This document shows positions 1 to 64,000 of a stretch of 64,000 bases of DNA, piece by piece; positions within the stretch are counted from its first letter, which is position 1; every line of letters starts with the position of its first letter. The translations under genes and the position numbers were made by a program. Under the pieces are notes generated by a model. The model searched no databases and was not told the DNA's origin. It saw only the letters and a list, made by a program, of their open reading frames with translations. Origin of the DNA: Humisphaera borealis (GTDB taxonomy: Bacteria; Planctomycetota; Phycisphaerae; Tepidisphaerales; Tepidisphaeraceae); assembly GCF_015169395.1 (NCBI RefSeq), contig NZ_CP063458.1, forward strand, positions 3,906,001 to 3,970,000. The letters are read 5' to 3'.

Positions 1-1451
1 TCGAAGGCGGCAAGGACATCGGCGAGCAGGACGCGACCAGCTATGACGAATGGTCCGGCGACCTGAAGGTCGAATACAACCTGACGCCGAATCAGCGGCT
101 CGTCTTCGCCCACCAGCGATATCAGCAGAACAACGCGCCGCGCACGCATTCAACCGTCGACGGAATCAACTTTGCCGGCAGCACCAATGGGTCGGACCTG
201 CAGCGCGACCTCGACCAGTACCGCGACCTGACTTATGTCCAGTATCACGCCGACCAGTTGACGGGCGCGATCAGCAATGTGATGGCCAGCGTCTCCTGGC
301 ACCACCAGTTCGAGAGCGAAGACCGCATCCGCGGCAACGGCGCCCGCTCGATCTCCGAAACCGACGTCGGCAGCCTCGGCCTGCTCCTGCAACTGACCAG
401 CCCGACCCCGATCGGCGAGTTGACGTACGGCGTGGAGTACTACCGCGACAGCGTCAGTTCCAGTTCTTCCACCAACCCGATCCAGGGCCCGGTCGGCGAC
501 AACGCCAACTACGACCTTCTCGGCCTTTACATCCAGGACCGAATCCCGATCGGGGACCGTTTCGACCTGACCCTTGGCGGGCGTTTCACGTATGCCGCCG
601 CTGACATCGGCTCCTACGTCGATCCCACGACCGGGGACGCGGCGAGCCTGGAGCAGGACTGGACGAGCTTTGTCGGCTCCATCCGCGGCAACTATTTCAT
701 CGTCAAGGATCAGCTTTCGGCATTCGCGGGGGTGAGCCAGGGTTTCCGCGCTCCGAACCTCTCGGACTTGTCGCGGCTGGATATCGCCCGCAGCGGCGAA
801 CTGGAGATCGCCGCACCGGGGCTCGACCCCGAAGAGTTCGTCAGTTACGAAATTGGTTTCAAGGGTGCGTGGGACAACTGGGGCTTCCAGGCGGCATACT
901 TCTACACCGACATCAACGACATGATCGTCCGCCGTCCCACCGGCGCGACGATCGGCAGCAGCGCCGTGGTCACCAAGGCCAATGCCGGCGACGGCTACAT
1001 CCAGGGTATCGAATTGGGCCTGTCGTACCGGTTCCACCCTGACTTCACGTTCTTCGGCGCAGGGTCCTGGCAGGACGGCGAGATCGACCAGTTCCCCACG
1101 TCCGGTCCGCAGGTCGATCGCGAGCCGGCGAGCCGGCTCATCCCCACCAACGGGCTTCTGGGCATCCGGTGGGACGACCCGTCGCGGCGGGTATTCGTCG
1201 AGGGCGCAGTTCAGATCGTTGCGGCACAGCACCAACTCTCGAGCGGCGACAAAGCCGACACCCAGCGCATTCCGCCCGGCGGTACGCCCAGTTACGAGCT
1301 GTACCACCTCCGCGCCGGATGGACCATCAACCCCAACGCCACGCTGACCCTGGCCTGCGAGAACCTGTTCGACGAGGACTATCGCGTCCATGGCTCGGGC
1401 AGCAATGGCGCGGGCCGGAACTTCGTCGTCGGGCTGGAGCTGCGGTACTAG
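1..1451 (+). CDS. TonB-dependent receptor, C-terminal beta-barrel (5' end outside window)
   Basis: Outer-membrane receptor for energised uptake of a large ligand such as a siderophore, vitamin or oligosaccharide. The frame is open from base 3, so about 482 residues of the barrel are present and the plug domain lies upstream of the window. Alternating polar/aromatic strands run throughout. The family motif GFRAPNLSDLSRLD is encoded near 750-780 and the protein ends GLELRY, with the terminal aromatic residue expected of barrel proteins recognised by the BAM machinery. The last strands (FDEDYRVHGSGSNGAGRN) are also typical. The ligand cannot be told from the barrel. The next gene is 355 bases away and unrelated. 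Confidence 0.9.
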   Translation, partial: EGGKDIGEQDATSYDEWSGDLKVEYNLTPNQRLVFAHQRYQQNNAPRTHSTVDGINFAGSTNGSDLQRDLDQYRDLTYVQYHADQLTGAISNVMASVSWHHQFESEDRIRGNGARSISETDVGSLGLLLQLTSPTPIGELTYGVEYYRDSVSSSSSTNPIQGPVGDNANYDLLGLYIQDRIPIGDRFDLTLGGRFTYAAADIGSYVDPTTGDAASLEQDWTSFVGSIRGNYFIVKDQLSAFAGVSQGFRAPNLSDLSRLDIARSGELEIAAPGLDPEEFVSYEIGFKGAWDNWGFQAAYFYTDINDMIVRRPTGATIGSSAVVTKANAGDGYIQGIELGLSYRFHPDFTFFGAGSWQDGEIDQFPTSGPQVDREPASRLIPTNGLLGIRWDDPSRRVFVEGAVQIVAAQHQLSSGDKADTQRIPPGGTPSYELYHLRAGWTINPNATLTLACENLFDEDYRVHGSGSNGAGRNFVVGLELRY

Positions 1452-1467
1452 CCCAGAAAACGCGGAT

Positions 1468-1737
1468 CACGCGGAGGACACTGAGAACACGGAGAAATCA
1501 CGAAAAGGCGCGCTCCATGTGCCGGCCATTTTCCGTGTTTAGCCAGGAGTAATGTCACAGAGTGCATCATGAGGCTGACAGCCTCAAACCGAGAGAATGA
1601 AAACCGAACCGCAGATTGCGCAGATGTCGCAGATTGCCTTCTCCCCAATCTGCGACCTCTGCGGAATCTGCGGTTCACCTCAACATTCGTGCAAACTCTC
1701 CGTGATTTCTTCGTGTCCTCAGTGTCCTCCGTGGTGG
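1468..1737. repeat. Nested inverted repeats filling the 1452-1806 gap
   Basis: The 355-base gap after the receptor gene holds no gene. An outer imperfect inverted repeat (left arm about 1468-1506, core gaggacactgagaacacgg; right arm about 1695-1737) encloses an inner palindrome at 1607-1675 built on gcagatt/aatctgc units. The inner palindrome recurs at 48826-48893 and 49066-49134, so this is a dispersed family. A tight hairpin (gaggct-gac-agcctc, 1571-1585) lies between the arms and may help end receptor transcription. Confidence 0.85.
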
Positions 1738-1806
1738 TCCTGCATTTTTCAGGTTAGGGAATGACACTCGCAACCAACGCCCGGTCCGTATAGCTTTCCC
1801 GGTCCC

Positions 1807-3753
1807 ATGACCACGCCGCTTAGTGACTGTGCATCGGATACCGAACTGGCAATGCTCCGCGCCCTGTCGGATCGCTTTAAGAACGTCGACGCGGCACTTG
1901 CCGAAATCGCCCGCCTCTCGGCCGTTCTGACGCTGCCGAAGGGCACGATCCACATCATTTCGGACATTCACGGCGAGGATAAGAAGCTTCGCCACGTCAT
2001 CAATAATGCGTCGGGCTCGCTGCGGCCGCTGATCGAGCGACTGTTCGCGAAGGAGATGTCGCCACAGCAGTTCAGGGAGTTCCTGACACTCATTTTTTAT
2101 CCGGCGGAGGTGACCGACCGGCTGGCCGACTACCCGCTGAAGCCTGAGGAACTGCGCGCCTACGCCATCCGCACGCTTTTGGCGCAATTCGAGCTGGCCC
2201 GCGTCCTGGCGAGCCGGTTCAGCCACAAGCGGGCGATGGCCGTCTTCCCGCCGGAGTATCACGACCTGCTGCTGGAGATGCTCTACGCCCCCACACCCGA
2301 GCGCGGCGAACAGTTTGTCGAAGCCGTGGTCGATGAAATGATCAAGTGCGGCAAGGCCCTGCACCTGATCCACATCACCGGGCGACTGGTCCGTAACCTG
2401 GCGATTTACGAGCTGATCATCGGCGGCGACTGCTGGGACCGCGGGCCGCGGGGCGACCGTGTCGTGGACTACCTCCGACAGCAGCCGAACGTGTCGTTCA
2501 TCTGGGGCAATCACGATGCGGCCTGGCTGGGCGCGGCACTGGGCCACGAGGCGCTGATCTGCCACGTGCTCCGCGTCAGCCTGCGGTACCGACGGCTGAG
2601 CCAGCTCGACGAGGGGTACAGCATTCCCCTGACCCCGCTGGAACACCTGGCGCGAACCGTCTACGGCGACGACCCGGCGACGCAGTTCATGCCGAAGTCA
2701 TCGGGAATGCGTCCGAACGAACTCGTTGCCCGCATGCAGAAGGCGGCGGCGATCATGCAGTTCAAGCTCGAAGGGCAGATGATCTCCCGCCATCCGGAAT
2801 GGGAGATGGACCACCGGCGACTGCTGCACCGGATCGATCACGCCGCCGGAACCATTGAGGTGGACGGCAAGTCATATGCCCTCCGCGACAAGCTGTTTCC
2901 GACGATCAATCCGGCCGATCCGTACGCGCTGTCGGCCGACGAGCAACTCTGCCTGGATCGCATTCGCAGGTCGTTCACCAGCAGCCAGAAGCTCTGGGAA
3001 CACATGCAATACCTGGTGAACTTCGGCAGCATGTATCTTCGGCGGGACGACCACCTGATTTTCCACGGATGCGTACCGGTCGATGCCAACGGCGACTTCC
3101 TGCCGATGGTGATCGACGGCGAAGCGCTGGCGGGCCGGGCGATGTTCGAAGCGATCGACAAGGTGATCCTGCGGTCGCTGGAGCAGAAGGAGCAGAACGA
3201 CCTGGACCTGCTCTGGTACCTCTGGAGCGGGCCCAGGTCGCCGCTGTTCGGCAAGGATCGCATCACGACGTTCGAGCGAGATTTCATCGCCGACAAGCAC
3301 ACGCACGAAGAGACGAAAGACCCCTACTTCGCCCTGATCAACGAGGCCTGGTTCTGCGACAAGGTGATGACCGAGTTCGGGGTGAGCCCCGAACGCGGGC
3401 TTATCGTCAATGGCCACGTGCCCGTGAAGATCGAAAAGGGCGAGAGCCCGATGAAGCGCAGTGGCAAAGCGATCACGATCGACGGCGCGTTCTCCGAAGC
3501 CTACGGCGACCACGGCTATACGCTGGTGCTTGAGGCCGACCGCACACAGCTGGCGCTGCACCACCACTTCGAATCGGTGGAGTCGGCGATTCGCGACGGC
3601 GTCGATATCGTGCCGAAAGTGACCACCGTCCGGTCGTGGGAACGTCCGCGGCGAATGGCCGAGACAGAACGCGGCCGCGAGATGCAGCGGCACATCGAAC
3701 TGCTCAACCGCCTCGTGCAGGCTTATCACGCCAACAGGCTGAGGCAGCGGTAG
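1807..3753 (+). CDS. fbp: Fructose-1,6-bisphosphatase class III
   Basis: Hydrolyses fructose-1,6-bisphosphate to fructose-6-phosphate, the committing step of gluconeogenesis, in the cytoplasm. The 648 residues match the long class III (Firmicutes-type) enzyme. The metallophosphoesterase signature is complete: SDIHGED at about 52-58, GGDCWDRGPRGD near 206-217 and WGNHDAAW near 232-239, followed by a late NGHVPVKIEKGESP segment near 537 typical of this class. The ATG at 1807 is the first reasonable start. The gene stands alone, with repeats on both sides. Confidence 0.95.
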   Translation: MTTPLSDCASDTELAMLRALSDRFKNVDAALAEIARLSAVLTLPKGTIHIISDIHGEDKKLRHVINNASGSLRPLIERLFAKEMSPQQFREFLTLIFYPAEVTDRLADYPLKPEELRAYAIRTLLAQFELARVLASRFSHKRAMAVFPPEYHDLLLEMLYAPTPERGEQFVEAVVDEMIKCGKALHLIHITGRLVRNLAIYELIIGGDCWDRGPRGDRVVDYLRQQPNVSFIWGNHDAAWLGAALGHEALICHVLRVSLRYRRLSQLDEGYSIPLTPLEHLARTVYGDDPATQFMPKSSGMRPNELVARMQKAAAIMQFKLEGQMISRHPEWEMDHRRLLHRIDHAAGTIEVDGKSYALRDKLFPTINPADPYALSADEQLCLDRIRRSFTSSQKLWEHMQYLVNFGSMYLRRDDHLIFHGCVPVDANGDFLPMVIDGEALAGRAMFEAIDKVILRSLEQKEQNDLDLLWYLWSGPRSPLFGKDRITTFERDFIADKHTHEETKDPYFALINEAWFCDKVMTEFGVSPERGLIVNGHVPVKIEKGESPMKRSGKAITIDGAFSEAYGDHGYTLVLEADRTQLALHHHFESVESAIRDGVDIVPKVTTVRSWERPRRMAETERGREMQRHIELLNRLVQAYHANRLRQR

Positions 3754-3801
3754 GTTATGTTGTCCTGAGCTCAGCGAAGGACGATGGGCACGCTTCCTGG
3801 A

Positions 3802-3867
3802 ACCGCCGAGCGCCTGCTCGGCTCTTCGATTCAGGTCCGTGTTCGTGCCGAGCAGGCGCTCGGCGGT
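3802..3867. repeat. Perfect 21-bp inverted repeat between fbp and the ABC exporter gene
   Basis: Arms 3802-3822 and 3847-3867 are exact reverse complements (core gccgagcaggcgctcggcgg on the right arm) around a 24-base spacer. No T-run follows, so a simple Rho-independent terminator is unlikely. The style matches the other dispersed palindromes in this window. The rest of 3754-3970 shows no gene. Confidence 0.85.
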
Positions 3868-3970
3868 CCCAGGGTGGTTCCACGGCGACAACTCTGCCTG
3901 TTCGTAAACTTGCCCATAATCCGCCGCTGCTGGAAGCCCGTGCTGCGTTCGCGCAAACTGCTTGCCCCTG

Positions 3971-5929
3971 ATGTCCGTACTCACCGCCATCTTTCGCCGT
4001 AAATCCACCAAGCCCGCCGTCGATCCGGTCATCGCCGAGGATGAAGAGGAAGACGCGCGATACAAACCGCTCGACGCCAAGTTACTGCGGCGGATGGCGA
4101 CACTGCTGCTGCCCCATCGAAAACAGTACATCGCCGGCACCGCCGTCGGCCTGGTCCACGTGTTCCTCGAGTTGCAGTCGCCGCGATTCACACAGGCGAT
4201 CATCGATCATTGTTCGGCCTGGCTGATGCGGACGCCCGCGTCATCGGCCGAGCCGCCGGAGGTGTCGTTCGTGGCCCGGTGGTCTGCGGCGATCGCGAGC
4301 CTGATCGGATTCGGCCAGCCGCTGGCCAGTGTGCGGGGGGCGATTGCGACACTGGTCGTGGTCATCCTGCTCTGGGCCTGCGTGACGGTCGTCTCGGTCA
4401 TCCTCCAGCGGCTGACGATCCTCATCACCACCGGCGCCGGCGAGAAGGTGCAGTTCGAAATCCGCAGGCGGATTTTTGCCCACCTGCAAATGCTGTCGAT
4501 GAGCTACTTCGACAAGACCAAGCTCGGCCGCATCATCAGCCGATGCACCAGCGACATCGGCAGCCTGCGCGAAATCAACGTCTGGGGCATCTACACCATC
4601 ACCGCCAACTCGATGATGATCGTGATCGCTTCAATCATGCTCGCGATCACTGACATTCGATTGTTCCTGGCGGTCGCGCCGCTGGGGATTGCACTGTTCG
4701 TGATCAACCGGCTGTACCTGCAGAAGGCGGCCGGTGTCTGGCAGGTGGCACGCGAGGGCTACACCAAGGTGGCCACCAACATGGCCGAAAACATCACCGG
4801 CATGCGGGTGGTGACGGCGTTCCACCGGCAGTCGGAGAACCTCGAAGCGTTCAACGCCCTTCAGCAGAACAACACCGACAACAACGTGCGTGCCGCCCGC
4901 ATGAACGGCATTTACCTGCCATTGCTCGACCTGTGCGGATTTCTCGGAAAGCTGATCATCCTGCTCTACGGCGGCTACCTGATCGTCGCCGGGCGTTTTC
5001 CCGCTTCGCAGGGCGTGGGCGCGGTGGTTGCCGCGTATCTGTACTGGGACTGGTTCATGAACCCGATCCGCAATTTCGGGACCTTCTACAACCAGCTTTT
5101 GGTCGCGATGGCCGGGGCCGAGCGGGTGTTCAATCTGCTCGACATGAAGCCGGAGGTGCTCGACCGTCCCGGCGCAGCGGCACTGCCGCGAATCGTCGGT
5201 GAGGTGCGCTTTGACAACGTCACCTTCGGCTACAACCCGGACCGGCCCGTGCTTCACGAGGTGAACTTCGAAGCCAGGCCGGGGCAGATGATTGCCCTGG
5301 TTGGCGCCACCGGCAGCGGCAAAAGCAGCATCATCTCGCTGATCGCCCGCTTCTACGAGCCGCAGAAGGGACGCATTCTGGTCGACGGCCGCGACATCAA
5401 GGAGGTGACCGGCGAAAGCCTGCACCGCCAGATGGGCCTAGTCCTCCAGGTCAATTACCTCTTCACCGGCACCGTGATGGAGAACATCCGGTATGCCAAG
5501 CCCGGCGCGACCGACGAGCAGGTCCACGAGGCGGCCCGGCAACTCGGCACGTACGACGCGATCATGGCGTTGAAGGATGGGTTTTCGACGGACGTCGGCG
5601 AACGCGGCGGGAACATGTCGCTGGGCCAGCGGCAGCTCATCTGCTTCACCCGCGCTTTCGTCGCCGACCCCAGGATCTTCATGCTCGACGAGGCCACCAG
5701 CGCCGTCGATACCGCGACCGAATTGCTCGTGCAGCGATCCCTCGAAAGGCTGCTGGAAGGACGAACGACCTTCGTTGTCGCGCACCGGCTGAGCACGATT
5801 CTTCGAGCCGACCAGATCCTGGTCATCGATGCCGGAAAGATTATCGAACGTGGCACCCACCAGGCGCTAATCGCCGCCGGCGGGAAGTACTCACGGCTCT
5901 ATGATCAGTTCGTCACCCATTCCGCCTGA
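3971..5929 (+). CDS. ABC exporter, fused membrane and ATPase domains
   Basis: Homodimeric-type ABC exporter of the MsbA/MDR class, acting in the inner membrane. About 652 residues: a six-helix membrane domain (roughly 40-330) with the family segment near FDKTKLGRIISRCTSDI, then an ATPase domain with Walker A GATGSGKSS near 445, signature MSLGQRQ near 549 (in place of LSGGQ), Walker B IFMLDEATS near 570 and an H-loop in VVAHRLST. I chose ATG 3971; an in-frame TTG lies nine bases upstream. The substrate may be a lipid, glycolipid or drug; no neighbour settles this. Confidence 0.92.
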   Translation: MSVLTAIFRRKSTKPAVDPVIAEDEEEDARYKPLDAKLLRRMATLLLPHRKQYIAGTAVGLVHVFLELQSPRFTQAIIDHCSAWLMRTPASSAEPPEVSFVARWSAAIASLIGFGQPLASVRGAIATLVVVILLWACVTVVSVILQRLTILITTGAGEKVQFEIRRRIFAHLQMLSMSYFDKTKLGRIISRCTSDIGSLREINVWGIYTITANSMMIVIASIMLAITDIRLFLAVAPLGIALFVINRLYLQKAAGVWQVAREGYTKVATNMAENITGMRVVTAFHRQSENLEAFNALQQNNTDNNVRAARMNGIYLPLLDLCGFLGKLIILLYGGYLIVAGRFPASQGVGAVVAAYLYWDWFMNPIRNFGTFYNQLLVAMAGAERVFNLLDMKPEVLDRPGAAALPRIVGEVRFDNVTFGYNPDRPVLHEVNFEARPGQMIALVGATGSGKSSIISLIARFYEPQKGRILVDGRDIKEVTGESLHRQMGLVLQVNYLFTGTVMENIRYAKPGATDEQVHEAARQLGTYDAIMALKDGFSTDVGERGGNMSLGQRQLICFTRAFVADPRIFMLDEATSAVDTATELLVQRSLERLLEGRTTFVVAHRLSTILRADQILVIDAGKIIERGTHQALIAAGGKYSRLYDQFVTHSA

Positions 5930-6021
5930 GGTTCGATAAGCGACGCCACGGCAGTTCCATTCCCACGCCAATTTGACAGCCTGCCGGAGCATCAGGTCCG
6001 AGAATCTTTCGACTCAGGAAG

Positions 6022-7287
6022 TTGTTTAAGCTTGAACCCCATTTGATCGATGCTCGCTTTGTGATCAATCGCGCAGGATCGATCAGCCTCAGTGTATTTG
6101 CACCTTCCGCCGTGCGCCGATTCCGCGCCCGTGGGACGGTGATGATCTATGGCGTGATCACGATGTCGGTACTGATGGCACTGGGATCGCTCGCGGTCGA
6201 CTGGGGTCGGGTACAACTGGCCAAAACCGAGATGCAGCGGGCGGTCGATTCGGCGGCGCGGGCGGCGTCGGTCTATCTTCCGAGCGACACCGACGGTGCA
6301 CGCTCTGCCGCCATCAGCATCGCCGCCGCAAATCTGGTGGACGGCCAGCCACTGACCTTGCTGACCGGCGACATCGTCTTCGGCAAGTGGAACAACCAGA
6401 CGGGTGTGTTTGACACGTCGTCTTCGACGCCCGATGCGGTTCGTATCACCGCCCACCGCACCGCGGCGCGCGGTAGTGCGATCCCCATGGCCCTGGCCGT
6501 GGTGCTGGGAATTCGGTCGCAGGACCTCATCGTCACGCAGACGACCCAGTATGTTTCGTCCGGCGTCACCGGCATCATCGGCCTGAACAGTATCCATGCC
6601 GACAAGGACCTGTTTGTCGCGTCGTACAACTCGGGAACAACGACAAATCCGAGTCACAGCAGCAGGCTGTCAAACGGATACCTTGGGAGCAACGGGTCCA
6701 TCGACGGGAACCACGGCCATGAAGGCGAGGTCTATGGAACCGTCGTCCTGGGCCCGTCAGGATCCCTCACCGACGTGAACGTCCACGGGAGCACTCTTTA
6801 CAACTCGTCGCCGATCGCCGCCCCGACGTCACCGATCTGGTCGCCGCAGGCCAACCCCGGGGGGATCTCCCAGAACTATACGGTCAGCAGTAACACCACG
6901 CTTGCGGGTGGTACGTACTATTTCACTTCGCTGACCATCAACGACAGCAAGCGGTTGTCGTTCTCCGGCACGGCCACGATCTATGTGAATGGAAACGTAT
7001 CGATGGACGACGACGCCGCTTTGACGGCGTACAACTCCATTCCCGGCAATCTGAAGATCTATCAGATCGGGAACCGTACCTTCGGAAGCAGCGGAGCCAA
7101 GAATCTTGAGATCACCGCCGACATCGAGGCACCCAGTTCCGACTTTCGCGCCGACAAGAACCTGGAATTCATGGGGCGTCTGATCGCCAAGACGATCGAT
7201 GTCGATAAGGATGCAGATTTCTATTACGACGAGGCCTTGGGAACCACCGTGGGCGGCTCATCGGGTGTCGTAACGACCGTGAAGTGA
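6022..7287 (+). CDS. TadG-like pilus-assembly/secreted surface protein
   Basis: About 421 residues. After a short basic leader comes RRFRARGTVMIYGVITM, one membrane helix (about 45-65), then VDWGRVQLAKTEMQRAVDSAARAAS, the hallmark N-terminal segment of TadG/TadE-like Flp-pilus assembly proteins. The rest is a low-complexity Ser/Thr/Gly-rich extracellular region of likely beta structure. The start is uncertain: TTG 6022 gives the longest form and GTG 6061 is an alternative. No other tad gene is visible, so this may be a stand-alone surface protein. The stop lies 2 bases from the convergent AsmA-like gene. Confidence 0.7.
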   Translation: MFKLEPHLIDARFVINRAGSISLSVFAPSAVRRFRARGTVMIYGVITMSVLMALGSLAVDWGRVQLAKTEMQRAVDSAARAASVYLPSDTDGARSAAISIAAANLVDGQPLTLLTGDIVFGKWNNQTGVFDTSSSTPDAVRITAHRTAARGSAIPMALAVVLGIRSQDLIVTQTTQYVSSGVTGIIGLNSIHADKDLFVASYNSGTTTNPSHSSRLSNGYLGSNGSIDGNHGHEGEVYGTVVLGPSGSLTDVNVHGSTLYNSSPIAAPTSPIWSPQANPGGISQNYTVSSNTTLAGGTYYFTSLTINDSKRLSFSGTATIYVNGNVSMDDDAALTAYNSIPGNLKIYQIGNRTFGSSGAKNLEITADIEAPSSDFRADKNLEFMGRLIAKTIDVDKDADFYYDEALGTTVGGSSGVVTTVK

Positions 7288-7288
7288 C

Positions 7289-10200
7289 CTAGCGCGGCGG
7301 CGGAGACTTCTGTGCATTCTGGTAGTCGCCCAGCAGCAGCTCGCGCATTGACTTGCCCAGCTCGTCGAAGAGGACGACCTGCATCTCCGGCACGCCGACG
7401 GTTCCCCGCACACTGATGCTCGTGCCACCCTGCTGGATTGCCGCCACGATCGCTTCCAGGTCCGGAACCACGCTGCGGATGATGGGGATTTCCACGTCCT
7501 TCAGGGTTCGTACGCTGCCGTACGCCGTCGCCCGCAAGGTTGCATCCTGGAACCTGGCCAGGTCGATAATGGTGCCTACGGCTCGCACTTCGATACCGCG
7601 GTTGAAGTACCGGAAAGCATTGATGAATACGTCGCCGTTCTCGACTCGGAAGTCGAGTCGTCCGCTTCCCGTCGGCTGGCGCACGTCCTGACCCAGACGC
7701 ATGGCGTTGTACAGAAACGAGATGGTGGAGACGTTCCCCAGATCGGAGTTCCGCAGGTTGATCTGTCCGTCTCCCTGCATCGCCCGAAGCGCGCTTACCA
7801 GGTAGGTCTCGTCGGCAGGCTGGGTTGCCGGCTGCGTGCTGGCGATCCATCGTGGCAACTGTGCGTAGACGGGGTCGGGAACGCGCACCCTCACGTACTG
7901 ATCCGGCCGTTCGTCGCGGACGGGACGCCGAATGAGGTTGGACGTGCCGTAGAGCACCAGGCTGCCATCCACGAGGCCCGGCACCGGCTTATCGTCCGGC
8001 TTGAGGGCCTGCAGGATCTGATCCAAATCGAGACAGCGGAATCCGATCCGGAAGTGGCTCGTCAGCGTGTTGAGCCCCTCGACGCCACGGTCGTTCTCGT
8101 TTCGAACCGCCCGCCCCCAGAAATTGATCTCGCCGCCGGCGGCTTCCAGCGTGTTGGCCGGCAGGCGGCCGTTGCGCCTTGGCGGACACTCCTGCGATTC
8201 GTCGATGATCCCCGAGCGGTCCGTAAGCACCGCGCGGGCCAGGTGGAACTCCTCGTCGAGCCGTATCTGTGCCTGGAACAAACCGTCGCCGATCCGAATG
8301 CCACGGTTCGTGACGCCCGGCGGCGGCCGCGGCGCGTTGGGGCTCGACGGAAGCTTGTACCAGACGTCGCGCGACTTCAGCGCGACGGTTGCCCCCATCG
8401 GTTCCAAGGCGTCGACGCCGCCGATCGGCCCCAGGGCGCCGCGAAGGTCGAAAGTCCCCGACAGGTCTTTCAGGTCGGGCATCAGTTTCGAGAGTTCCGC
8501 CGGATTGACGTCCGTCATCATGAAGGACGCCGTCGTGGCGTTGGGGTTGTCCAGGTTGGCACTGGCGCGGGCTTCGAGCTGACTGTCGAACAGCTTGGCG
8601 GTCAGGAGGGTGACGTTCAGCGACCGATTGTCCAGTGTTGCGCTCAGTCGAACGTCGCCGGCGTCCACATCGCCGATCCGTACTTTCGAAGACGCCGAGA
8701 TCGGCCCTGATTCCAGCCGCAGGTTCGGCGCGATCGACTGCACAGTGCCCGCAGGCGGTTTGGCGTCCAGCGTCACCGCGATGCGCGGGGCCGATGCATT
8801 AATCGCGAAATAAGTGCTCGGCGGAATCGCCAGCGGCCAGTTCTCCAGCCGCAGGTCGTTGATTTCCACCGTGCTGGTACCGTTGAGCGCGATCGTCGGA
8901 TGCGCGGTAAAGACCCCTTGTCCCTGCCTGGCGACCAGGGGCGCAAAACCCGCCCGCCCGTTTTCGACAACGGTCCAGGCGTCGAGGGAATCGATCGCGT
9001 ACGAGCCCACGGCCAGATTTCTCGCCTCCACCTTGCCGCCGGCTCGGATCTGGCTGATGACGTCGCCGTAGATCGGCATGTAAACCGCCCAGTTCGCGGT
9101 CGCCGTTCCGGAGAGGTCGGTTCGGCCGAAGAACTTTCCGACCTCCTTCAGGGGCATGTCCTTGAAGCCGACGGTCAGGGTGGTCGCGTCCTGCTCCAGA
9201 TTGTGAATCGCTTCCAGCTCCCAGTTGGCGTCGAAGATCCGAAGTGGCGGACCAGAAGGCTCGCGCCATAGCTGCAGGCGGTGTTCGTCGGCGTAGCCCT
9301 TCACATTGATGCTCAGATCGCCAAGCTCGCGGTCCATAAGGCGAACTTTCACCCCTTGAACCTGACCGTTCATGACCAGCTTCGGCGGATCGACGGTGCC
9401 AGTGACCGATCCCGACGCGGCGAGCTTCCCGTCAACCAGTCGCGGCCGGGTCGGGCCGCCGCCGATCACGCGCGTTTCTTCGTCGGTGGTGGGCGGCGCG
9501 TGGTTGACTTCGACCAGGATCGACAGAGGCTCCGGCCGGCTGTAGACGTAGCTTCCCTTGGCCTGAAGGACGGTCTCGCTGGCCGCGAGTTTGATCGACC
9601 GCACGTGAACGATGTCGGGATCGCCGGCGAGTTCCAGGTCGATACCGAGCGCCTCATGAGCGATCTTGGGGAGCGGCAGGCTCTTGCCGGAAAAGCTGAG
9701 CGACCAATGCTTCGAGCGCGGCAGGAAGAATCCCCTGGCCGCAATGCGACCGGTGTCGCCGAGGCGTAGCGACTCCAGGCTGATTCCTGTTCCCGGCCAA
9801 CTTCCCTGCTGAACGCCGCCGGGGCGCGTGCCCAGTTTTTCTGACACCTGCAGGCTCGCGGCCAGGCCGGTCAAGTCGAGCATGCCGCGCGGGCCGCTCA
9901 GCTTGAAGTCCGGCAGCCTGACCGCGACCGACAGTTCCCCGAGGTTGGGCCCGGCCGCCGAGACTTCCACTCGCCCTGCCCAGCGGCGGGCCGTGTTGGA
10001 CGTCAGGAAGCCGTTGCTGTCGATCGCCGCCCGGGCTTCGATGCGGTTGTCGTAGGTCCGGAGGATGCTCGCGGTGACCGTGCCCGCATGTCGGACAGAG
10101 GACGGCGCGGCTGATGCCGTCCAATTTGCCGACAACTCGCCGGTGAAAGTCGCCGGCACAAAGTTCGCGTTGGCGAGAAGGTCGATCCCCGCGCCGCGCA

Positions 10201-11227
10201 CCAGCAGTTCTGAGACTTTGATTCCCGAAGTGTCGTACGTCGCCCGTCCGCCGACCGCTGTCGCCAGGGCTTTGCCGGAAGAGTCGATGATTTCCAGGCT
10301 TTCGGGCGATACCGTGACCTTCCCCCCGGCGGTTGAGATCGCCAGGCTTCCCCGGGCGGACTGCCCGTCGGCGGTGAAGTTGTCGATCGTAAGGCGGCCG
10401 GCCACGCCGTCGGCGGCGCGTCCCTCCCAATACGCTTTCAGGCGGACGTCCGGTGCGTTGGGCACGAACGACGCCAGGAGCGGCCGCAGATCCAGAATGT
10501 CGATCTTCGCCTGGTGCCGCCAGTCGCCGCCCGTCGCCACCCGGCCGCTGATCGCGAGTTGTTTTGGCGCATCAACGGCAAACTCCCACACCAGGTCGGG
10601 GGATGTTTCACTGGGCTGGCCTGCAATCGTCAGCGGGCCGATCTTGTTGGTCTGGCGTTGGTTGTCGGTGATCAGCAGATTCGCGTCGCGGATGCGAATC
10701 GCCGGAAGGCTCGGCCTTGCCGCCGGTCCCCCGCCTCCGCCTCCGGCTGCACCATTACCGCCCCCGCCCATTCCCTGCACCAGCTCAAGGACGTTCCACC
10801 GCCCCGCCGGCGACTGGCGAAGGTGCACTTCGGGGCTCTCGATATCGAGAGACTTCAACTCAAGGCCGAAAAGAACCAGAGACAGCAGCGAGCTGTGCCT
10901 GACATGAATAACGCCGGTCTTGATGAACGGCTGATCCTCCAACGGGATCGTCATCGTCACGTCGTCCACGCGCGTGTCGCCCCACCAGCCGGTCTGCACC
11001 GATTTGGCCTCGACCTTGACGCCCAGCGTCTTCTGCAATGCCGCCAACACCAGGTTTCGGGGAATGTCGCTCCAGAGAACGGCCTGGATCGCCACAACGA
11101 CCAGGACCAGCATCACCAGGAACACAATCAGGAAGCGAAGCCATCGGCGTCGCCGCGCGGGCTTGCGCCGTGGAGATCGCCCGGCTTCTTCGGGAACGGC
11201 GGAAGTTTGCTCGGGCGAATCGGTCAT
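7289..11227 (-). CDS. Giant AsmA-like envelope protein
   Basis: 1312 residues. A basic N-terminus (RRKPARRRRWLRF) precedes one membrane helix at about 30-50. The remainder is a periplasmic repeat-rich beta region like AsmA, YhdP and TamB proteins, which are thought to form grooves that carry phospholipids between membranes. The segment after the helix (TLGVKVEAKSVQTGWWGDTRVDDV...) and repeated short strands of the type LxVxGxxxxP support this. A glycine run near 155-168 looks like a linker. The gene begins within the end of the upstream lipoprotein gene (4-base overlap), so the two are co-translated. The assignment is by architecture rather than by one diagnostic motif. Confidence 0.75.
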   Translation of the reverse strand: MTDSPEQTSAVPEEAGRSPRRKPARRRRWLRFLIVFLVMLVLVVVAIQAVLWSDIPRNLVLAALQKTLGVKVEAKSVQTGWWGDTRVDDVTMTIPLEDQPFIKTGVIHVRHSSLLSLVLFGLELKSLDIESPEVHLRQSPAGRWNVLELVQGMGGGGNGAAGGGGGGPAARPSLPAIRIRDANLLITDNQRQTNKIGPLTIAGQPSETSPDLVWEFAVDAPKQLAISGRVATGGDWRHQAKIDILDLRPLLASFVPNAPDVRLKAYWEGRAADGVAGRLTIDNFTADGQSARGSLAISTAGGKVTVSPESLEIIDSSGKALATAVGGRATYDTSGIKVSELLVRGAGIDLLANANFVPATFTGELSANWTASAAPSSVRHAGTVTASILRTYDNRIEARAAIDSNGFLTSNTARRWAGRVEVSAAGPNLGELSVAVRLPDFKLSGPRGMLDLTGLAASLQVSEKLGTRPGGVQQGSWPGTGISLESLRLGDTGRIAARGFFLPRSKHWSLSFSGKSLPLPKIAHEALGIDLELAGDPDIVHVRSIKLAASETVLQAKGSYVYSRPEPLSILVEVNHAPPTTDEETRVIGGGPTRPRLVDGKLAASGSVTGTVDPPKLVMNGQVQGVKVRLMDRELGDLSINVKGYADEHRLQLWREPSGPPLRIFDANWELEAIHNLEQDATTLTVGFKDMPLKEVGKFFGRTDLSGTATANWAVYMPIYGDVISQIRAGGKVEARNLAVGSYAIDSLDAWTVVENGRAGFAPLVARQGQGVFTAHPTIALNGTSTVEINDLRLENWPLAIPPSTYFAINASAPRIAVTLDAKPPAGTVQSIAPNLRLESGPISASSKVRIGDVDAGDVRLSATLDNRSLNVTLLTAKLFDSQLEARASANLDNPNATTASFMMTDVNPAELSKLMPDLKDLSGTFDLRGALGPIGGVDALEPMGATVALKSRDVWYKLPSSPNAPRPPPGVTNRGIRIGDGLFQAQIRLDEEFHLARAVLTDRSGIIDESQECPPRRNGRLPANTLEAAGGEINFWGRAVRNENDRGVEGLNTLTSHFRIGFRCLDLDQILQALKPDDKPVPGLVDGSLVLYGTSNLIRRPVRDERPDQYVRVRVPDPVYAQLPRWIASTQPATQPADETYLVSALRAMQGDGQINLRNSDLGNVSTISFLYNAMRLGQDVRQPTGSGRLDFRVENGDVFINAFRYFNRGIEVRAVGTIIDLARFQDATLRATAYGSVRTLKDVEIPIIRSVVPDLEAIVAAIQQGGTSISVRGTVGVPEMQVVLFDELGKSMRELLLGDYQNAQKSPPPR

Positions 11228-11937
11228 TTCTCGGCCGGTGGTATGTCGCCCACCGTGTTGGGGCCGGTGCCCAGGATCCAGTAGTCGGCCCGCAGCCGTT
11301 TGCCGACGAAAGGTCCGGACTGAGAGATCAGTTCCCCGCCCTTATTGCGGTAGGCGATGAAGGCCACGCTCGAGTACGCCAATTGTCGCGTGCTCTTGAG
11401 GATGGCAAGCTCCGGCGTGAGGATCGGCACGCTTCCGATGGCGTCTACGCCGATGCTGCCCGAGACCGCCACGGAAGGCAGGCCGAGCAGGAACTCGTAT
11501 CGGTCCACACCTACACCGCCGGTCCGGGCCTCCACGATGACTGTCGCCTGTTCGCGCGTTTCGGTGAGGCGCACGCCTTCCTTCAGCATGCGGGCACGAA
11601 GTTCGCCGAGCAGAAAAGAGAGATCCTGGTTCGGGCGCGTGCGATCGATGATCTGGTTGCGCGTACCCGCCGATGGCGGCGGATCGCCGGTGAGATACGC
11701 CGTCTCCAGGAACACGAGCTGGTCGCGCAGCCCGTCCATGGAGAGTGCCGCGACGGCATCGGTGATGGAGCCGGAAATCAGGAACTGCTCGGTCGCGGTT
11801 CGAGGCGGGTCGGTCACCCTGACGGTCGCACAGCCGCCGGTCAGGAGTCCAAGGCCCAGGAACAGCAGGGAGAAACGAATTGGCCGGCACGCCAGCAGCA
11901 GGATGGGGAGATGGATGAGTTCGCTCGGTCGTGGCAT
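11224..11937 (-). CDS. Lipoprotein of unknown function, paired with the AsmA-like protein
   Basis: 237 residues. A hydrophobic N-terminus ends in LGLLTGGCATVRVTD, a lipobox-like site with the acylated Cys near 36. The mature part has a conserved-looking helical segment (TATEQFLISGSITDAVAAL) and a mixed alpha/beta body without catalytic motifs. It overlaps the AsmA-like start by 4 bases, so the two probably act together at the envelope. I do not recognise the family with certainty; similar predicted lipoproteins occur in planctomycetes. A start closer to the signal sequence is possible because the first 20 residues are not typical leader sequence. Confidence 0.7.
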   Translation of the reverse strand: MPRPSELIHLPILLLACRPIRFSLLFLGLGLLTGGCATVRVTDPPRTATEQFLISGSITDAVAALSMDGLRDQLVFLETAYLTGDPPPSAGTRNQIIDRTRPNQDLSFLLGELRARMLKEGVRLTETREQATVIVEARTGGVGVDRYEFLLGLPSVAVSGSIGVDAIGSVPILTPELAILKSTRQLAYSSVAFIAYRNKGGELISQSGPFVGKRLRADYWILGTGPNTVGDIPPAEK

Positions 11938-12110
11938 GATCGCGCCGCACAGCGTAACCGATCAGGGCCTTTCCGCGGCCCTAAAACCTGCTTTGCCGGC
12001 GAGCGACATGGTAGGACGCAGAGACAGGTTCGCCAAGGTGCAAACCTTTCGTTTTGCAGGGCTTAGAACCGTCAAATGAAATGGGGATGAAGCGAACCGT
12101 CGGCCGAATC

Positions 12111-12635
12111 TCACACGGCTGGCCGCAATGTGGCAGGCAGTCCGCCGAAACCGGGCAGCAGGATGGTCGTCGCGGTCGCCGGGGCGCGAAACGATTTGAG
12201 TTCGCGAAGAAACTGCGCCCCGATGGCGAACAGATCGCGCTGCACCGGCTGCCAGTAGGTGACCGTGCACTCGATCGCCAGCGGCCTGGCAGCGACGCCG
12301 GGCATCGAGGGGGTCGTCGGCGGCAGCAAAACAACGAACGGCGTGTCCAGCGCCAATCGCCGGGGCGTCATGAAGCGAATGCCGCCACGCGATAGATCGC
12401 GAACCGGCACCGACACCGGGTCGGCCAGGGGAATGCGGAGCGTTCCGTCGCGGTCGAGCGGAAAATCGAAGCCGGCCAGGCCCTCGGCGCCCGTGGCAAA
12501 CGGCACGATGGTCAGTCGGGTCGCGACCGGCACGCGCGCCGATTGACGCTGGCCTCCGCCGGTCAGTGGTACGGCGGCGCGGGCGGGGCTCAGGGCGGAA
12601 ACGACCTGGTCGAACAACTCGGGGGGAAGCAACAT
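12111..12635 (-). CDS. PilZ-domain protein
   Basis: I chose ATG 12635 (174 residues); the frame extends to 12845 but the extra part is unlike protein. The RQSARV segment near 36 and the downstream VRDLSRGGIRF motif are the RxxxR and D/NxSxxG signatures with which PilZ domains bind cyclic di-GMP. The protein is therefore a likely c-di-GMP effector in the cytoplasm. It lies close to the pseudopilin operon (13404-16820), and PilZ proteins often govern pili or surface attachment, but that link here is inference. It is transcribed away from the DUF2784 gene. Confidence 0.75.
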   Translation of the reverse strand: MLLPPELFDQVVSALSPARAAVPLTGGGQRQSARVPVATRLTIVPFATGAEGLAGFDFPLDRDGTLRIPLADPVSVPVRDLSRGGIRFMTPRRLALDTPFVVLLPPTTPSMPGVAARPLAIECTVTYWQPVQRDLFAIGAQFLRELKSFRAPATATTILLPGFGGLPATLRPAV

Positions 12636-12855
12636 CGGCGGAACTCCGGACAGATCAAACGTCAAATGGGGTATCCTCACCGGCGCGGCGGTATCCTGAC
12701 CGTCGGCATGCCGGACCTTCCGCTCCGAACCGCGTATCGGCCGTCGGAGCGCGTCGGATGAGGACGCGAAGGCTGTTTTCTTACGGTTTCCTGTGTTTCC
12801 ACGATTGAAGTCGAAGCGAGTGAACCACTTGTCCCTTCCCTTCACTTAACCTCCA

Positions 12856-13338
12856 GTGACACCACAGACCTACAAACTGCTCACCGATGCCCTGGTCGTG
12901 TTTCATTTCGCGTTCGTTGCGTTCGTCGTGCTGGGCGGACTTGCGGCTTTGCGATGGAACCGGATCGGGTGGCTTCACATCCCCTGCGTCCTCTGGGTGA
13001 TCTGGATCGAAACGTCCGGCAATCTCTGCCCACTGACACCTCTGGAGAACGATCTCCGCGACAAGGCCGGGCTGGCGACGTACGAGGGAGGGTTCGTCGA
13101 TCACTACATCATGCCGGTGCTGTACCCCGAGCACCTCACCCGTAACACGCAGTTCGCGATCGCGATCGGCCTGGTCGCGATCAACGCGATCAGCTACGGG
13201 CTGATCCTCATGATGGTTTGGCGTCGGCGGCATAGGCTCCAGCCGAAGGATGCCGCCCTGGCCTCGACATCGCCGACACCAACCGGCACCACGCCCGATA
13301 ACCCCTTGACCGCCGAAGCCCTTCCGGAAGGCCGGTAA
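12856..13338 (+). CDS. DUF2784 membrane protein
   Basis: 160 residues with four likely membrane helices. It shows the family pattern LTDALVVFHFAFVAFVVLGG near the start, then NRIGWLHIP, ETSGNLCPLTPLEN near 54-68 and FVDHYIMPVLYPE near 81. Function of DUF2784 is unknown. The start is GTG 12856. The C-terminal 35 residues are polar and Pro/Thr-rich. It sits 65 bases before the pseudopilin operon and may share its promoter region. Confidence 0.85.
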   Translation: MTPQTYKLLTDALVVFHFAFVAFVVLGGLAALRWNRIGWLHIPCVLWVIWIETSGNLCPLTPLENDLRDKAGLATYEGGFVDHYIMPVLYPEHLTRNTQFAIAIGLVAINAISYGLILMMVWRRRHRLQPKDAALASTSPTPTGTTPDNPLTAEALPEGR

Positions 13339-13403
13339 AGCGCATCGATGCTGCTGGCGATGAAGAGGACGGCGTCCTGCGACGCTATCTAGTTCCACCC
13401 GGA

Positions 13404-13865
13404 ATGGTCCTCATGCGACGACGCGGTTTCAGCTTCATCGAACTGGTCATCGTGCTGGCGATCACGCTGCTGGTCGCCGGGATCGCGGTCCCGCGCATGA
13501 GCAACGCGTCGACGCGTTACCAGGCCGATTACGCCGCCAAGAAAATCGTTGCCGACCTCGACGCCGCGCGGGGCAATGCGAGGTTGCGCGGCGTCACACA
13601 GACTCTCACTTTCAATGTGATCAAAAACCAATACACGGTGACCAAGAGCGATGACGGCGGGACCGCCGTCAATGAGTTCACCGTCGATCTCGCCCAGCCG
13701 CCTTACGGGGCGACGATCACCTCGGCAAACTTCGGCGGAGCGAGCGTCGCGACTTTCACCGGATATGGCGAATGCGTCGCCGGGGGGACCGTCACCATCC
13801 GCATCGGCTCGATTACCCGCACCATCACGCTCGACGACGCCAGCGGCAAGGCGAGGTGGCAGTGA
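13404..13865 (+). CDS. Pseudopilin (GspH/FimT-like), first gene of the operon
   Basis: 153 residues beginning MVLMRRRGFSFIELVIVLAI, a prepilin leader cut after the Gly by prepilin peptidase, followed by the hydrophobic helix that anchors and assembles pseudopilins. A start at ATG 13413 is equally plausible. The C-terminal domain is a small beta-rich head, as in GspH/FimT minor pseudopilins. Its stop overlaps the GTG start of the next gene by 3 bases, so four prepilin-like genes (13404-16820) form one operon likely to build a minor-pseudopilin tip complex. Confidence 0.85.
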   Translation: MVLMRRRGFSFIELVIVLAITLLVAGIAVPRMSNASTRYQADYAAKKIVADLDAARGNARLRGVTQTLTFNVIKNQYTVTKSDDGGTAVNEFTVDLAQPPYGATITSANFGGASVATFTGYGECVAGGTVTIRIGSITRTITLDDASGKARWQ

Positions 13866-14854
13866 CCGCACGTATGCTGACACGGTGCCGAAGGCGCGGC
13901 CTGACGCTGATCGAGATGGTCATCAGCCTGTCGATGCTGACGGTCATCCTGGCCGGGAGCATTTCGCTGGTGCTCATCGCGGCCCGCGCGATGTCGAATG
14001 AATCATCGAATGTCGGTGCCGACGCGGTCGCGGCGCGATCCGCCGCCGACCAGATCATTGACGACCTGAAAACGGCCACCGCGATCACCGAACAGACCCG
14101 CACGGCGATCAAGATGACCGTGCCGGACCGCGACGGCGACGGCCTGGCCGATACGATTCGGTACGCATGGAGCGGAACGACTGGTGCCCCCCTGACGCGG
14201 CAATTCAACGCGCGCACTGCGGCAACACTTGCGACGAACGTCAACGCCTTCAGCTTCACCTACCTCAGCAAAACCGCCGGTAAGCCGCCTCCGGTCGAAG
14301 GGCCTTCCCAGACGCTGCTCTTGCACCTGGCATCGAGCAATACGATGGACACCGATCTTAGTTCCGCCAAGGGCGTTGCAGGCTACTTCAAGCCGACGCT
14401 CGCGGCCAAAGCCGTCAAATGGAAGATCAGCAAGATCGACCTTCAGACTGAGCGGGACCTGTTGTCGACAGGAACGGTGACGGTCGCGCTCAAATACGCG
14501 GACGCGAACAAGAAGCCAACTGGCGCTACGCTGCAGTCTGCGACGGTCGCGATTGTCGATCTGCTGGGATCGTCGAACTGGACGAGCGTCACCTTCAACA
14601 CCCCAGCCGACCTGGATATCTCCCAGTCGGTTTGTTTCACGGTGACCGCTTCGGTTCTGCTCGGCAATGGCGGGCGCATCCGCTACGACAACGCCAACAC
14701 TGACGCGAGCACGGTGATGATGATCACCAGCGACAGTGGCGCAACCTGGACGACACCGGTCGCGACGCAGGCCCTGCAGGCGCGGGTGACCGGCACGGTG
14801 ACCACGCAGGAACTGGAAACCTTGGAGTTTCAGGCGCTGCCCGCCGCCCCGTGA
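13862..14854 (+). CDS. Pseudopilin (GspJ/PilW-like)
   Basis: About 330 residues from GTG 13862, which overlaps the previous stop (gtga); ATG 13874 is the alternative. The leader RRRGLTLIEMVISLSMLTVI is a class III prepilin signal with Glu at +5. The long C-terminal region is beta-rich and unusually large for a minor pseudopilin, suggesting an added surface domain at about 155-300 (Thr/Ser-rich, carbohydrate-binding-like spacing). It acts with the flanking pseudopilins in a type II secretion or type IV pilus-like machine whose motor genes are not in this window. Confidence 0.8.
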   Translation: MTARMLTRCRRRGLTLIEMVISLSMLTVILAGSISLVLIAARAMSNESSNVGADAVAARSAADQIIDDLKTATAITEQTRTAIKMTVPDRDGDGLADTIRYAWSGTTGAPLTRQFNARTAATLATNVNAFSFTYLSKTAGKPPPVEGPSQTLLLHLASSNTMDTDLSSAKGVAGYFKPTLAAKAVKWKISKIDLQTERDLLSTGTVTVALKYADANKKPTGATLQSATVAIVDLLGSSNWTSVTFNTPADLDISQSVCFTVTASVLLGNGGRIRYDNANTDASTVMMITSDSGATWTTPVATQALQARVTGTVTTQELETLEFQALPAAP

Positions 14855-14863
14855 CCGAACATC

Positions 14864-15490
14864 ATGAGCCCGCAGCCCGCTCCATTCTCCGTCACACGCC
14901 GCCGAGGCCTGACCCTGGTCGAGGTCATGTTCTCGATTGTCGTCATGTCGACGATGCTGCTCGCGGCGCTGGGGTCTGTCGGGGCGGTCGCCAAGGCGCG
15001 AGTGACTCAGAAGGAGTCGGTCCAGGGTCTTGCGCTGGCGCGTCAGCTTCTGTCTGAGATTGTTCAGACGCGCTACAAGGATCTCGTTGATTCGACGTTC
15101 GGCATCGAGGCGGGGGAAAGCCGTGCCACGTTCGACGATGTCGATGACTACAACGGCCTTTCGGAGGCGTCGGCGCTGTATGCCGACGGGACTGCTGTCG
15201 CCGGTGGAACGAGGTGGTCACGAACTGTCGCAGTGTCGTGGGTCAGTCCCACCGACCCGAGCACGACCAGCGCCACCGACCAGGGTCTCAAGAGGATCAA
15301 GGTATCGGTCACAAGCCCCGGCGGACGTGTAACAACCCTTGAAGCACTCCGCTCTGCCGAGAACGGCTATGAACACACGCCGGGCTCCCAGGCGACTTAC
15401 ACCTGCCACGTCGGCGTGTCGATTCAAATTGGAACGAACACCGTCGTGCGAAACGTGCAGGGCGTTGCGTTGAACAACCTCGTACCGTGA
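14864..15490 (+). CDS. Pseudopilin (GspI/PilV-like)
   Basis: 208 residues. The N-terminus TRRRGLTLVEVMFSIVVMST is a prepilin leader with the Glu at +5 and a following hydrophobic helix. It begins 9 bases after the previous gene. The head domain carries a VSVTSPGGRVTTLEALR stretch like GspI/PilV minor pseudopilins. Cytoplasmic membrane, then periplasmic pseudopilus tip after processing. Confidence 0.8.
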   Translation: MSPQPAPFSVTRRRGLTLVEVMFSIVVMSTMLLAALGSVGAVAKARVTQKESVQGLALARQLLSEIVQTRYKDLVDSTFGIEAGESRATFDDVDDYNGLSEASALYADGTAVAGGTRWSRTVAVSWVSPTDPSTTSATDQGLKRIKVSVTSPGGRVTTLEALRSAENGYEHTPGSQATYTCHVGVSIQIGTNTVVRNVQGVALNNLVP

Positions 15491-15494
15491 AATC

Positions 15495-16820
15495 GTGATG
15501 ACACCCTCCGAAGATATTCAGCACGGGTCAGGCTTCGGCGCTTCTGGCGTGCGGGGTCGTCGCCGTCGCGGCGCGGCGTATGTCCTGGTGCTTTCGACCG
15601 GGGTTATGCTGTCGGTAATCGGGATGGGCATTCTCGCCTCAAGCCGAGCCACGACGCGCGTTATTGGCGATACCACCGACCTTGCCGAAGCATCTGTCCT
15701 GGCCGAGTCGGCGGTCGAATGGGGACTTGCAGCGATCAAAAAGAATCCGAGCTGGCGGACGACCTATACGCACAACGTATCGACCAATACGACGACCATG
15801 GGTCGCGGGCGATTCACGTTCAAGCTTTTCGATGAAACGGACGGAAATCTTTCCAACAATTCGTCAGACGCTGTGCGGATCTACGGGATCGGAACATGCG
15901 GGTCGGCGTCGCGAACGTATAGCGTGAAGCTGACCGGCACGGGAGCGGCACTGGACTCGCTCAAGAACTCCGTTCAGGCCGGGGGAAACCTTTCGGTGAC
16001 GTCAAACGTCACCACCACCGGCGGCCCGATCTCGGCGAACGGAACGTTGACGGTGCCATCGGGCATTACCGTGACCGGCGACGCCGAAGGAACCACGCTT
16101 AGTATCTCCGGAACCGTCTCCGGCTCGAAAACCAGCCTGACAACGGCCCGCAATCTCCCGCAGTCCACGGTCTTTGACACCTACAAAGCGCAGGCGATGA
16201 CCATTCCGTTTGCAAGCATTCCGGGTGGCACCATCAGCAGTAAGGTGATCAGCGGCGCGTCCAATCCCTGGGGCACCGCCAACGCGTCCGGCGTCTATTA
16301 CATCAAGGTGCCGTCGACCGGTACCCTCTCGATCAAGACCAGTCGGCTTGTCGCGACACTGGTCGTGGAAATGGATCCCGGCGGGGTGTTCAGCACCAGC
16401 GGGTCGTTCGCGTGGGATCCGCCGCGGGCCGACTTCCCCACGCTGATCATCAAGGCAAGTGGTACCAGCACGGTGTCACTGGCCGGATCGACGTCCGCGT
16501 TAAGCGAAGCCTCGGCACTGACCAACTTCAATCCTGCCAGTACGCCCAATTCGTCAGGCGTCAGCGACACCGACATGAGTGACAGCTATCCGGCAGAGTT
16601 CAAAGGTGTGCTTCACGTGATCGGAACGGGATTTACGACGAGCCTGACCAACAACTTCAAGTTGACCGGGGCGGTGATTGCAGAAGGCGCGGTTTCGCTG
16701 GGCCTGGGCGTGAGGCTCACCGCCAATCCCACGCTCGCAACCACGCCCCCGGTGGGGTACACCGCCGCTTCCGAGATGGTCATCTCACCGGGCACATGGC
16801 TCTGGCAGCCAACGCAATAG
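15495..16820 (+). CDS. PilX/GspK-like minor pilin-type protein
   Basis: 441 residues. GVRGRRRRGAAYVLVLSTGVML near 18-40 is a non-classical prepilin-like leader (Gly-Ala-Ala rather than Phe-Thr, no +5 Glu), like the PilX/GspK class that caps pseudopili. The next segment (RVIGDTTDLAEASVLAESAVEW) is the amphipathic extension seen in that class. The remaining 380 residues are Thr/Ser/Gly-rich beta sequence, likely surface exposed. Translation starts at GTG 15495 or ATG 15498, 4 to 7 bases after the previous stop. It is the last gene of the operon. Confidence 0.75.
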   Translation: MMTPSEDIQHGSGFGASGVRGRRRRGAAYVLVLSTGVMLSVIGMGILASSRATTRVIGDTTDLAEASVLAESAVEWGLAAIKKNPSWRTTYTHNVSTNTTTMGRGRFTFKLFDETDGNLSNNSSDAVRIYGIGTCGSASRTYSVKLTGTGAALDSLKNSVQAGGNLSVTSNVTTTGGPISANGTLTVPSGITVTGDAEGTTLSISGTVSGSKTSLTTARNLPQSTVFDTYKAQAMTIPFASIPGGTISSKVISGASNPWGTANASGVYYIKVPSTGTLSIKTSRLVATLVVEMDPGGVFSTSGSFAWDPPRADFPTLIIKASGTSTVSLAGSTSALSEASALTNFNPASTPNSSGVSDTDMSDSYPAEFKGVLHVIGTGFTTSLTNNFKLTGAVIAEGAVSLGLGVRLTANPTLATTPPVGYTAASEMVISPGTWLWQPTQ

Positions 16821-17051
16821 GATTAGCCCGTAACGCCAATGCCTGGGGCAGGTTGCGTGCATGTCAGGAGGACGGCTATGCCGATTCGGTGTCCGCACGC
16901 CCTTGCAATCATTTGCCGCAGCGTGGTTTTCCGTTGTTTTCGAGGGTCTCGGGACGATAAACAGTTGTAGCGGCGGTCTAGGGTTAGCCGCCTCCATTTC
17001 TTTGTCGTACGGCGAACCACATATCTGGCCCGCCGCTGAGGAGTTGTCTAC
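16821..17051 (+). promoter_or_regulatory. Leader region of the first LEPR/RTX-like gene
   Basis: A 231-base non-coding stretch that must carry the promoter of the 17052 gene. A small hairpin-capable segment (gcggc...gccgc, about 16969-16990) lies in it, and a gaggag ribosome-binding site precedes the ATG at 17052. I see no match to a known riboswitch. Confidence 0.4.
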
Positions 17052-17888
17052 ATGATCTTCGAATCTCTGGAAAACCGCCGGGTCTTCTCGGCGTCGGCTG
17101 TCCTTGTCGGCGGAACGCTCCTGGTCTCCGGCACGTCGGGTGATGACAACATCGTCGTCCTGCAAAACGATCCGGACGGCCCGGTGCTTGCCGCCCATTT
17201 CGACGCTGCTGAGCCGGTTTTCCTTAGCCCAGAGGGTGGATTCCTGGGTGTCCAGCGGATCATCCTGCTCAGCGGTGGCGGTGCCGATAACGTCACCCTC
17301 ACACTGAATGGCGCCGACGGGCTCGTCATGACCGGGTCCGGCAGTGATCAGTTGTCGCTCGACGCGGCCAACGGATCGCACGTGGTGTTCGACACCGGCA
17401 GCGATAATGACACCTTGGCCGTGGTCGGGTCGAGCGAGGCAAACATCCTCGGCTCGGCCGGTAGTGGCGATGACGCCGGTTCGGCTTCAGCGTTCAGCGG
17501 CGCTGACATTTACATCGATGCCGGAAACGGCAACGACGGAATCGTCGGAGCCGCGTGGTCGGTCAGCGCGGCGGACATCGGATCGTCTGTCACGTTCTAC
17601 GGCGGCAACGGCGATGACGCAGTCGTCGTATCGGCGACGTCGGGTGGCGTCGTTTACGTTGACGGAGGTAACGGCAACGACAGCATCACGCTGTCTAACG
17701 TCGATGGCATCAGCCGTGCCACCCTCGCAGGCGGCAACGGCAACGACTCGTTCACGGTCATCACGATCGAGCCCGGTGGGCAGGTCACCGTTAACGGCGG
17801 GAACGGCAGCGATTCACTCGTCGCCTCGGCGGCACCGGGCGGCGCACTGATCATTTCGCGGGTCGAGAGCACGAGCATCCCCACTTGA
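17052..17888 (+). CDS. LEPR-anchored RTX-like surface protein (1)
   Basis: 278 residues. It starts MIFESLENRRVFSASAVLVG, a form of the LExRxxxSA motif that opens many large planctomycete surface proteins and is thought to direct export or anchoring. The body is built of tandem Gly/Asp repeats (GGNGDDAVVV, GGNGNDSITL, GGNGNDSFTV, GGNGSDSLVA), close to the RTX calcium-binding nonapeptide. It is probably secreted or cell-surface bound and stabilised by calcium. There is no enzymatic domain. A GAGGAG ribosome-binding site precedes the ATG. The gene is followed by a strong terminator and by a second gene of the same plan. Confidence 0.75.
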   Translation: MIFESLENRRVFSASAVLVGGTLLVSGTSGDDNIVVLQNDPDGPVLAAHFDAAEPVFLSPEGGFLGVQRIILLSGGGADNVTLTLNGADGLVMTGSGSDQLSLDAANGSHVVFDTGSDNDTLAVVGSSEANILGSAGSGDDAGSASAFSGADIYIDAGNGNDGIVGAAWSVSAADIGSSVTFYGGNGDDAVVVSATSGGVVYVDGGNGNDSITLSNVDGISRATLAGGNGNDSFTVITIEPGGQVTVNGGNGSDSLVASAAPGGALIISRVESTSIPT

Positions 17889-17914
17889 GACCTTCGACAC
17901 TATGGAATGGCTGG

Positions 17915-17950
17915 CAAAAGGCCGTCGATCAAGAGATCGACGGCCTTTTG
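17915..17950. terminator. Hairpin terminator after the first RTX-like gene
   Basis: A perfect 16-bp stem (17915-17930 with 17935-17950) around the loop aaga. An A-run and a T-run flank it on the two strands, so it could act in both directions. It ends transcription of the 17052 gene. The core ggccgtcga is shared with the terminator of the next gene. Confidence 0.85.
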
Positions 17951-18257
17951 CGTTAGCGATTCGTTACGTTCCGTGATTTCTCCATCACTCAGCAACTTTG
18001 TTGGGAAATCGGCTCGTGACGGGAAGGTTGTCGGCAGTGAGTCATCATAGTCCCAGTTCGTTCGCGCGAAGCAGAACGTCCTAGGTGAATGACTTAGATG
18101 CCTGCGAGGAGACATCTCGTAGAGTTGAGCGAGCCTTTCCCAGTCTGCGGACGGGTGAGGTTGGCGACCTCGCCGCGCAATGTGCACATCTGCTGTGTCT
18201 GATCAGTTTTGTTCGCACCGGCTCTCTTAACGCAGCCGGTCTGTCCCGGAGCATTCC
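17951..18257 (+). promoter_or_regulatory. Leader region of the second LEPR/RTX-like gene
   Basis: No convincing gene lies between the terminator and ATG 18258. A 7-bp hairpin (accggct/agccggt, 18217-18240) sits just before the cggag ribosome-binding site. The promoter of the second RTX-like gene should be here, since the strong upstream terminator separates it from the first. Confidence 0.4.
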
Positions 18258-18992
18258 ATGAACTTCGAAGCGCTTGAGTCTCGGCAGCTTCTATCGGCTA
18301 ATCCATTTCACCGCGAGTTTGATCGGGAAGGGGGACACGAACGGGAACACGCCTGGCGGAAGCTTTCCTCCGGCATCTACCAGAACGGATCGACGCTCCT
18401 CGTCAACGGCACCGCCGACGACGACGCGGTCAACATCTACGAAGATGTCGGCGGTGTGAACGTGAACGAAAAGGTCTATTCGCGGGTCAAGCTGATCATC
18501 GTTTCGCTCGGCGGCGGCAATGACTTCCTGTCATTCGACCTGAGCAGCGCGTCCATCGCGGCTTCGACCGGTGCCGGAGATGACTTCCTCGTCGGTAGCC
18601 TTGCCAACGGCCGCAGCGCGTCGCTGGACACCGGGGATGGGCACAACTTCGTTTCCGTTGCGGGCGATGCCTCTCGACGCCTCTCCGTCACGGTTGAAGG
18701 CGGTGCAGAAGACGACCGCATCCAACTGTCTGGCATCGACAAGGCTTACATCGACAGCGAAGGCGGTGACGATGACATCTTCGCCGCGGACATCAAGGAA
18801 CTGGTCGTCAACGCCGGCGCGGGAAATGACAAGGTGTCCGTGTCTAATCAGGTCGGCAAGACGCTGATCCTGGGCGGCTCGGGCGATGACACGATCGATA
18901 TCTCGGGGACCGGCGACTTCTCTGTTTTCGGCGGCGTCGGTGCCGACCTGATCAACAACAGCGCGACGGGATATGTCGTGGCGATTGCCTGA
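18258..18992 (+). CDS. LEPR-anchored RTX-like surface protein (2)
   Basis: 244 residues, start MNFEALESRQLLSANPFHRE with a near-canonical LExRQLLSA motif. A charged segment (HREFDREGGHEREHAWRK) follows, then Gly/Asp-rich repeats (LGGGNDFLSFDL, GAGDDFLVGS, EGGDDDIFAA, GAGNDKVSVS, GGSGDDTIDIS) of the RTX calcium-binding kind. It has the same plan as the preceding gene but low sequence identity outside the repeats, so the two are old paralogues or share only architecture. Exported surface protein; function unknown. Confidence 0.75.
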   Translation: MNFEALESRQLLSANPFHREFDREGGHEREHAWRKLSSGIYQNGSTLLVNGTADDDAVNIYEDVGGVNVNEKVYSRVKLIIVSLGGGNDFLSFDLSSASIAASTGAGDDFLVGSLANGRSASLDTGDGHNFVSVAGDASRRLSVTVEGGAEDDRIQLSGIDKAYIDSEGGDDDIFAADIKELVVNAGAGNDKVSVSNQVGKTLILGGSGDDTIDISGTGDFSVFGGVGADLINNSATGYVVAIA

Positions 18993-19028
18993 ACCTGCGC
19001 GGTTACGCCGGATTGTTAACGCATTTCG

Positions 19029-19060
19029 AGAGGCCGTCGGACGTTGGTTCGACGGCCTCT
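19029..19060. terminator. Hairpin terminator between convergent genes
   Basis: Stem agaggccgtcg (19029-19039) pairs with cgacggcctct (19050-19060) around a 10-base loop. It separates the second RTX-like gene from the convergent glycosyltransferase gene and probably serves both. Its core resembles the terminator at 17915-17950. Confidence 0.8.
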
Positions 19061-19936
19061 TTACGTACTCGACGGCGCAATAGGCGGCAGGCGGGGATCG
19101 TCAAGTAGTCCGCCCCAGGCCTCGTTGTAGTCGTATCGAATGCCCGGCAGACAGCCGGGGAGCTGCTTGCGCTTATAGGCAAACGCTTCGCCGTTGCGCA
19201 ACGCGGCGTAGTAGAACCGGGCGCTGACGAACGGTGCCGTTCTGCCGAGCTTGATGCCGTACTTCTCGCGCACCTTGTTGATTTCAGATGCGCCCACGGT
19301 GTTCATCAGCTGGCTCGTCTTGGCTTCCTCGTGCTCGCGGAACACGCCGAGGAAGCGATTGACGCGGACGAACTTCGCGCCGGCCTGCATGTAGCGGGTG
19401 AACAGGTCGTAGTCGATCGCGAACCGCAGGGAATCGTCCACGTTGCCGCACTTGTCGAAGTATCGTCGACGCCAGAAGCAGCTTTCCTGTGGGATCAGGT
19501 CCCAGCGCATCTGGTACCAGTTGCTGTGCTCGGGAAGGATCCAGTACCACTTGGCGAGATTGTGGCCGTCGACGGTCAGGCGGTGGCTGTAGACGGCGTC
19601 GACGTCGGGGTTGCGGGCGAAGAAGTCCGCGACGTAATGCAGTGCGCCGGGGGCGAGCATGTCGTCGCTGTTGAGATACGCCATGATCTCGCCGCTGCAG
19701 CGGTCGAAGCCGCGCTTGATGGCGTCGCTCTGCCCCTTGTCGCGCTCTGACTGGAAGTGTGCCAGGCGGTCGACGTAGGGCTTAAGCACCTCGACCGTGT
19801 TGTCCTTCGATCCACCGTCCATCACGATGTATTCGAGGTTCGGGTAGCGCTGCAGCAGGACGCTGCGCACCGTCCAGGGCACGTACGCCGCCTGGTTGTA
19901 GCTGGGGGTGACGATGGAGATCTTGGGGTATTGCAT
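19061..19936 (-). CDS. Family 2 glycosyltransferase
   Basis: 291 residues. The GT-A fold is clear: ISIVTPSYNQAAYVPWTVRS near 6-25, DGGSKDNTVEVL near 40-51 and the metal-binding acidic pair in YLNSDDMLAPGAL near 89-101. It transfers a sugar from a nucleotide-sugar donor in the cytoplasm, probably for a surface polysaccharide. The downstream WYQMRWDLIPQESCFWRRR is common in this GT2 subgroup. It follows, on the same strand, the large glycosyltransferase/methyltransferase gene, so both likely serve one glycan. An inverted repeat lies between them. Confidence 0.9.
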   Translation of the reverse strand: MQYPKISIVTPSYNQAAYVPWTVRSVLLQRYPNLEYIVMDGGSKDNTVEVLKPYVDRLAHFQSERDKGQSDAIKRGFDRCSGEIMAYLNSDDMLAPGALHYVADFFARNPDVDAVYSHRLTVDGHNLAKWYWILPEHSNWYQMRWDLIPQESCFWRRRYFDKCGNVDDSLRFAIDYDLFTRYMQAGAKFVRVNRFLGVFREHEEAKTSQLMNTVGASEINKVREKYGIKLGRTAPFVSARFYYAALRNGEAFAYKRKQLPGCLPGIRYDYNEAWGGLLDDPRLPPIAPSST

Positions 19937-19939
19937 TTC

Positions 19940-20093
19940 GTAGGGTGGGGTTCACCCCACCGCACACTGAGAAACGTCGAGTTGTGTTCATTCGCCGAAA
20001 CGTCTGACCATTGAAATCGCCGCTCGAAAGCCACTTCGGCGGCCGAACACGATCTGTGTTCGATCGCAACCGGTGGGGTGAACCCCACCCTAC
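19940..20093. repeat. Pair of 23-bp palindromes in inverted orientation
   Basis: 19940-19962 and 20071-20093 are exact reverse complements (core tagggtggggttcacccc), and each arm can itself fold (gtgggg-ttca-ccccac). They flank about 108 bases between two glycosyltransferase genes. The right arm covers the TAG stop of the upstream gene. The arrangement resembles paired REP (BIME-like) elements. Confidence 0.9.
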
Positions 20094-23000
20094 AAGAGCC
20101 GAAGGATCGCCCACATCTCGTCGCCGCGTCCGAATCGGTCCCACAGCGTTCTGGCCCAGCCGGCCCACTTGGCGCCGCGGCGGGCGATGCGCATTTCGAA
20201 CGTCGCGCCGTCCGGAACGATACCGGCCAGGCCGATCTCATTGAGCTGCACGCTTGCCGCGGCGGTGTAGGCGTCGGTGATTGTCTTCAGTCGCTCGACC
20301 CTCATATCCACCGCGGCCGCCAGCAGCCGCAGGCCGCGACGGCCGAGGAGAACGCGATGATACGGTAACTGCCAGAACCACCAGGTCGGCCCGAAGCGGC
20401 GGCGGAGCATTGAATCGAGGTTCGGCGTGCGGATGACAATGCGGCCCGTCGGCGTCAGCAGGCGCTGCAGGCGGCGAAGGACCCACGCCGGGTCGTCCCA
20501 GTGTTCGAGCACGGATGGGAGAAAGATCAGATCGAATACCTCGCCGTCGGGCAGCGTCATGAACGCGTCCTGCGGATTGCAGCGGAAGACACGATGACCC
20601 TTCGCTTCGGCCTCGGCGGCTGCGGTCGTATTGGTTTCGAGGCCCGTCAGGATCCACTTCGTCGTCGACTTGATGTCGTCCATGTCGCGGCCGTCGTAAC
20701 AACCGACGACGAGGGCACGGACGGACGAGTCGCCGGTAAGCTCCGGACCTACCATTGATCGCAGTCGGCCGGTCGGCGTTTCGGCCGCAGCCTTCGCGCC
20801 CGCCAGCCGCCAGTAGGGCGACGGCAGCGCGGCTACGATCCGCGCCCAGCGCGGTCCGCCGCGAAAGCGCTGGAACGGCGATATGGCGACCGATATTCCT
20901 TCGCCGGCAGGGACGTTGGCCGACGGCACCACGGACGAACCGCTGCGTCTCTGCCGCTCGGTGCAAAGCGTTAGCAGCCTGTCACTGGCGATCGACGGGC
21001 ACGCGATCGCCGCATCGCCTGCGGCGTCGCGATAAACGCGGTAGATCTCCGGCCCGCCGGTTGTTACGTCGGGAGATGAGAACAGGAGCCGATCGGGTCG
21101 GCGATGGTTGATCGGGCTGGTTGCGGTCTGCAGCGGTTCGGCCGGTGCGGCAACACCGCCTTCTGGAACGACCCAACTCGGCCAGCGCCAGTCGTCGCGA
21201 ACGACCCATTGGCGTAGCAGGGATGCCAGTTCGCGCCCGACAGCGGTCGCCCGGCAGCGGATACGGCCGGCCAATCCGAAGCCCGCGTTAAAGTCATTGA
21301 TCGCTTCGCCGAGGTGAACATGAGCCAGTTCGCTGACCGCAGGAGCGGCGAACCGATATACGCCGTGGCCGCGGACGCGCCGGATGCCGAAGCGGCGAGA
21401 GAAGCGAATGAGCAGGTCCCAGCCCGCCGCTTCACCCTTGGCGGGATTGATCGGGCCGATCAGGCCGTAAGGCTGCCGGCGAAAGAAGACGTGGGGCAGC
21501 GAGGTAACGCTTCCGTCGTGGCGCAGCGAATCGACGTCAACCCGCGGCCAGCCGTGATGGAATCGCCAGCCGCCGTCCTTGGCGGATGTTTCCTCGAACA
21601 CGGCTGCCATCGCCATCGAATGATCGCGAAAGTACTCGCCCGCGCGGTGCAGCGCCCCCGGCTCGTACGCCGTCCCGACGTCCAGCCAAGCGACCAGATC
21701 GGATTCGCCGGTCGCTATCGCCTCGGCGGTGGCACCGAACGGTTCGGCGGTGGGTTCGACGATCTTCGTCACGCGGTCGGTGTAATGGTTCAGCGCTGCC
21801 GGCACGCCGTTCGAGACCAGCACGTATTCAAGATGGGGGTACCCTTCGGCGATCGCCGAGTCGATCGTACGGCAGATGTCTTCGTCTTTGTCGCCGGGGC
21901 GGACGATGGTGACGAGCCGAATCGTCGGCATCGGCGGCGGAACACGCTTGGGCTCGTAGTGCCGTTTCCCGCAGACGACATCCACGAGCAGTTCCCGCCA
22001 GCTTCGCCGGGGTCGGGCCGGTACGACAATCACCGGGGCTGGCTCCATCGCCGACAGCTTGTGCCGCAGCTGTTCCACTTCCTTGCGCAGCGGTTCGACT
22101 TCGGACTTTCGGGCCGCGGCTTCGATATTGGTCCGCTGGTTGGCCTCTTCAATCGCCCGCCGTAGCTCGACGACCGCCTGCTCGCGGTCCTGCAACTGCT
22201 TTGAAAGATCCGACGACTGTGTCTCCAGTTTCTGCGTGACGTCGTTGAGCCGTCGCACCTCCGCCGATACTACCGACAGTTTCTGAGCCAGTTCTTCGGC
22301 GGTTTGCGCGGTGGCGTTGCGTTCGACCGTCAGGCGCGCGATCTGGGAAGGGTCGATCAGATCGAGCTGGCGCTGGGCGCTGGAGAGCAGTCGGAGCCGG
22401 TCGCGGGCCAGGTCGGCGGCGTAGAGGGTCATTCGGTCCTGGACGTCGATTGGCAGCGGCAGCAGGCGAATGTCCTGGCCGACGATCCGGCCGACCTCCA
22501 GGTCGTCGATGGCGCGAAGCACATCCGCGGGGCGCAGTGCCTGAACGCAGTGGGCCTCTTCGAAGCTGCAGGCCCAGCCGCAGCCGGCGCAGGGCACCCG
22601 CACGCTCAGGACGATGCTCGGCGTCGCCCGCGGCGCGAAGCGCAGCTTGTGCCCCCCGCCGAAGATCGCCAGTACCGGCTTGCCGACGGCGGCGGCAATG
22701 TGCATCGGGCCGGTGTCGTGCCCGACATACCCCTCCGACATCGCCGCCAAAGCCGCCAGGGTGGTGACATCGCCGTCCGGCTCCATCCAGACGGCCGCGG
22801 ATGTCGCGGCGTCGGCCATGCCTGCGAGCGTCAGTTCGACAACGGATCGTTCCGCCGGCAGTCCGACGAATAGAAACCTCCGCCCGTAGCGTTCGTGCCA
22901 ATGCCGCAGCACCTGGGCCCATTGCGTCGCCGGCCAGGCTTTGATAGGCACATTGGCGGTACCGGTCACGCATGCAATCCAGTACTCGCCGGGGGAAAGG

Positions 23001-23572
23001 CCTCGTTCGGCAAGGATTCGCTCGGCGGCAGCCCTGGACGTGTCATCGGGTACAAGCACCGGTTCAACCGACGCCACCGGACAGCCGAGCATGTCGGCCA
23101 GCAGCGCATTCTTGTCGGCCTCGCGGATGTCTTCGTCGACAGCGAGCGTTTGATCGAGCCGAAGCTCAGACGGGCGGGCCTGGCCCGCGTACGGGTCGCC
23201 GGCATAGAGCCGGCCGCTCATTCCGGCGACCTTCACGCCGGGCAGGCCGTTGCGCGGTTCGCGCAGCTCGGCGGCCAGGCGTTCCTCGAAGCGGGTCCAT
23301 TGGAACGGGGCAATCAGCAGCAGATCGGGTCGGAACTCGATGGCCTGTCGCACCAGCGGCACGAACGCTTCCCATCGCTCATCGACGGGGCAATAGACTT
23401 CCTGGGGCAGGACGATCGTCGTTGCTTCGGGAACGATCAATTTCGCGATCGGCTCGACAGATTTGCGGACGATAAGGGTCAGCTCGTGCCCCCCTGCGAC
23501 CAGCGCGCGATACAGCGGCTGTCGCAGGACCATGTCGCCGATGGTGTCGGGGTTGCTCGCGAGAATCCGCAT
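20090..23572 (-). CDS. Three-part enzyme: GT9 heptosyltransferase-like, coiled coil, GT2, methyltransferase
   Basis: 1160 residues with four parts. Residues 1-350 are a GT9 (ADP-heptose:LPS-type) glycosyltransferase: MRILASNPDTIGDMVLRQPL at the start, then GHDTGPMHIAAAVGKPVLAIFGG near 285. Residues about 390-510 form a coiled coil (VRRLNDVTQKLETQSSDLSKQ...). Residues about 545-760 are a GT2-like domain (IRLVTIVRPGDKDEDICRTI, DLVAWLDVGTAYEPGALHRA). Residues about 950-1120 are a class I SAM methyltransferase (VRALVVGCYDGRD, LPSVLEHWDDPAWVLRRL, GRIVIRTPN). It probably extends and methylates a surface glycan. The acidic metal motif in the GT2 part (LDVG) is weak, so that domain may be altered. 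The stop codon lies inside a palindromic repeat. Confidence 0.85.
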   Translation of the reverse strand: MRILASNPDTIGDMVLRQPLYRALVAGGHELTLIVRKSVEPIAKLIVPEATTIVLPQEVYCPVDERWEAFVPLVRQAIEFRPDLLLIAPFQWTRFEERLAAELREPRNGLPGVKVAGMSGRLYAGDPYAGQARPSELRLDQTLAVDEDIREADKNALLADMLGCPVASVEPVLVPDDTSRAAAERILAERGLSPGEYWIACVTGTANVPIKAWPATQWAQVLRHWHERYGRRFLFVGLPAERSVVELTLAGMADAATSAAVWMEPDGDVTTLAALAAMSEGYVGHDTGPMHIAAAVGKPVLAIFGGGHKLRFAPRATPSIVLSVRVPCAGCGWACSFEEAHCVQALRPADVLRAIDDLEVGRIVGQDIRLLPLPIDVQDRMTLYAADLARDRLRLLSSAQRQLDLIDPSQIARLTVERNATAQTAEELAQKLSVVSAEVRRLNDVTQKLETQSSDLSKQLQDREQAVVELRRAIEEANQRTNIEAAARKSEVEPLRKEVEQLRHKLSAMEPAPVIVVPARPRRSWRELLVDVVCGKRHYEPKRVPPPMPTIRLVTIVRPGDKDEDICRTIDSAIAEGYPHLEYVLVSNGVPAALNHYTDRVTKIVEPTAEPFGATAEAIATGESDLVAWLDVGTAYEPGALHRAGEYFRDHSMAMAAVFEETSAKDGGWRFHHGWPRVDVDSLRHDGSVTSLPHVFFRRQPYGLIGPINPAKGEAAGWDLLIRFSRRFGIRRVRGHGVYRFAAPAVSELAHVHLGEAINDFNAGFGLAGRIRCRATAVGRELASLLRQWVVRDDWRWPSWVVPEGGVAAPAEPLQTATSPINHRRPDRLLFSSPDVTTGGPEIYRVYRDAAGDAAIACPSIASDRLLTLCTERQRRSGSSVVPSANVPAGEGISVAISPFQRFRGGPRWARIVAALPSPYWRLAGAKAAAETPTGRLRSMVGPELTGDSSVRALVVGCYDGRDMDDIKSTTKWILTGLETNTTAAAEAEAKGHRVFRCNPQDAFMTLPDGEVFDLIFLPSVLEHWDDPAWVLRRLQRLLTPTGRIVIRTPNLDSMLRRRFGPTWWFWQLPYHRVLLGRRGLRLLAAAVDMRVERLKTITDAYTAAASVQLNEIGLAGIVPDGATFEMRIARRGAKWAGWARTLWDRFGRGDEMWAILRLL

Positions 23573-23720
23573 GAGGGAAATGACGAATGACGGAAATCAG
23601 AATGGCGAATGAATCTCGAAATCGCGAATCACCAATAACCGACCGTATCGTCTTTGTCAGTATTGGTCGTCGCGATTTGAAGGTTCATCCGCCATTTTGA
23701 CTTCGTCATTCCGGCTGGCT

Positions 23721-25583
23721 TCAGGGCTTCAGCACTTCCTCCACCCAGGCGCGATTGAGGTATTTGGCGCCGGGGTCTTCCTTCAGCTTCACGTTGTTGT
23801 ATTTCAGAAGTGTGCCCTTGGCACGCTCGAGACGCTGGATCGCAATGTTGTAGTTCGCGATCGCGGCGGCCTCTTCGCGGGCTTCGTTGGCGAGGGTTTC
23901 CTGGGCCTGCAGTTTGACCTGAATGAAGGGCGGCGTAATCGGTTCGCCCAGATCCTGCTGCTTCTGGATGAGGTCGAGCTGTTCCCGGCTCGCCAGCCGA
24001 GACTGCGTGCGGGCTGCCGACTGCTCCCAGTTCGACCGGATGTCGGACATCGACGTCTTCACGTCGAGCGACACCTGGGCAAGGATGTTGCGATACTGCT
24101 CAATCGCCTGAAGCCGCTGAAGCCGGGCACGCTCGAAGATCGCCCGCGCCGAGCGGTTGCCGATCGGATACTCCATTTCAAATCCGAACGACCAGCTCGG
24201 GCTGTTCAACTCCCAAAGATTCTTGCTCGCCTCTCCCGGGCCGTCCCCCAGCCCGCGGAAGCCAAAGCTTCCGACGAAGTCCACCCGCGGCAGCTTGTTG
24301 TTGGCGGCGACACGTTCGGCAACGCGCGACTGTTCGATGCGGACGAGCTGCTGACCGAGTTCCAGGCGATGTGCGACCGCAGCGTCGATCGCCACCTGGT
24401 AGTCGAAGTTGACCGGATCTTGCAGCGGCGCGTCCGAAGGCACGATCAGGAATGAGGACGACACCGGGAATTCCGGGTCGTTCATGCGGCGTTTGATCTC
24501 GTCCGACAGGTCCACCACGTTCTGCTTGGCGCGGATCAGGTCTGCTTGGCGGGCTCGCGCTGATGACTGCGCCTGGCTGACGGGAATCTTGGACGCGTCC
24601 AGACCTCGAATCCATCGCTCGTACAAAACCCGGTAGGTTTCGATCGTGTCGGCCAGCAGCGTTTCCTGGATGTAGACGATCCGGTTCGCCTGATATAGCT
24701 GCCAGTAGGCCCGTTCGAGTTCCGAAAGCTGCTCTTCCAGGATCCGGCGGAAGTCGAGCACGCTGATCTTCTGGTCGCCGCGGGCGATCTCGATCCGTGC
24801 CGAGTTCACATCGCGACCGAAGTCTCGAAGCAGCGGCTGGGTTACTTCCAGGCGGACTTCGTTCTGCCAGAATTTTTCGTCCGAAGAGGCGATGTTGTCG
24901 ATGCGGCTCCAGGCCCAGGAGTAGGTCAGGCGAGCCTCGCCGCCGGTGACCATCCGCTGCCGCAGGCCGGTTGCGCCGGTGTTGGTGACGGTCTTGTTGT
25001 TGAACCCGACAACGGTATTGCCCGCCTGATTGCCAAGGCCGAGGCTGTCGGTCGTGGACAGGCCGGTGTCCTGGCGGGCGGTGCTGAGGTTGAGAAACGC
25101 GGCGGCGTCGAACACCGCTTCCTGTTCGATCGTGCGCTGGGCGTTGATGGCCGGGTCGTAGCCGGCGACTTTCACTTCGGAGTTGCAGAGCACCGCCCGG
25201 GTGATGATCTCACGCAGGCTCAGGTGGACTGCATTCTTGGGGTCGTAGGTGCGGCCGGTCGTGGGCAGCTTTCCGATGTAGGCGTCGTTTGGCGGTCGCG
25301 GGCCGCCCGCGTCGCCACCCTTGGGTGTCGGAATTGCCTGCAGCGTCGCCGGGTACTTTTCCAGTTTGACCGAGGCGTCGTTGGCGCCCTGGCGTTCCCG
25401 CAGTTCGACCATGCTGGGGTCGAAGATCGGCGGTTCGTAAGCGTTGCAGCCGACCAGGGTGTAGATCGGCGCGGCCAGCCCGCCGATGACCAGCGCCCTC
25501 AGGGCGGCGGCGAGCAACCGGGGGCGTCGGGCCGAGCCGGACAGCCGGGTGGGAAGTTCGTTCCGAAGCGTGCGGTGGGTCAT
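23721..25583 (-). CDS. TolC-like outer-membrane efflux lipoprotein
   Basis: About 620 residues from ATG 25583, which has GGAG upstream; the frame runs on to 25685 without support. The leader ends APIYTLVGCNAYEPP, a lipobox, so the protein is probably acylated. Long helices (EEQLSELERAYWQLYQANRI, VSQAQSSARARQADLIRAKQ, AREEAAAIANYNIAIQRLE) fit the outer-membrane efflux protein fold. It forms the outer-membrane duct of a tripartite pump or type I export system. No inner-membrane partner is adjacent, though an ABC exporter lies at 3971. Confidence 0.85.
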   Translation of the reverse strand: MTHRTLRNELPTRLSGSARRPRLLAAALRALVIGGLAAPIYTLVGCNAYEPPIFDPSMVELRERQGANDASVKLEKYPATLQAIPTPKGGDAGGPRPPNDAYIGKLPTTGRTYDPKNAVHLSLREIITRAVLCNSEVKVAGYDPAINAQRTIEQEAVFDAAAFLNLSTARQDTGLSTTDSLGLGNQAGNTVVGFNNKTVTNTGATGLRQRMVTGGEARLTYSWAWSRIDNIASSDEKFWQNEVRLEVTQPLLRDFGRDVNSARIEIARGDQKISVLDFRRILEEQLSELERAYWQLYQANRIVYIQETLLADTIETYRVLYERWIRGLDASKIPVSQAQSSARARQADLIRAKQNVVDLSDEIKRRMNDPEFPVSSSFLIVPSDAPLQDPVNFDYQVAIDAAVAHRLELGQQLVRIEQSRVAERVAANNKLPRVDFVGSFGFRGLGDGPGEASKNLWELNSPSWSFGFEMEYPIGNRSARAIFERARLQRLQAIEQYRNILAQVSLDVKTSMSDIRSNWEQSAARTQSRLASREQLDLIQKQQDLGEPITPPFIQVKLQAQETLANEAREEAAAIANYNIAIQRLERAKGTLLKYNNVKLKEDPGAKYLNRAWVEEVLKP

Positions 25584-25815
25584 CGTCTGGCATCTCCGGC
25601 GGAGGATCGAGATTGCCGTTTCCGACCAACGGTCGGATGGCGGCGATGTCTCCTTTCTCCGCAAAACTGATTCACTACAGGGCAAACTGAGTCACTACGA
25701 GACTGTGCCGACGGCGGAAGGCAGGCCGCCATGAGCTTCGATCTCCGACGTCAATGTGGCGACACGGCAGATCGGGGCATCGACCATTCAGACGGTCGAG
25801 GAACACCGGCGGCGA

Positions 25816-26583
25816 TTATAGGACCGCCTTCATCCACTGCCAGAACCCGACCGCCGACAGCACACCAAAACCCAACAGCGCCGCGCCTCCGATCGCGTCG
25901 GCCAGGGCAAGCCACTTTCGGCGACGGTGGCCGGAACCGGCGGCGCGCTGTGCGATCGACAACGCGGTCGAGAATCCCAGCACCCAGCCGACAGTACCAA
26001 GGAACACGCCGACGCACATCATCGGCAGTTGGCTTCCCGCCGCTTGGGAAGTTGTCTGTCCGGCCGAATCTCCTGCCGCCGGCGTTTGCCCGGTGCCCAT
26101 TGCCGGCACCACCACGAACCAGAACGCCAGCGTCATCGGGTTCAACAACGTCATCAACAAGCCGGTCACATATGACCGCAGGGCGGTATGGCCGGACCGG
26201 GAGGCAGCCGCCGTATCGGACAGGCTGGCATCAATGGGGTCAGTCGTCCATGCCTTGCGGGCCGCGATCAGGCATTGCACCCCCAGGTATCCCAGCAGGA
26301 GCGTGCCAAGCCCGGACATCGTCAACAGTACCGCCGGCTGATTGAGCAGGCGTGCGAAGCTGAAGGTGGAGAGCACGGCGTAAAAAACGTCGACCGTGAC
26401 CGCGCCCAAACCCAGGGCCGCGCCTGCCAGGAAGCCGTGCCTGAGCACGCGCCTGGCGATCTCCACGTTGACAGGTCCGATCGGAATCGCCGCACCCAGC
26501 CCCAGCGCCATGCCCCTGGCCAGTGCCTGCCAGCCGACCGAGACGGCAGCGATCATCAGCAAGTCAGCGACAATCTCGTCCAT
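25816..26583 (-). CDS. LysE-family exporter
   Basis: 255 residues from ATG 26583 (MDEIVADLL...), preferred over the long upstream frame. Six helices are predicted, with the LysE/RhtB hallmark GAAIPIGPVNVEIARRVLRHG near the first loop and a later TLLNPMTLAFWFVVVPAMG. Inner-membrane exporter of amino acids or similar small molecules; the substrate is unknown. It is transcribed away from the PVC-specific gene at 26708. Confidence 0.88.
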   Translation of the reverse strand: MDEIVADLLMIAAVSVGWQALARGMALGLGAAIPIGPVNVEIARRVLRHGFLAGAALGLGAVTVDVFYAVLSTFSFARLLNQPAVLLTMSGLGTLLLGYLGVQCLIAARKAWTTDPIDASLSDTAAASRSGHTALRSYVTGLLMTLLNPMTLAFWFVVVPAMGTGQTPAAGDSAGQTTSQAAGSQLPMMCVGVFLGTVGWVLGFSTALSIAQRAAGSGHRRRKWLALADAIGGAALLGFGVLSAVGFWQWMKAVL

Positions 26584-26707
26584 TCGAACTTTCCAACAAC
26601 GTTGGCGTCTTAGTTGACGACGCGGAGACTCGTTCTTCGTCAAACATTCCGTGGCTGCCAAAACTTTCCCGCTTTGGTCGCCCTGCCTGGCAGGATATAT
26701 TCCCCGC

Positions 26708-27127
26708 ATGGCGTCAAAGCACCAGACCCAGACTCGCGAAAAGACGTTGGAGCAGGTCGTGGCCGATGTCGGCCTCTACCCGCGCGATGCGTATGAGTTC
26801 GTCCAGCAGGGGTTGGGCTTTGCGGCACACCGCGTTCATGGCGAAGCCAGGGCCGAAGGGGCCGAGCACGTCAACCGTCATGTCTCGGGCCAACAGTTGT
26901 GCGAAGGCCTTCGCGAATACGCGTTGGCCCAGTGGGGTCTGCTTGCCCGCGCGGTTCTCGGCCGATGGAACGTCACTTCGACGTACGATTTCGGCAGAAT
27001 CGTTTTTGCTCTGATCGACGCAGGACAACTCCAGAAGACCGAAGACGACACGCTGGACGATTTCAAGGCCGTCTTCGACTTTCGTTCCGGTTTCAACCAG
27101 GGCTACAAGATTGTCATCCCTGACTGA
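26708..27127 (+). CDS. Minf_1886 / TIGR04138 family protein (Planctomycetes-Verrucomicrobia specific)
   Basis: 139 residues. The pattern DAYEFVQQGLGFAAHRVHGE, then HVSGQQLCEGLREYALAQWGLLARAVLGRWNV and TYDFGRIVFALIDAGQLQKTEDD is the conserved core of this small family known only from the PVC bacteria. Function unknown; no catalytic motif, probably cytoplasmic. ATG 26708 gives the expected family length; a longer frame from 26651 is unlikely. The gene is a useful phylum marker. Confidence 0.88.
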   Translation: MASKHQTQTREKTLEQVVADVGLYPRDAYEFVQQGLGFAAHRVHGEARAEGAEHVNRHVSGQQLCEGLREYALAQWGLLARAVLGRWNVTSTYDFGRIVFALIDAGQLQKTEDDTLDDFKAVFDFRSGFNQGYKIVIPD

Positions 27128-27221
27128 GTCCTGGCTGCGTGTTTCAGGCGTACAGTTGTAACCTTTGCGCGGCACCCATCTGGTCTTCAGACCATTTCCC
27201 GTAATCTTCAGTCAGAGAATA

Positions 27222-27479
27222 ATGAACGCCGGCAAGAAACATCGTTCCGTCGCCGCCAAGCCGGACGCCACTCCGGACGAAACCCCGCAGGCGTCGCGAT
27301 TGCGTTTTCTGCCTCCTTTGAAGCCCAGTCGCCGTCGATTCTTTGTTGCTGCGGGCCTGCTCGCGGCGTGGCTGGGTCTGCTTTTGATCCTTTACGTCAC
27401 GGCGGTCTTCCCCGAAAAGCAGAAGAAGACGGTCAAGCGTGTCGAACCGCAGCCGGCCCCGAACATCGTACCCAGATAG
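27222..27479 (+). CDS. Small single-helix membrane protein
   Basis: 85 residues from ATG 27222. It has a basic/polar N-terminus, one membrane helix (FVAAGLLAAWLGLLLILYVTAVF) and a short Lys/Pro tail (EKQKKTVKRVEPQPAPNIVPR). There is no recognised family. The helix and the codon bias support a real gene. Confidence 0.6.
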   Translation: MNAGKKHRSVAAKPDATPDETPQASRLRFLPPLKPSRRRFFVAAGLLAAWLGLLLILYVTAVFPEKQKKTVKRVEPQPAPNIVPR

Positions 27480-27570
27480 TTTGCCCCATAAGGACGCACG
27501 ATCGCCGGTCTGTAGTGCTCGTTTGTAGTGCCGGTCGCAACCGGCTTGTCGATCGGTTCTAATCGCAGTC

Positions 27571-28380
27571 GTGACGGATCACGCCAACGAAGATCCTCTT
27601 GATCCCGCGTCGCATCCAGCCGACGGCAAATACTGGTCACTTCGTGCGCTGGGCAGGAATGGGCTTCCGGCACAATTCGAGATCGACGGGGTCGTCTATC
27701 GCCGTACCCAGACCATCAAGCACGATTTCTTTGCCGCGACGGGTTTTTACGCCAGTCAGGCCGGCCGGAAAGTCGTGCTGAAGATGGGCCGGGCAGAAAA
27801 GTTCCTCGGCTGGCCGCTCGATTGGCTTGGCAAGTGGTTATGTGAACGCGAGCTGCGGTTTTACTTGAGGCTCGCCGACCTGCCCAATATTCCAGGGGTG
27901 GTCGGCCGCGTCGGCAAGACTGGTTTCGTCCACGAGTATGTCGAAGGGCAGCCGCTGAGTGCTGACCGCCCGGTGCCTGACGGATTTTTCGACAATCTGC
28001 TGGCCCTGATGTCGCAACTGCACCGTCGGCGAATTGCGTACGTCGACACCAACAAGCCCGAAAACATCCTGCTTGGCGACGACGGCCTGCCCCACCTGAT
28101 CGACTTTCAGATCAGCTACGACCTCTACGACCTCGATGACTGGCCTTGGAGCCGCTGGCTGCTCGCACGCCTGCAGCGCGAAGATGTCTACCACCTGCTG
28201 AAGCACAAAAAGAAGTTGCGGCGGGACGAAATGACGCCTCAGGAACTGGAGCAATCGCAGCGGCGAAGCTGGTTGATCAACCTTCATCGCACGATTGCCA
28301 AACCCTATATGTTCGTCCGTCGGCGGGCGTACAAGAAGCTGAAAGCCAGTGGCAAGCTTCTGCCCGAGGGAAGCAAGTAG
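27571..28380 (+). CDS. Atypical protein-kinase-fold phosphotransferase
   Basis: 269 residues from GTG 27571. The kinase fold is seen in GRKVVLKMGRAEKF (strand-3 Lys), the hinge-like FVHEYVEGQPL, YVDTNKPENILLGDDGLPHLIDFQISYD (catalytic Asp, Lys and Asn all present) and a basic C-terminal tail. HRD is replaced by YVD and DFG by DFQ, as in small-molecule, RIO-type or lipopolysaccharide core kinases. It probably phosphorylates a lipid, sugar or protein; the target is unknown. No glycine-rich loop of canonical form is visible. Confidence 0.7.
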   Translation: MTDHANEDPLDPASHPADGKYWSLRALGRNGLPAQFEIDGVVYRRTQTIKHDFFAATGFYASQAGRKVVLKMGRAEKFLGWPLDWLGKWLCERELRFYLRLADLPNIPGVVGRVGKTGFVHEYVEGQPLSADRPVPDGFFDNLLALMSQLHRRRIAYVDTNKPENILLGDDGLPHLIDFQISYDLYDLDDWPWSRWLLARLQREDVYHLLKHKKKLRRDEMTPQELEQSQRRSWLINLHRTIAKPYMFVRRRAYKKLKASGKLLPEGSK

Positions 28381-28439
28381 ACAGAGCCCGCTGAAGCAAA
28401 AGGGGTTTGGAACGGGCAACTGTGCGGTAACATGACCGC

Positions 28440-29030
28440 ATGCCGACTCTCCGACGATCGCTGTCGCCCGCGGTATGCCTGTTCGGGCTTGCCATCCTGT
28501 GTCTGGCCGGCTGCGCGGGCGCGCCTGCCGAACGGCGTGCCCTGCTCGTCGAGCTTCCGCCTGCGACGAACGCCGCCGTCCCCAAGCCCGACCCAGGTTC
28601 CGATGAAGCGAAGGCCAAGGTGTCGTTCGAAACCGTTTCCAAAATCCTTGGTCGCAGCGGGGTGTACAAGACTGCTGGCGTCTATGTGATCACCGTCCCG
28701 CGCGACGATCTGGCGCTGGCGATTGACGGCATGGAAGTTCCCACGGCGGCCGGGATCGAATCGGTGTTCAGCTTCTATTACTGCCCCTGCGGGAAAACGA
28801 ACGTAGTCGGTCAATTCTGCGTGCTGGACTACGAGTCGAACGACGTCATCGATGCATTGCGCGCGGCACGCATCGAAATTGTGTCGGTCGCGCCCATGCT
28901 GCTGCACACCCGCAACGCACCGATTGCCATCCGATTCTTCGCCGAGAGCAAGCCCGAACCACTCGCGACGGCGATCCGCGAGGCACTCCGCTGGACGGGC
29001 AAGGAAAGAATGGCGCCGGCTACGAAGTAA
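28440..29030 (+). CDS. DUF1259 (LppY/LpqO-like) lipoprotein
   Basis: 196 residues. The signal peptide ends AILCLAGCAGAP (lipobox, Cys near 24). The mature part matches the DUF1259 pattern: GVYVITVPRDDLALAIDGMEV, then VGQFCVLDYESNDVIDALRAARIEIVSVAPM and a C-terminal EPLATAIREALRW. Exported lipoprotein of unknown function. The FYYCPCGKTN insert adds two Cys not usual in the family. Confidence 0.75.
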   Translation: MPTLRRSLSPAVCLFGLAILCLAGCAGAPAERRALLVELPPATNAAVPKPDPGSDEAKAKVSFETVSKILGRSGVYKTAGVYVITVPRDDLALAIDGMEVPTAAGIESVFSFYYCPCGKTNVVGQFCVLDYESNDVIDALRAARIEIVSVAPMLLHTRNAPIAIRFFAESKPEPLATAIREALRWTGKERMAPATK

Positions 29031-29041
29031 GACGCGACGAT

Positions 29042-29974
29042 TCACACCCTGGTTGGCAACGCGATCTTCCAGAGTTCGACGATCTGCTCCGGCGTAAAGA
29101 CTTCCGGTCGGAGTGACCCGTCGATGCCGCTCTCCCGGATGATTCGGTCGGCGTCGTACCCTGCCTGATCGATAGCCTTGCGCAATGTCTTCCTCCGGAA
29201 CGAGAAGACCTTGTGCATGAAGACATCAAACGATTTGACGCCCGCGCCGAGCCGGTCGTCTCTGCGAAGCCGTACGAGGGAAGAATCGATCTTGGGTGCC
29301 GGCCAGAATGCCTGGGGTGGCAGGTTGCGCAGGACCTCTACTTTCGCGAGCATCTGCGCCATCAGCGTCAGGGGGCCGTAGTCGTCGCTGCCGGCTTGGG
29401 CCTTGAATCGGTCGGCGACTTCCTTCTGGACGGTAAAGGTCAGCAGATCGACGCCGGCGATGAGCAGCTCGATCACCAGCGGCGAGGCGATGTTGTACGG
29501 CAGGTTCGCGACCAGCTTGGGGCGGAGGCCGTCCCGGCGGGCGGCGTCGAGAGCCGCCCGGAGGTCGGCATTCAGCTCATGCTTGCTCGCCAGGGCGTCG
29601 CCTTCGATGAGCTGGAAGTTCTCGCGACCGCTCAACCGTTCACGAAGCAAACCCGCAAGGTCGCGATCGATCTCGACTGCCGTCACACGGCCGGCCCGGG
29701 AGAGCAGCTCTTCTGTGAGCGTGCCGGTGCCGGGACCGATTTCCAGGCACCAGTCCTGCGGCGTCAACTCGCCGGCGTCTGCGACGAGCCGGACGAGGTT
29801 CTGGTCGATCATGAAGTTCTGCCCGAACCGATGTCGTGGCGAGGTATCCGCACTTGCCAGAAGGGATTGGATTTCGTGTTTGGTCTGTGCCAATGGAAGA
29901 GGTAGTGGAGTGGTGGGGTTTATAGAGAGAACGGCGGTGCGCCTCGGCACATACCATCGGGTTTGCGACCGCAA
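29042..29974 (-). CDS. rsmA: 16S rRNA dimethyladenosine transferase RsmA (KsgA)
   Basis: 310 residues. Dimethylates the two conserved adenosines in helix 45 of 16S rRNA, a late small-subunit maturation step. Motifs: HRFGQNFMIDQNLV, the SAM site EIGPGTGTLTEEL and the catalytic NLPYNIASPLVIE. The first 27 residues before LAQTKHEIQ are not conserved in the family, so an internal TTG may be the true start. The gene ends 11 bases from the convergent lipoprotein gene. Confidence 0.93.
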   Translation of the reverse strand: MRSQTRWYVPRRTAVLSINPTTPLPLPLAQTKHEIQSLLASADTSPRHRFGQNFMIDQNLVRLVADAGELTPQDWCLEIGPGTGTLTEELLSRAGRVTAVEIDRDLAGLLRERLSGRENFQLIEGDALASKHELNADLRAALDAARRDGLRPKLVANLPYNIASPLVIELLIAGVDLLTFTVQKEVADRFKAQAGSDDYGPLTLMAQMLAKVEVLRNLPPQAFWPAPKIDSSLVRLRRDDRLGAGVKSFDVFMHKVFSFRRKTLRKAIDQAGYDADRIIRESGIDGSLRPEVFTPEQIVELWKIALPTRV

Positions 29975-30496
29975 TGCGGACAGTAGCTTACAGGGTGCCT
30001 GTACACCACTACACCTACACCACGTCCCAGGTAGCTCCCGGATTCAGCGCAGAAAAAAGCCGCACGGCGGAGGGTAGTGCCGTGCGGCTTGGCGGAGGAG
30101 GAAACGAGGATTAGGTTCGCGTCGGCTTGATGTCTCAACCCATGTCGGGGAGCGTCAGCCTCGGCGAAATGTTTTGTGAGCCTTGATAACCCCTCGGACA
30201 ATATGCGGCCTGCGGACCGCCCGCAGGCCGCACTTGTCCAGGGAACCAACCGCGCTCGACTGACCCTAGAGCGAAGTTGATGCCAGAGACGAAAAAATAT
30301 TTCGCGACCAGCGGAAGTGCCGGAATTCAGCCCAGAATTGGCCATTTCACGTGGAGGAGGCCGAGCCAAGCCTGGTTCTGATGTGCGGCTGGCCTCGGTT
30401 GTATCGCACGGCCAATAGGCACACCCTTGATTCCAGCCGGAACCTGCGCATCCGCTGGGCTTGCCTACTCGATCGCGAATCCAACAGTCTGATTCG
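29975..30496. other. Gene-free structured region
   Basis: 522 bases without a credible gene; a frame on the minus strand does not look like protein. It holds a long hairpin at 30196-30239 (tgcggcctgcgg with ccgcaggccgca, extended by ggacaa/ttgtcc) and a minus-strand terminator at 30058-30091. The layout, structured RNA ending in a terminator, would fit a small non-coding RNA or a long 3' leader of the phosphatase mRNA. I looked for tmRNA, RNase P RNA and SRP RNA signatures and found none. Confidence 0.45.
30058..30091 (-). terminator. Rho-independent terminator on the minus strand
   Basis: aagccgcacggc (30058-30069) pairs with gccgtgcggctt (30080-30091). Read on the minus strand the stem is followed by a run of T (aaaaaa on the plus strand, 30054-30059). 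It sits about 400 bases downstream of the phosphatase stop and 84 bases before rsmA, so it ends whatever is transcribed across 30100-30500. Confidence 0.85.
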
Positions 30497-31153
30497 CTAA
30501 GATTTGATGTGGGGAAGTGGGTTGGGAATGCGTTCAATGACGCCCCGATCGACCAGCATCTCGGCGATCTGCTTCATGTTCTGATTGAGAAATGGGATGA
30601 GCCCGGGATTGTCGTCGGGATCATGGCCGGCGCGCGTCAGTTCGATGTAGGCCTCTTCACCTGTACGACCTTGGATCAGCGTCCGATAAAGTGCGACCAC
30701 CCCGCCGGTCCGTTGCGTGCCGGCATTGCAGTGGACCAGTGCTGCCTTGCCCACCTTTTCCGACGCGGTCAGAACAGCCAGCGCGTCGGCATAGCTTGCC
30801 GGATTTCCCAGCCCGTCACCCCCGAGACTGAAGTTGTGTCGCTCGATCCCGAGTTCCGCCGACACTTTGCACTCGGCGTCGACATCCGGTATCCGCCGGT
30901 CGTCCCGGCTCATGAACACGATCACCTTGATCTGGTGTTGCTCGAGTGTCTTTCGAATGAGATGGCTGGAGATTTGTCCACTCCGGTAGATCTTTCCTTC
31001 CTCCACCGTTTTGAAGTTGCGCGGGAACAGGTACTCGTCCCAGACGTGATATCGCACTACGTACCAGCCGACGATCGACAGCGCGACAGCTACGCCGGCT
31101 ATAGCAAGCCGACGGACGCGAAACCGACGTGTTGAAGGCAGCGGCTGTGTCAT
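30497..31153 (-). CDS. Membrane-anchored tyrosine/dual-specificity phosphatase (1)
   Basis: 218 residues: a basic N-terminus, one membrane helix at about 16-33, then a phosphatase domain. The active-site loop VHCNAGTQRTG near 145 is CX5R with the following TG of protein tyrosine phosphatases. NFKTVEEGKIYRSGQISS near 47 is the usual N-terminal strand region of this family. The general acid may be the Asp in SRDDRR. The catalytic domain should face the periplasm or the cytoplasm depending on orientation; a basic N-terminus suggests it faces outside. A paralogue lies at 34579. Confidence 0.85.
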   Translation of the reverse strand: MTQPLPSTRRFRVRRLAIAGVAVALSIVGWYVVRYHVWDEYLFPRNFKTVEEGKIYRSGQISSHLIRKTLEQHQIKVIVFMSRDDRRIPDVDAECKVSAELGIERHNFSLGGDGLGNPASYADALAVLTASEKVGKAALVHCNAGTQRTGGVVALYRTLIQGRTGEEAYIELTRAGHDPDDNPGLIPFLNQNMKQIAEMLVDRGVIERIPNPLPHIKS

Positions 31154-31172
31154 CGGCGAGACAACAAAAGAA

Positions 31173-31202
31173 GCGAGCCACGAGGTAGACCTCGTGGCTC
31201 GC
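31173..31202 (-). terminator. Terminator after nuoA
   Basis: gcgagccacgag (31173-31184) pairs with ctcgtggctcgc (31191-31202). On the minus strand it is followed by ttcttttgttg. It lies 38 bases after the nuoA stop and just before the phosphatase start, so the two genes are separate transcripts. Confidence 0.75.
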
Positions 31203-31239
31203 AGAAATCGTTACCGATGGATCGACCGACGTCGAGCCC

Positions 31240-31683
31240 TCAATCCCACTTGAACACGCCCTTACCCCATGCATAAAGGTAAGCAACGAGCAGCAACAGA
31301 ACGAAAATCCCCATTTCCAGGAGCAGCAGTGTTCCAAAGGACACGCCACCCACGACTCCGGTCGAGCGGACGCCGTCGGTGAAGATCGTCGCCCAGGGGT
31401 ACATGAAGATGATGTCGACGTCGAAGACCAGGAAGATCATCGCGACGATATAGAACCGCACGTTGAACCGCTGGTGGGCGGTGCCGACGGGGACCATGCC
31501 GCTTTCGTAGGTCTGTTCCTTGCCCGGACCGGTGTTCTTAGGCCCGACGAAGATCGACAGCGCCACGTTCGTGACGGCAAAGCCGATCCCCATGATCAGC
31601 AGAAGCACGACCGGTGCCCAGGCAACCCGCGGCTCATTGGCCGACGTCTGGGCGAGATAAGGCAACAGGGCGAGAGTACTCAT
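31240..31683 (-). CDS. nuoA: NADH-quinone oxidoreductase subunit A
   Basis: 147 residues with three membrane helices. The family segment KEQTYESGMVPVGTAHQRFNVRFYIVAMIFLVFDVDIIFMYPWA is present (residues about 55-100). This is the small subunit at the interface between membrane arm and quinone site of complex I. In most bacteria it opens the nuo operon with nuoB next. Here it stands alone between sucC and a phosphatase, with its own terminator. Confidence 0.95.
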   Translation of the reverse strand: MSTLALLPYLAQTSANEPRVAWAPVVLLLIMGIGFAVTNVALSIFVGPKNTGPGKEQTYESGMVPVGTAHQRFNVRFYIVAMIFLVFDVDIIFMYPWATIFTDGVRSTGVVGGVSFGTLLLLEMGIFVLLLLVAYLYAWGKGVFKWD

Positions 31684-31704
31684 GGCGGGGATACTTTAAG
31701 GAGG

Positions 31705-31813
31705 GCAGGCACGAAGGCAAGAGGCGTGAAGACAAGAGGCACGTAGGCACGAAGAGCGTTGGATCGAATCCGAATCCCTCCGTGCCTGCGTGCCTCTTGG
31801 CCTTCGTGCCTGC
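31705..31813. repeat. Imperfect inverted repeat between nuoA and sucC
   Basis: Left arm 31705-31725 and right arm 31792-31813 pair at 21 of 22 positions (core gcaggcacgaaggc...agaggc), with further partial repeats of aggcacg inside. The right arm reaches the sucC stop. It looks like another dispersed intergenic palindrome. Confidence 0.8.
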
Positions 31814-32992
<1,179 letters not shown>

Positions 32993-33069
32993 GCTGATCG
33001 GGAGTCTAATCGCGGGAGGGACGAGAGACAAACGGGGCTAAGGTCATCGGTCCTGCCCGAGAGTGGCCC

Positions 33070-33576
33070 ATGGCAACCACCGACATCAATTCGCAGCCTC
33101 CCAATACACCGGCTTCTTTGGTTGCGCCAATTCCATTGGGGTACGCGCGACCCGGTACGACAAAGCCAGGGGTCGACCCAAGAAACGTCGCGATCGCGGC
33201 GTGGGGCTTCGCGATTGCCGCGTTGTCTCTCATGTTCTACCGGTTGGATTCCTGGCTGCAGCGAATCGACTACGTAGCGATCTACATCGTCCCTCCTGTT
33301 CTCGTCTGGGTCGGGACTCGGCGACGACCGATTCGCTGGCTCCGAACGATCACGTTCGTCGTATGCATTTCATGGATGATCTACGAAGCAATTCATCGAA
33401 TTAACATCATTTACGGCGACCCCAATCATCCTCGTTCCCGCTGGCGAGCGGAGTTGGTGGAGCCGAGCGTGAACATCCTCTGGCCACCAGGCATCTACGT
33501 CGCCGTGCGATGCTGCATCTTTGTTTACGATGGGGTTCGTCGCCGAGCACGATCCAACGCTGAGGTGCGGCAATAG
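33070..33576 (+). CDS. Hypothetical membrane protein
   Basis: 168 residues. A polar, Pro-rich N-terminus of 35 residues precedes about three membrane helices (VAIAAWGFAIAALSLMFY, VAIYIVPPVLVWVG, TITFVVCISWMIYEAI) and a basic tail. No recognised family. It shares style, length and strand with the next gene, and the pair may encode related membrane proteins. Confidence 0.55.
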   Translation: MATTDINSQPPNTPASLVAPIPLGYARPGTTKPGVDPRNVAIAAWGFAIAALSLMFYRLDSWLQRIDYVAIYIVPPVLVWVGTRRRPIRWLRTITFVVCISWMIYEAIHRINIIYGDPNHPRSRWRAELVEPSVNILWPPGIYVAVRCCIFVYDGVRRRARSNAEVRQ

Positions 33577-33614
33577 ACAGCAAGCCACCGACCATACTCG
33601 AATACCATCGCCCG

Positions 33615-34076
33615 ATGATTCCCACCCCCGCCCCGCCGAAACCGTCGCCCTGGAACAAGCCGGCGTCGCCGACGCATGTCATCTGGTTCGTCTTCGCCGC
33701 CATTTCCGCCACACAAATCAGCCAGTTCGAAGAAGGACGCACCAACGGCCGGGGCGCGTTCCTCTTCATGGTGTTTGTGACCCCGCTGCTCTTGCAGGTA
33801 GCGGTCTACCTGGCGGCAAACCTGCTGTTTCGCGTCTGGAATCTCGAGGGAGTTTGTCTCTACCTGCTGCTGACGCCCGCCGTGATTCTGTTGGTCTTGC
33901 AGTGGCGGCTCTATACACTCGACCCCGGCTTTCCTCGGCCGCGCGACCGGTGGGACATGTTCGAGGCATTGCGCTGGGCGACGGGCCTTTCAATTGGATG
34001 GGTGATGATCCTGGCAGGCGGACTGCTCGTGCGATGTCTGAAGCTGGTGATGCAGGCACGATCAATCGGGCGGTAG
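33615..34076 (+). CDS. Hypothetical four-helix membrane protein
   Basis: 153 residues with a Pro-rich N-terminus and about four helices (VIWFVFAAISATQ, FLFMVFVTPLLLQVAVYLA, CLYLLLTPAVILLVLQW, GWVMILAGGLLVRC). No recognised family. It begins 38 bases after the previous gene and converges on the gene at 34096. Function unknown. Confidence 0.55.
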   Translation: MIPTPAPPKPSPWNKPASPTHVIWFVFAAISATQISQFEEGRTNGRGAFLFMVFVTPLLLQVAVYLAANLLFRVWNLEGVCLYLLLTPAVILLVLQWRLYTLDPGFPRPRDRWDMFEALRWATGLSIGWVMILAGGLLVRCLKLVMQARSIGR

Positions 34077-34095
34077 CAAGACACCGCCGCCACTG

Positions 34096-34530
34096 TCACT
34101 TCTTCGTCCCGTCCTTCACTTCTCGCTCCACCACCACCTCGTCGATGATCGTCCGACGCAGGATGACGCCCGGCTGATGCGGCATCTCGGCTTCTTCCAC
34201 CTTGTCCTGCCGGAAGATCACTTTCTCAGAGAGCGTCGCCCCCTCGGACGGTGCTGGACTGGCGGCCGCACGGGATGGCGACTTTGGCGTTCCCGACGCT
34301 TGGGCCGCTGTCGGCTTCTGTGCCGCGGCTTGCGGCTTTTTCGCGGCGGGCTTGGTGACGTCGGACTGAACTGCCTTCTTCACGTGCCCCACCTGCCTGC
34401 CGAGCCAGCCGAAGACATACTCGGTCGTGGAAGCGGACTTCTTCGCGGGCTTTCCGGCGGGCTTCTGGCCGGTCGGCTTCTGACTCGTGGACTTCTGCCC
34501 GGCCGGACGTGTGGGTTTTTTGGGGTCCAT
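34096..34530 (-). CDS. Lys/Ala/Pro-rich basic protein
   Basis: 144 residues from ATG 34530 with GAGG upstream. The N-terminal 55 residues are K/P/Q repeats (QKPTGQKPAGKPAKKS), then a short folded stretch (TTEYVFGWLGRQVGHVKKAVQSD), another low-complexity linker and a C-terminal EKVIFRQDKVEEAEMPHQPG. It could bind nucleic acid or be a disordered linker; no family is recognised. It follows the phosphatase gene on the same strand. Confidence 0.5.
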   Translation of the reverse strand: MDPKKPTRPAGQKSTSQKPTGQKPAGKPAKKSASTTEYVFGWLGRQVGHVKKAVQSDVTKPAAKKPQAAAQKPTAAQASGTPKSPSRAAASPAPSEGATLSEKVIFRQDKVEEAEMPHQPGVILRRTIIDEVVVEREVKDGTKK

Positions 34531-34578
34531 GGAGAACCTCGTAGCGCAGGCTTCGGGTCTGCGAACACCGACCGTCAT

Positions 34579-35205
34579 CTACTCTTTGCTCATCGGCAGC
34601 GACTTGGTCATGCGCCTGGTCACCGGATCATAGCACTCGATGAACCGCTTGATATCGCCGACGGTCCGCTCGCTGTGGCCGAAGGTCTCGAGCTCCTTCA
34701 CGGCCCGCTCCTTATCGTACCCGAGGACGGACATCTGGTAAGCGGCGACCAACATCCCCGTCCGCCGAACGCCCTGGGCACAGTGCACCAGCACCGGCTG
34801 TTTCTGCGGATCGGCCAGGATCGCCAGGAACTGCTCGCACTGGTCCCCGTCCGGCCAGCCGCCGAGCTTGATGGGCACGCGGGCCACCGTCGCCCCGCCG
34901 TTGCCGCCGGTGTAAGTGTCAATCTCCCGCTTGAACTGGGGCTTTTCGGCGTCGGCGATCTCGGGGTCGTCAACAAGGGTGATGATCGTCTTGGGCTTGG
35001 TCTTACGGACGGCGTTCTCGAACTCCCCGAAGTTCTGCAACCCGCAGCGGTAGAGCACGCCGGGCTGAACGGTCAGCAGGTGGTAGGTGCGATGGAAGTA
35101 GTAAAACCCGCCAGCGACGAGAAGGACGATGGCGATGCCGATCCAGAGCATTGGAGACAAGTAACGTGTCGGGGTGGTTGGGTGGCTGGGTGGTGGGGTC
35201 GCCAT
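34579..35205 (-). CDS. Membrane-anchored tyrosine/dual-specificity phosphatase (2)
   Basis: 208 residues: Pro-rich start, one membrane helix at about 19-38, then a phosphatase domain with active-site loop VHCAQGVRRTG near 140 (CX5R plus TG). The segment LLTVQPGVLYRCGLQNFGEF matches the corresponding part of the paralogue at 30497. ATG 35151 is an alternative start right before the helix. It lies downstream of nuoE on the same strand and may be co-transcribed with it. Confidence 0.82.
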   Translation of the reverse strand: MATPPPSHPTTPTRYLSPMLWIGIAIVLLVAGGFYYFHRTYHLLTVQPGVLYRCGLQNFGEFENAVRKTKPKTIITLVDDPEIADAEKPQFKREIDTYTGGNGGATVARVPIKLGGWPDGDQCEQFLAILADPQKQPVLVHCAQGVRRTGMLVAAYQMSVLGYDKERAVKELETFGHSERTVGDIKRFIECYDPVTRRMTKSLPMSKE

Positions 35206-35273
35206 GAGCCAATCGATCCCGGGCTTGCTGATTGCGGCCGCGCCACCCCATCACCCGATCACCCCAGCACCTC

Positions 35274-35861
35274 CTAGTGGTGCGGCAGATCGCTGTCGTT
35301 CCAGCCGATCTCCGGGTCCTTGTAGTCGTGGGCGTGCTTGGGAAGCTTTTCGATGAGCTGGTCGAGCGTCTCGACGGTCAGGTTCTCGTGGAGCACGTCG
35401 TTGATCAGCGCCACCGGGGCGGTGCCGCAGGCGCCGAGGCATTCCAGCTCGACGAGCGTGAAGCGGCCATCATCCGTCGTTTCGAATGGCTCGATGCCCA
35501 GCTTCTGCTTGCAGTGGTCGGTCAGCTTCGCCGAGTCGCAGATTTCGCACGAAAGCGACCGGCAGACCTGGATCAGGAACTCGCCCTTGGGCTTGAGCCA
35601 GTACTCTTCGTAGAAGGTCGCCGTGTCCATGACCTCGGCGGGCGCGAGCTCGAGAAACGCCGCGATCTCTTCCATCGCCTGGGGCGGAATCCAGTTGTAA
35701 GTATGCTGGATGGCGTGCAACGCCGGCAGCAGTACGGCCCGCTTGGTGGGATAGCGTGGGAAGTACTTCCTGGCGAAGTAGTCCTTCAGAGCGTCCGTGA
35801 GGTAAGGCTCCGAGCGACGCTCAAGGACTTCAGTGCGACGGTTTTCGGTAATCCAGGCCAT
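35274..35861 (-). CDS. nuoE: NADH-quinone oxidoreductase subunit E
   Basis: 195 residues from ATG 35861. A thioredoxin-like [2Fe-2S] subunit of the NADH-oxidising arm of complex I. The four cluster ligands are visible: VCRSLSC (C-X4-C) near 92 and CLGACGTAP (C-X3-C) near 133. N-terminal helical segment RAVLLPALHAIQHTYNWIPP is typical. The usual partner nuoF is not adjacent; the neighbours are a phosphatase downstream and a DUF4058 gene upstream. Confidence 0.95.
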   Translation of the reverse strand: MAWITENRRTEVLERRSEPYLTDALKDYFARKYFPRYPTKRAVLLPALHAIQHTYNWIPPQAMEEIAAFLELAPAEVMDTATFYEEYWLKPKGEFLIQVCRSLSCEICDSAKLTDHCKQKLGIEPFETTDDGRFTLVELECLGACGTAPVALINDVLHENLTVETLDQLIEKLPKHAHDYKDPEIGWNDSDLPHH

Positions 35862-35966
35862 GGTGCTTTCGGGGTCATGTAGGGTCCGCACTGCGGACCG
35901 CAGCGTTTTGCCGGCTGGCGGATTCTACTCAGAGCGGCGCGGTTTTCGAGTCTGGATGACCAAAGA

Positions 35967-36788
35967 CTAAGTAATCACACCTTTGGCGCGCAAGAGTTTG
36001 CTGGCCCATTGCGCGTCCTCGTTGCTGAGTGGCGGATTGGGCGGCACTCGGTAATCGGTGTCCAGATCGTAATCCGCATCTGTGAAGGCGAGCGTCAACG
36101 CCTCCTGCAAGTCGAGTGGCACATCGGATTCACCCGGACGCAATGGGACACCAATGACCGGAAGCGGCTCGCGAATACCGAACGACCACAGCCAACGCCT
36201 CCTGCCGTCTGCGGTGGTCCGATCCTGGTAGGCGCGGTATGCAGTGCTCGGAATCGAAGGAAAGCTGATGGTCGGCGCACCATCGCGCAGTAAATCGATC
36301 TCCAACCAGCTGCAATTGGACTCCGTGACATCCTTTCGTTTTTTGAGAAAGGACCGGCGCCCGGCGGAACCAGCTCTCTTGTTCGATGGGCTGACCAGTT
36401 CGATGACGGTCACTACCTGACGATTTGACGCATCGCGAATCTCAATGAATCGCTCTTGCGCTACGGCTGGAGATAGCTCCGTGACGTCAATCGCCGGTGA
36501 GATGCGCTGGTCGATGACAGCCGTCCCGCCACTCGTCCTTCCGTCACCGACTTTGATCGCCTCGGGATTGCGAAGCACCACTCGCGCATCCGGGATGACG
36601 TAGATCTCGCTTGCCGGGTCGTCGTCATCGAACATGAATGTTCGCAGTTCGACTCGAGCCACGTAGTTGCTGGTTCTCAACTTCGCGCTCAGCAAACGCT
36701 TTATTGTGCCGATCAATCCGTGATGAACATCCGGCCACAGGTCCGGATTCTCGAGGTAGGGATCCATGCCAGGGAAGGGTGAAGGCAT
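35967..36788 (-). CDS. DUF4058 family protein
   Basis: 273 residues opening MPSPFPGMDPYLENPDLWPD, the hallmark of DUF4058, a family expanded in cyanobacteria and planctomycetes. Later segments YVARVELRTF and VTVIELVSPSNKRAGSAGR fit the family and recall a PD-(D/E)XK-like nuclease core (E-x-V-S/K), though activity is unproven. The gene lies between nuoD (20 bases upstream of its start) and nuoE, an unexpected place for it. Confidence 0.9.
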   Translation of the reverse strand: MPSPFPGMDPYLENPDLWPDVHHGLIGTIKRLLSAKLRTSNYVARVELRTFMFDDDDPASEIYVIPDARVVLRNPEAIKVGDGRTSGGTAVIDQRISPAIDVTELSPAVAQERFIEIRDASNRQVVTVIELVSPSNKRAGSAGRRSFLKKRKDVTESNCSWLEIDLLRDGAPTISFPSIPSTAYRAYQDRTTADGRRRWLWSFGIREPLPVIGVPLRPGESDVPLDLQEALTLAFTDADYDLDTDYRVPPNPPLSNEDAQWASKLLRAKGVIT

Positions 36789-36808
36789 TTCTGGTCCTCG
36801 AGCCTATT

Positions 36809-38086
36809 CTACCGGTCCAACTCCGCCGCGATTACGTTAATGCTTCCCAGCACCGCCACCACGTCGCTGATCATGTGCCCTTCGAGCAGCTTCGGGAACA
36901 CCGAGTAGTTGATGAACACCGGCGGGCGCGTGCGGCAGCGCCAGGGGCGGTTGCCGCCGTCGCTGACGACATAGAACCCCTGCTCGCCGTTGGCGGTTTC
37001 GATCGCGTTGTAGACTTCGCCCTTGGGGCACTCGAAGCCGCGGTTGGTCATGATCAGCTCGAAATGCTGGATCAGGCCTTCAATGCTGCTGTAGACCTGT
37101 TCCTTCGGCGGAAGGACATCCTTGCCTTCAGGGCTGACGTTGACCGGGCCGCCGGGGATGTCGTCGATCAGCTTGCGGATGATGTCCAGCGACTGCTTCA
37201 TTTCTTCCAGCCGGACCAGGTATCGGGCGTAGACGTCGCCGGTGGTCATGATCGGGACCTTGAAGTCGATCGCGCTGCTCCCCTGCCCGTCCCAGTTGTT
37301 GGCGAAGCAGAGGTACGGCTCATCCTTGCGAATGTCGCGCTTCACGCCGGCCGAGCGGGCCATCGGGCCGCTCAGGCTCCAGGCGATCGCCTCTTCGCGG
37401 GAGATCTCGCCGATGCCCTTGGTACGGTCGATGAAGATGCGGTTCTTATTCAGCAGCTTGGCGACGTCTTCCATCGCGCGGGGCATGTTCTCGTCGATGA
37501 ACTTCTTTACCATCCGCTTGAAGACGGCTTCGTCGGGCAGGTCCTGGTTCAGGCCGCCGACGCGCGTCCAGGACGTATGGAACCGCTGGCCGGACATGTA
37601 TTCGACGATGTCGTAGATGCGTTCGCGCTCATTGAAGCCATAGAGGAACGCAGTGAACGCGCCCAAGTCGAGCCCCGCCGCCCCGACGCACAGCAGGTGC
37701 GACTGGATGCGACCAAGTTCGCCTGCGATCGTGCGGAGCACCTTTGTTCGCGGCGTCAGTTCGATGCCGAGCAGCTTTTCGACCGCGCCGTGCCACGCCA
37801 GTTCGTTATAGATCGGCGCCGAGTAGTCCATGCGGTCGACGATCGTGACGTACTGGTTGTAGTTGAGCGCTTCGCCGCACTTTTCGAACCCGGAGTGCAG
37901 GTAGCCGATGTGCGGCGTGACCTTGACGATCCGTTCGCCGTCCAGTTCCAGCACCAGGCGGAGCGTGGTGTGGGTGGCCGGGTGCTGCGGGCCGAAGTTG
38001 AGGGTCCAGCGGTTTTCGGAGATTTCGCTGCCGGTCAGTTCGCCGGGGAGGACTTCGTCGCTGGTCTTGGAAAGCGTGTAGGGCAT
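36809..38086 (-). CDS. nuoD: NADH-quinone oxidoreductase subunit D
   Basis: 425 residues. The 49-kDa-type subunit that forms the quinone-binding site of complex I with nuoB. Signature LNFGPQHPATHTTLRLVLEL near 30-50, HIGYLHSGFEK near 58, SHLLCVGAAGLDLGA near 128 and the C-terminal SDVVAVLGSINVIAAELDR. Length is normal. It is separated from nuoE by the DUF4058 gene; nuoB and nuoC are not in the window. Confidence 0.96.
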   Translation of the reverse strand: MPYTLSKTSDEVLPGELTGSEISENRWTLNFGPQHPATHTTLRLVLELDGERIVKVTPHIGYLHSGFEKCGEALNYNQYVTIVDRMDYSAPIYNELAWHGAVEKLLGIELTPRTKVLRTIAGELGRIQSHLLCVGAAGLDLGAFTAFLYGFNERERIYDIVEYMSGQRFHTSWTRVGGLNQDLPDEAVFKRMVKKFIDENMPRAMEDVAKLLNKNRIFIDRTKGIGEISREEAIAWSLSGPMARSAGVKRDIRKDEPYLCFANNWDGQGSSAIDFKVPIMTTGDVYARYLVRLEEMKQSLDIIRKLIDDIPGGPVNVSPEGKDVLPPKEQVYSSIEGLIQHFELIMTNRGFECPKGEVYNAIETANGEQGFYVVSDGGNRPWRCRTRPPVFINYSVFPKLLEGHMISDVVAVLGSINVIAAELDR

Positions 38087-38396
38087 AGTGCGGACCGTGG
38101 GAACGAATGAGCGTCTGCGAACGTCAGTTCGGCGGGATTATAGGGAACAACGGATCAGACGCCACAGGCGTAAGCCCGGCAACAAGTTTGAAAGGACAGA
38201 CGATTCTACAGCCGGCCAACGTGAAGCCGGCGGGCTTGCCCGCCGTATAGCCTCGGAGCCCCTGTCCCGGAAATCCCCACAAATCGTCGTGCACCCTCAA
38301 CATATGGTACGATTCTACCGTCCACCCGGCTGCCGGAACTGCGGGCTCTTCGAGTTTGCCCCTGCGGCCGGAACACATACGGAACGGAGTTCGATC
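38087..38396. promoter_or_regulatory. Divergent intergenic region (nuoD / basic microprotein)
   Basis: 310 bases between the divergent nuoD and the 26-residue gene, so both promoters must lie here. It contains a small hairpin (cggcggg-cttg-cccgccg, 38228-38245) like many repeats in this genome. No gene or clear promoter boxes are visible. Confidence 0.4.
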
Positions 38397-38477
38397 ATGG
38401 GTAAGGGTAACAAGGTTCGCAAGAAAGAAGTGAAGAAGCCGAAGCAGGACAAGACGGCCAAGACGGTGAAAAAGTAG
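38397..38477 (+). CDS. 26-residue lysine-rich microprotein
   Basis: ATG 38397 is preceded by ggaacggag at a good distance. The product starts MGKGNKVRKKEVKKPKQDKT and ends AKTVKK, so 12 of 26 residues are Lys. Similar tiny basic proteins starting MGKGN are annotated in many bacteria, which supports a real gene. It may bind RNA or ribosomes; that is inference. It stops 24 bases before a palindromic repeat. Confidence 0.65.
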   Translation: MGKGNKVRKKEVKKPKQDKTAKTVKK

Positions 38478-38500
38478 GACGGCAGAACGGTGTTTCTGGA

Positions 38501-38584
38501 TGGCATGGGCAACGGTAACGCGTTGCCCGTGGCGAACGTCGGACGGCATCCGCCACGGGCAAGCGAATACGCTTGCCCATGCCA
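38501..38584. repeat. Dispersed palindrome, copy 1
   Basis: Left arm 38502-38534 (ggcatgggcaac...gtggcg) and right arm 38551-38583 (cgccacgggcaag...catgcc) are near reverse complements. The same family occurs at 57535-57628. It lies between the microprotein and birA. Confidence 0.85.
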
Positions 38585-38675
38585 CCCATCAGTATTCAAA
38601 AGGCAGAGATTTGCCTGTTTACGCCGCAGTTACGTTCTGGTCTCCACTCCTGGTTTCGCCCGACGCACCTTGCGC

Positions 38676-39464
38676 ATGCCGCAGCCGTCACGATCAAGCT
38701 TCGATCTCAGTCGGCTTCGACTGGCAATTAAGCCCTTTCGGCTTCACTGGTTCCCCCGGCTGCGCAGCACCAACGACCATGCCGTTGCCCTTCGGGAGCG
38801 GGGAACGCTTTACGCGCCTTCCGTCGTGCTGACCGGACACCAGACCGCCGGCCGCGGGCGCGGGGCGCACCGCTGGTGGTCGGCGGGCGGATGCCTGACC
38901 GTCACGTTCGTTTTGCCGGTTGACGAAGCAATGCAGCCACACCAACTGCCGCTGATCGCCGGCATCGCCGTCCGCCGGGCGGCCGAGAAACTCTCCGGCA
39001 AGCCGGGCATTCAGCTCAAATGGCCCAACGATCTTTTGCATGCGGGCCGAAAACTGGGCGGGCTTCTCTGCGAGCGGGTCAGACGGGCAGACCTCGTCGG
39101 GCTCGGGCTGAATGTCAACGTCGACCCCGCCGACGCACCCGCCGACCTGCAAAAAAGCGTAACGTCCCTTTCCGCGATCGCCGGCCGGCCACTCGACATG
39201 ACCGACGCGCTGGCGTGCGTCGCGACCGAGCTTCAGCAACTGATCCGCTGCCTTCCCGAAACGCCTTTCCCGGCATTGCTCAAGGAATACGATGAACACC
39301 ACGCCCTGATCGGACGGCAGGTAAGCGTTTTCGACAACGGCGACGGCAAGGCTGTCAACGGCAAGTGTGAAGGACTGGACGACATGGGCCGTCTCCTGCT
39401 GCGCGACCGTGGCGTCCTGCACCATGTGATCGCCGGGCAGGTGTCGGCGAAGCTTTCGAAGTAG
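38676..39464 (+). CDS. birA: Biotin-[acetyl-CoA-carboxylase] ligase, no DNA-binding domain
   Basis: 262 residues from ATG 38676. Attaches biotin to the carboxyl-carrier protein of acetyl-CoA carboxylase. Motifs: TGHQTAGRGRGAHRWWS near 52 (biotinyl-AMP binding GRGRxxxxW), KWPNDLLHAGRKLGGLL near 113 and GLGLNVNVD. The N-terminal helix-turn-helix of the bifunctional E. coli enzyme is missing, so it should be a ligase only. The next gene starts at the base after its stop. Confidence 0.93.
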   Translation: MPQPSRSSFDLSRLRLAIKPFRLHWFPRLRSTNDHAVALRERGTLYAPSVVLTGHQTAGRGRGAHRWWSAGGCLTVTFVLPVDEAMQPHQLPLIAGIAVRRAAEKLSGKPGIQLKWPNDLLHAGRKLGGLLCERVRRADLVGLGLNVNVDPADAPADLQKSVTSLSAIAGRPLDMTDALACVATELQQLIRCLPETPFPALLKEYDEHHALIGRQVSVFDNGDGKAVNGKCEGLDDMGRLLLRDRGVLHHVIAGQVSAKLSK

Positions 39465-40220
39465 ATGCCCATTGAGATGACTGATCTTTCGACCGACGCG
39501 TTGTTCGCACCCGCCGCCAGGCAGCGTTACGCGCTCCGCCTCGGCGTTGGTGTTCCCGCCATCGCGCTGCTCGTAGGCCTTTTGAACGGCTGCAACGCCG
39601 CCCCCGCCGGTGATCCGTCTACGCTCGCTGCCATAACGGCTCCGACGACATCCCCCGCGTCGCGGTCTGCGATCGTCCTGATTCGCGGCTGGCGGGATCT
39701 GTATTCCGACGGCATCGACCAGCTCGCGTCGAAGCTGCGGCAGGCCGGCCGCCCCGCCGTCGTCTTTAAGGAAGACCAATGGCGGCAGGTGGAGTCGGCG
39801 TTGGCCGAGCGCGCCGCCGCGAAATCGCTTGCCAGCCCGGTGATCCTGGTCGGCTTCTCGTATGGTGCCGACGACGTCATTCTCATCAGCCGGCGATTGA
39901 ACGAGATCGGGCAGTCCGTCGATTTGCTGATTGTAATTGATCCGGTCACGCCGGCCGAGATCCCGCCGAACGTCGTTTCGTGTCTGAACTTCTACCAGTC
40001 CAATGGCGTGTGGGACGCCTTCCCCTGGCTTCGCGGCGTACCGGTGAAGGATGAACCCGCCAGGCTCACCCGTCATCCGCCGACGACCAACATCGACATC
40101 CGCACTCGGCCGGAGTTGCTCGAACCCGGAACGTCACACAGCACGATTGCGGCAAACGCCAAAGTCCACGCGGCGATCGTGGACGCGGTGAAAAGACTTC
40201 CGGTTGAAACTCAGAATTGA
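39465..40220 (+). CDS. Alpha/beta-hydrolase-fold lipoprotein
   Basis: 251 residues. The leader ends LLVGLLNGCNAAPAG (lipobox, Cys near 44), followed by AIVLIRGWRDLYSDGIDQLA and the nucleophile elbow VGFSYGADD (GxSxG). A later VIDPVTP and terminal histidine region (GTSHSTIA) would complete a Ser-Asp-His triad. An exported esterase or thioesterase-like enzyme, substrate unknown. It starts directly after birA (ATG 39465, or 39477), so the two are co-transcribed. Confidence 0.7.
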   Translation: MPIEMTDLSTDALFAPAARQRYALRLGVGVPAIALLVGLLNGCNAAPAGDPSTLAAITAPTTSPASRSAIVLIRGWRDLYSDGIDQLASKLRQAGRPAVVFKEDQWRQVESALAERAAAKSLASPVILVGFSYGADDVILISRRLNEIGQSVDLLIVIDPVTPAEIPPNVVSCLNFYQSNGVWDAFPWLRGVPVKDEPARLTRHPPTTNIDIRTRPELLEPGTSHSTIAANAKVHAAIVDAVKRLPVETQN

Positions 40221-40243
40221 AGCGAAAGGAGCCGAGGCGGGAT

Positions 40244-40411
40244 TCAGACGGCGGCCGTCTGGGCGACGCGGAGGGCCAATGCCTCGGCACGGCGACGGCG
40301 GGCCCACAGGATGTGGGTCAGGGCGACGGCGAACGCAAGGTAAGGCGCGAACAGCGCAAACCCGTGCACGCCTGCCAGATACGCCAGCGGTAGGAATCGA
40401 AGTGATCTCAC
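40244..40411 (-). CDS. Possible 55-residue membrane protein
   Basis: A short minus-strand frame (GTG 40411 to TGA 40244) encoding FLPLAYLAGVHGFALFAPYL, then AFAVALTHILWARRRRAEA and a short tail. It predicts two hydrophobic segments ended by a basic cluster, with GC-rich third positions as in real genes here. The frame is open further upstream, so the start is uncertain. The rest of 40221-40635 shows no other gene. Confidence 0.4.
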   Translation of the reverse strand: MRSLRFLPLAYLAGVHGFALFAPYLAFAVALTHILWARRRRAEALALRVAQTAAV

Positions 40412-40635
40412 GTTCGCGGCACTGTATCGCGATGCCGGTAAAACTTGAGAGAAAATCGTTACGACAATCCGTGATTATGGTTATCGGACCCGGAACCTCG
40501 GGGGACTTTTCCTTCTCCGCCGGGTTGCCGAACGGCTCACGACGGAGACACGCAGAGTTGGTCTCCGTGCCCGCTTGTTGATTCTGCATTTTCGCAACGC
40601 TTGACCGTACTCCGTCCTGCCCCTCCAATCGACCC

Positions 40636-42024
40636 GTGCCATCGCTCCAGAAAACGGTCGTCATCAATGCCGTCGGCCTGACGCCGTCGCTCATCGGTCC
40701 TCATACGCCTCGGCTCAATGCACTCGCCGATGCCGGGGCGGTCGCGCCGATCGGGCATGTGTTGCCCGCCGTCACGACGACGGTGCAGTCGACCTACCTC
40801 ACGGGGAAGTGGCCGGCGGAACACGGCGCGGTCGCCAACGGGTGGTACTTCCGCGACGAGTGCGAGGTGAAGTTCTGGAAGCAATCCAACCGCCTGGTGC
40901 AGTCGCCCAAGATCTGGGACATCGCCAAGGCAACGCACCCCGGCTTTACCTGTGCCAATTGCTTCTGGTGGTACGCGATGTACTCCCGTGCGGATTACAC
41001 GGTGACGCCGCGACCCATGTATCCCGCCGACGGCCGGAAGCTGCCTGACATCTGGACCAATCCGCCGACCCTCCGGGATGAATTGCAGCGCGAGCTCGGC
41101 CAATTCCCGCTGTTCAACTTCTGGGGACCGGCAACCAGCATCAAGGCGACCGACTGGATTGCCGAGTCGGCGATTCGCGTCGACCGCAAGTATGACCCCA
41201 CGCTCACGCTCGTCTACCTGCCGCACCTGGACTACGTGCTGCAGAAGGTCGGCCCGGATCAGGCAATCGCCGCCAAAGACCTTCGTGAACTCGACGATGT
41301 CTGCGGCAAGCTCTTCGACCATTTCGAGAAGCGCAGCGCGAAGGTGATCGTGCTGTCGGAGTATGGCATCGAGGCCGTGAACAAGCCGATCGACATCAAC
41401 CGCGTGCTCCGCCGGGCCGGCCTGATCGCGGTCCGCAAGGAAATGGGGCGCGAACTGCTCGACCCCGGCCAGAGCGTGGCGTTCGCTGCCGCTGACCACC
41501 AGGTGGCCCATGTGTACGTCAACGACCGCTCCCGCGTCGCCGAGGTGAAGGCCTTGCTGGAAGACGTCGACGGCATTGAGTCCGTTCTCGATGCCGACGG
41601 CAAGCGGGCCCACCACGTCGATCACGACCGCAGCGGCGAACTCGTCGCCGTCGCGGAGCGCGGAGCCTGGTTCACCTATTACTACTGGCTCGACGACGCC
41701 CGGGAGCCGGACTTTGCCCGCAGTGTCGACATCCATCGCAAGCCCGGCTACGACCCGGCGGAACTGTTCCTCGACCCCAAGGTGTCGATGGTCAAGGGCC
41801 GCATCGCGCTGACGCTGCTGCGTAAGAAACTCGGCTTCCGCACGATGATGAAGGTGATCCCGACCGACGCCACCCTCGTCAAAGGAAGCCACGGCCGTCC
41901 GCCCGCAACGCCGGCCGAGGGGCCGATGTTCATCTCCCGCGACAAGGATCTGGTTCCGCCAGGCGAGATCGCACCGACGGCGGTCCGCGATCTCATCCTT
42001 CGGCATGTCGGGATTAACATTTGA
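40636..42024 (+). CDS. Alkaline-phosphatase-superfamily phosphodiesterase
   Basis: 462 residues from GTG 40636. Nucleotide pyrophosphatase/phosphodiesterase fold: VVINAVGLTPSLIGPHTPRLNALAD at the start, the nucleophile region AVTTTVQSTYLTGKWPAEHG near 44-63, YLPHLDYVLQKVG near 195 (metal-binding Asp) and VIVLSEYGIE near 238, with late HRKPGYDPAELF and KGSHGRPP. Similar stand-alone enzymes accompany ebo-type terpenoid/prenyl clusters in other bacteria; no such neighbours are seen here. Confidence 0.85.
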   Translation: MPSLQKTVVINAVGLTPSLIGPHTPRLNALADAGAVAPIGHVLPAVTTTVQSTYLTGKWPAEHGAVANGWYFRDECEVKFWKQSNRLVQSPKIWDIAKATHPGFTCANCFWWYAMYSRADYTVTPRPMYPADGRKLPDIWTNPPTLRDELQRELGQFPLFNFWGPATSIKATDWIAESAIRVDRKYDPTLTLVYLPHLDYVLQKVGPDQAIAAKDLRELDDVCGKLFDHFEKRSAKVIVLSEYGIEAVNKPIDINRVLRRAGLIAVRKEMGRELLDPGQSVAFAAADHQVAHVYVNDRSRVAEVKALLEDVDGIESVLDADGKRAHHVDHDRSGELVAVAERGAWFTYYYWLDDAREPDFARSVDIHRKPGYDPAELFLDPKVSMVKGRIALTLLRKKLGFRTMMKVIPTDATLVKGSHGRPPATPAEGPMFISRDKDLVPPGEIAPTAVRDLILRHVGINI

Positions 42025-42064
42025 TGGTCCCCTTCCCTCGAGAGAGTCGGCATCACGCACCGGG

Positions 42065-43405
42065 CTATGGCACGGCCGACTGATGTACCGGTTTCCCGTT
42101 CAATGTCACCCGCCTGACGGCCGACGCCGGCGAGTTCAGATCGTCGGGCAAAATTACCCGAATCGCCTGCTCGCCCGTCGTCTTTCCTGCCACGTCGGTA
42201 TCGCCCGGCATCACCTCGATAAACGACATCGGCCGACCGGCTTCCAGCCGGCCCAGGGTGGCATCGAGGCCGAGAATGACCGCCGGGGCGAGCGTCGCGC
42301 GACAGAGCGCCTCCACGGCCGTCGCGTGTTTTGATCGCCTTTCATGGACGGTCATGAACCGCTTCATCTCCGCCAGCATGCTCACCGTCGGGGATGCGCC
42401 GACGTCGGTCGCGATCGCATAGGGAATGCCGCGGGCGACGACCTCGTCCAGGGGCATGACGCCCGAGCCCAGCAGCAGATTCGACGTCGGGCAATGGGCA
42501 ACGACCGAGCCGGTGTCGACGACGATCTGCCATTCCTCCGGGCGCATCTGGATGCAATGGGCAAGGATGCAGCGATGATCCAGCAAGCCATCCCGGCGGT
42601 AGACATCCGTGTAGCTGGCGGCTTCGGAATAGAGCACTTGCTCGATCTGCCGCTTCTCGCCGACCTGCTCGTTGAGGTGCGTCTGCGTGCGGAGCCCGAG
42701 CCGTCCGGCGAGCTTCGACGCCAGCCGCCGCAGCGGCGAACCGACCGCGTACGCGAAGCGATCGGTAACGATGGACCGCGGCCCGAATCGCCGGGCAAGT
42801 CGCTCGATGTCGGCGGCGACGGTTGCCTCGTCGGTGTGAAGGTTGGGCGGGCAGTTCTGGTTCATCATCGCCATGCCGACCTGCCAGGAATCGGGCAGCG
42901 TCGCCAGCGCCACTTCAGTCGCGCCGGCCGACGTCGTCATGTAAGCCGCCCCGCCGACCACGCCGTGGGAGAGTGTGTCGGCCAGAAACTGCCGGGCTAC
43001 CGCCCGTGCGTGGTCTGGATCGTTGCAGGCTTCCTCGGCGGGAAAGACGTTTCGTCGGAGACCCGCAATCAATTTGCCGCCCGGTGCATCGTCCGGAATG
43101 CCTTCCACGAACCGGCCACGAATCGGGTGCTGTGGCACGTGGGTGTGAATGTCGATCAGCGGCGGCAGCAGGACACCGTCGCTCATCCTCGCGGGAGGTG
43201 CGTCGCTCCCCAACTGTGATCGCAGCGCCGGCCAGTCACCGGCGAACAGCAGTACGCCTGAAGCATCACCGGCGAGAACACCATCGCGGTAGAAGTCGAC
43301 AGAGCCGCCGTCGCGGGGGATCAGGAGCGGACCTCGGACGATTTGCTGTAGCACGCCCGTATGGTAAGCGGGCAGGTGGCGGCCGTCTTGCGAAGCGTTC
43401 GGCAT
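42065..43405 (-). CDS. Guanine deaminase-like amidohydrolase
   Basis: 446 residues from ATG 43405. Zinc amidohydrolase motifs in order: LIDIHTHVPQHPIRGRFVEG near 79, QTHLNEQVGEKRQIEQV near 230 (His and Glu), LAHCIQMRPEEW near 270, VAHCPTSNLLLGSG near 288 and AIATDVGASP near 317. The HTHVPQHP pattern favours guanine deaminase (guanine to xanthine) over other deaminases such as the triazine hydrolases. Cytoplasmic. It converges with the phosphodiesterase gene. Confidence 0.8.
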   Translation of the reverse strand: MPNASQDGRHLPAYHTGVLQQIVRGPLLIPRDGGSVDFYRDGVLAGDASGVLLFAGDWPALRSQLGSDAPPARMSDGVLLPPLIDIHTHVPQHPIRGRFVEGIPDDAPGGKLIAGLRRNVFPAEEACNDPDHARAVARQFLADTLSHGVVGGAAYMTTSAGATEVALATLPDSWQVGMAMMNQNCPPNLHTDEATVAADIERLARRFGPRSIVTDRFAYAVGSPLRRLASKLAGRLGLRTQTHLNEQVGEKRQIEQVLYSEAASYTDVYRRDGLLDHRCILAHCIQMRPEEWQIVVDTGSVVAHCPTSNLLLGSGVMPLDEVVARGIPYAIATDVGASPTVSMLAEMKRFMTVHERRSKHATAVEALCRATLAPAVILGLDATLGRLEAGRPMSFIEVMPGDTDVAGKTTGEQAIRVILPDDLNSPASAVRRVTLNGKPVHQSAVP

Positions 43406-43515
43406 GGTGCAACAGCGATTGCCCATGCGACACGAGCGCAATTCTTTCCCATTTCATCCGGGAATCGCATCTGCCGGATAACAATCGCTTCGATTCCTCA
43501 GCCGGATAGAATGCG

Positions 43516-45156
43516 ATGCAGATGACGCTGCGGCAGAAGATTTCCTGGCAGGTCGGCGCGACGCTTTTCGGGCTTTTGCTCGTCAGCGCCGCGAGCCTTT
43601 GGGGCATCAACGGTTTGCATCAGGACTACGGCGTCGCCCTCGACGGCTACCAACGGCTTCGCCAAGCGTATGTCGCCGGCACCCACCTGCAGACGGCGCA
43701 AAAGCTTCTGCAATGGCCGCACCCGCAATCGATCGCTGCCGCGCGTTCGGAAGTCTCGGCCGCGATCACGAGTTTTGCGCTGAGTGATGAGTCGGCCGGC
43801 CCGGGTGTGGCGTCTCCCCGCACGCTCCCGCCGGTCGTCAGCGATGACCCCGCGACCGGCGACATCCGCCGATCCCTGCAAACGATTGCAGGCAACCTCG
43901 AACTGCTCGAGCAATCGACGCAAGGCGCACCGGCCGAGGCCGTGGCGATGCAACGGGACGCGATCGTCGCACAGTTGGGGAAGATCGCCCTGCTGTCGTC
44001 GGGAATCCGTAAATCGACAGAACTGGCTCAGGAGGCAGCGGCGACCAAACGGCAGGCCACATTTGCGCTGGTTGGCGGTTTGTGCGGGCTGGTCGTCTTT
44101 CTGGCAATCGTTCTGGGCGTGCTGCACTACCGCGGCGTCATGAACCCGATCCGACGGTTGACCGCCGGCGTACATCAGTTGACCGCCGGCGAGTTCAAAG
44201 GCCGGGTCGACGCCCGCGGCCGCGACGAACTGGCTTCGCTCGCCAATGACTTCAATCAGATGGCCGCCGAGCTCGACGGTTTCTATCACGAGCTTGAACG
44301 CAAGGTCGCCGAGAAGAGCAAGGAGCTCATTCGCTCCGAGCGCCTGGCGAGCGTTGGTTATCTGGCCGCCGGCGTGGCGCACGAGATCAACAACCCGCTC
44401 GGCATCATTTCCGGCTATGCCGAGTACTCGATCGCGGCGATCGGCAAGTTCGAGCCTTCGTCCGATGCCGGCCACACCGCCGACGTCGCCAAGTCCTTGC
44501 AGATCATTTGTGACGAAGCATTCCGGTGCAAACAGATCACACAGAAGCTGCTGTCCCTGGCCCGCGGCGGTGATGACGCGCGCCAGCCCGTCAGCCTGCT
44601 CGAGACGGCCCGCGAGGTGGCGAGCATCATCGGGGGGCTGCGAGAGCATCGCGACAAACGTGTGGTGGTGATCGCCGATTCTGACGAGGGAATCGCCCCT
44701 GATCCGCTCGCGTCGGTCACCCGCGTGGGCGACGCCGAAGGCCTCGTCATGGCCGTCGAGCAGGAAATGAAACAGGTGCTGCTGAACCTCGCAGTGAACG
44801 CTCTCGAAGCGGTCGCATCCGGGTCGGGCGAGGTGCGGATTGAGGTTCGCGAGGCGCCCAACGGGTTCGTCGAACTGAGCGTCATCGACAACGGCAGGGG
44901 TATGACGCCCGAAACGCTGGACCGTGTCTTCGAGCCGTTCTTCACGCAGAAGCGCGGCCGGGGAGATGACGGCTGCGGACTCGGCACCGGACTGGGGTTG
45001 TCCATCAGCCATGCCATCGTGCAAAACCACGGCGGCACGCTGACCGCCGAGAGCAAGGGCCTCGGCCTTGGCAGCAGGATGATCGTCCGGCTGCCGGCGA
45101 TCCATGGTGCTGCGGTGCCCGCCGCACCGGTCGCGTCCGGGCGGACGACCGTATAG
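43516..45156 (+). CDS. Sensor histidine kinase with HAMP domain
   Basis: 546 residues. Two membrane helices (about 8-30 and 183-205) frame a periplasmic four-helix-like sensor region; a HAMP domain follows (NPIRRLTAGVHQLTAGEFKG), then HisKA with the phospho-acceptor His in VAHEINNPLGIISGYAEYS near 287 and an ATPase domain with VIDNGRGM, GLGTGLGLSISHAIVQNHGG. No response regulator is adjacent; the nearest receiver is at 62000. The signal is unknown. Confidence 0.92.
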   Translation: MQMTLRQKISWQVGATLFGLLLVSAASLWGINGLHQDYGVALDGYQRLRQAYVAGTHLQTAQKLLQWPHPQSIAAARSEVSAAITSFALSDESAGPGVASPRTLPPVVSDDPATGDIRRSLQTIAGNLELLEQSTQGAPAEAVAMQRDAIVAQLGKIALLSSGIRKSTELAQEAAATKRQATFALVGGLCGLVVFLAIVLGVLHYRGVMNPIRRLTAGVHQLTAGEFKGRVDARGRDELASLANDFNQMAAELDGFYHELERKVAEKSKELIRSERLASVGYLAAGVAHEINNPLGIISGYAEYSIAAIGKFEPSSDAGHTADVAKSLQIICDEAFRCKQITQKLLSLARGGDDARQPVSLLETAREVASIIGGLREHRDKRVVVIADSDEGIAPDPLASVTRVGDAEGLVMAVEQEMKQVLLNLAVNALEAVASGSGEVRIEVREAPNGFVELSVIDNGRGMTPETLDRVFEPFFTQKRGRGDDGCGLGTGLGLSISHAIVQNHGGTLTAESKGLGLGSRMIVRLPAIHGAAVPAAPVASGRTTV

Positions 45157-45169
45157 AGTCTTCCGAAGC

Positions 45170-45382
45170 ATGTATTACGTCCTTGGCATCGTTCTTGCCG
45201 TCATGTGCGCCGCCGTCGGCATCCTTGCACTCGGTCTCATCGGCTACGAGCTGCTCTGGCTCGCCGGGATGCGCGGCTACACCCGCCGGCGTCTGCAGTT
45301 GGCGGGGCTAGTTTTCGCGTTGCCGGCCGGCCTGGCCGGGGCGTGGGTCGGCTATCAGCTCTGGACGCAACTCCTGATCTGA
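45170..45382 (+). CDS. Small two-helix membrane protein
   Basis: 70 residues from ATG 45170: MYYVLGIVLAVMCAAVGILA, a loop with WLAGMRGYTRRRL, then a second helix (LAGLVFALPAGLAGAWVGY). It starts 13 bases after the histidine kinase and may be a companion or accessory membrane protein. No recognised family. Confidence 0.6.
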   Translation: MYYVLGIVLAVMCAAVGILALGLIGYELLWLAGMRGYTRRRLQLAGLVFALPAGLAGAWVGYQLWTQLLI

Positions 45383-45463
45383 ATTGACGCCATTCGCATC
45401 ATTCCGTGCCGCCGATCCTGCCCTTAACATGCAGCCCGGTTCGACGTCCCCCAACGCCGCGTC

Positions 45464-46402
45464 ATGGAAGTCCGCATGAAGAAAAAGCGAAGCTGGCTCA
45501 AACGACTGCTGCTGGGCATTACCCTCCTGCTGGTGTTGATCGCCGTCGGCGTGGCGACCCTGGCGTACATGACCGGGCGGTCGCCGTCCTGGTACCGGAC
45601 CAACGTCATGGACGACAAGACCATGACGCGCAACTACGACAGCGCGCTGGTGAAGCTCGGACTCATGCAGAACTGGGCCCAAGACCAGAGCAACTGGCCG
45701 CACCGCACCGCCCGTCCGCGTGTCGATACCGATCCCGCAACCGCACCGGCTAAAACTCAGTCGATCTCTCTCACCGAAGACGAGCTCAACGCCGTCCTCT
45801 GGAAAGAGCGGGAGAAGCTCCTGGAGCGTTATGGGCACGCGATCGCCGACCCGTATATCGCGATTCACGAAGGCCATATCGTGCTCGCCGTCACCCACAA
45901 AGGCACGGGGCGCGTGGTCAGCGTGCACGTGGCACCGAAGATCGACGAGCAGGGTCTGTTCATCCTTTCCGTGGACAGCCTGATGGCCGGTAGCATTCCG
46001 ATTCCCAAGGCGCTCTGGTCCGGCTACACCGACAAAGTCAGTGGCGCCCTCAAGCCCGCGCTCGACGCCGTCCGTGACAACGCCGCCATCGAAACCGACG
46101 GCACCTGGAACCAGGCCGCGGTCGTTGCGGCGCGGTGCCGGCTGGTTCTGAGCTCCCTGAACGGAAAGTCTGACGACGCCGTCCTGTTTCTTCCGCCGGA
46201 CCCCAAGAAGCTCGAGAACGGATATCCCGTCAAAATCACCCAGATCAAGATCGAAAACCAGACGATGTCGCTGGTCGTCATACCCCTGGACTTTGAAGAA
46301 CAGCAGCGCCTCCTGCTGCGACTGCGTGCACCCATCGGCGAGTCACCTGCGGCCCCCATCGCCTCCAAGGCCGACCAACAGGGCAACAATGCCACGCCAT
46401 GA
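45464..46402 (+). CDS. Membrane-anchored protein of unknown function
   Basis: 312 residues, either from 45464 or from ATG 45476. A basic start (MKKKRSWLKRLLLG) and one helix (ITLLLVLIAVGVATLAYM) anchor a periplasmic domain of alternating strands (SISLTEDELNAVLWKERE, HIVLAVTHKGTGRVVSVHVAP). The tail is low-complexity. The architecture recalls YpmS/LolA-like lipid-binding proteins, but the similarity is too weak to name. It stands alone. Confidence 0.6.
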   Translation: MEVRMKKKRSWLKRLLLGITLLLVLIAVGVATLAYMTGRSPSWYRTNVMDDKTMTRNYDSALVKLGLMQNWAQDQSNWPHRTARPRVDTDPATAPAKTQSISLTEDELNAVLWKEREKLLERYGHAIADPYIAIHEGHIVLAVTHKGTGRVVSVHVAPKIDEQGLFILSVDSLMAGSIPIPKALWSGYTDKVSGALKPALDAVRDNAAIETDGTWNQAAVVAARCRLVLSSLNGKSDDAVLFLPPDPKKLENGYPVKITQIKIENQTMSLVVIPLDFEEQQRLLLRLRAPIGESPAAPIASKADQQGNNATP

Positions 46403-46637
46403 CACCAGGTCTTGATCCACACCAGGTCTTGATCGACCTCGGGTCTTCATCCACACGAGTGCCTCCTCGTTAACGTTTCGTAAAGCGATGGCATAGCTCG
46501 CGGTAAGATGCAGGATCACCACCCTGCAGCGGTCACCGTTTCTCGCGACGATTCGCGTGGAATTAGGGCCGATCGCGCCGCGTCGACCTGTATCGAGGCC
46601 ACGAGCGATACGACGCACTCCCTAAAAGGAGCGTGTC
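46403..46637 (+). promoter_or_regulatory. Upstream region of the glycosyltransferase gene
   Basis: 235 bases without a gene. Three short direct repeats of about 16 bases (caccaggtcttgatcc and variants, 46404-46456) open it. The promoter of the 46638 gene should lie in the remainder. Confidence 0.4.
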
Positions 46638-48482
46638 GTGACGAGCCTTCCCGACTCCGCGGTACAACCTGCCGTACCCGGCGACCCTGGCGCCGCACCG
46701 CTCCCGGCTCTGCACACGCTTGCCTCGCGCCTGCCTCGATCGGCCACCAAAGCCACGCTTCTGGCGTTCGCGATCGCGCTCCCGCTGGTGTTCGCCAAGA
46801 GCATGGCCAAGGACGTCAACTCCGACGAACACCCGTATGTCGCTGCCGCAACCCTCTGGTCGCGCTACGGGCTGACGCCTTACCAGGACTTCCATTACAA
46901 CCACCTTCCCACCCAACTGCTGATCCACGGCTTGCTCTACAAGCTGACCGATCATCTGCTACTGGCTTCCCGTGCGTTTTCCTGCCTCTGCGCCGCGGGT
47001 GTCGTGGCGACCTTGTTCCTGGCGGCGTTTACCGCTTTCGAGTCCCTCCACCACCGTCGCCGTTGGCTGCTCAGCGCCGCGGTCGCCGCGATCGCGCTGA
47101 CCAATCCGCTCTTCACCCTCGCCACCGGACTGGCCTGGAACCATGACCTGCCGACCCTGCTGACGCTGCTGGCGTTCCTCGCCGCCTGTCGCGGCGTGCG
47201 GCCGGGCAACCCGATGTCGCCCCGCGCCGACAACGCCGGAAACGCCGGCTGGACGGCGCTCGCCGGCGTACTGGTGTCACTGGCGTTTACATCCCGGCTG
47301 ACGTTCGGCCCGGCGGCCGCAATTCTCGCGCTGATGCTCCTTGTCGCGCCGGGCATGCAAATCCGCCGCCGAGCGGTCCTGCTGTCGGCGTTTCTTTCTG
47401 GCTGCCTGCTGGCCTGCCTGCCGACGATCTGGATCGTCGCCCAGTCACCGGCCAATGCCATCTGGGGCAACCTGCTGTTTCCCAAGCTCAACACCGCCTA
47501 CCACGCCGACGACGGCGCCGGCCGCATCACCATCCCCGGCAAAATAGGCTTCCTGCTGCTCGATCTGCTGCAGCGGCCGGGCAATACGCTGCTGCTGATC
47601 GCCGTGTTCCGAACACTCCTTCCGCGGGTCCGCGCGTCCGCCGATGGCGCGCTGCCCGCCGAACAAACCGGCAACGTGCGACTCGGCACACTCGGCCGGT
47701 TCGCTCTCGGCCGGTTCGTCGCCTCGTGGGACGAGCGAACGCTCATCTTGCTGGCGGCCGGACTCTGGCTCGCCGGCTGCTTCCCGAGCCCCATCTTCCG
47801 ACAATACCTCTACGCGCCGATGCCCTTGTTCCTCCTGCTGCTCGTGTTCGGCTGGAAGGCGGCACGCGACCAGACCCGGGCCGAGAACTGGATCCTCATC
47901 GTCGCCGCCGTCTCGGTCGCGATCGGCTGCTACCACTACGTCAGCATCTACCGGCTGGCGATGCCCAACAGCTGGGAACCGATGAAGTTCCACGCCGAGG
48001 GCGTCGCCATTCGCAACGCCGTCCTTCGCAACGCCGCCAATGGCAACGTCACCATTGCCGGCGCCACCACTCACAACGCCGCCCCGCACAGCGGCGTCCG
48101 TCCTAATCCCACCAGCCCCGGTCGAGTCCTGACGCTCGGCCCGGCGATCCCGTTGGAAGGCGGGCTCCACATTGATGTAACGCTCGCCACCGGGCCGTAC
48201 GCCTACCGCGTCAACCCCTACCTCACGGACGCCCAGCGGTCCGCCCTGAAGCTGTCCGACCTCGACGACCTTAAACGGTCCGTCCAGACCGACCCGCCGG
48301 CGGCGATCCTCACGGGCTTCTCCAAAACACTCGAGGCCGACATCATCCAACTGGCACGCGACAACGGCTACGCCTCCCGCCGACTGCCCAGCGGAAGATT
48401 GCTCTGGCTCCGCTCCACAACGCCCATTCAACCCGCCACCCAACCCACCACCGCCCGACTTGCCGACCCGACCGGCCAGTAA
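46638..48482 (+). CDS. Family-39-like membrane glycosyltransferase
   Basis: 614 residues from GTG 46638 with about 11 membrane helices. DVNSDEHPYVAAATLWSRYGLTPYQDFHYNHLP near 56-88 carries the acidic pair in the first periplasmic loop that marks ArnT/PMT-type lipid-linked sugar transferases. It would transfer a sugar from a polyprenyl-phosphate carrier to a lipid, protein or glycan on the outer face of the inner membrane. The extended C-terminal soluble part is typical. The acceptor is unknown. Confidence 0.78.
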   Translation: MTSLPDSAVQPAVPGDPGAAPLPALHTLASRLPRSATKATLLAFAIALPLVFAKSMAKDVNSDEHPYVAAATLWSRYGLTPYQDFHYNHLPTQLLIHGLLYKLTDHLLLASRAFSCLCAAGVVATLFLAAFTAFESLHHRRRWLLSAAVAAIALTNPLFTLATGLAWNHDLPTLLTLLAFLAACRGVRPGNPMSPRADNAGNAGWTALAGVLVSLAFTSRLTFGPAAAILALMLLVAPGMQIRRRAVLLSAFLSGCLLACLPTIWIVAQSPANAIWGNLLFPKLNTAYHADDGAGRITIPGKIGFLLLDLLQRPGNTLLLIAVFRTLLPRVRASADGALPAEQTGNVRLGTLGRFALGRFVASWDERTLILLAAGLWLAGCFPSPIFRQYLYAPMPLFLLLLVFGWKAARDQTRAENWILIVAAVSVAIGCYHYVSIYRLAMPNSWEPMKFHAEGVAIRNAVLRNAANGNVTIAGATTHNAAPHSGVRPNPTSPGRVLTLGPAIPLEGGLHIDVTLATGPYAYRVNPYLTDAQRSALKLSDLDDLKRSVQTDPPAAILTGFSKTLEADIIQLARDNGYASRRLPSGRLLWLRSTTPIQPATQPTTARLADPTGQ

Positions 48483-49140
48483 ACGACCCCAGCACAACTC
48501 CGCCAAACGAACCCGAGACCCCATGGCACGGCGTCCCGCCCGTGTTCCCAACACCTCGCCAAACGAACCCAGCGCGACATCGCCGAACGAACCCAAGCCC
48601 ACGTCTCGCGACCGCCGTCCGTGACACGGCTTTCCAAGCCGTGCGAGTTGCGTCACACACCGATGGACGTACATCCTCAGCAGCCCACACACCCCGCCAA
48701 ACGAACCCGGCCAGGATTGAACGCCAAGACGCCGAGCCGCCAAGCATTGCCTCGCCTCGGATGGCCTCCTTGGCCAGGCGGCGTCTTGGCGTTCATCACG
48801 CTTTTTACCAACCGGACGAAGAGCCAACCGCGGATTCCGCAGATGTCGCAGATTGCCTCCTCCTCATCTGCGTCATCTGTGAAATCTGCGGTTCATTGCC
48901 TTCTCTGGAGCAGACCACGGCGTTCATAGAGATCCGCCGAACGAACCCAGCGAGGACTGAACGCCAAGACGCCAAGCTGCCAAGCGTCGCCTCGCCTCGG
49001 ATGGCTTCCTTGGCCACTCGGCGGCTCGGCGTTCATCACGTCTTTCCCCGAGCGGATGAAGAGCCAACCGCAGCTGTCGCAGATTGCCTTCTCCTCATCT
49101 GCGCAATCTGCGAAATCTGCGGTTCATCGGCTTTCTCCTT
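48483..49140. repeat. Repeat region with tandem 240-bp unit
   Basis: No gene. Two long units repeat at a 240-base spacing: 48695-48900 and 48935-49138. Each begins with cgccRaacgaaccc, holds a palindrome on aacgccaagacgcc/ggcgtcttggcgtt (48720-48793 in the first), then ends in the gcagatt/aatctgc palindrome (48826-48893, 49066-49134) also found at 1607-1675. Further cgccaaacgaaccc motifs lie at about 48504, 48558 and 48581. Confidence 0.9.
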
Positions 49141-49711
49141 GTCCGCCTTGGCGGTCCTGCATGTCGCTGGCGAAAGCGAAACCCCTCGGTCCCGATCCCT
49201 CCGGATCGTCCGAGTGCGCGTGCGTCCCAACCAACGACCCCGGCGGGCCAACCGACCCGCCGACCAGACACGAAGCAAAGCGACGAGACACCCAACGAAA
49301 CGCCGAGACACGAAACGACAAGACAGGACGCCACCCATGCACCCGGCGCGACACCCCGGCGGACGACGGATCACACCCGCGTCAACCAGGCCCCGAGTCC
49401 TGTCAGGCAACGCCAGCCAATGCCAGCGGATACCCGCCGACCCCGCAAAACGGTCCGGCCAGCAGCCGCTAAAATGTACGGTATATATTAGGTATTGAAG
49501 GTAGAATTGCAAGCAGAAAGCAGCGGCCACGCAGGCCGTGAGAGGGCGTGACCGTGGGTGGCCGTTGCTTCGGCCGGCGATGGTGGTGCAGGCTTTCAGC
49601 CTGCATCTCCGCAGCACACACCGTTCGTTCTACACCGCGCGGAAAAGTGACCATGCCCACGCGACATGGCCACACGAATCCGAAACCGCCTCATGCTACC
49701 GCTATCCGTGA
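49141..49711. other. Gene-free stretch between repeats and insertion element
   Basis: 571 bases without a credible gene. It contains the palindrome at 49581-49612 (tgcaggct-ttc-agcctgca) and many short imperfect repeats of the gaaacgccgagacacgaaacg kind near 49260-49330. A frame that spans part of it is repeat-derived. Confidence 0.6.
49581..49612. repeat. Dispersed gcaggct/agcctgc palindrome, copy 1
   Basis: The sequence gtgcaggctttcagcctgca and its flanks (gtggt before, tctccgc after) match in inverse order the copies at 58952-58992 and 60193-60240. Confidence 0.8.
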
Positions 49712-51199
49712 CACGGCTTGGAAAGCACAACTGTCCGGCAATTTACCAATTCCAGCGTGAGCCATGACCTGGCACATCCTCATTTCACCAGAGTCGCTCG
49801 GCTTTGCTTGCGATCGCGGCTGATGGCGCGCATGCGGCGGCGTCACCCTCAGATCAGGGTGTGCGGGAACGTCGTGGCTTCAGGCCAGCTTCTTGCGTGC
49901 CCGCAGCCGGGCCTGACGCGCTCGTTCCAGCGAACGCTCTCGCTCGCGTTTGGCGATCACCGCCATCGCCTCCTGGATCGACATCTGGCCCCGGGCCACG
50001 CGGCCCAGCGCCGCCAGGGCGTAGACGCTGACGCGGTAGCCGCTCTGCACGTACATCATCAGCACGGCGATCACCGCGATGTACAGCTGCGTGGTGATCC
50101 CATTGCGGCTGGTGCTCAGCAGGTGGTCCATTCCCGCCCAGGTCTTGAGCCACTTGAAAAACAGCTCGATCTGCCAGCGCAGCCGGTAAACGGCGCCGAC
50201 GACGTGAGCCCCGACCGTCGCCGCGGGAAGATTGGTCAGCAGCCGCAGTGCCTGGGATTCGCCCGATCGGTCGGTGCTCTCGATGGTGATGCAGCGGAAC
50301 AGGCCCGCCGGCGCGTCGCGGCCGGGAAGTCTCACCACTTCCTCGGCGATCACGCCCGCCTCGACGTCCGCCGCCGACGGCGGCAGGGTCTGGACCACCG
50401 TCATCGCCGGTTGGTTGGATTTGATACGAACGACAAAGTCGCTGCCCTTGTCCAGGACGGCGCCGAGGAAGCCGAACTCGACGAAGTTGCGGTCCACGAC
50501 GTACAGCACGCCGGGCAGGAGGTCGGCGGCGAAGGCCGCGGCCTCCGAATGCCCGTCGTCGCCGCTGACGGTCAGCACGCGGGGAATCCAGTTGCCGGCG
50601 TCGAGCTGGACGTTGGCGCGGACCTGTCCCTGCACGCCGCCGTCGCGGTTCTTTTGGCGCATCGCCCAGGCCACATCGCACAGCGTGGTCATGTAAGTGC
50701 CGTCGGCGGCGATGATCTGCCGGGTGATCCCTTCGAGGCCGTCGGCGTCGCCGAGATTCGGGACACGTTGCTGCAGGTCGTCGATCAGCGGCACGAGCAG
50801 CTGAGGGTCGAACGCTGCAAGAGCGTCGGCGGTGGTCGAGCGTGCCAGCTTGTCGAGTCGCAGATCGCCCTGGAAGTCGCCGCAGTCTTCGATGCGTCGC
50901 AGCGATCGGGCCATGGGATCGAAGAACGACAGGAGCAGGCCTTTGACCAACTGGTCGCGGCCGAGGATGGTGTTGCCGTGAGCCGGCAGCGCCGCCAGAC
51001 GATGGAGATGTTCGTCGAGGAGATTCCCGGAGCGGCGCACGGCCAGACGTCGGTCCGACGGCGTCGGTTGCTGCTGCGGGGATGGACGACGGACCGCCAC
51101 GGGCGCGAACTATGCCACGCGGCATCAGAAAGCGCAAGAGCGAAATCTTGCGAATGTCACGGCGTCGAAATGCCGGACAGTTGTGCTTTCCAAGCCGTG
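49712..51199. mobile_element. IS4-family insertion element inside a host palindrome
   Basis: Exact 29-bp inverted repeats at 49712-49740 and 51171-51199 (core cacaactgtccggca, its reverse complement on the right) flank a transposase gene, total length about 1.49 kb. The outer part, cacggctt...aagccgtg, together with flanking ccgtga and aaggtgcgtcacac matches a repeat that is empty at about 48613-48655 (cacggctttccaagccgtg). So the element appears to sit in the centre of a dispersed host palindrome. No direct target duplication can be read because the target is itself palindromic. Confidence 0.85.
49880..51100 (-). CDS. IS4-family transposase
   Basis: 406 residues from GTG 51100. DDE catalytic core: Asp in IIAADGTYMTT near 150, Asp in YVVDRNFVEFG near 217 and Glu in YRLRWQIELFFKWLK near 323, which is the Y-x2-R-x3-E-x6-K signature of the IS4 family. 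The C-terminal part is basic and Ala/Arg-rich. Frame and core residues are intact, so the enzyme may be active. It nearly fills the element. Confidence 0.93.
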   Translation of the reverse strand: MAVRRPSPQQQPTPSDRRLAVRRSGNLLDEHLHRLAALPAHGNTILGRDQLVKGLLLSFFDPMARSLRRIEDCGDFQGDLRLDKLARSTTADALAAFDPQLLVPLIDDLQQRVPNLGDADGLEGITRQIIAADGTYMTTLCDVAWAMRQKNRDGGVQGQVRANVQLDAGNWIPRVLTVSGDDGHSEAAAFAADLLPGVLYVVDRNFVEFGFLGAVLDKGSDFVVRIKSNQPAMTVVQTLPPSAADVEAGVIAEEVVRLPGRDAPAGLFRCITIESTDRSGESQALRLLTNLPAATVGAHVVGAVYRLRWQIELFFKWLKTWAGMDHLLSTSRNGITTQLYIAVIAVLMMYVQSGYRVSVYALAALGRVARGQMSIQEAMAVIAKRERERSLERARQARLRARKKLA

Positions 51200-51464
51200 A
51201 AAGGTGCGTCACACGCCAGCGACCGTTCATCCTCAACACGCAACCTGTGTCCCGGTGGAAGAGGATCTGGCGTCGGTTGCCACAACTGTAAACATGGAAG
51301 AACCCCCGGCGGCGATGGAACGCGCGGTGCGTGGCATGACGCAGCAGCTCCAGTCCGAACGGCCGCCGAGAAACTGCAATTTCAGCCCCATTCGCAAGAG
51401 TTAGTCGTTGACGTGATCTCCACAGCCTGCCAAGATCGCGCGCTTCAACCGCGCCCATCGGGAG
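51200..51464 (+). promoter_or_regulatory. Upstream region of the lamin-tail gene
   Basis: 265 bases without a gene, containing remnants of the dispersed repeat (aaggtgcgtcacac, 51201-51214) and a segment ggcgatggaacgcgcggtg with a related copy at about 53102-53125. The lamin-tail promoter must lie here. Confidence 0.35.
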
Positions 51465-52997
51465 ATGGGCTCAATGCATCGAATATGTCGATCGTCACTG
51501 TTGTTGGGTGTTGGAATCATCGCGGTCGGATCCGCTTCGTCGGCATCCGCACAAGTCGTCATCAACGAGTTCGTCTACGATGACGGCGGTACCGACGATC
51601 GGGAGTTCGTCGAGCTGTTTAACCGGGGGACGTCGGCGCTCGACATCAGCGGCTGGAAAATCGGTGGACAGGACGTCGTTGGGACAAATACGACCTTTAC
51701 CATCCCCGGGGCGATCGGCTCTGGAACGCATTTGATTCCCGCCAAGGGCTTTTTCGTCGTCGGCGCCAGTACCATCCCGAATCTGAATCTGGCGTTTTCA
51801 CAGAGCAGTGGGACAACGATCTCGTCGTTCGAAAACGACGCTGAGACGCTCGAGTTGCGGAACAACGGCGTGCTCGTCGACGCCGTGCTGTTTGAGGCCA
51901 ACAAAGGGACTGCCACGGCTACGATCGGTTTCGGCACGTTGCCGGCCGACGTCATTACCGCCGTCGGGGGCGGGATCTATGGCAATCACCAAACCAACGA
52001 CCTCGCGACGGCGGGCCTGGCGACGTCCTCCCTCAGCCGGTTTGTCGACGGCGTGACCAGGAGCAGCAACGGGCGTGACTTCGGCTTGCGAACGGCGACG
52101 CCGGGAGCGTCCAACACGACTGCCGGTATCACGACTTTCTACAATGCCCCCAACGTCGATTCGATTGCCAACGACGCCGAAGTCACAGGGTTCGCCTATT
52201 CGTTCTCGGCGCCCAAGGCGATTACGCCGGGAACCATCAGCGCCTTCAACCCCAACGTAATCGCCGCCCCTCCGACGGGCACCAAGGCGATCGTCGCGTG
52301 GGATAGCACGGGCGGCGGCAACGGGGTCGCTCTTTCTCAGACGATGAAGGGTCAGGGGGGCTTCAAGATCAGCGCCTTCTTCGACACGACGCCGTTGCCC
52401 GTCAGTACCAACACGACAGGCACGCCGTTTCGCGGGTCGGAGATCACACAGTACGGCGTCATGGGGTCGGCCGATGCACTGACGAACCTGACAGACGTCT
52501 CGGGGCAGGTCGGCGTTGGGACGGGTCTTTCCGCCAATGGCGCCACCGGCGTCCTCTGGCTCTACGAGAAGGTCGGGCCTGCCGTCGCCGGGGGAGCGAT
52601 TTCCGAGAAACTGATCCTCGTCGACGCCAAGAACGGCGGCAACAGCAACTCGGCGACGACCTCGACCGAGTTTCCGTTCACATGGACCGTGCTTGCGACA
52701 GTCGACGTGAGCGGCTTGCCGTCGGGGTGGTACGACCTGGGGATTACGGTAAACCCCGATGGCAGTGGATCGGCCGTCTTCAACGACCAGACGTTCACTT
52801 TTACGACCGACGCCAATCTCGACGGTACGTTCTATGTCGGCTATCGCGAGAACACGCAATCCGGCTCCATTGCGGTGCCCAGCTACGTTCGCCCGCCGAC
52901 CTGGGCAACTGTCCCTGAACCGGCCAGCCTGTCGGCGCTGGGTGTTCTAGGATTGCTCCTGGGTCGGCGTACCCGCCGACGCGCACGGACGTCGTGA
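51465..52997 (+). CDS. Exported lamin-tail-domain protein with PEP-CTERM anchor
   Basis: 510 residues; ATG 51465 or 51474. The signal peptide is cut near SSASA-QVVINEF. VVINEFVYDDGGTDDREFVELFNRG to about residue 180 is a lamin-tail domain (LTD), then a long beta-rich region and the C-terminal VPEPASLSALGVLGLLLGRRTRRRA, a PEP-CTERM sorting signal processed by exosortase. It would be exported and surface-attached or released. It is read off the strand away from the insertion element. Confidence 0.88.
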   Translation: MGSMHRICRSSLLLGVGIIAVGSASSASAQVVINEFVYDDGGTDDREFVELFNRGTSALDISGWKIGGQDVVGTNTTFTIPGAIGSGTHLIPAKGFFVVGASTIPNLNLAFSQSSGTTISSFENDAETLELRNNGVLVDAVLFEANKGTATATIGFGTLPADVITAVGGGIYGNHQTNDLATAGLATSSLSRFVDGVTRSSNGRDFGLRTATPGASNTTAGITTFYNAPNVDSIANDAEVTGFAYSFSAPKAITPGTISAFNPNVIAAPPTGTKAIVAWDSTGGGNGVALSQTMKGQGGFKISAFFDTTPLPVSTNTTGTPFRGSEITQYGVMGSADALTNLTDVSGQVGVGTGLSANGATGVLWLYEKVGPAVAGGAISEKLILVDAKNGGNSNSATTSTEFPFTWTVLATVDVSGLPSGWYDLGITVNPDGSGSAVFNDQTFTFTTDANLDGTFYVGYRENTQSGSIAVPSYVRPPTWATVPEPASLSALGVLGLLLGRRTRRRARTS

Positions 52998-53125
52998 ATC
53001 GAGGCAAGAGAAGGCTGCCATAGATGTTTCGGGAGGATGAATGGGACATCGACCTGTCCCGTTTTCCTGTCCCCATTGATGGGACCATGTTAGAATCCCT
53101 GGCGGTGATGGAGCGCGTGGCATGA

Positions 53126-53878
53126 CGCGATACGCAGGCGGGAGAGCGGACGAGGGTCAGAAATAGAGACTACTTGCCGACGCTCGGATGCTGGGGGCAA
53201 CGCGATCCCGCAGGATACGCAGATGGAACAACCCTTTACCTGGCCTACACGTCGAATCCGACCGCGTTCACCGATCCCTTTGGCACAGAGAGTTGGACGG
53301 AGCTTGTTGCGTCTCAAAAATGGGGGCGAGAGTATGCAATGGGTAAGCTGACGGTCCATGACGGACAAGATCAAACGGGCGAAATCATAATCGACAACGC
53401 CGACGAAGTAGTAAAGAATCCTGATGTCGGACTGCATAGGCGCGGGATGATATTTATGGCGCGATGGAAGCCACCCAAAGGCGGAGATTGGTCCAATAAA
53501 GACGAAACCTGTAAGCCCTGCGAGAAGGTGGTATTCATACAAAAGATTCGTTGGGGAGGAGGCGACTGGCAATGGGACTGGGGTGACGACGACTATAGTC
53601 AGCATGGCGGGAAGTCGCGGAATCCGCTCACGGGATCTGACTTTGCACAAGTGTATGATGAACCAAACATTGCAGCGATTAGCTTGCTAGAATACTATTT
53701 CAGAGGTATGAGATTTTCTGCAATTACACATGCTAAGTGTGTCAAGGGGCGCGATATGGGAGTAATTTACGCGGAGATTCGATGGGGATTCTCTGTGGAC
53801 GCGAAAGGCGGATTGAAGTTGTCAGATATCTATATAGGGGGCGAAGATCGTTCGGACACGAGAGAGATCCCGAAATAG
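53126..53878 (+). pseudogene. Orphan Rhs tip with a distinct C-terminal domain
   Basis: The frame is open from 53126 but has no ATG start. It reads RNRDYLPTLGCWGQRDPAGY, then LAYTSNPTAFTDPFG, the conserved end of an Rhs core, followed by a unique C-terminal domain of about 190 residues. That domain has TCKPCEKVVFIQKIRWGGGDW (CxxC) and KCVKGRDMGVIYAEIRWGFSVDAK. Rhs C-terminal domains of this kind are often toxins in polymorphic toxin systems, but no nuclease or other catalytic signature is seen. The GC content drops here against the flanks. Orphan tips without a start are typical of Rhs loci that swap tips by recombination. Confidence 0.75.
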
Positions 53879-53889
53879 CGGAGACAGCA

Positions 53890-54336
53890 ATGGGCGTTCC
53901 CCTAGCATATTCGAACGAAAAGCGAAGAACGAAGCCGCTGAGCTGTTTGTCATGGATGCTAATATCTGTCTTATTTCTCCTGGCGTTATGCATATTGTTC
54001 GTTCCCCGCTATTTCAACTCTTCAAATACTGAAGAGAAGAAGCACGCCGTGGCGAACCTTTTCTTACGCCGGTGTGCTAATGCCATCGAGCGATTTCGAG
54101 TTGACGTTGGGCGATATCCAAACGAAGACGAAGGGCTATCGTCGCTGGTTGCTGCCCCGGCCGCAATTTCTTCACGCTGGCGTGGGCCGTATTTGGACGA
54201 ATTGCCTCGAGATCCATGGAGCGGATGCTATTCCTATAGAACGTCGCATAACGATGGAAGGATTTCAATTGTTTCCTATGGAGAAGACGGCGTACCATCT
54301 GCCGATGATCTAAAGTTCTTCGGGCCGTCACCGTAG
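53890..54336 (+). CDS. GspG-like protein, candidate partner/immunity of the Rhs tip
   Basis: 148 residues from ATG 53890, 11 bases after the Rhs tip. One membrane helix (CLSWMLISVLFLLALCILFV) is followed by a T2SSG-like domain: ANAIERFRVDVGRYPNEDEG, then WRGPYLDELPRDPWSGCYSY and SIVSYGEDGVPSADD, the conserved pattern of the type II major pseudopilin. It lacks the prepilin leader (no GFTLIEL). Gene spacing and low GC tie it to the Rhs tip, so an immunity or delivery role is possible; this is inference. A strong terminator follows. Confidence 0.65.
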   Translation: MGVPLAYSNEKRRTKPLSCLSWMLISVLFLLALCILFVPRYFNSSNTEEKKHAVANLFLRRCANAIERFRVDVGRYPNEDEGLSSLVAAPAAISSRWRGPYLDELPRDPWSGCYSYRTSHNDGRISIVSYGEDGVPSADDLKFFGPSP

Positions 54337-54378
54337 GGTACAAGTATCAGGTCAAACCGTAGTCCGCAAAAATACAAC

Positions 54379-54399
54379 AGGTGCTTCAGCACCTTTTTT
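54379..54399 (+). terminator. Rho-independent terminator of the Rhs-tip cassette
   Basis: Stem aggtgc (54379-54384) and gcacct (54389-54394) around ttca, directly followed by five T. It ends the cassette 43 bases after the GspG-like gene. Confidence 0.85.
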
Positions 54400-54427
54400 G
54401 CCGCACGATGGCGAGTGATGCTATAAT
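54398..54427 (+). promoter_or_regulatory. Predicted sigma-70-type promoter
   Basis: TTGCCG (54398-54403), an 18-base spacer and a perfect TATAAT (54422-54427) overlap the tail of the terminator. It would transcribe toward the broken Rhs gene. The -35 box matches at 4 of 6 positions. Confidence 0.4.
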
Positions 54428-54639
54428 TGCTCATAGGACACGATTGCGTTAACTGAAGATGAGTTCCCCGCGATTCCGAGGAGGATGCCCGTGGACGCGG
54501 ATGGGCCTCGAATTCGAAGCCTCGATGTCTTCTTGGCGGACATGCTCACCGATCTGCGATGGGCGCAGTGTACATTGCGGGTCAGGCATCACGTCCGGCA
54601 GCATATAGTCGATTCCGATCACCGGGCACAGGCAGCTGC
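54428..54639. other. Gap between Rhs cassette and Rhs remnant
   Basis: About 210 bases with no gene recognised. Codons of the Rhs frame can be read faintly from about 54600, so it may be eroded Rhs sequence. Confidence 0.4.
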
Positions 54640-56168
54640 CCCGACAACGGAACATCCGGCAGCCCCGACGACCGGCTCAGCCGGGTGAAATCGCTCAAAG
54701 ACGGTTCGACCGTGCTGGCGAGTTACACGTACCTGGGACTGTCATGATCATCCGTATCGACTATCCGCAGCCCGACGCCCGCCTGGACCTTTGGGGCGGC
54801 GTCAGCGGCACTTTCGCCGGACTGGACCGGTTCAACCGGATCATTGACCAGCGCTGGCAGAACGCGGTCGGCACGACGCCGGCGGACATCGACCGCTACA
54901 AGTACGGCTACGACCGGGACAGCAATCGCACCTGGAAGCAGAATACGGTGGGATCGACGCTGGACGAGTATTACACTTACGACCAGCTCAACCGATTGGC
55001 CACGATGGACCGAGGCACGTTGACAGGTTCGCCGCCCAGCGGGATCACCGGCACGCCGGTGAAGGAGCAGGACTGGACGCTGGATCCGACAGGCAACTGG
55101 CGTGGTTACGTCACCAAAGCCAGCGGCACGACGGACCTGAACCAGGCGAGAGCGAGCAACACGGTCAACCAGATCACCGGCATCACCGAGACGACGGGGC
55201 CGAGCTGGATCGACCCGGCGTACGACGCCGCGGGGAACACGACGACGTTCCCGCAGCCGACGCCGACGAGCAGCTTCACCGCGACCTACGACGCCTGGAA
55301 CCGGCTGAAGGACGTGAACGACGGAGCGAACGCGGTGGCGAAGTACGATTACGAAGCCCGAAACCGCCGGATCGTGAATAAGAGCTACACCGGCGGGACG
55401 CTGACCGAGACCCGCCACGCCTACTACACCACTAACTGGCAGAACATCGAGGAGCGGGTCGGAAGCAACACCACCGCCGACACGCAACACGTCTGGGGCA
55501 TCCGTTACATCGACGAACTGGTCTGCCGGGACGATGCAACGCCGGCCCGCATCTACGCATGCCAGGACGCCAACTTTAACCTCACCGCCCTCATCAGCAC
55601 CGCCGGCTCGGTCCTGCAACGCTTCGTCTACGAACCCTACGGCATCGACTCCGTCCGCGCTGCCAACTGGAGCACGACCACCGACGCCTACAACTGGACC
55701 GTCAGGTTCCAGAGTGGACGCGTCGACAACGGCACTGGGCTCTACTATTTCAGGAATAGAGACTATGTGTCCACATTGGGACGTTGGGGGCAGAGAGACT
55801 CTGGAGAATACATTGATGGATGCAACCTCTTCGCATTTGTTGAAAGCAATCCAGTCAATATGACTGACCCAGAGGGGTTACAGACGACGGCGAAAAATGC
55901 CGAAACGGCAAATGATGCCAAACCAGCGACACGACCTACGACATCGCCCGCAACGTCACCCGCAACACGACCTTCAACAAAGCCATCGACAAAGCCGGTG
56001 ACCGATCCCCATAAGATTGCTCCGCGACCAAGGTTTATTAGAAAACTGAAATTCGAAGGGGGAAAGATAAGGGGACATCACTCTTTTTCATTCTTGTCCG
56101 CGCACTGTCCTTGCCCCGCCGTTCCTCGCGTTACTCCCTCCCAAATTTCTCGATCGCCCAGTTCTTAA
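54640..56168 (+). pseudogene. 5'-truncated, frameshifted Rhs repeat protein
   Basis: The Rhs core is read first as RLSRVKSLKDGSTVLASYTY, ending LGLS at a TGA (about 54742), then continues in another frame as MIIRIDYPQPDARLDLWGG. A one-base loss at about 54741 explains the break. The core goes on with YD-repeats (YKYGYDRDSNRTWKQNTV, YDAWNRLKDVNDGANAVAKYDYEA) and the tip GLYYFRNRDYVSTLGRWGQRD, NLFAFVESNPVNMTDPEG. A Pro/Thr-rich linker follows and the last 35 codons run through a 158-bp duplication of the next gene's 3' end. The N-terminal two-thirds of a normal Rhs protein is missing. Confidence 0.85.
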
Positions 56169-56383
56169 ACGCACCCTGCACGTTCTTCCCTTCGCCGGGG
56201 AATCCGCCGTGCTGGACCATCCAACGATAAGGGGACATCACTCTTTTTCATTCTTGTCCGCGCACTGTCCTTGCCCCGCCGTTCCTCGCGTTACTCCCTC
56301 CCAAATTTCTCGATCGCCCAGTTCTTAAACGCACCCTGCACGTTCTTCCCTTCGCCGGGGAATCCGCCGTGCTGGACCATCCA
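56066..56383. repeat. 158-bp tandem direct duplication
   Basis: 56066-56223 and 56226-56383 are identical as read, separated by two bases (ac). The second copy contains the last 93 bases of the serine hydrolase gene; the first copy supplies the 3' end of the Rhs frame. The junction shows that the Rhs remnant and the hydrolase gene were joined by a local duplication. The shared start gataaggggacatcactc is typical of element ends. Confidence 0.95.
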
Positions 56384-57481
56384 GATGATGGCGATTCCCC
56401 TGGCGGGGCGGATTTCCATGTTGGTGGCGTGGGCCCCGCCGTGCCCGAACGTGTCGGGGCCGACGGCGAAGCCCAGGCCGTAGCTTTCCTTGACGGTGGT
56501 CGGCGTCTGACGCTTGGAGATCTCGTCGATCGCGGCTTCGCTGAGGTACCGCTTGCCGTCGAGCTGACCGCGGTTCAGCAGCATGCGGCAGAACGCCGCG
56601 GTGTCGGCGGCGGTCGAAAACAGGCCGCCGGCCGGCATGGGGAATCGGCGGGTGCGGTCGGTCAGCGGGTAGATTAACTGGCTGATGGGGAACGGCGACA
56701 GGTTCGTCCTGGCCGCGTCCGGCCGGTACGACGTGGCGATGCGGGCGGCCTGCTCTTCGTTCGGCCAGAAGGTGGTGTCTTTCATGCCCAGCGGCGTGAA
56801 CAGCCGTTGCTGCATGAAGTCCTCGTACTTCGTGCCGGAGACGACTTCGAGAATGCGGGCGGCGGTGTTGATGCCGGCGTTGGAATACTTGTACGCCGTG
56901 CCCGGCTCGGTCTCGAGCGGCGTCATCGCATAGGTGCGGACGGCCGCCGCCAGGGGAAGTGCGTCGAGCGTCGGCTCTTCGGCGGCGGATTTGAACGGCA
57001 ACCCGCTCATGTGGCTGAGCACCTCGCGCACGGTGATCGGGTGCGCGGGCTTGCGCAGCAGCAGGTGGTCCTTGTCGCGCTCGGCGACCACCATCTGTCC
57101 CTTGAACTCCGGCAGGTACTTCTCCACCGGGTCGTTCAGCGCGATCTTCCCTTCGTCCACCAGCATCATGACGGCGACGGATGTCATCGGCTTGGACTGC
57201 GACGCGATCCAGAACATCGCGTCGGGCTTCATCGGCCGGCCGGCGGCGATGTCGGCGTGGCCCACGGCTTCGACCGACAGCACCTTGTCCTTGTCGATCA
57301 CCATCGCCACCGCGCCGGCGAGCTGGTGCTTGTCGACGTAGGGCTGAAGGACGGCGGACGAGGTGGCCGGGGCCTCGGCGCAGAGGCGTCCGGCGCAAGC
57401 GAGCAGAAGCAGCAGCGCGGCAATGCAGTAGCGAGTAGGGATGATGGGTGTGGGTCTGATCATGGGCGTGCGATTGATCAT
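56291..57481 (-). CDS. Beta-lactamase-fold serine hydrolase
   Basis: 396 residues from ATG 57481. A signal peptide (YCIAALLLLLACAGRLCAEA) leads an AmpC/esterase-like domain: active-site SQSK (SxxK) near 92 in MFWIASQSKPMTSVAVMMLV, YSN in YKYSNAGINTA near 192 and HGG in FGHGGAHATNM near 362. The active-site set fits a periplasmic esterase or D,D-peptidase as well as a class C lactamase. The 3' end is duplicated, but the gene itself is intact. Confidence 0.87.
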   Translation of the reverse strand: MINRTPMIRPTPIIPTRYCIAALLLLLACAGRLCAEAPATSSAVLQPYVDKHQLAGAVAMVIDKDKVLSVEAVGHADIAAGRPMKPDAMFWIASQSKPMTSVAVMMLVDEGKIALNDPVEKYLPEFKGQMVVAERDKDHLLLRKPAHPITVREVLSHMSGLPFKSAAEEPTLDALPLAAAVRTYAMTPLETEPGTAYKYSNAGINTAARILEVVSGTKYEDFMQQRLFTPLGMKDTTFWPNEEQAARIATSYRPDAARTNLSPFPISQLIYPLTDRTRRFPMPAGGLFSTAADTAAFCRMLLNRGQLDGKRYLSEAAIDEISKRQTPTTVKESYGLGFAVGPDTFGHGGAHATNMEIRPARGIAIIWMVQHGGFPGEGKNVQGAFKNWAIEKFGRE

Positions 57482-57534
57482 GGGAGCGAGTCTCGTTGGG
57501 TGATGCGCTGACCTTCGGCACTCGGGTGTGTTTC

Positions 57535-57628
57535 GGGTGCCATGGGCTGCGGTACTCCGCTGCCCGTGGTGACGCGTGACTGCGGCAACACGACCACGGG
57601 CAGGCGAGTACGCCAGCCCATGGCACCC
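57535..57628. repeat. Dispersed palindrome, copy 2
   Basis: Left arm ggtgccatgggct...gcccgtggt (about 57536-57570) and right arm accacgggcaggcgagtacgccagcccatggcacc (57593-57628) form the same palindrome family as 38501-38584. It lies in the 266-base gap before the isomerase gene, which shows no gene. Confidence 0.85.
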
Positions 57629-57747
57629 GGAAGTTGCCGACAACTTGAACTACACCCGTCTCCTTCGTTTCGGCGATGTTCTGCGGCGCCGGCGACCGCG
57701 CTCCGCTTCGCGTCGCGGTTAACCGGTGCTACGCGTGCCTATAAGTC

Positions 57748-58827
57748 CTACGCGGGCTTCCACGTCTTGCGGCCGAGCATGCGGTCGAGCGAATCGCTGG
57801 TCTGGTGGATGAACGCCTCCGGCCAGTGCATCCAAGGGTGGAAGTATTCGAACGTCAGGTAGCCGTCGTAGCCGATCGCTTCGAACGCCTGCAGGACGGC
57901 GGGCCAGTTGGTGGTGCCGTCGAGCAGCGGGCGGAACGCTTCCAGCGAGTGGTCGGTGCCCTTCTTGGTGTATTCCTTCAGGTGGACGTTCTTGATCCGC
58001 TTACCGAGGATCCTGATCCAGTGCTCGGGGTACTGGTACTCCATGATGTTCCCCGTATCGAAATGCACCCGCACGCGATCGGAGCGGAACGAGTCGACGA
58101 AGCTCGCCATCTCCATGGGCGTCATGAGGAAGCCGTTGAAGAAGATGTTCTCGAGGTTGAGGTAGACCTTGTGTTTGTCGGCCAGGCCGATCATCTGGAT
58201 GACGGCTTCGCGGGCGCGCTGCTCGCAGATGTCGTTGGGAACGGGCTCGTGGTCGTCGCGCCAGGGAATGCAGACGGCGCCGGGCACGACCAGCACGTTT
58301 TCGGTGCCGAGCAGGCCGGCGGCCTCGATCATTTTGCCGCCCAGTTCCAGGCCTCGCTTGCGCTTGGCGGGGTCGTTGCTGCTGAGCGGGTACGGCCAGT
58401 ACAGGAACGAGCAGAGCCCGCTGATGGCGATTCCGATGTCGGCGGCCGTCTTGCGGATGTCGGTGAGTTCCCTTTCGCCGGCCTTGATGGAGACGTCGCT
58501 CTCGAGGTCGTAGTTGAGTTCGATGCCGTCGAAGCCGGCGTCTTTGGCCAGTTGCAGGCACTGGCGCAGCGTCCACTTTTGCGGGTAGGGGAACGCCCAG
58601 AGGTTGATGGACTTCTTCAGCTTTGAAGGCTTGTTCGCGGCGGCCTGATCGGCGGCAGGCGCGGCGACGGGTGTGGCGGCGGGGTCGGCACCGCGGGCCG
58701 CCGTGGGCAGAACGGATGAAGCCGCCATCAAACCTGCGCCGATGAGCATCGAGCGGCGGGACATGGCATCTTGGATCGCCGAAGCGTCCGGGAAAGCCGA
58801 TGGATGGCGTGTGAAAGGATCTCGCAC
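57748..58827 (-). CDS. Exported xylose-isomerase-like TIM-barrel protein
   Basis: 359 residues. A Tat-like leader (MSRRSMLIGAGLMAASSVLP) and a Pro/Ala linker precede a sugar-phosphate isomerase/epimerase barrel: DAGFDGIELNYDLESDVSIK near 92, LENIFFNGFLMTPMEM near 208, VHFDTGNIMEYQYPEHWI near 234 and NVHLKEY near 265, ending GYDGYLTFEYFHPWMHWPE. Metal-binding Glu, His and Asp positions are in place. An exported epimerase or isomerase acting on a sugar or similar; the start could also be an internal ATG at residue 22. Confidence 0.85.
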   Translation of the reverse strand: MRDPFTRHPSAFPDASAIQDAMSRRSMLIGAGLMAASSVLPTAARGADPAATPVAAPAADQAAANKPSKLKKSINLWAFPYPQKWTLRQCLQLAKDAGFDGIELNYDLESDVSIKAGERELTDIRKTAADIGIAISGLCSFLYWPYPLSSNDPAKRKRGLELGGKMIEAAGLLGTENVLVVPGAVCIPWRDDHEPVPNDICEQRAREAVIQMIGLADKHKVYLNLENIFFNGFLMTPMEMASFVDSFRSDRVRVHFDTGNIMEYQYPEHWIRILGKRIKNVHLKEYTKKGTDHSLEAFRPLLDGTTNWPAVLQAFEAIGYDGYLTFEYFHPWMHWPEAFIHQTSDSLDRMLGRKTWKPA

Positions 58828-59108
58828 CGCATGCCTCCTGTTGTGTCTGGATGAAATGACTGCGTGGCTATCCTACCCGTTGACGGTGATCTACCACTAC
58901 AGCGGGGCGTGGCGGTTTTTCGGGGTGGTAGGCGAGAACGTCGGTCGTGGGGCGGAAATGCAGGCTGGAAGCCTGCACCACAATTGCCACCCGGGAAAGC
59001 AGTCACACCACGACAATGGCCGTCGTGAATAACACATGGCGATATGTCGCGCCGTGGGTTAGAGTTGTGGTCAAAGCCAGCGGCTCAGTTCGTTTGACGG
59101 CCAACGCC
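58828..59108. other. Divergent region with palindrome copy
   Basis: 281 bases between the divergent isomerase and sigma-factor genes, so both promoters should be here. It contains the dispersed palindrome at 58952-58992. Confidence 0.4.
58952..58992. repeat. Dispersed gcaggct/agcctgc palindrome, copy 2
   Basis: gcggaaatgcaggctggaag followed by cctgcaccacaattgccacc; the core palindrome is tgcaggct-gga-agcctgca. Related copies are at 49581-49612 and 60193-60240. Confidence 0.8.
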
Positions 59109-59702
59109 ATGGGTGAACACGACGGGGAATCAGAACCGCAAGTCGAGGGCAGGACTTCCGCCCAATACGGGAGCGAGCTTCTGCCGCTGGTTTACGACCA
59201 GTTGCGCAAGCTCGCGCGTCAGCGGATGGCGGGCGAGCGGATCGGTCACACCCTGCAGGCGACGGCGCTGGTTCACGAAGCGTTCCTGCGAATCGTCGGC
59301 CCGCAAAGCAACGGATCCCAAAATACTGGCCCCAAGTTCAGTAACGTGGGGCACTTCTATCGCGCCGCCGCCGAGGCCATGCGGCGGATCCTCATCGAAC
59401 ACGCCCGCGCCCATGCCACCGATAAACGGGGCGGCGGGGTGCATCGCCTGAGCTTCACCACCGTCCTTGATCTGGCCGCCGCGCCCGATCCTGAAGAAAT
59501 CCTGGCGTTCGACGACGCTCTTTCTCGCTTAGAGAGTCAGGCAGCAGATGCAGCCGCGATTGTGCGGCTGCGTTTTTATGCCGGATTGTCCGTGGAAGAG
59601 ACGGCCGAATCGCTGGGCATTTCGCCCCGCCAAGTCAATCGCGAATGGCAGTTCGCGCGGGCCTGGCTCTACCGTGAGCTGGGTTCGCCGGATCAGCCGT
59701 AG
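59109..59702 (+). CDS. ECF sigma factor, Rhodopirellula-type subfamily (TIGR02999)
   Basis: 197 residues from ATG 59109. The opening AQYGSELLPLVYDQLRKLARQRMAGERIGHTLQATALVHEAFLRIV is diagnostic of this planctomycete-rich subfamily. Region 2 continues to MRRILIEHARAHATDKRGGG, and region 4 is AAIVRLRFYAGLSVEETAESLGISPRQVNREWQFARAWLYREL. Such factors usually sit next to a Ser/Thr protein kinase that signals to them. Here the next gene is a remnant of that kinase. Confidence 0.93.
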   Translation: MGEHDGESEPQVEGRTSAQYGSELLPLVYDQLRKLARQRMAGERIGHTLQATALVHEAFLRIVGPQSNGSQNTGPKFSNVGHFYRAAAEAMRRILIEHARAHATDKRGGGVHRLSFTTVLDLAAAPDPEEILAFDDALSRLESQAADAAAIVRLRFYAGLSVEETAESLGISPRQVNREWQFARAWLYRELGSPDQP

Positions 59703-59934
59703 GTTTGCGTTTGACGCGACCAGAGCGCCCACCCTCTTTCCACAACAGAGTTGACCTTGCGCTACGTTGCCGAGCGGCGGCTGCCGATGCGCGCCGGCGG
59801 GACGCGAGTGGCCGATTATCGCCCCAGGGAGGCTAGGGGGGCCTCCCTGGGTGCGCCGGCCAAACGCGCGGCATGGCGGTCGATCCATTTCAGGCGTCAG
59901 GTGTTCCGAGGCAGGCTATACGGGGGATGTATTC

Positions 59935-60273
59935 GTGAGGCGTCGTACGATTCCACTACTTTCCCAATCTGAATTCACCCGTCTGAAGGAGCTCTTCTGC
60001 GAGGCAATCGAGCAGTCGCCGGATCTCCGCGATCAGTGGGTCGCCGCGAACGCGTGGCGTCTGAAGCCGGCGATCCGTGACGCCCTGCATTCGCTGCTAC
60101 GATCGCACGCGGCAGCCGGCCGATTTCTGGCCGAAACGCAGACGGACCACCGTTTCCTGTTGGCTACGGAGATGGAACAAACGGCGTTTCAACTGCGGAA
60201 ATGCAGGCCGAAAGCCCGCGCCACAATGGCCGCCCATAGCCATGGTCGCCCCCAATCGACCGCTCCCTCCTGA
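59935..60273 (+). pseudogene. Truncated protein-kinase N-terminus
   Basis: About 112 residues from GTG 59935, preceded by ggggga. The segment FTRLKELFCEAIEQSPDLRDQWVAANAW, then IRDALHSLLRSHAAAGRFLAETQ is the N-terminal extension that precedes the kinase domain in planctomycete Ser/Thr kinases linked to ECF factors. The frame then runs into a dispersed repeat (60193-60240) and stops before any kinase motif. The kinase was probably lost by a rearrangement at that repeat. Confidence 0.7.
60193..60240. repeat. Dispersed gcaggct/agcctgc palindrome, copy 3
   Basis: ctgcggaaatgcaggccgaa followed by agcccgcgccacaatggccg; it matches the 58952-58992 copy with several substitutions. It replaces the 3' part of the kinase gene. 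Confidence 0.75.
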
Positions 60274-60307
60274 TTTCCGCGCTCACACCCCCTAAACTCA
60301 CTGTGAG

Positions 60308-61135
60308 ATGCCCCATGATTCCCTGATCACGTTCGATCCCCCGCTTCTGGAAAACGGTGCCATGCTTCTGGCCTTCTCGGGCTGGATGGATGGCGGCGAG
60401 GTCTCGACCGGAACCGTCAATCACCTGCTGAGCACCCTCGACACCCGGAAGGTCGCCGAGATCGATCCCGAGGGCTACTACATCTACAACTTCCCCGGCA
60501 CGATGGAGCTGGCATCCGTCTTTCGGCCGAAAGTGCGGTACGAAGAGGGTTTGGTCAAAAGCCTTGAGCTGCCGGAGAACACCTTCCATTGCGATCAATC
60601 CCGGAAGCTTGTCCTGTTCACCGGGAAAGAGCCGAACCTCAACTGGCGTGATTTCGGCGACCGCATTCTCGACCTGGCCCGCATGACGGGGGTGCAGAGG
60701 ATTGTCTTCGTCGGCTCGTTCGGCGGTGCGGTGCCCCACACGCGCGAGCCGCGGCTGTTCTGCTCGGTATCCCACGAAGACCTGAAGCCCGAGTACGCAC
60801 GCTACGGGCTGAAGTTCAGCGATTACGAAGGACCTTCGTCGTTCGTGTCATTCTTGTTGAGCCGTGCGCCCCAGGTTGGCATCCGCATGGCCAGCATTGC
60901 CGCGGAGATTCCGGGCTATCTCGAAGGGGCCAATCCGCTGAGTATCGAGGCGGTGACTCGCCGGCTCGCGAAAATTCTCGACCTGAAGGTGGACCTGGCG
61001 GCGATGCGGTTGGCAAGCGACGACTGGACGTCGCGCGTCAGCGAACTGGTGGAGAAGGACAACAAGCTTCGCAAGCACATCGCCAAGCTGGAAAGTGCGT
61101 ACGACGATGCCCTGCTGGAAGCCGCGGAGGAGTAG
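60308..61135 (+). CDS. PAC2-family protein
   Basis: 275 residues. PAC2-type fold: MLLAFSGWMDGGEVSTGTVNHLL near 19-41, RIVFVGSFGGAVPHTREPRLFCSVSH near 138, YEGPSSFVSFLLSRAPQVGI near 174 and EIPGYLEGANPLSIEAVTRRLAKIL. In actinobacteria and archaea PAC2 proteins relate to proteasome assembly; in planctomycetes the role is unknown. The C-terminal 40 residues are a helical tail (VEKDNKLRKHIAKLESAYDD). Cytoplasmic. Confidence 0.88.
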   Translation: MPHDSLITFDPPLLENGAMLLAFSGWMDGGEVSTGTVNHLLSTLDTRKVAEIDPEGYYIYNFPGTMELASVFRPKVRYEEGLVKSLELPENTFHCDQSRKLVLFTGKEPNLNWRDFGDRILDLARMTGVQRIVFVGSFGGAVPHTREPRLFCSVSHEDLKPEYARYGLKFSDYEGPSSFVSFLLSRAPQVGIRMASIAAEIPGYLEGANPLSIEAVTRRLAKILDLKVDLAAMRLASDDWTSRVSELVEKDNKLRKHIAKLESAYDDALLEAAEE

Positions 61136-61260
61136 GAAGAGGTATGGGGTTCGTTGCGTGGACGGGCCGCTCGGTCGCCATGACTTCGTGAAGGCGAAGC
61201 GACAAAGTGCAAGAGCAGGCGACTGCGTTACTCGGCCATCTCAATACCCAAACACCTCTC

Positions 61261-61815
61261 TTAACCCCCGCCCCCTGCCGCCTTGCGCCGTTCCAGGTCT
61301 TCGCGCAGGAACTGCTTGAAGGTCGGCATGCCGGCTTCGGCCCATTTGCCTTCGATGGCATCGGCGACGGCGCGGTTCTGGCTCATGAGCTCGGCGAACG
61401 CCGCCTGCTCGCGCGAGCCGGCTTTTGGTTGAATGTGGGCGTCGTGCGTATCGGCCCGCAACAGATACCCTTTGCCGTCAGGCGATCGGTCGATGATCAG
61501 CTTCATGTGTGGATAGCTGAGGTTGCCGAGCCGCAAGGCGTAGCGGATCGGCATCGTTTCGCGCGGCGAAGGGTCGCCGCTGGCCCGCGGTGCTTCCTGG
61601 CGTTCGAAGACCGGGCTATCGTAAAAGGCGTCCTGCGGGGTACTCTTGAGGGTTTCCAGTCGGGCTCGGACTGCCGAGGGAACGGGTTCCGGTCCGGTCG
61701 GCTCCGACTTCTTGCGAGCCGCAGCCGTTGCCTGAGGAATGGGTGTGTATGCAACCTCCAGGAAGATGTCGATCGCCCGCCAGACGATTCTGGGGCTGGG
61801 CCGCTGCCAATTCAT
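61261..61815 (-). CDS. Hypothetical protein
   Basis: 184 residues. A helical start (MNWQRPSPRIVWRAIDIFLE), a Pro-rich linker, then an alpha/beta region (YALRLGNLSYPHMKLIIDRS, GYLLRADTHDAHIQP) and a helical end (RAVADAIEGKWAEAGMPTFKQFLREDL). No recognised family. Probably cytoplasmic. Confidence 0.6.
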   Translation of the reverse strand: MNWQRPSPRIVWRAIDIFLEVAYTPIPQATAAARKKSEPTGPEPVPSAVRARLETLKSTPQDAFYDSPVFERQEAPRASGDPSPRETMPIRYALRLGNLSYPHMKLIIDRSPDGKGYLLRADTHDAHIQPKAGSREQAAFAELMSQNRAVADAIEGKWAEAGMPTFKQFLREDLERRKAAGGGG

Positions 61816-61999
61816 GGTTGCCGCTCCTGTCGATCTACCGGGGCTGCGTCGACCTCATCGTCGTCGCGCTCAGACCGGTACGATCCATCGTGCCGGTGTC
61901 CGTTCGTTTCCCGATTGTCGCACGCCAGACGCTTTCAGGGCCGCCGGCGATTGATGCCTCAGTGGAACGGATTATAACAGGCAACCGTCCCTTTGCGGG

Positions 62000-62377
62000 A
62001 TGGCGGAGTTCCCGATGCGCGTTTTGATCGTCGAAGACGATCCCGAGATCAACCAGTTGCTGGCGGCGTACGCCCAGATCGCCGGCTTTCAGCCCGACTG
62101 CGCGCTGACCGGCGAAGCCGCCCTGACGCTGGTCGCCACCGGAACCTACAGTCTGGTGATCCTGGACGTGATGCTCCCCGACATCGACGGCATGGAGATC
62201 GCCCGGCGGCTGCGGACCAACCCGGCGACAATGCACCTTCCCATCGTCGTCCTCACCGCCCTCACCGTCGATTCCACCCGCCGAACGGCTTTGGAGTTGG
62301 GCGTACAGGCATTTTTGAACAAGCCGTTCGACCCGGACGAGCTGATTCGGGTGATGCGGAAGTGGGCGAAGGGGTAG
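62000..62377 (+). CDS. Single-domain response regulator
   Basis: 125 residues, or from the internal ATG 62015. Receiver domain only: RVLIVEDDPEIN (acidic pair), the phospho-acceptor Asp in LVILDVMLPDIDG near 55, VVLTA (Thr switch) and FLNKPFDPDELI (Lys). No output domain, so it acts through protein contacts. No kinase is adjacent; the nearest histidine kinase is at 43516. Confidence 0.93.
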   Translation: MAEFPMRVLIVEDDPEINQLLAAYAQIAGFQPDCALTGEAALTLVATGTYSLVILDVMLPDIDGMEIARRLRTNPATMHLPIVVLTALTVDSTRRTALELGVQAFLNKPFDPDELIRVMRKWAKG

Positions 62378-62395
62378 GGAGGCCATCGCGACGGT

Positions 62396-63166
62396 CTAAG
62401 CGTTGGCTTCAACGATCATCTTTCGAATGACATCGTCGTACGCGTCGCGCATCGGCAGGTCCAGTTCCCGATGAAGGCGACGGCGGGTCGTTTCGACTGC
62501 TGTGCCGGTACGCGGATCAACGCCTACCTTAACGACGTCTTGCCACCAGACGCCCGAACCACGCTTTTGCCACACGGGAAGGTCGTTGAAATTGATCTTG
62601 CCCTGTTGAAACAACAGTTCGTTCTTCTCGGCGACCGTCAATCCGGAGAGCATCTCCGTCGCACGCGTATCCGTTTGCCCCTGTCGCCGAAGGAACCAAT
62701 AACAGTGAGCATTGAGCGCGTTACGGTGCGCGTCTTCATTTCGCCAGCGGAAGTAGTCCACAACCAGGTTCTCTGTGGGCAGTTCGCAAACCCTGGAGTC
62801 GAAGCATCCGATGTCGCCCAACAGTAGCGAGAACCTGGCACTGGCTTCGCCAGCGAGGACGGAGTTGAGCTTGCGTGTCTTGCGATTGAACGAGCCGTCC
62901 TCGCGGTGCAACAGAAGAGAAATTTCGTCGCTCTGCGTATAGCCGTAGATCACACGGGGGCCGCAGGACATAAGGTGTTCGACGGTGGCGAGCATCATGT
63001 CGCGGAAACGCACATCGAAGGGGGCTTCGAACTTGTGTACATCCTTCGTCAACCGGGTGAAGCTCCGGCCATCCAGACGGACCACGATATAGATGCCCGG
63101 CACGACAAAGTAGTCGTGAGAGGTTTCGAAGACGCGCATCTTTGCGTCGAGTTCGTCAAACTTCAT
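62396..63166 (-). CDS. Thg1-like (3'-5' polymerase family) protein
   Basis: 256 residues. The Thg1 palm-domain motifs are visible: YIVVRLDGRSFTRLTKDVHKFEAPFDVRFRDMM (Asp 32) and IYGYTQSDEISLLL (Asp 80, Glu 81), the metal-binding residues of the reverse polymerase. Bacterial Thg1-like proteins repair 5'-truncated tRNAs by adding nucleotides in the 3'-5' direction. It lies 32 bases downstream of the P-loop kinase gene on the same strand, so the two are likely co-expressed. Confidence 0.85.
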   Translation of the reverse strand: MKFDELDAKMRVFETSHDYFVVPGIYIVVRLDGRSFTRLTKDVHKFEAPFDVRFRDMMLATVEHLMSCGPRVIYGYTQSDEISLLLHREDGSFNRKTRKLNSVLAGEASARFSLLLGDIGCFDSRVCELPTENLVVDYFRWRNEDAHRNALNAHCYWFLRRQGQTDTRATEMLSGLTVAEKNELLFQQGKINFNDLPVWQKRGSGVWWQDVVKVGVDPRTGTAVETTRRRLHRELDLPMRDAYDDVIRKMIVEANA

Positions 63167-63198
63167 GACTACTCCAATGGCAGACGTCGGGCAGGAGC

Positions 63199-63672
63199 CT
63201 ACGTCAATTCGGACAACTGCTCGATTCCCGCTGCAGTCCAGGTCACACGCCAGACACGATCGAATCCTTCGGCTTTCGAAGGGATCATGAGCTTCGCGGC
63301 CGTCCCACGGATCGCGATCTCCGGCACGCGTGCGTCATCGGGCCGGGTCGCATTGCGGGCAATACATTCCTCGATTCCGGTATCGAACCAGTAGCACTCC
63401 AAGGACTCAAATCCTGCGGCTCTCGCCAATGCGACATACCTCATCCGCTGAGAGGGTGAGGGGTTGGTATTGTCGACCACGAAGGCCTGCTGTGCCGCAA
63501 GGCACCCGTGCAACAGGATATCCTCACGGTTTCGTGTTCGGAGCATGTCCAGATTCAACCGGATATGCGTATTCGCGAATTGACGCGCATAAAAGGTAGA
63601 CTTTCCCGATCCTTGAAGCCCACAGAAGATGATCGCAGTAGCCACGTTGATGTCTCTCGGACTATACGCCAT
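63199..63672 (-). CDS. P-loop polynucleotide-kinase-like protein
   Basis: 157 residues. AAA_33-type kinase: Walker A GLQGSGKST (residues 18-26), LNLDMLRTRNRED, and FVVDNTNPSPSQRMRYVALA, the pattern of Pnkp-type polynucleotide kinases. GTG 63645 is an alternative start nearer the P-loop. Followed in the operon by the Thg1-like gene, it could prepare RNA 5' ends for repair; this is inference from context. Confidence 0.8.
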   Translation of the reverse strand: MAYSPRDINVATAIIFCGLQGSGKSTFYARQFANTHIRLNLDMLRTRNREDILLHGCLAAQQAFVVDNTNPSPSQRMRYVALARAAGFESLECYWFDTGIEECIARNATRPDDARVPEIAIRGTAAKLMIPSKAEGFDRVWRVTWTAAGIEQLSELT

Positions 63673-63698
63673 CGTTCATCCGCCATCCGCCATCAAGT

Positions 63699-64000
63699 TC
63701 ACTTCAAGTTCTCGGGATTCAGCCCCAGCAACTCCTTCATCACGAACTTCCCGTCCTTGCGGATCAGCTTCCCGTCGAACCAGATCTCGCCGCCGCCGAC
63801 GGCCGGGTCCTGGCGCATCACCATGTCCCAGTGAATCTTGCTCTTGTTGCCGTTGCTCGCCTCGTCGTAACACGCGCCGGGCGTGAAGTGGATGCTGCCG
63901 GCGATCTTCTCGTCGAACAGGATGTCCTTCATCGGCTTGGTCACGTACGGGTTGAACCCGATCGCGAACTCGCCGACGTACCGGCTGCCAGCGTCGGTAT
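63699..64000 (-). CDS. M29 aminopeptidase, C-terminal end (5' end outside window)
   Basis: About 100 residues of the C-terminus. The frame stays open to the window edge. [25 protein letters not shown], the metal-binding [26 protein letters not shown] and [20 protein letters not shown] match thermophilic-type M29 metallo-aminopeptidases (AmpS/PepS). It removes N-terminal amino acids from peptides in the cytoplasm. It ends 26 bases before the kinase gene on the same strand. Confidence 0.88.

Follow-up and report, generated by a model that had tools for sequence, protein, structure and literature searches.

A gene pair of Humisphaera borealis (Bacteria; Planctomycetota; Phycisphaerae; Tepidisphaerales; Tepidisphaeraceae) joins a displaced Rhs tip, which continues into a C-terminal domain (CTD), to a membrane-anchored protein with a GspG-type pseudopilin domain. 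The pair is located in a stretch of 64,000 nucleotides (assembly GCF_015169395.1, contig NZ_CP063458.1, positions 3,906,001 to 3,970,000 of the forward strand), which is called the window here and to which all coordinates refer. The CTD belongs to a real domain family which is unnamed in the libraries searched and which is found only at Rhs tips. On balance, and with somewhat better than even confidence, we regard the locus as a displaced Rhs cassette of the toxin/immunity type, in which the CTD would be an envelope-acting toxin and its partner a membrane-bound immunity protein with a pseudopilin-like module.

The open frame with the displaced Rhs tip and the CTD extends from 53126 to 53878 on the plus strand. 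No ATG, GTG or TTG precedes the TTG at 53174, which itself is located inside the tip. Since there is no start codon, the window tip may not be expressed and this copy may be silent. The Rhs-associated core tip reported in an earlier note on this DNA, RNRDYLPTLGCWGQRDP...AFTDPFG, occupies 53159 to 53284 (plus strand) and is recognised by the TIGR03696 profile with an E value of 4.8e-7, its 30.2 bits lying slightly under the cutoff of 32.5. The CTD follows at 53285 to 53878 (plus strand, coding to 53875). With 197 residues and a GC content of 49.6% it agrees with the distinct low-GC domain of about 190 residues described before. The GC3 of the CTD is 0.52 as compared to 0.77-0.83 in neighbouring genes, and it is nearly equal to that of the partner gene (0.51). 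This common low GC3 suggests that CTD and partner gene were acquired as one unit. The claimed gap of 11 bases between the CTD frame and the partner gene was found as well and includes a Shine-Dalgarno-like GGAG (53880 to 53883, plus strand) 6 bases 5' of the partner ATG. So was the terminator behind the partner, an intrinsic-terminator-like hairpin with a T run (54379 to 54400, stem 54379-54394, plus strand).

The partner gene (53890 to 54336, plus strand) encodes a leaderless protein of 148 residues. Its T2SSG domain (residues 46-140; 54025 to 54309, plus strand) matches Pfam T2SSG at 3.1e-23 and contains the loop DPWSGCYSY...SYGEDGVPSADDL. PDB chains of GspG match the protein to 1.3e-15, and the NCBIfam GspG model gives 85.3 bits, below the equivalog cutoff of 88.85. 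Hydropathy reveals a single transmembrane helix (residues 20-38; 53947 to 54003, plus strand) preceded by EKRRTK, which would place the N-terminus inside and the domain outside the cytoplasmic membrane. A prepilin (type III) leader with Glu+5 was looked for in the protein and none was found. The earlier description of a membrane-anchored GspG-domain gene without prepilin leader is thereby borne out, and the GspG-likeness of the window partner is firmly established. Like GspG (TIGR01710, PF08334), it combines a transmembrane helix, a spine helix with GRYP, the DPW..Y motif and an S.G.DG loop; unlike GspG, it lacks the prepilin leader, lies outside a gsp operon and stays below the equivalog cutoff. 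The best other GspG-type match in the same genome has 33% identity to it. An AF2 model of the partner alone reached a pLDDT of 57, and only the order helix-helix-hairpin is visible. Foldseek returned nothing significant with this model; type IV pilins at ranks 3 and 6 (E 0.5 and 1.3) were not significant and were discounted as evidence for the fold. A tree grouping the window T2SSG domain with a leaderless protein (L026) showed long branches and was not used.

A single-sequence search with the window CTD gave nothing at E<=1e-3 in viral contigs, plasmids and 392 genomes of the phylum. The sole genome-contig match (L010), which reads an alternative frame of a kynureninase-like gene, was set aside as spurious. 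A permissive class-wide search yielded weak but real matches at three loci (L121, L122, L129), each at an Rhs tip and sharing 17 invariant columns with the window CTD. Most other weak matches in the class (L123-L128, L130-L137) were left out as apparent chance matches. Profile A1 detected the domain at 27 places, distributed over 15 of the 387 genomes searched in the class, profile A2 of 22 sequences added a few more, and L195 is a family member from another class of the phylum. Across the phylum, the profile search that the earlier note had proposed for this domain thus recovers a family; about 27 distinct members have complete ends, L195 counted. Every clear member is carried by an Rhs-type protein, and the tips of the relatives exceed the TIGR03696 cutoff. 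An intact Rhs protein of 2923 residues in the same genome (C1:3343035, L153; also L119 834-9602) bears a family CTD as well, followed by a membrane protein of 156 residues. In alignments A1 and A2 the family pattern reads C-x(0-2)-C..F.Q...W..D...D.PG...F...A.C..G...G..Y...WG. The CxxC noted previously is present in the window as CKPC; across the relatives only its second cysteine is invariant.

Searched against Pfam, the 22 CTDs gave no match, the ColM catalytic domain PF14859 included, and the CTD profile had none among PDB chains. Pfam and PDB returned nothing that would assign the CTD to a known non-toxic structural family, an assignment that the earlier note had named as evidence against its reading. 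Neither did Pfam, PADLOC, PHROG or PDB connect the CTD with a known toxin fold or with a catalytic motif. Such folds and motifs are common in Rhs CTDs and are not required. AF2 of the window CTD alone, without homologues, gave a pLDDT of 38 and a weak indication of a possibly beta-rich domain.

Downstream genes were compared between the CTD family and control Rhs tips from one family of the same class, where Rhs arrays extend up to 20 kb. Together with the loci collected before, the set comprised 137 unique complete tips, of which 26 belong to the CTD family. A gene for a small membrane protein follows 24 of the 25 family tips with data, within about 150 bases, as compared to 81 of 108 other Rhs tips. 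Multi-transmembrane proteins follow 19/25 and 32/108, respectively (Fisher p=5e-5). The p values of this comparison, the Mantel value below included, are optimistic, since transmembrane helices were called by plain hydropathy and some tips come from related genomes. By the same hydropathy calls, partners with one and with several transmembrane helices both occur within the family. Most family partners are small membrane proteins of other kinds, so the expectation that the CTD is always followed by a T2SSG-domain gene did not hold. No partner matched an immunity family profile of Pfam or NCBIfam. Spacing is short or overlapping in many pairs, and CTD similarity correlates with partner similarity (Mantel p=0.008). 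Close CTDs are followed by homologous partners (L155/L156/L157/L144; L158/L162), and partners differ between CTD clades. Partners following the CTD clades in this manner look like the second halves of cognate toxin/immunity pairs.

The same data bear on an explanation that we consider unlikely, namely that the CTD serves the Rhs/YD-repeat proteins of this phylum as a surface or structural domain and is not toxic, with membrane proteins as loosely linked neighbours. It would account for the missing match to known toxin families and for a domain that is cysteine-bearing and perhaps, on weak evidence, beta-rich, as are many surface domains; moreover, there has been hardly any study of what Rhs arrays do in these bacteria. 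However, loosely linked neighbours would not be expected to travel and diversify together with the CTD, as the Mantel correlation indicates, nor to be spaced so closely or to overlap in many pairs. In addition, a conserved tip with polymorphic exchange is what characterises toxin/immunity systems.

GspG-likeness recurs among the partners of this family. For a GspG profile, 104 T2SSG proteins from the phylum were combined with the window partner. When the ORFs downstream of the 137 tips were ranked with it, the top four were the window partner (4e-35, the protein itself being included in the profile), L145 (0.02), L158 (0.05) and L162 (0.12). Each of the four comes from the CTD family; the hypergeometric p is 0.001, or 0.006 if L158/L162 count as one. 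Aligned to GspG by hhalign, the L158/L162 partners gave p 4.6e-5, with a spine helix containing GRTPTS, and the L145 partner p 1.4e-3, with DAWNRP...SFGANG; other partners ranged from p 0.03 to 0.31. A two-loop motif was composed from the window, L145 and L158 before the L195 partner had been seen. It is present in 4 of 42 downstream ORFs of the family and in 0 of 195 outside it. Among the 925 ORFs of later loci it has only five matches, all of them family partners, L195 being new. The L195 partner consists of a transmembrane helix, RDAWGRPYGSKEVPFGAITFSLGPNGVSGDADDI and further transmembrane helices, and hhalign aligns it to GspG with a probability of 86% (p 5e-6). Altogether, a module of the DxWGxP...SxGx(N/D)G type is found in the window, L145, L158/L162 and L195 and in none of about 108 other Rhs tips. 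The motif is strict, finding 19 of 105 true T2SSG proteins, so that further eroded copies may escape it. Pfam T2SSG was not found in the L145, L158, L162 and L195 partners, so that the GspG-likeness of these four has moderate support, from hhalign and the motif only. In the CTD tree, the window and L145 fall into one loose clade and L158/L162 into a distant one (L195 is not in the tree). As its carriers are spread over distant clades, the GspG-like module would either be old in the CTD family or have been recruited more than once.

The earlier note had taken the GspG-like protein for an immunity or delivery partner. The first part stands, an exchanged cassette with a likely immunity function; pseudopilus delivery is unlikely, and so is any pseudopilus role of the partner, because it has no prepilin leader. 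Delivery may also be conceived more broadly, with the partner as a delivery, folding or tethering factor whose pseudopilin module helps Rhs through or onto the type II secretion machine. Polymorphic toxins are known to be exported by type II secretion (PMC3482391), the module derives from GspG, and the L121 relative is an orphan tip with a signal peptide of its own. Against this, all five GspG-like partners (window, L145, L158, L162, L195) were searched for a prepilin leader and none has one, so pseudopilus processing is not expected; in most relatives, moreover, the partners are unrelated multi-transmembrane proteins, which a common export route would not predict. We therefore hold such a role to be rather improbable. 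An accidental pairing, in which a decayed Rhs tip landed beside a stray GspG paralogue, could draw on the missing start codon, on the truncated Rhs remnant and transposase-like ORF close by and on leaderless T2SSG genes known without Rhs, but is most unlikely in view of the 11-base gap with GGAG, the matched GC3, the two intact frames and the fact that GspG-like partners recur within this CTD family.

If the locus is a toxin/immunity-type cassette, the CTD would act as a toxin, either on the envelope or on the periplasmic side of the inner membrane. This site is proposed because the partners are integral or membrane-anchored and the cysteines of the CTD are conserved. The downstream gene would encode the cognate immunity protein, and the site of CTD binding would lie outside the cytoplasmic membrane. 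The window protein would expose its GspG-like pseudopilin module on a non-cleavable transmembrane helix, and at least three further lineages in the family appear to carry a pseudopilin-like module in more eroded form. Toxicity, site of action, binding and expression are inferred. A long shot within the same frame is that the target of the CTD in rival cells is the pseudopilus or a set of pseudopilin-like proteins in the envelope. The immunity proteins would then present the toxin's own target as a decoy, in the form of a leaderless, membrane-fixed pseudopilin module. We know of no earlier toxin aimed at type II secretion and of no earlier pseudopilin antidote.

Polymorphic Rhs cassettes are already known as a kind. 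The window locus shares with Rhs CT/immunity cassettes and orphan Rhs tips (PMC3150448, PMC3967940, PMC3482391) the conserved tip, the variable low-GC CTD, the downstream partner and a displaced copy without start. It differs from them in a CTD family and a partner scaffold without Pfam toxin or immunity match, and in a function that is predicted. Orphan Rhs tips can be silent, as the window copy may be; expression has been described for an orphan Rhs toxin that arose in evolved Salmonella (PMC3967940). A further likeness exists to colicin M, itself a bacteriocin and not an Rhs tip. One colicin M toxin family is countered by Cmi (one transmembrane helix and a periplasmic YebF module), by PmiB-like proteins with one transmembrane helix and by BmiA/PmiA with three or four (PMC5821083). 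In both systems, a single domain family is matched by unrelated partners, either with one transmembrane helix and a periplasmic domain or with multiple helices. In contrast to colicin M, the window CTD lacks PF14859 and the partner module is GspG-like rather than YebF-like. In the literature searched, a pseudopilin scaffold as toxin partner was not found.

The CTD family adds an unnamed member to the Rhs polymorphic proteins of the Planctomycetota, in which contact-dependent competition has hardly been studied. Should immunity be the function of the partners, a pseudopilin scaffold was recruited as an antidote, and the family would join colicin M as a further case of envelope-acting toxins whose immunity proteins are unrelated, some having one helix and others several. 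The earlier suggestion that a pseudopilin domain is put to unfamiliar use here is supported by GspG-like partners recurring with this CTD family and not with other tips. About ten leaderless T2SSG proteins without Rhs were found among some hundred T2SSG loci of the phylum (L053, L058, L084, L090, L092, L096-L098, L100, L108, L026), in settings such as fusions, signal-peptide proteins and a possible lipoprotein. Since leaderless T2SSG occurs there without Rhs, the domain appears to be used outside pseudopili more widely. With regard to the independence of CTD and GspG-like gene, which the earlier note had named as evidence against its reading, both do occur apart; among Rhs tips, however, GspG-like partners recur with the CTD family only.

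Several further observations concern the surroundings of the cassette and Rhs tips elsewhere. A second, 5'-truncated Rhs remnant with its own tip (TIGR03696) lies at 54609 to 56168 on the plus strand, and a fragment near 54740, upstream and in a different frame, suggests a frameshift. A near-perfect tandem duplication of 160 bp (window 56066-56383) covers the end of this remnant together with the 3' end of a minus-strand, beta-lactamase-like gene, cutting off the CTD of the remnant. About 2 kb upstream of the cassette, the minus strand carries a transposase-like ORF (49880-51100), which we take to be of the IS4 type. In L121 (1294-2262), the orphan Rhs tip opens with the signal-peptide-like MSNIKRLSIFALFIIVVFSSFIASA, as if the tip alone were exported. 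Dense arrays of Rhs tips occur in one family of the class (L236, L237, L250-L258 in G468, and L227-L246), and one draft genome of 4.4 Mb has 63 Rhs tips. At several orphan tips of such dense arrays, an upstream peptide MVAINEILL.ECTGEECGG is repeated.
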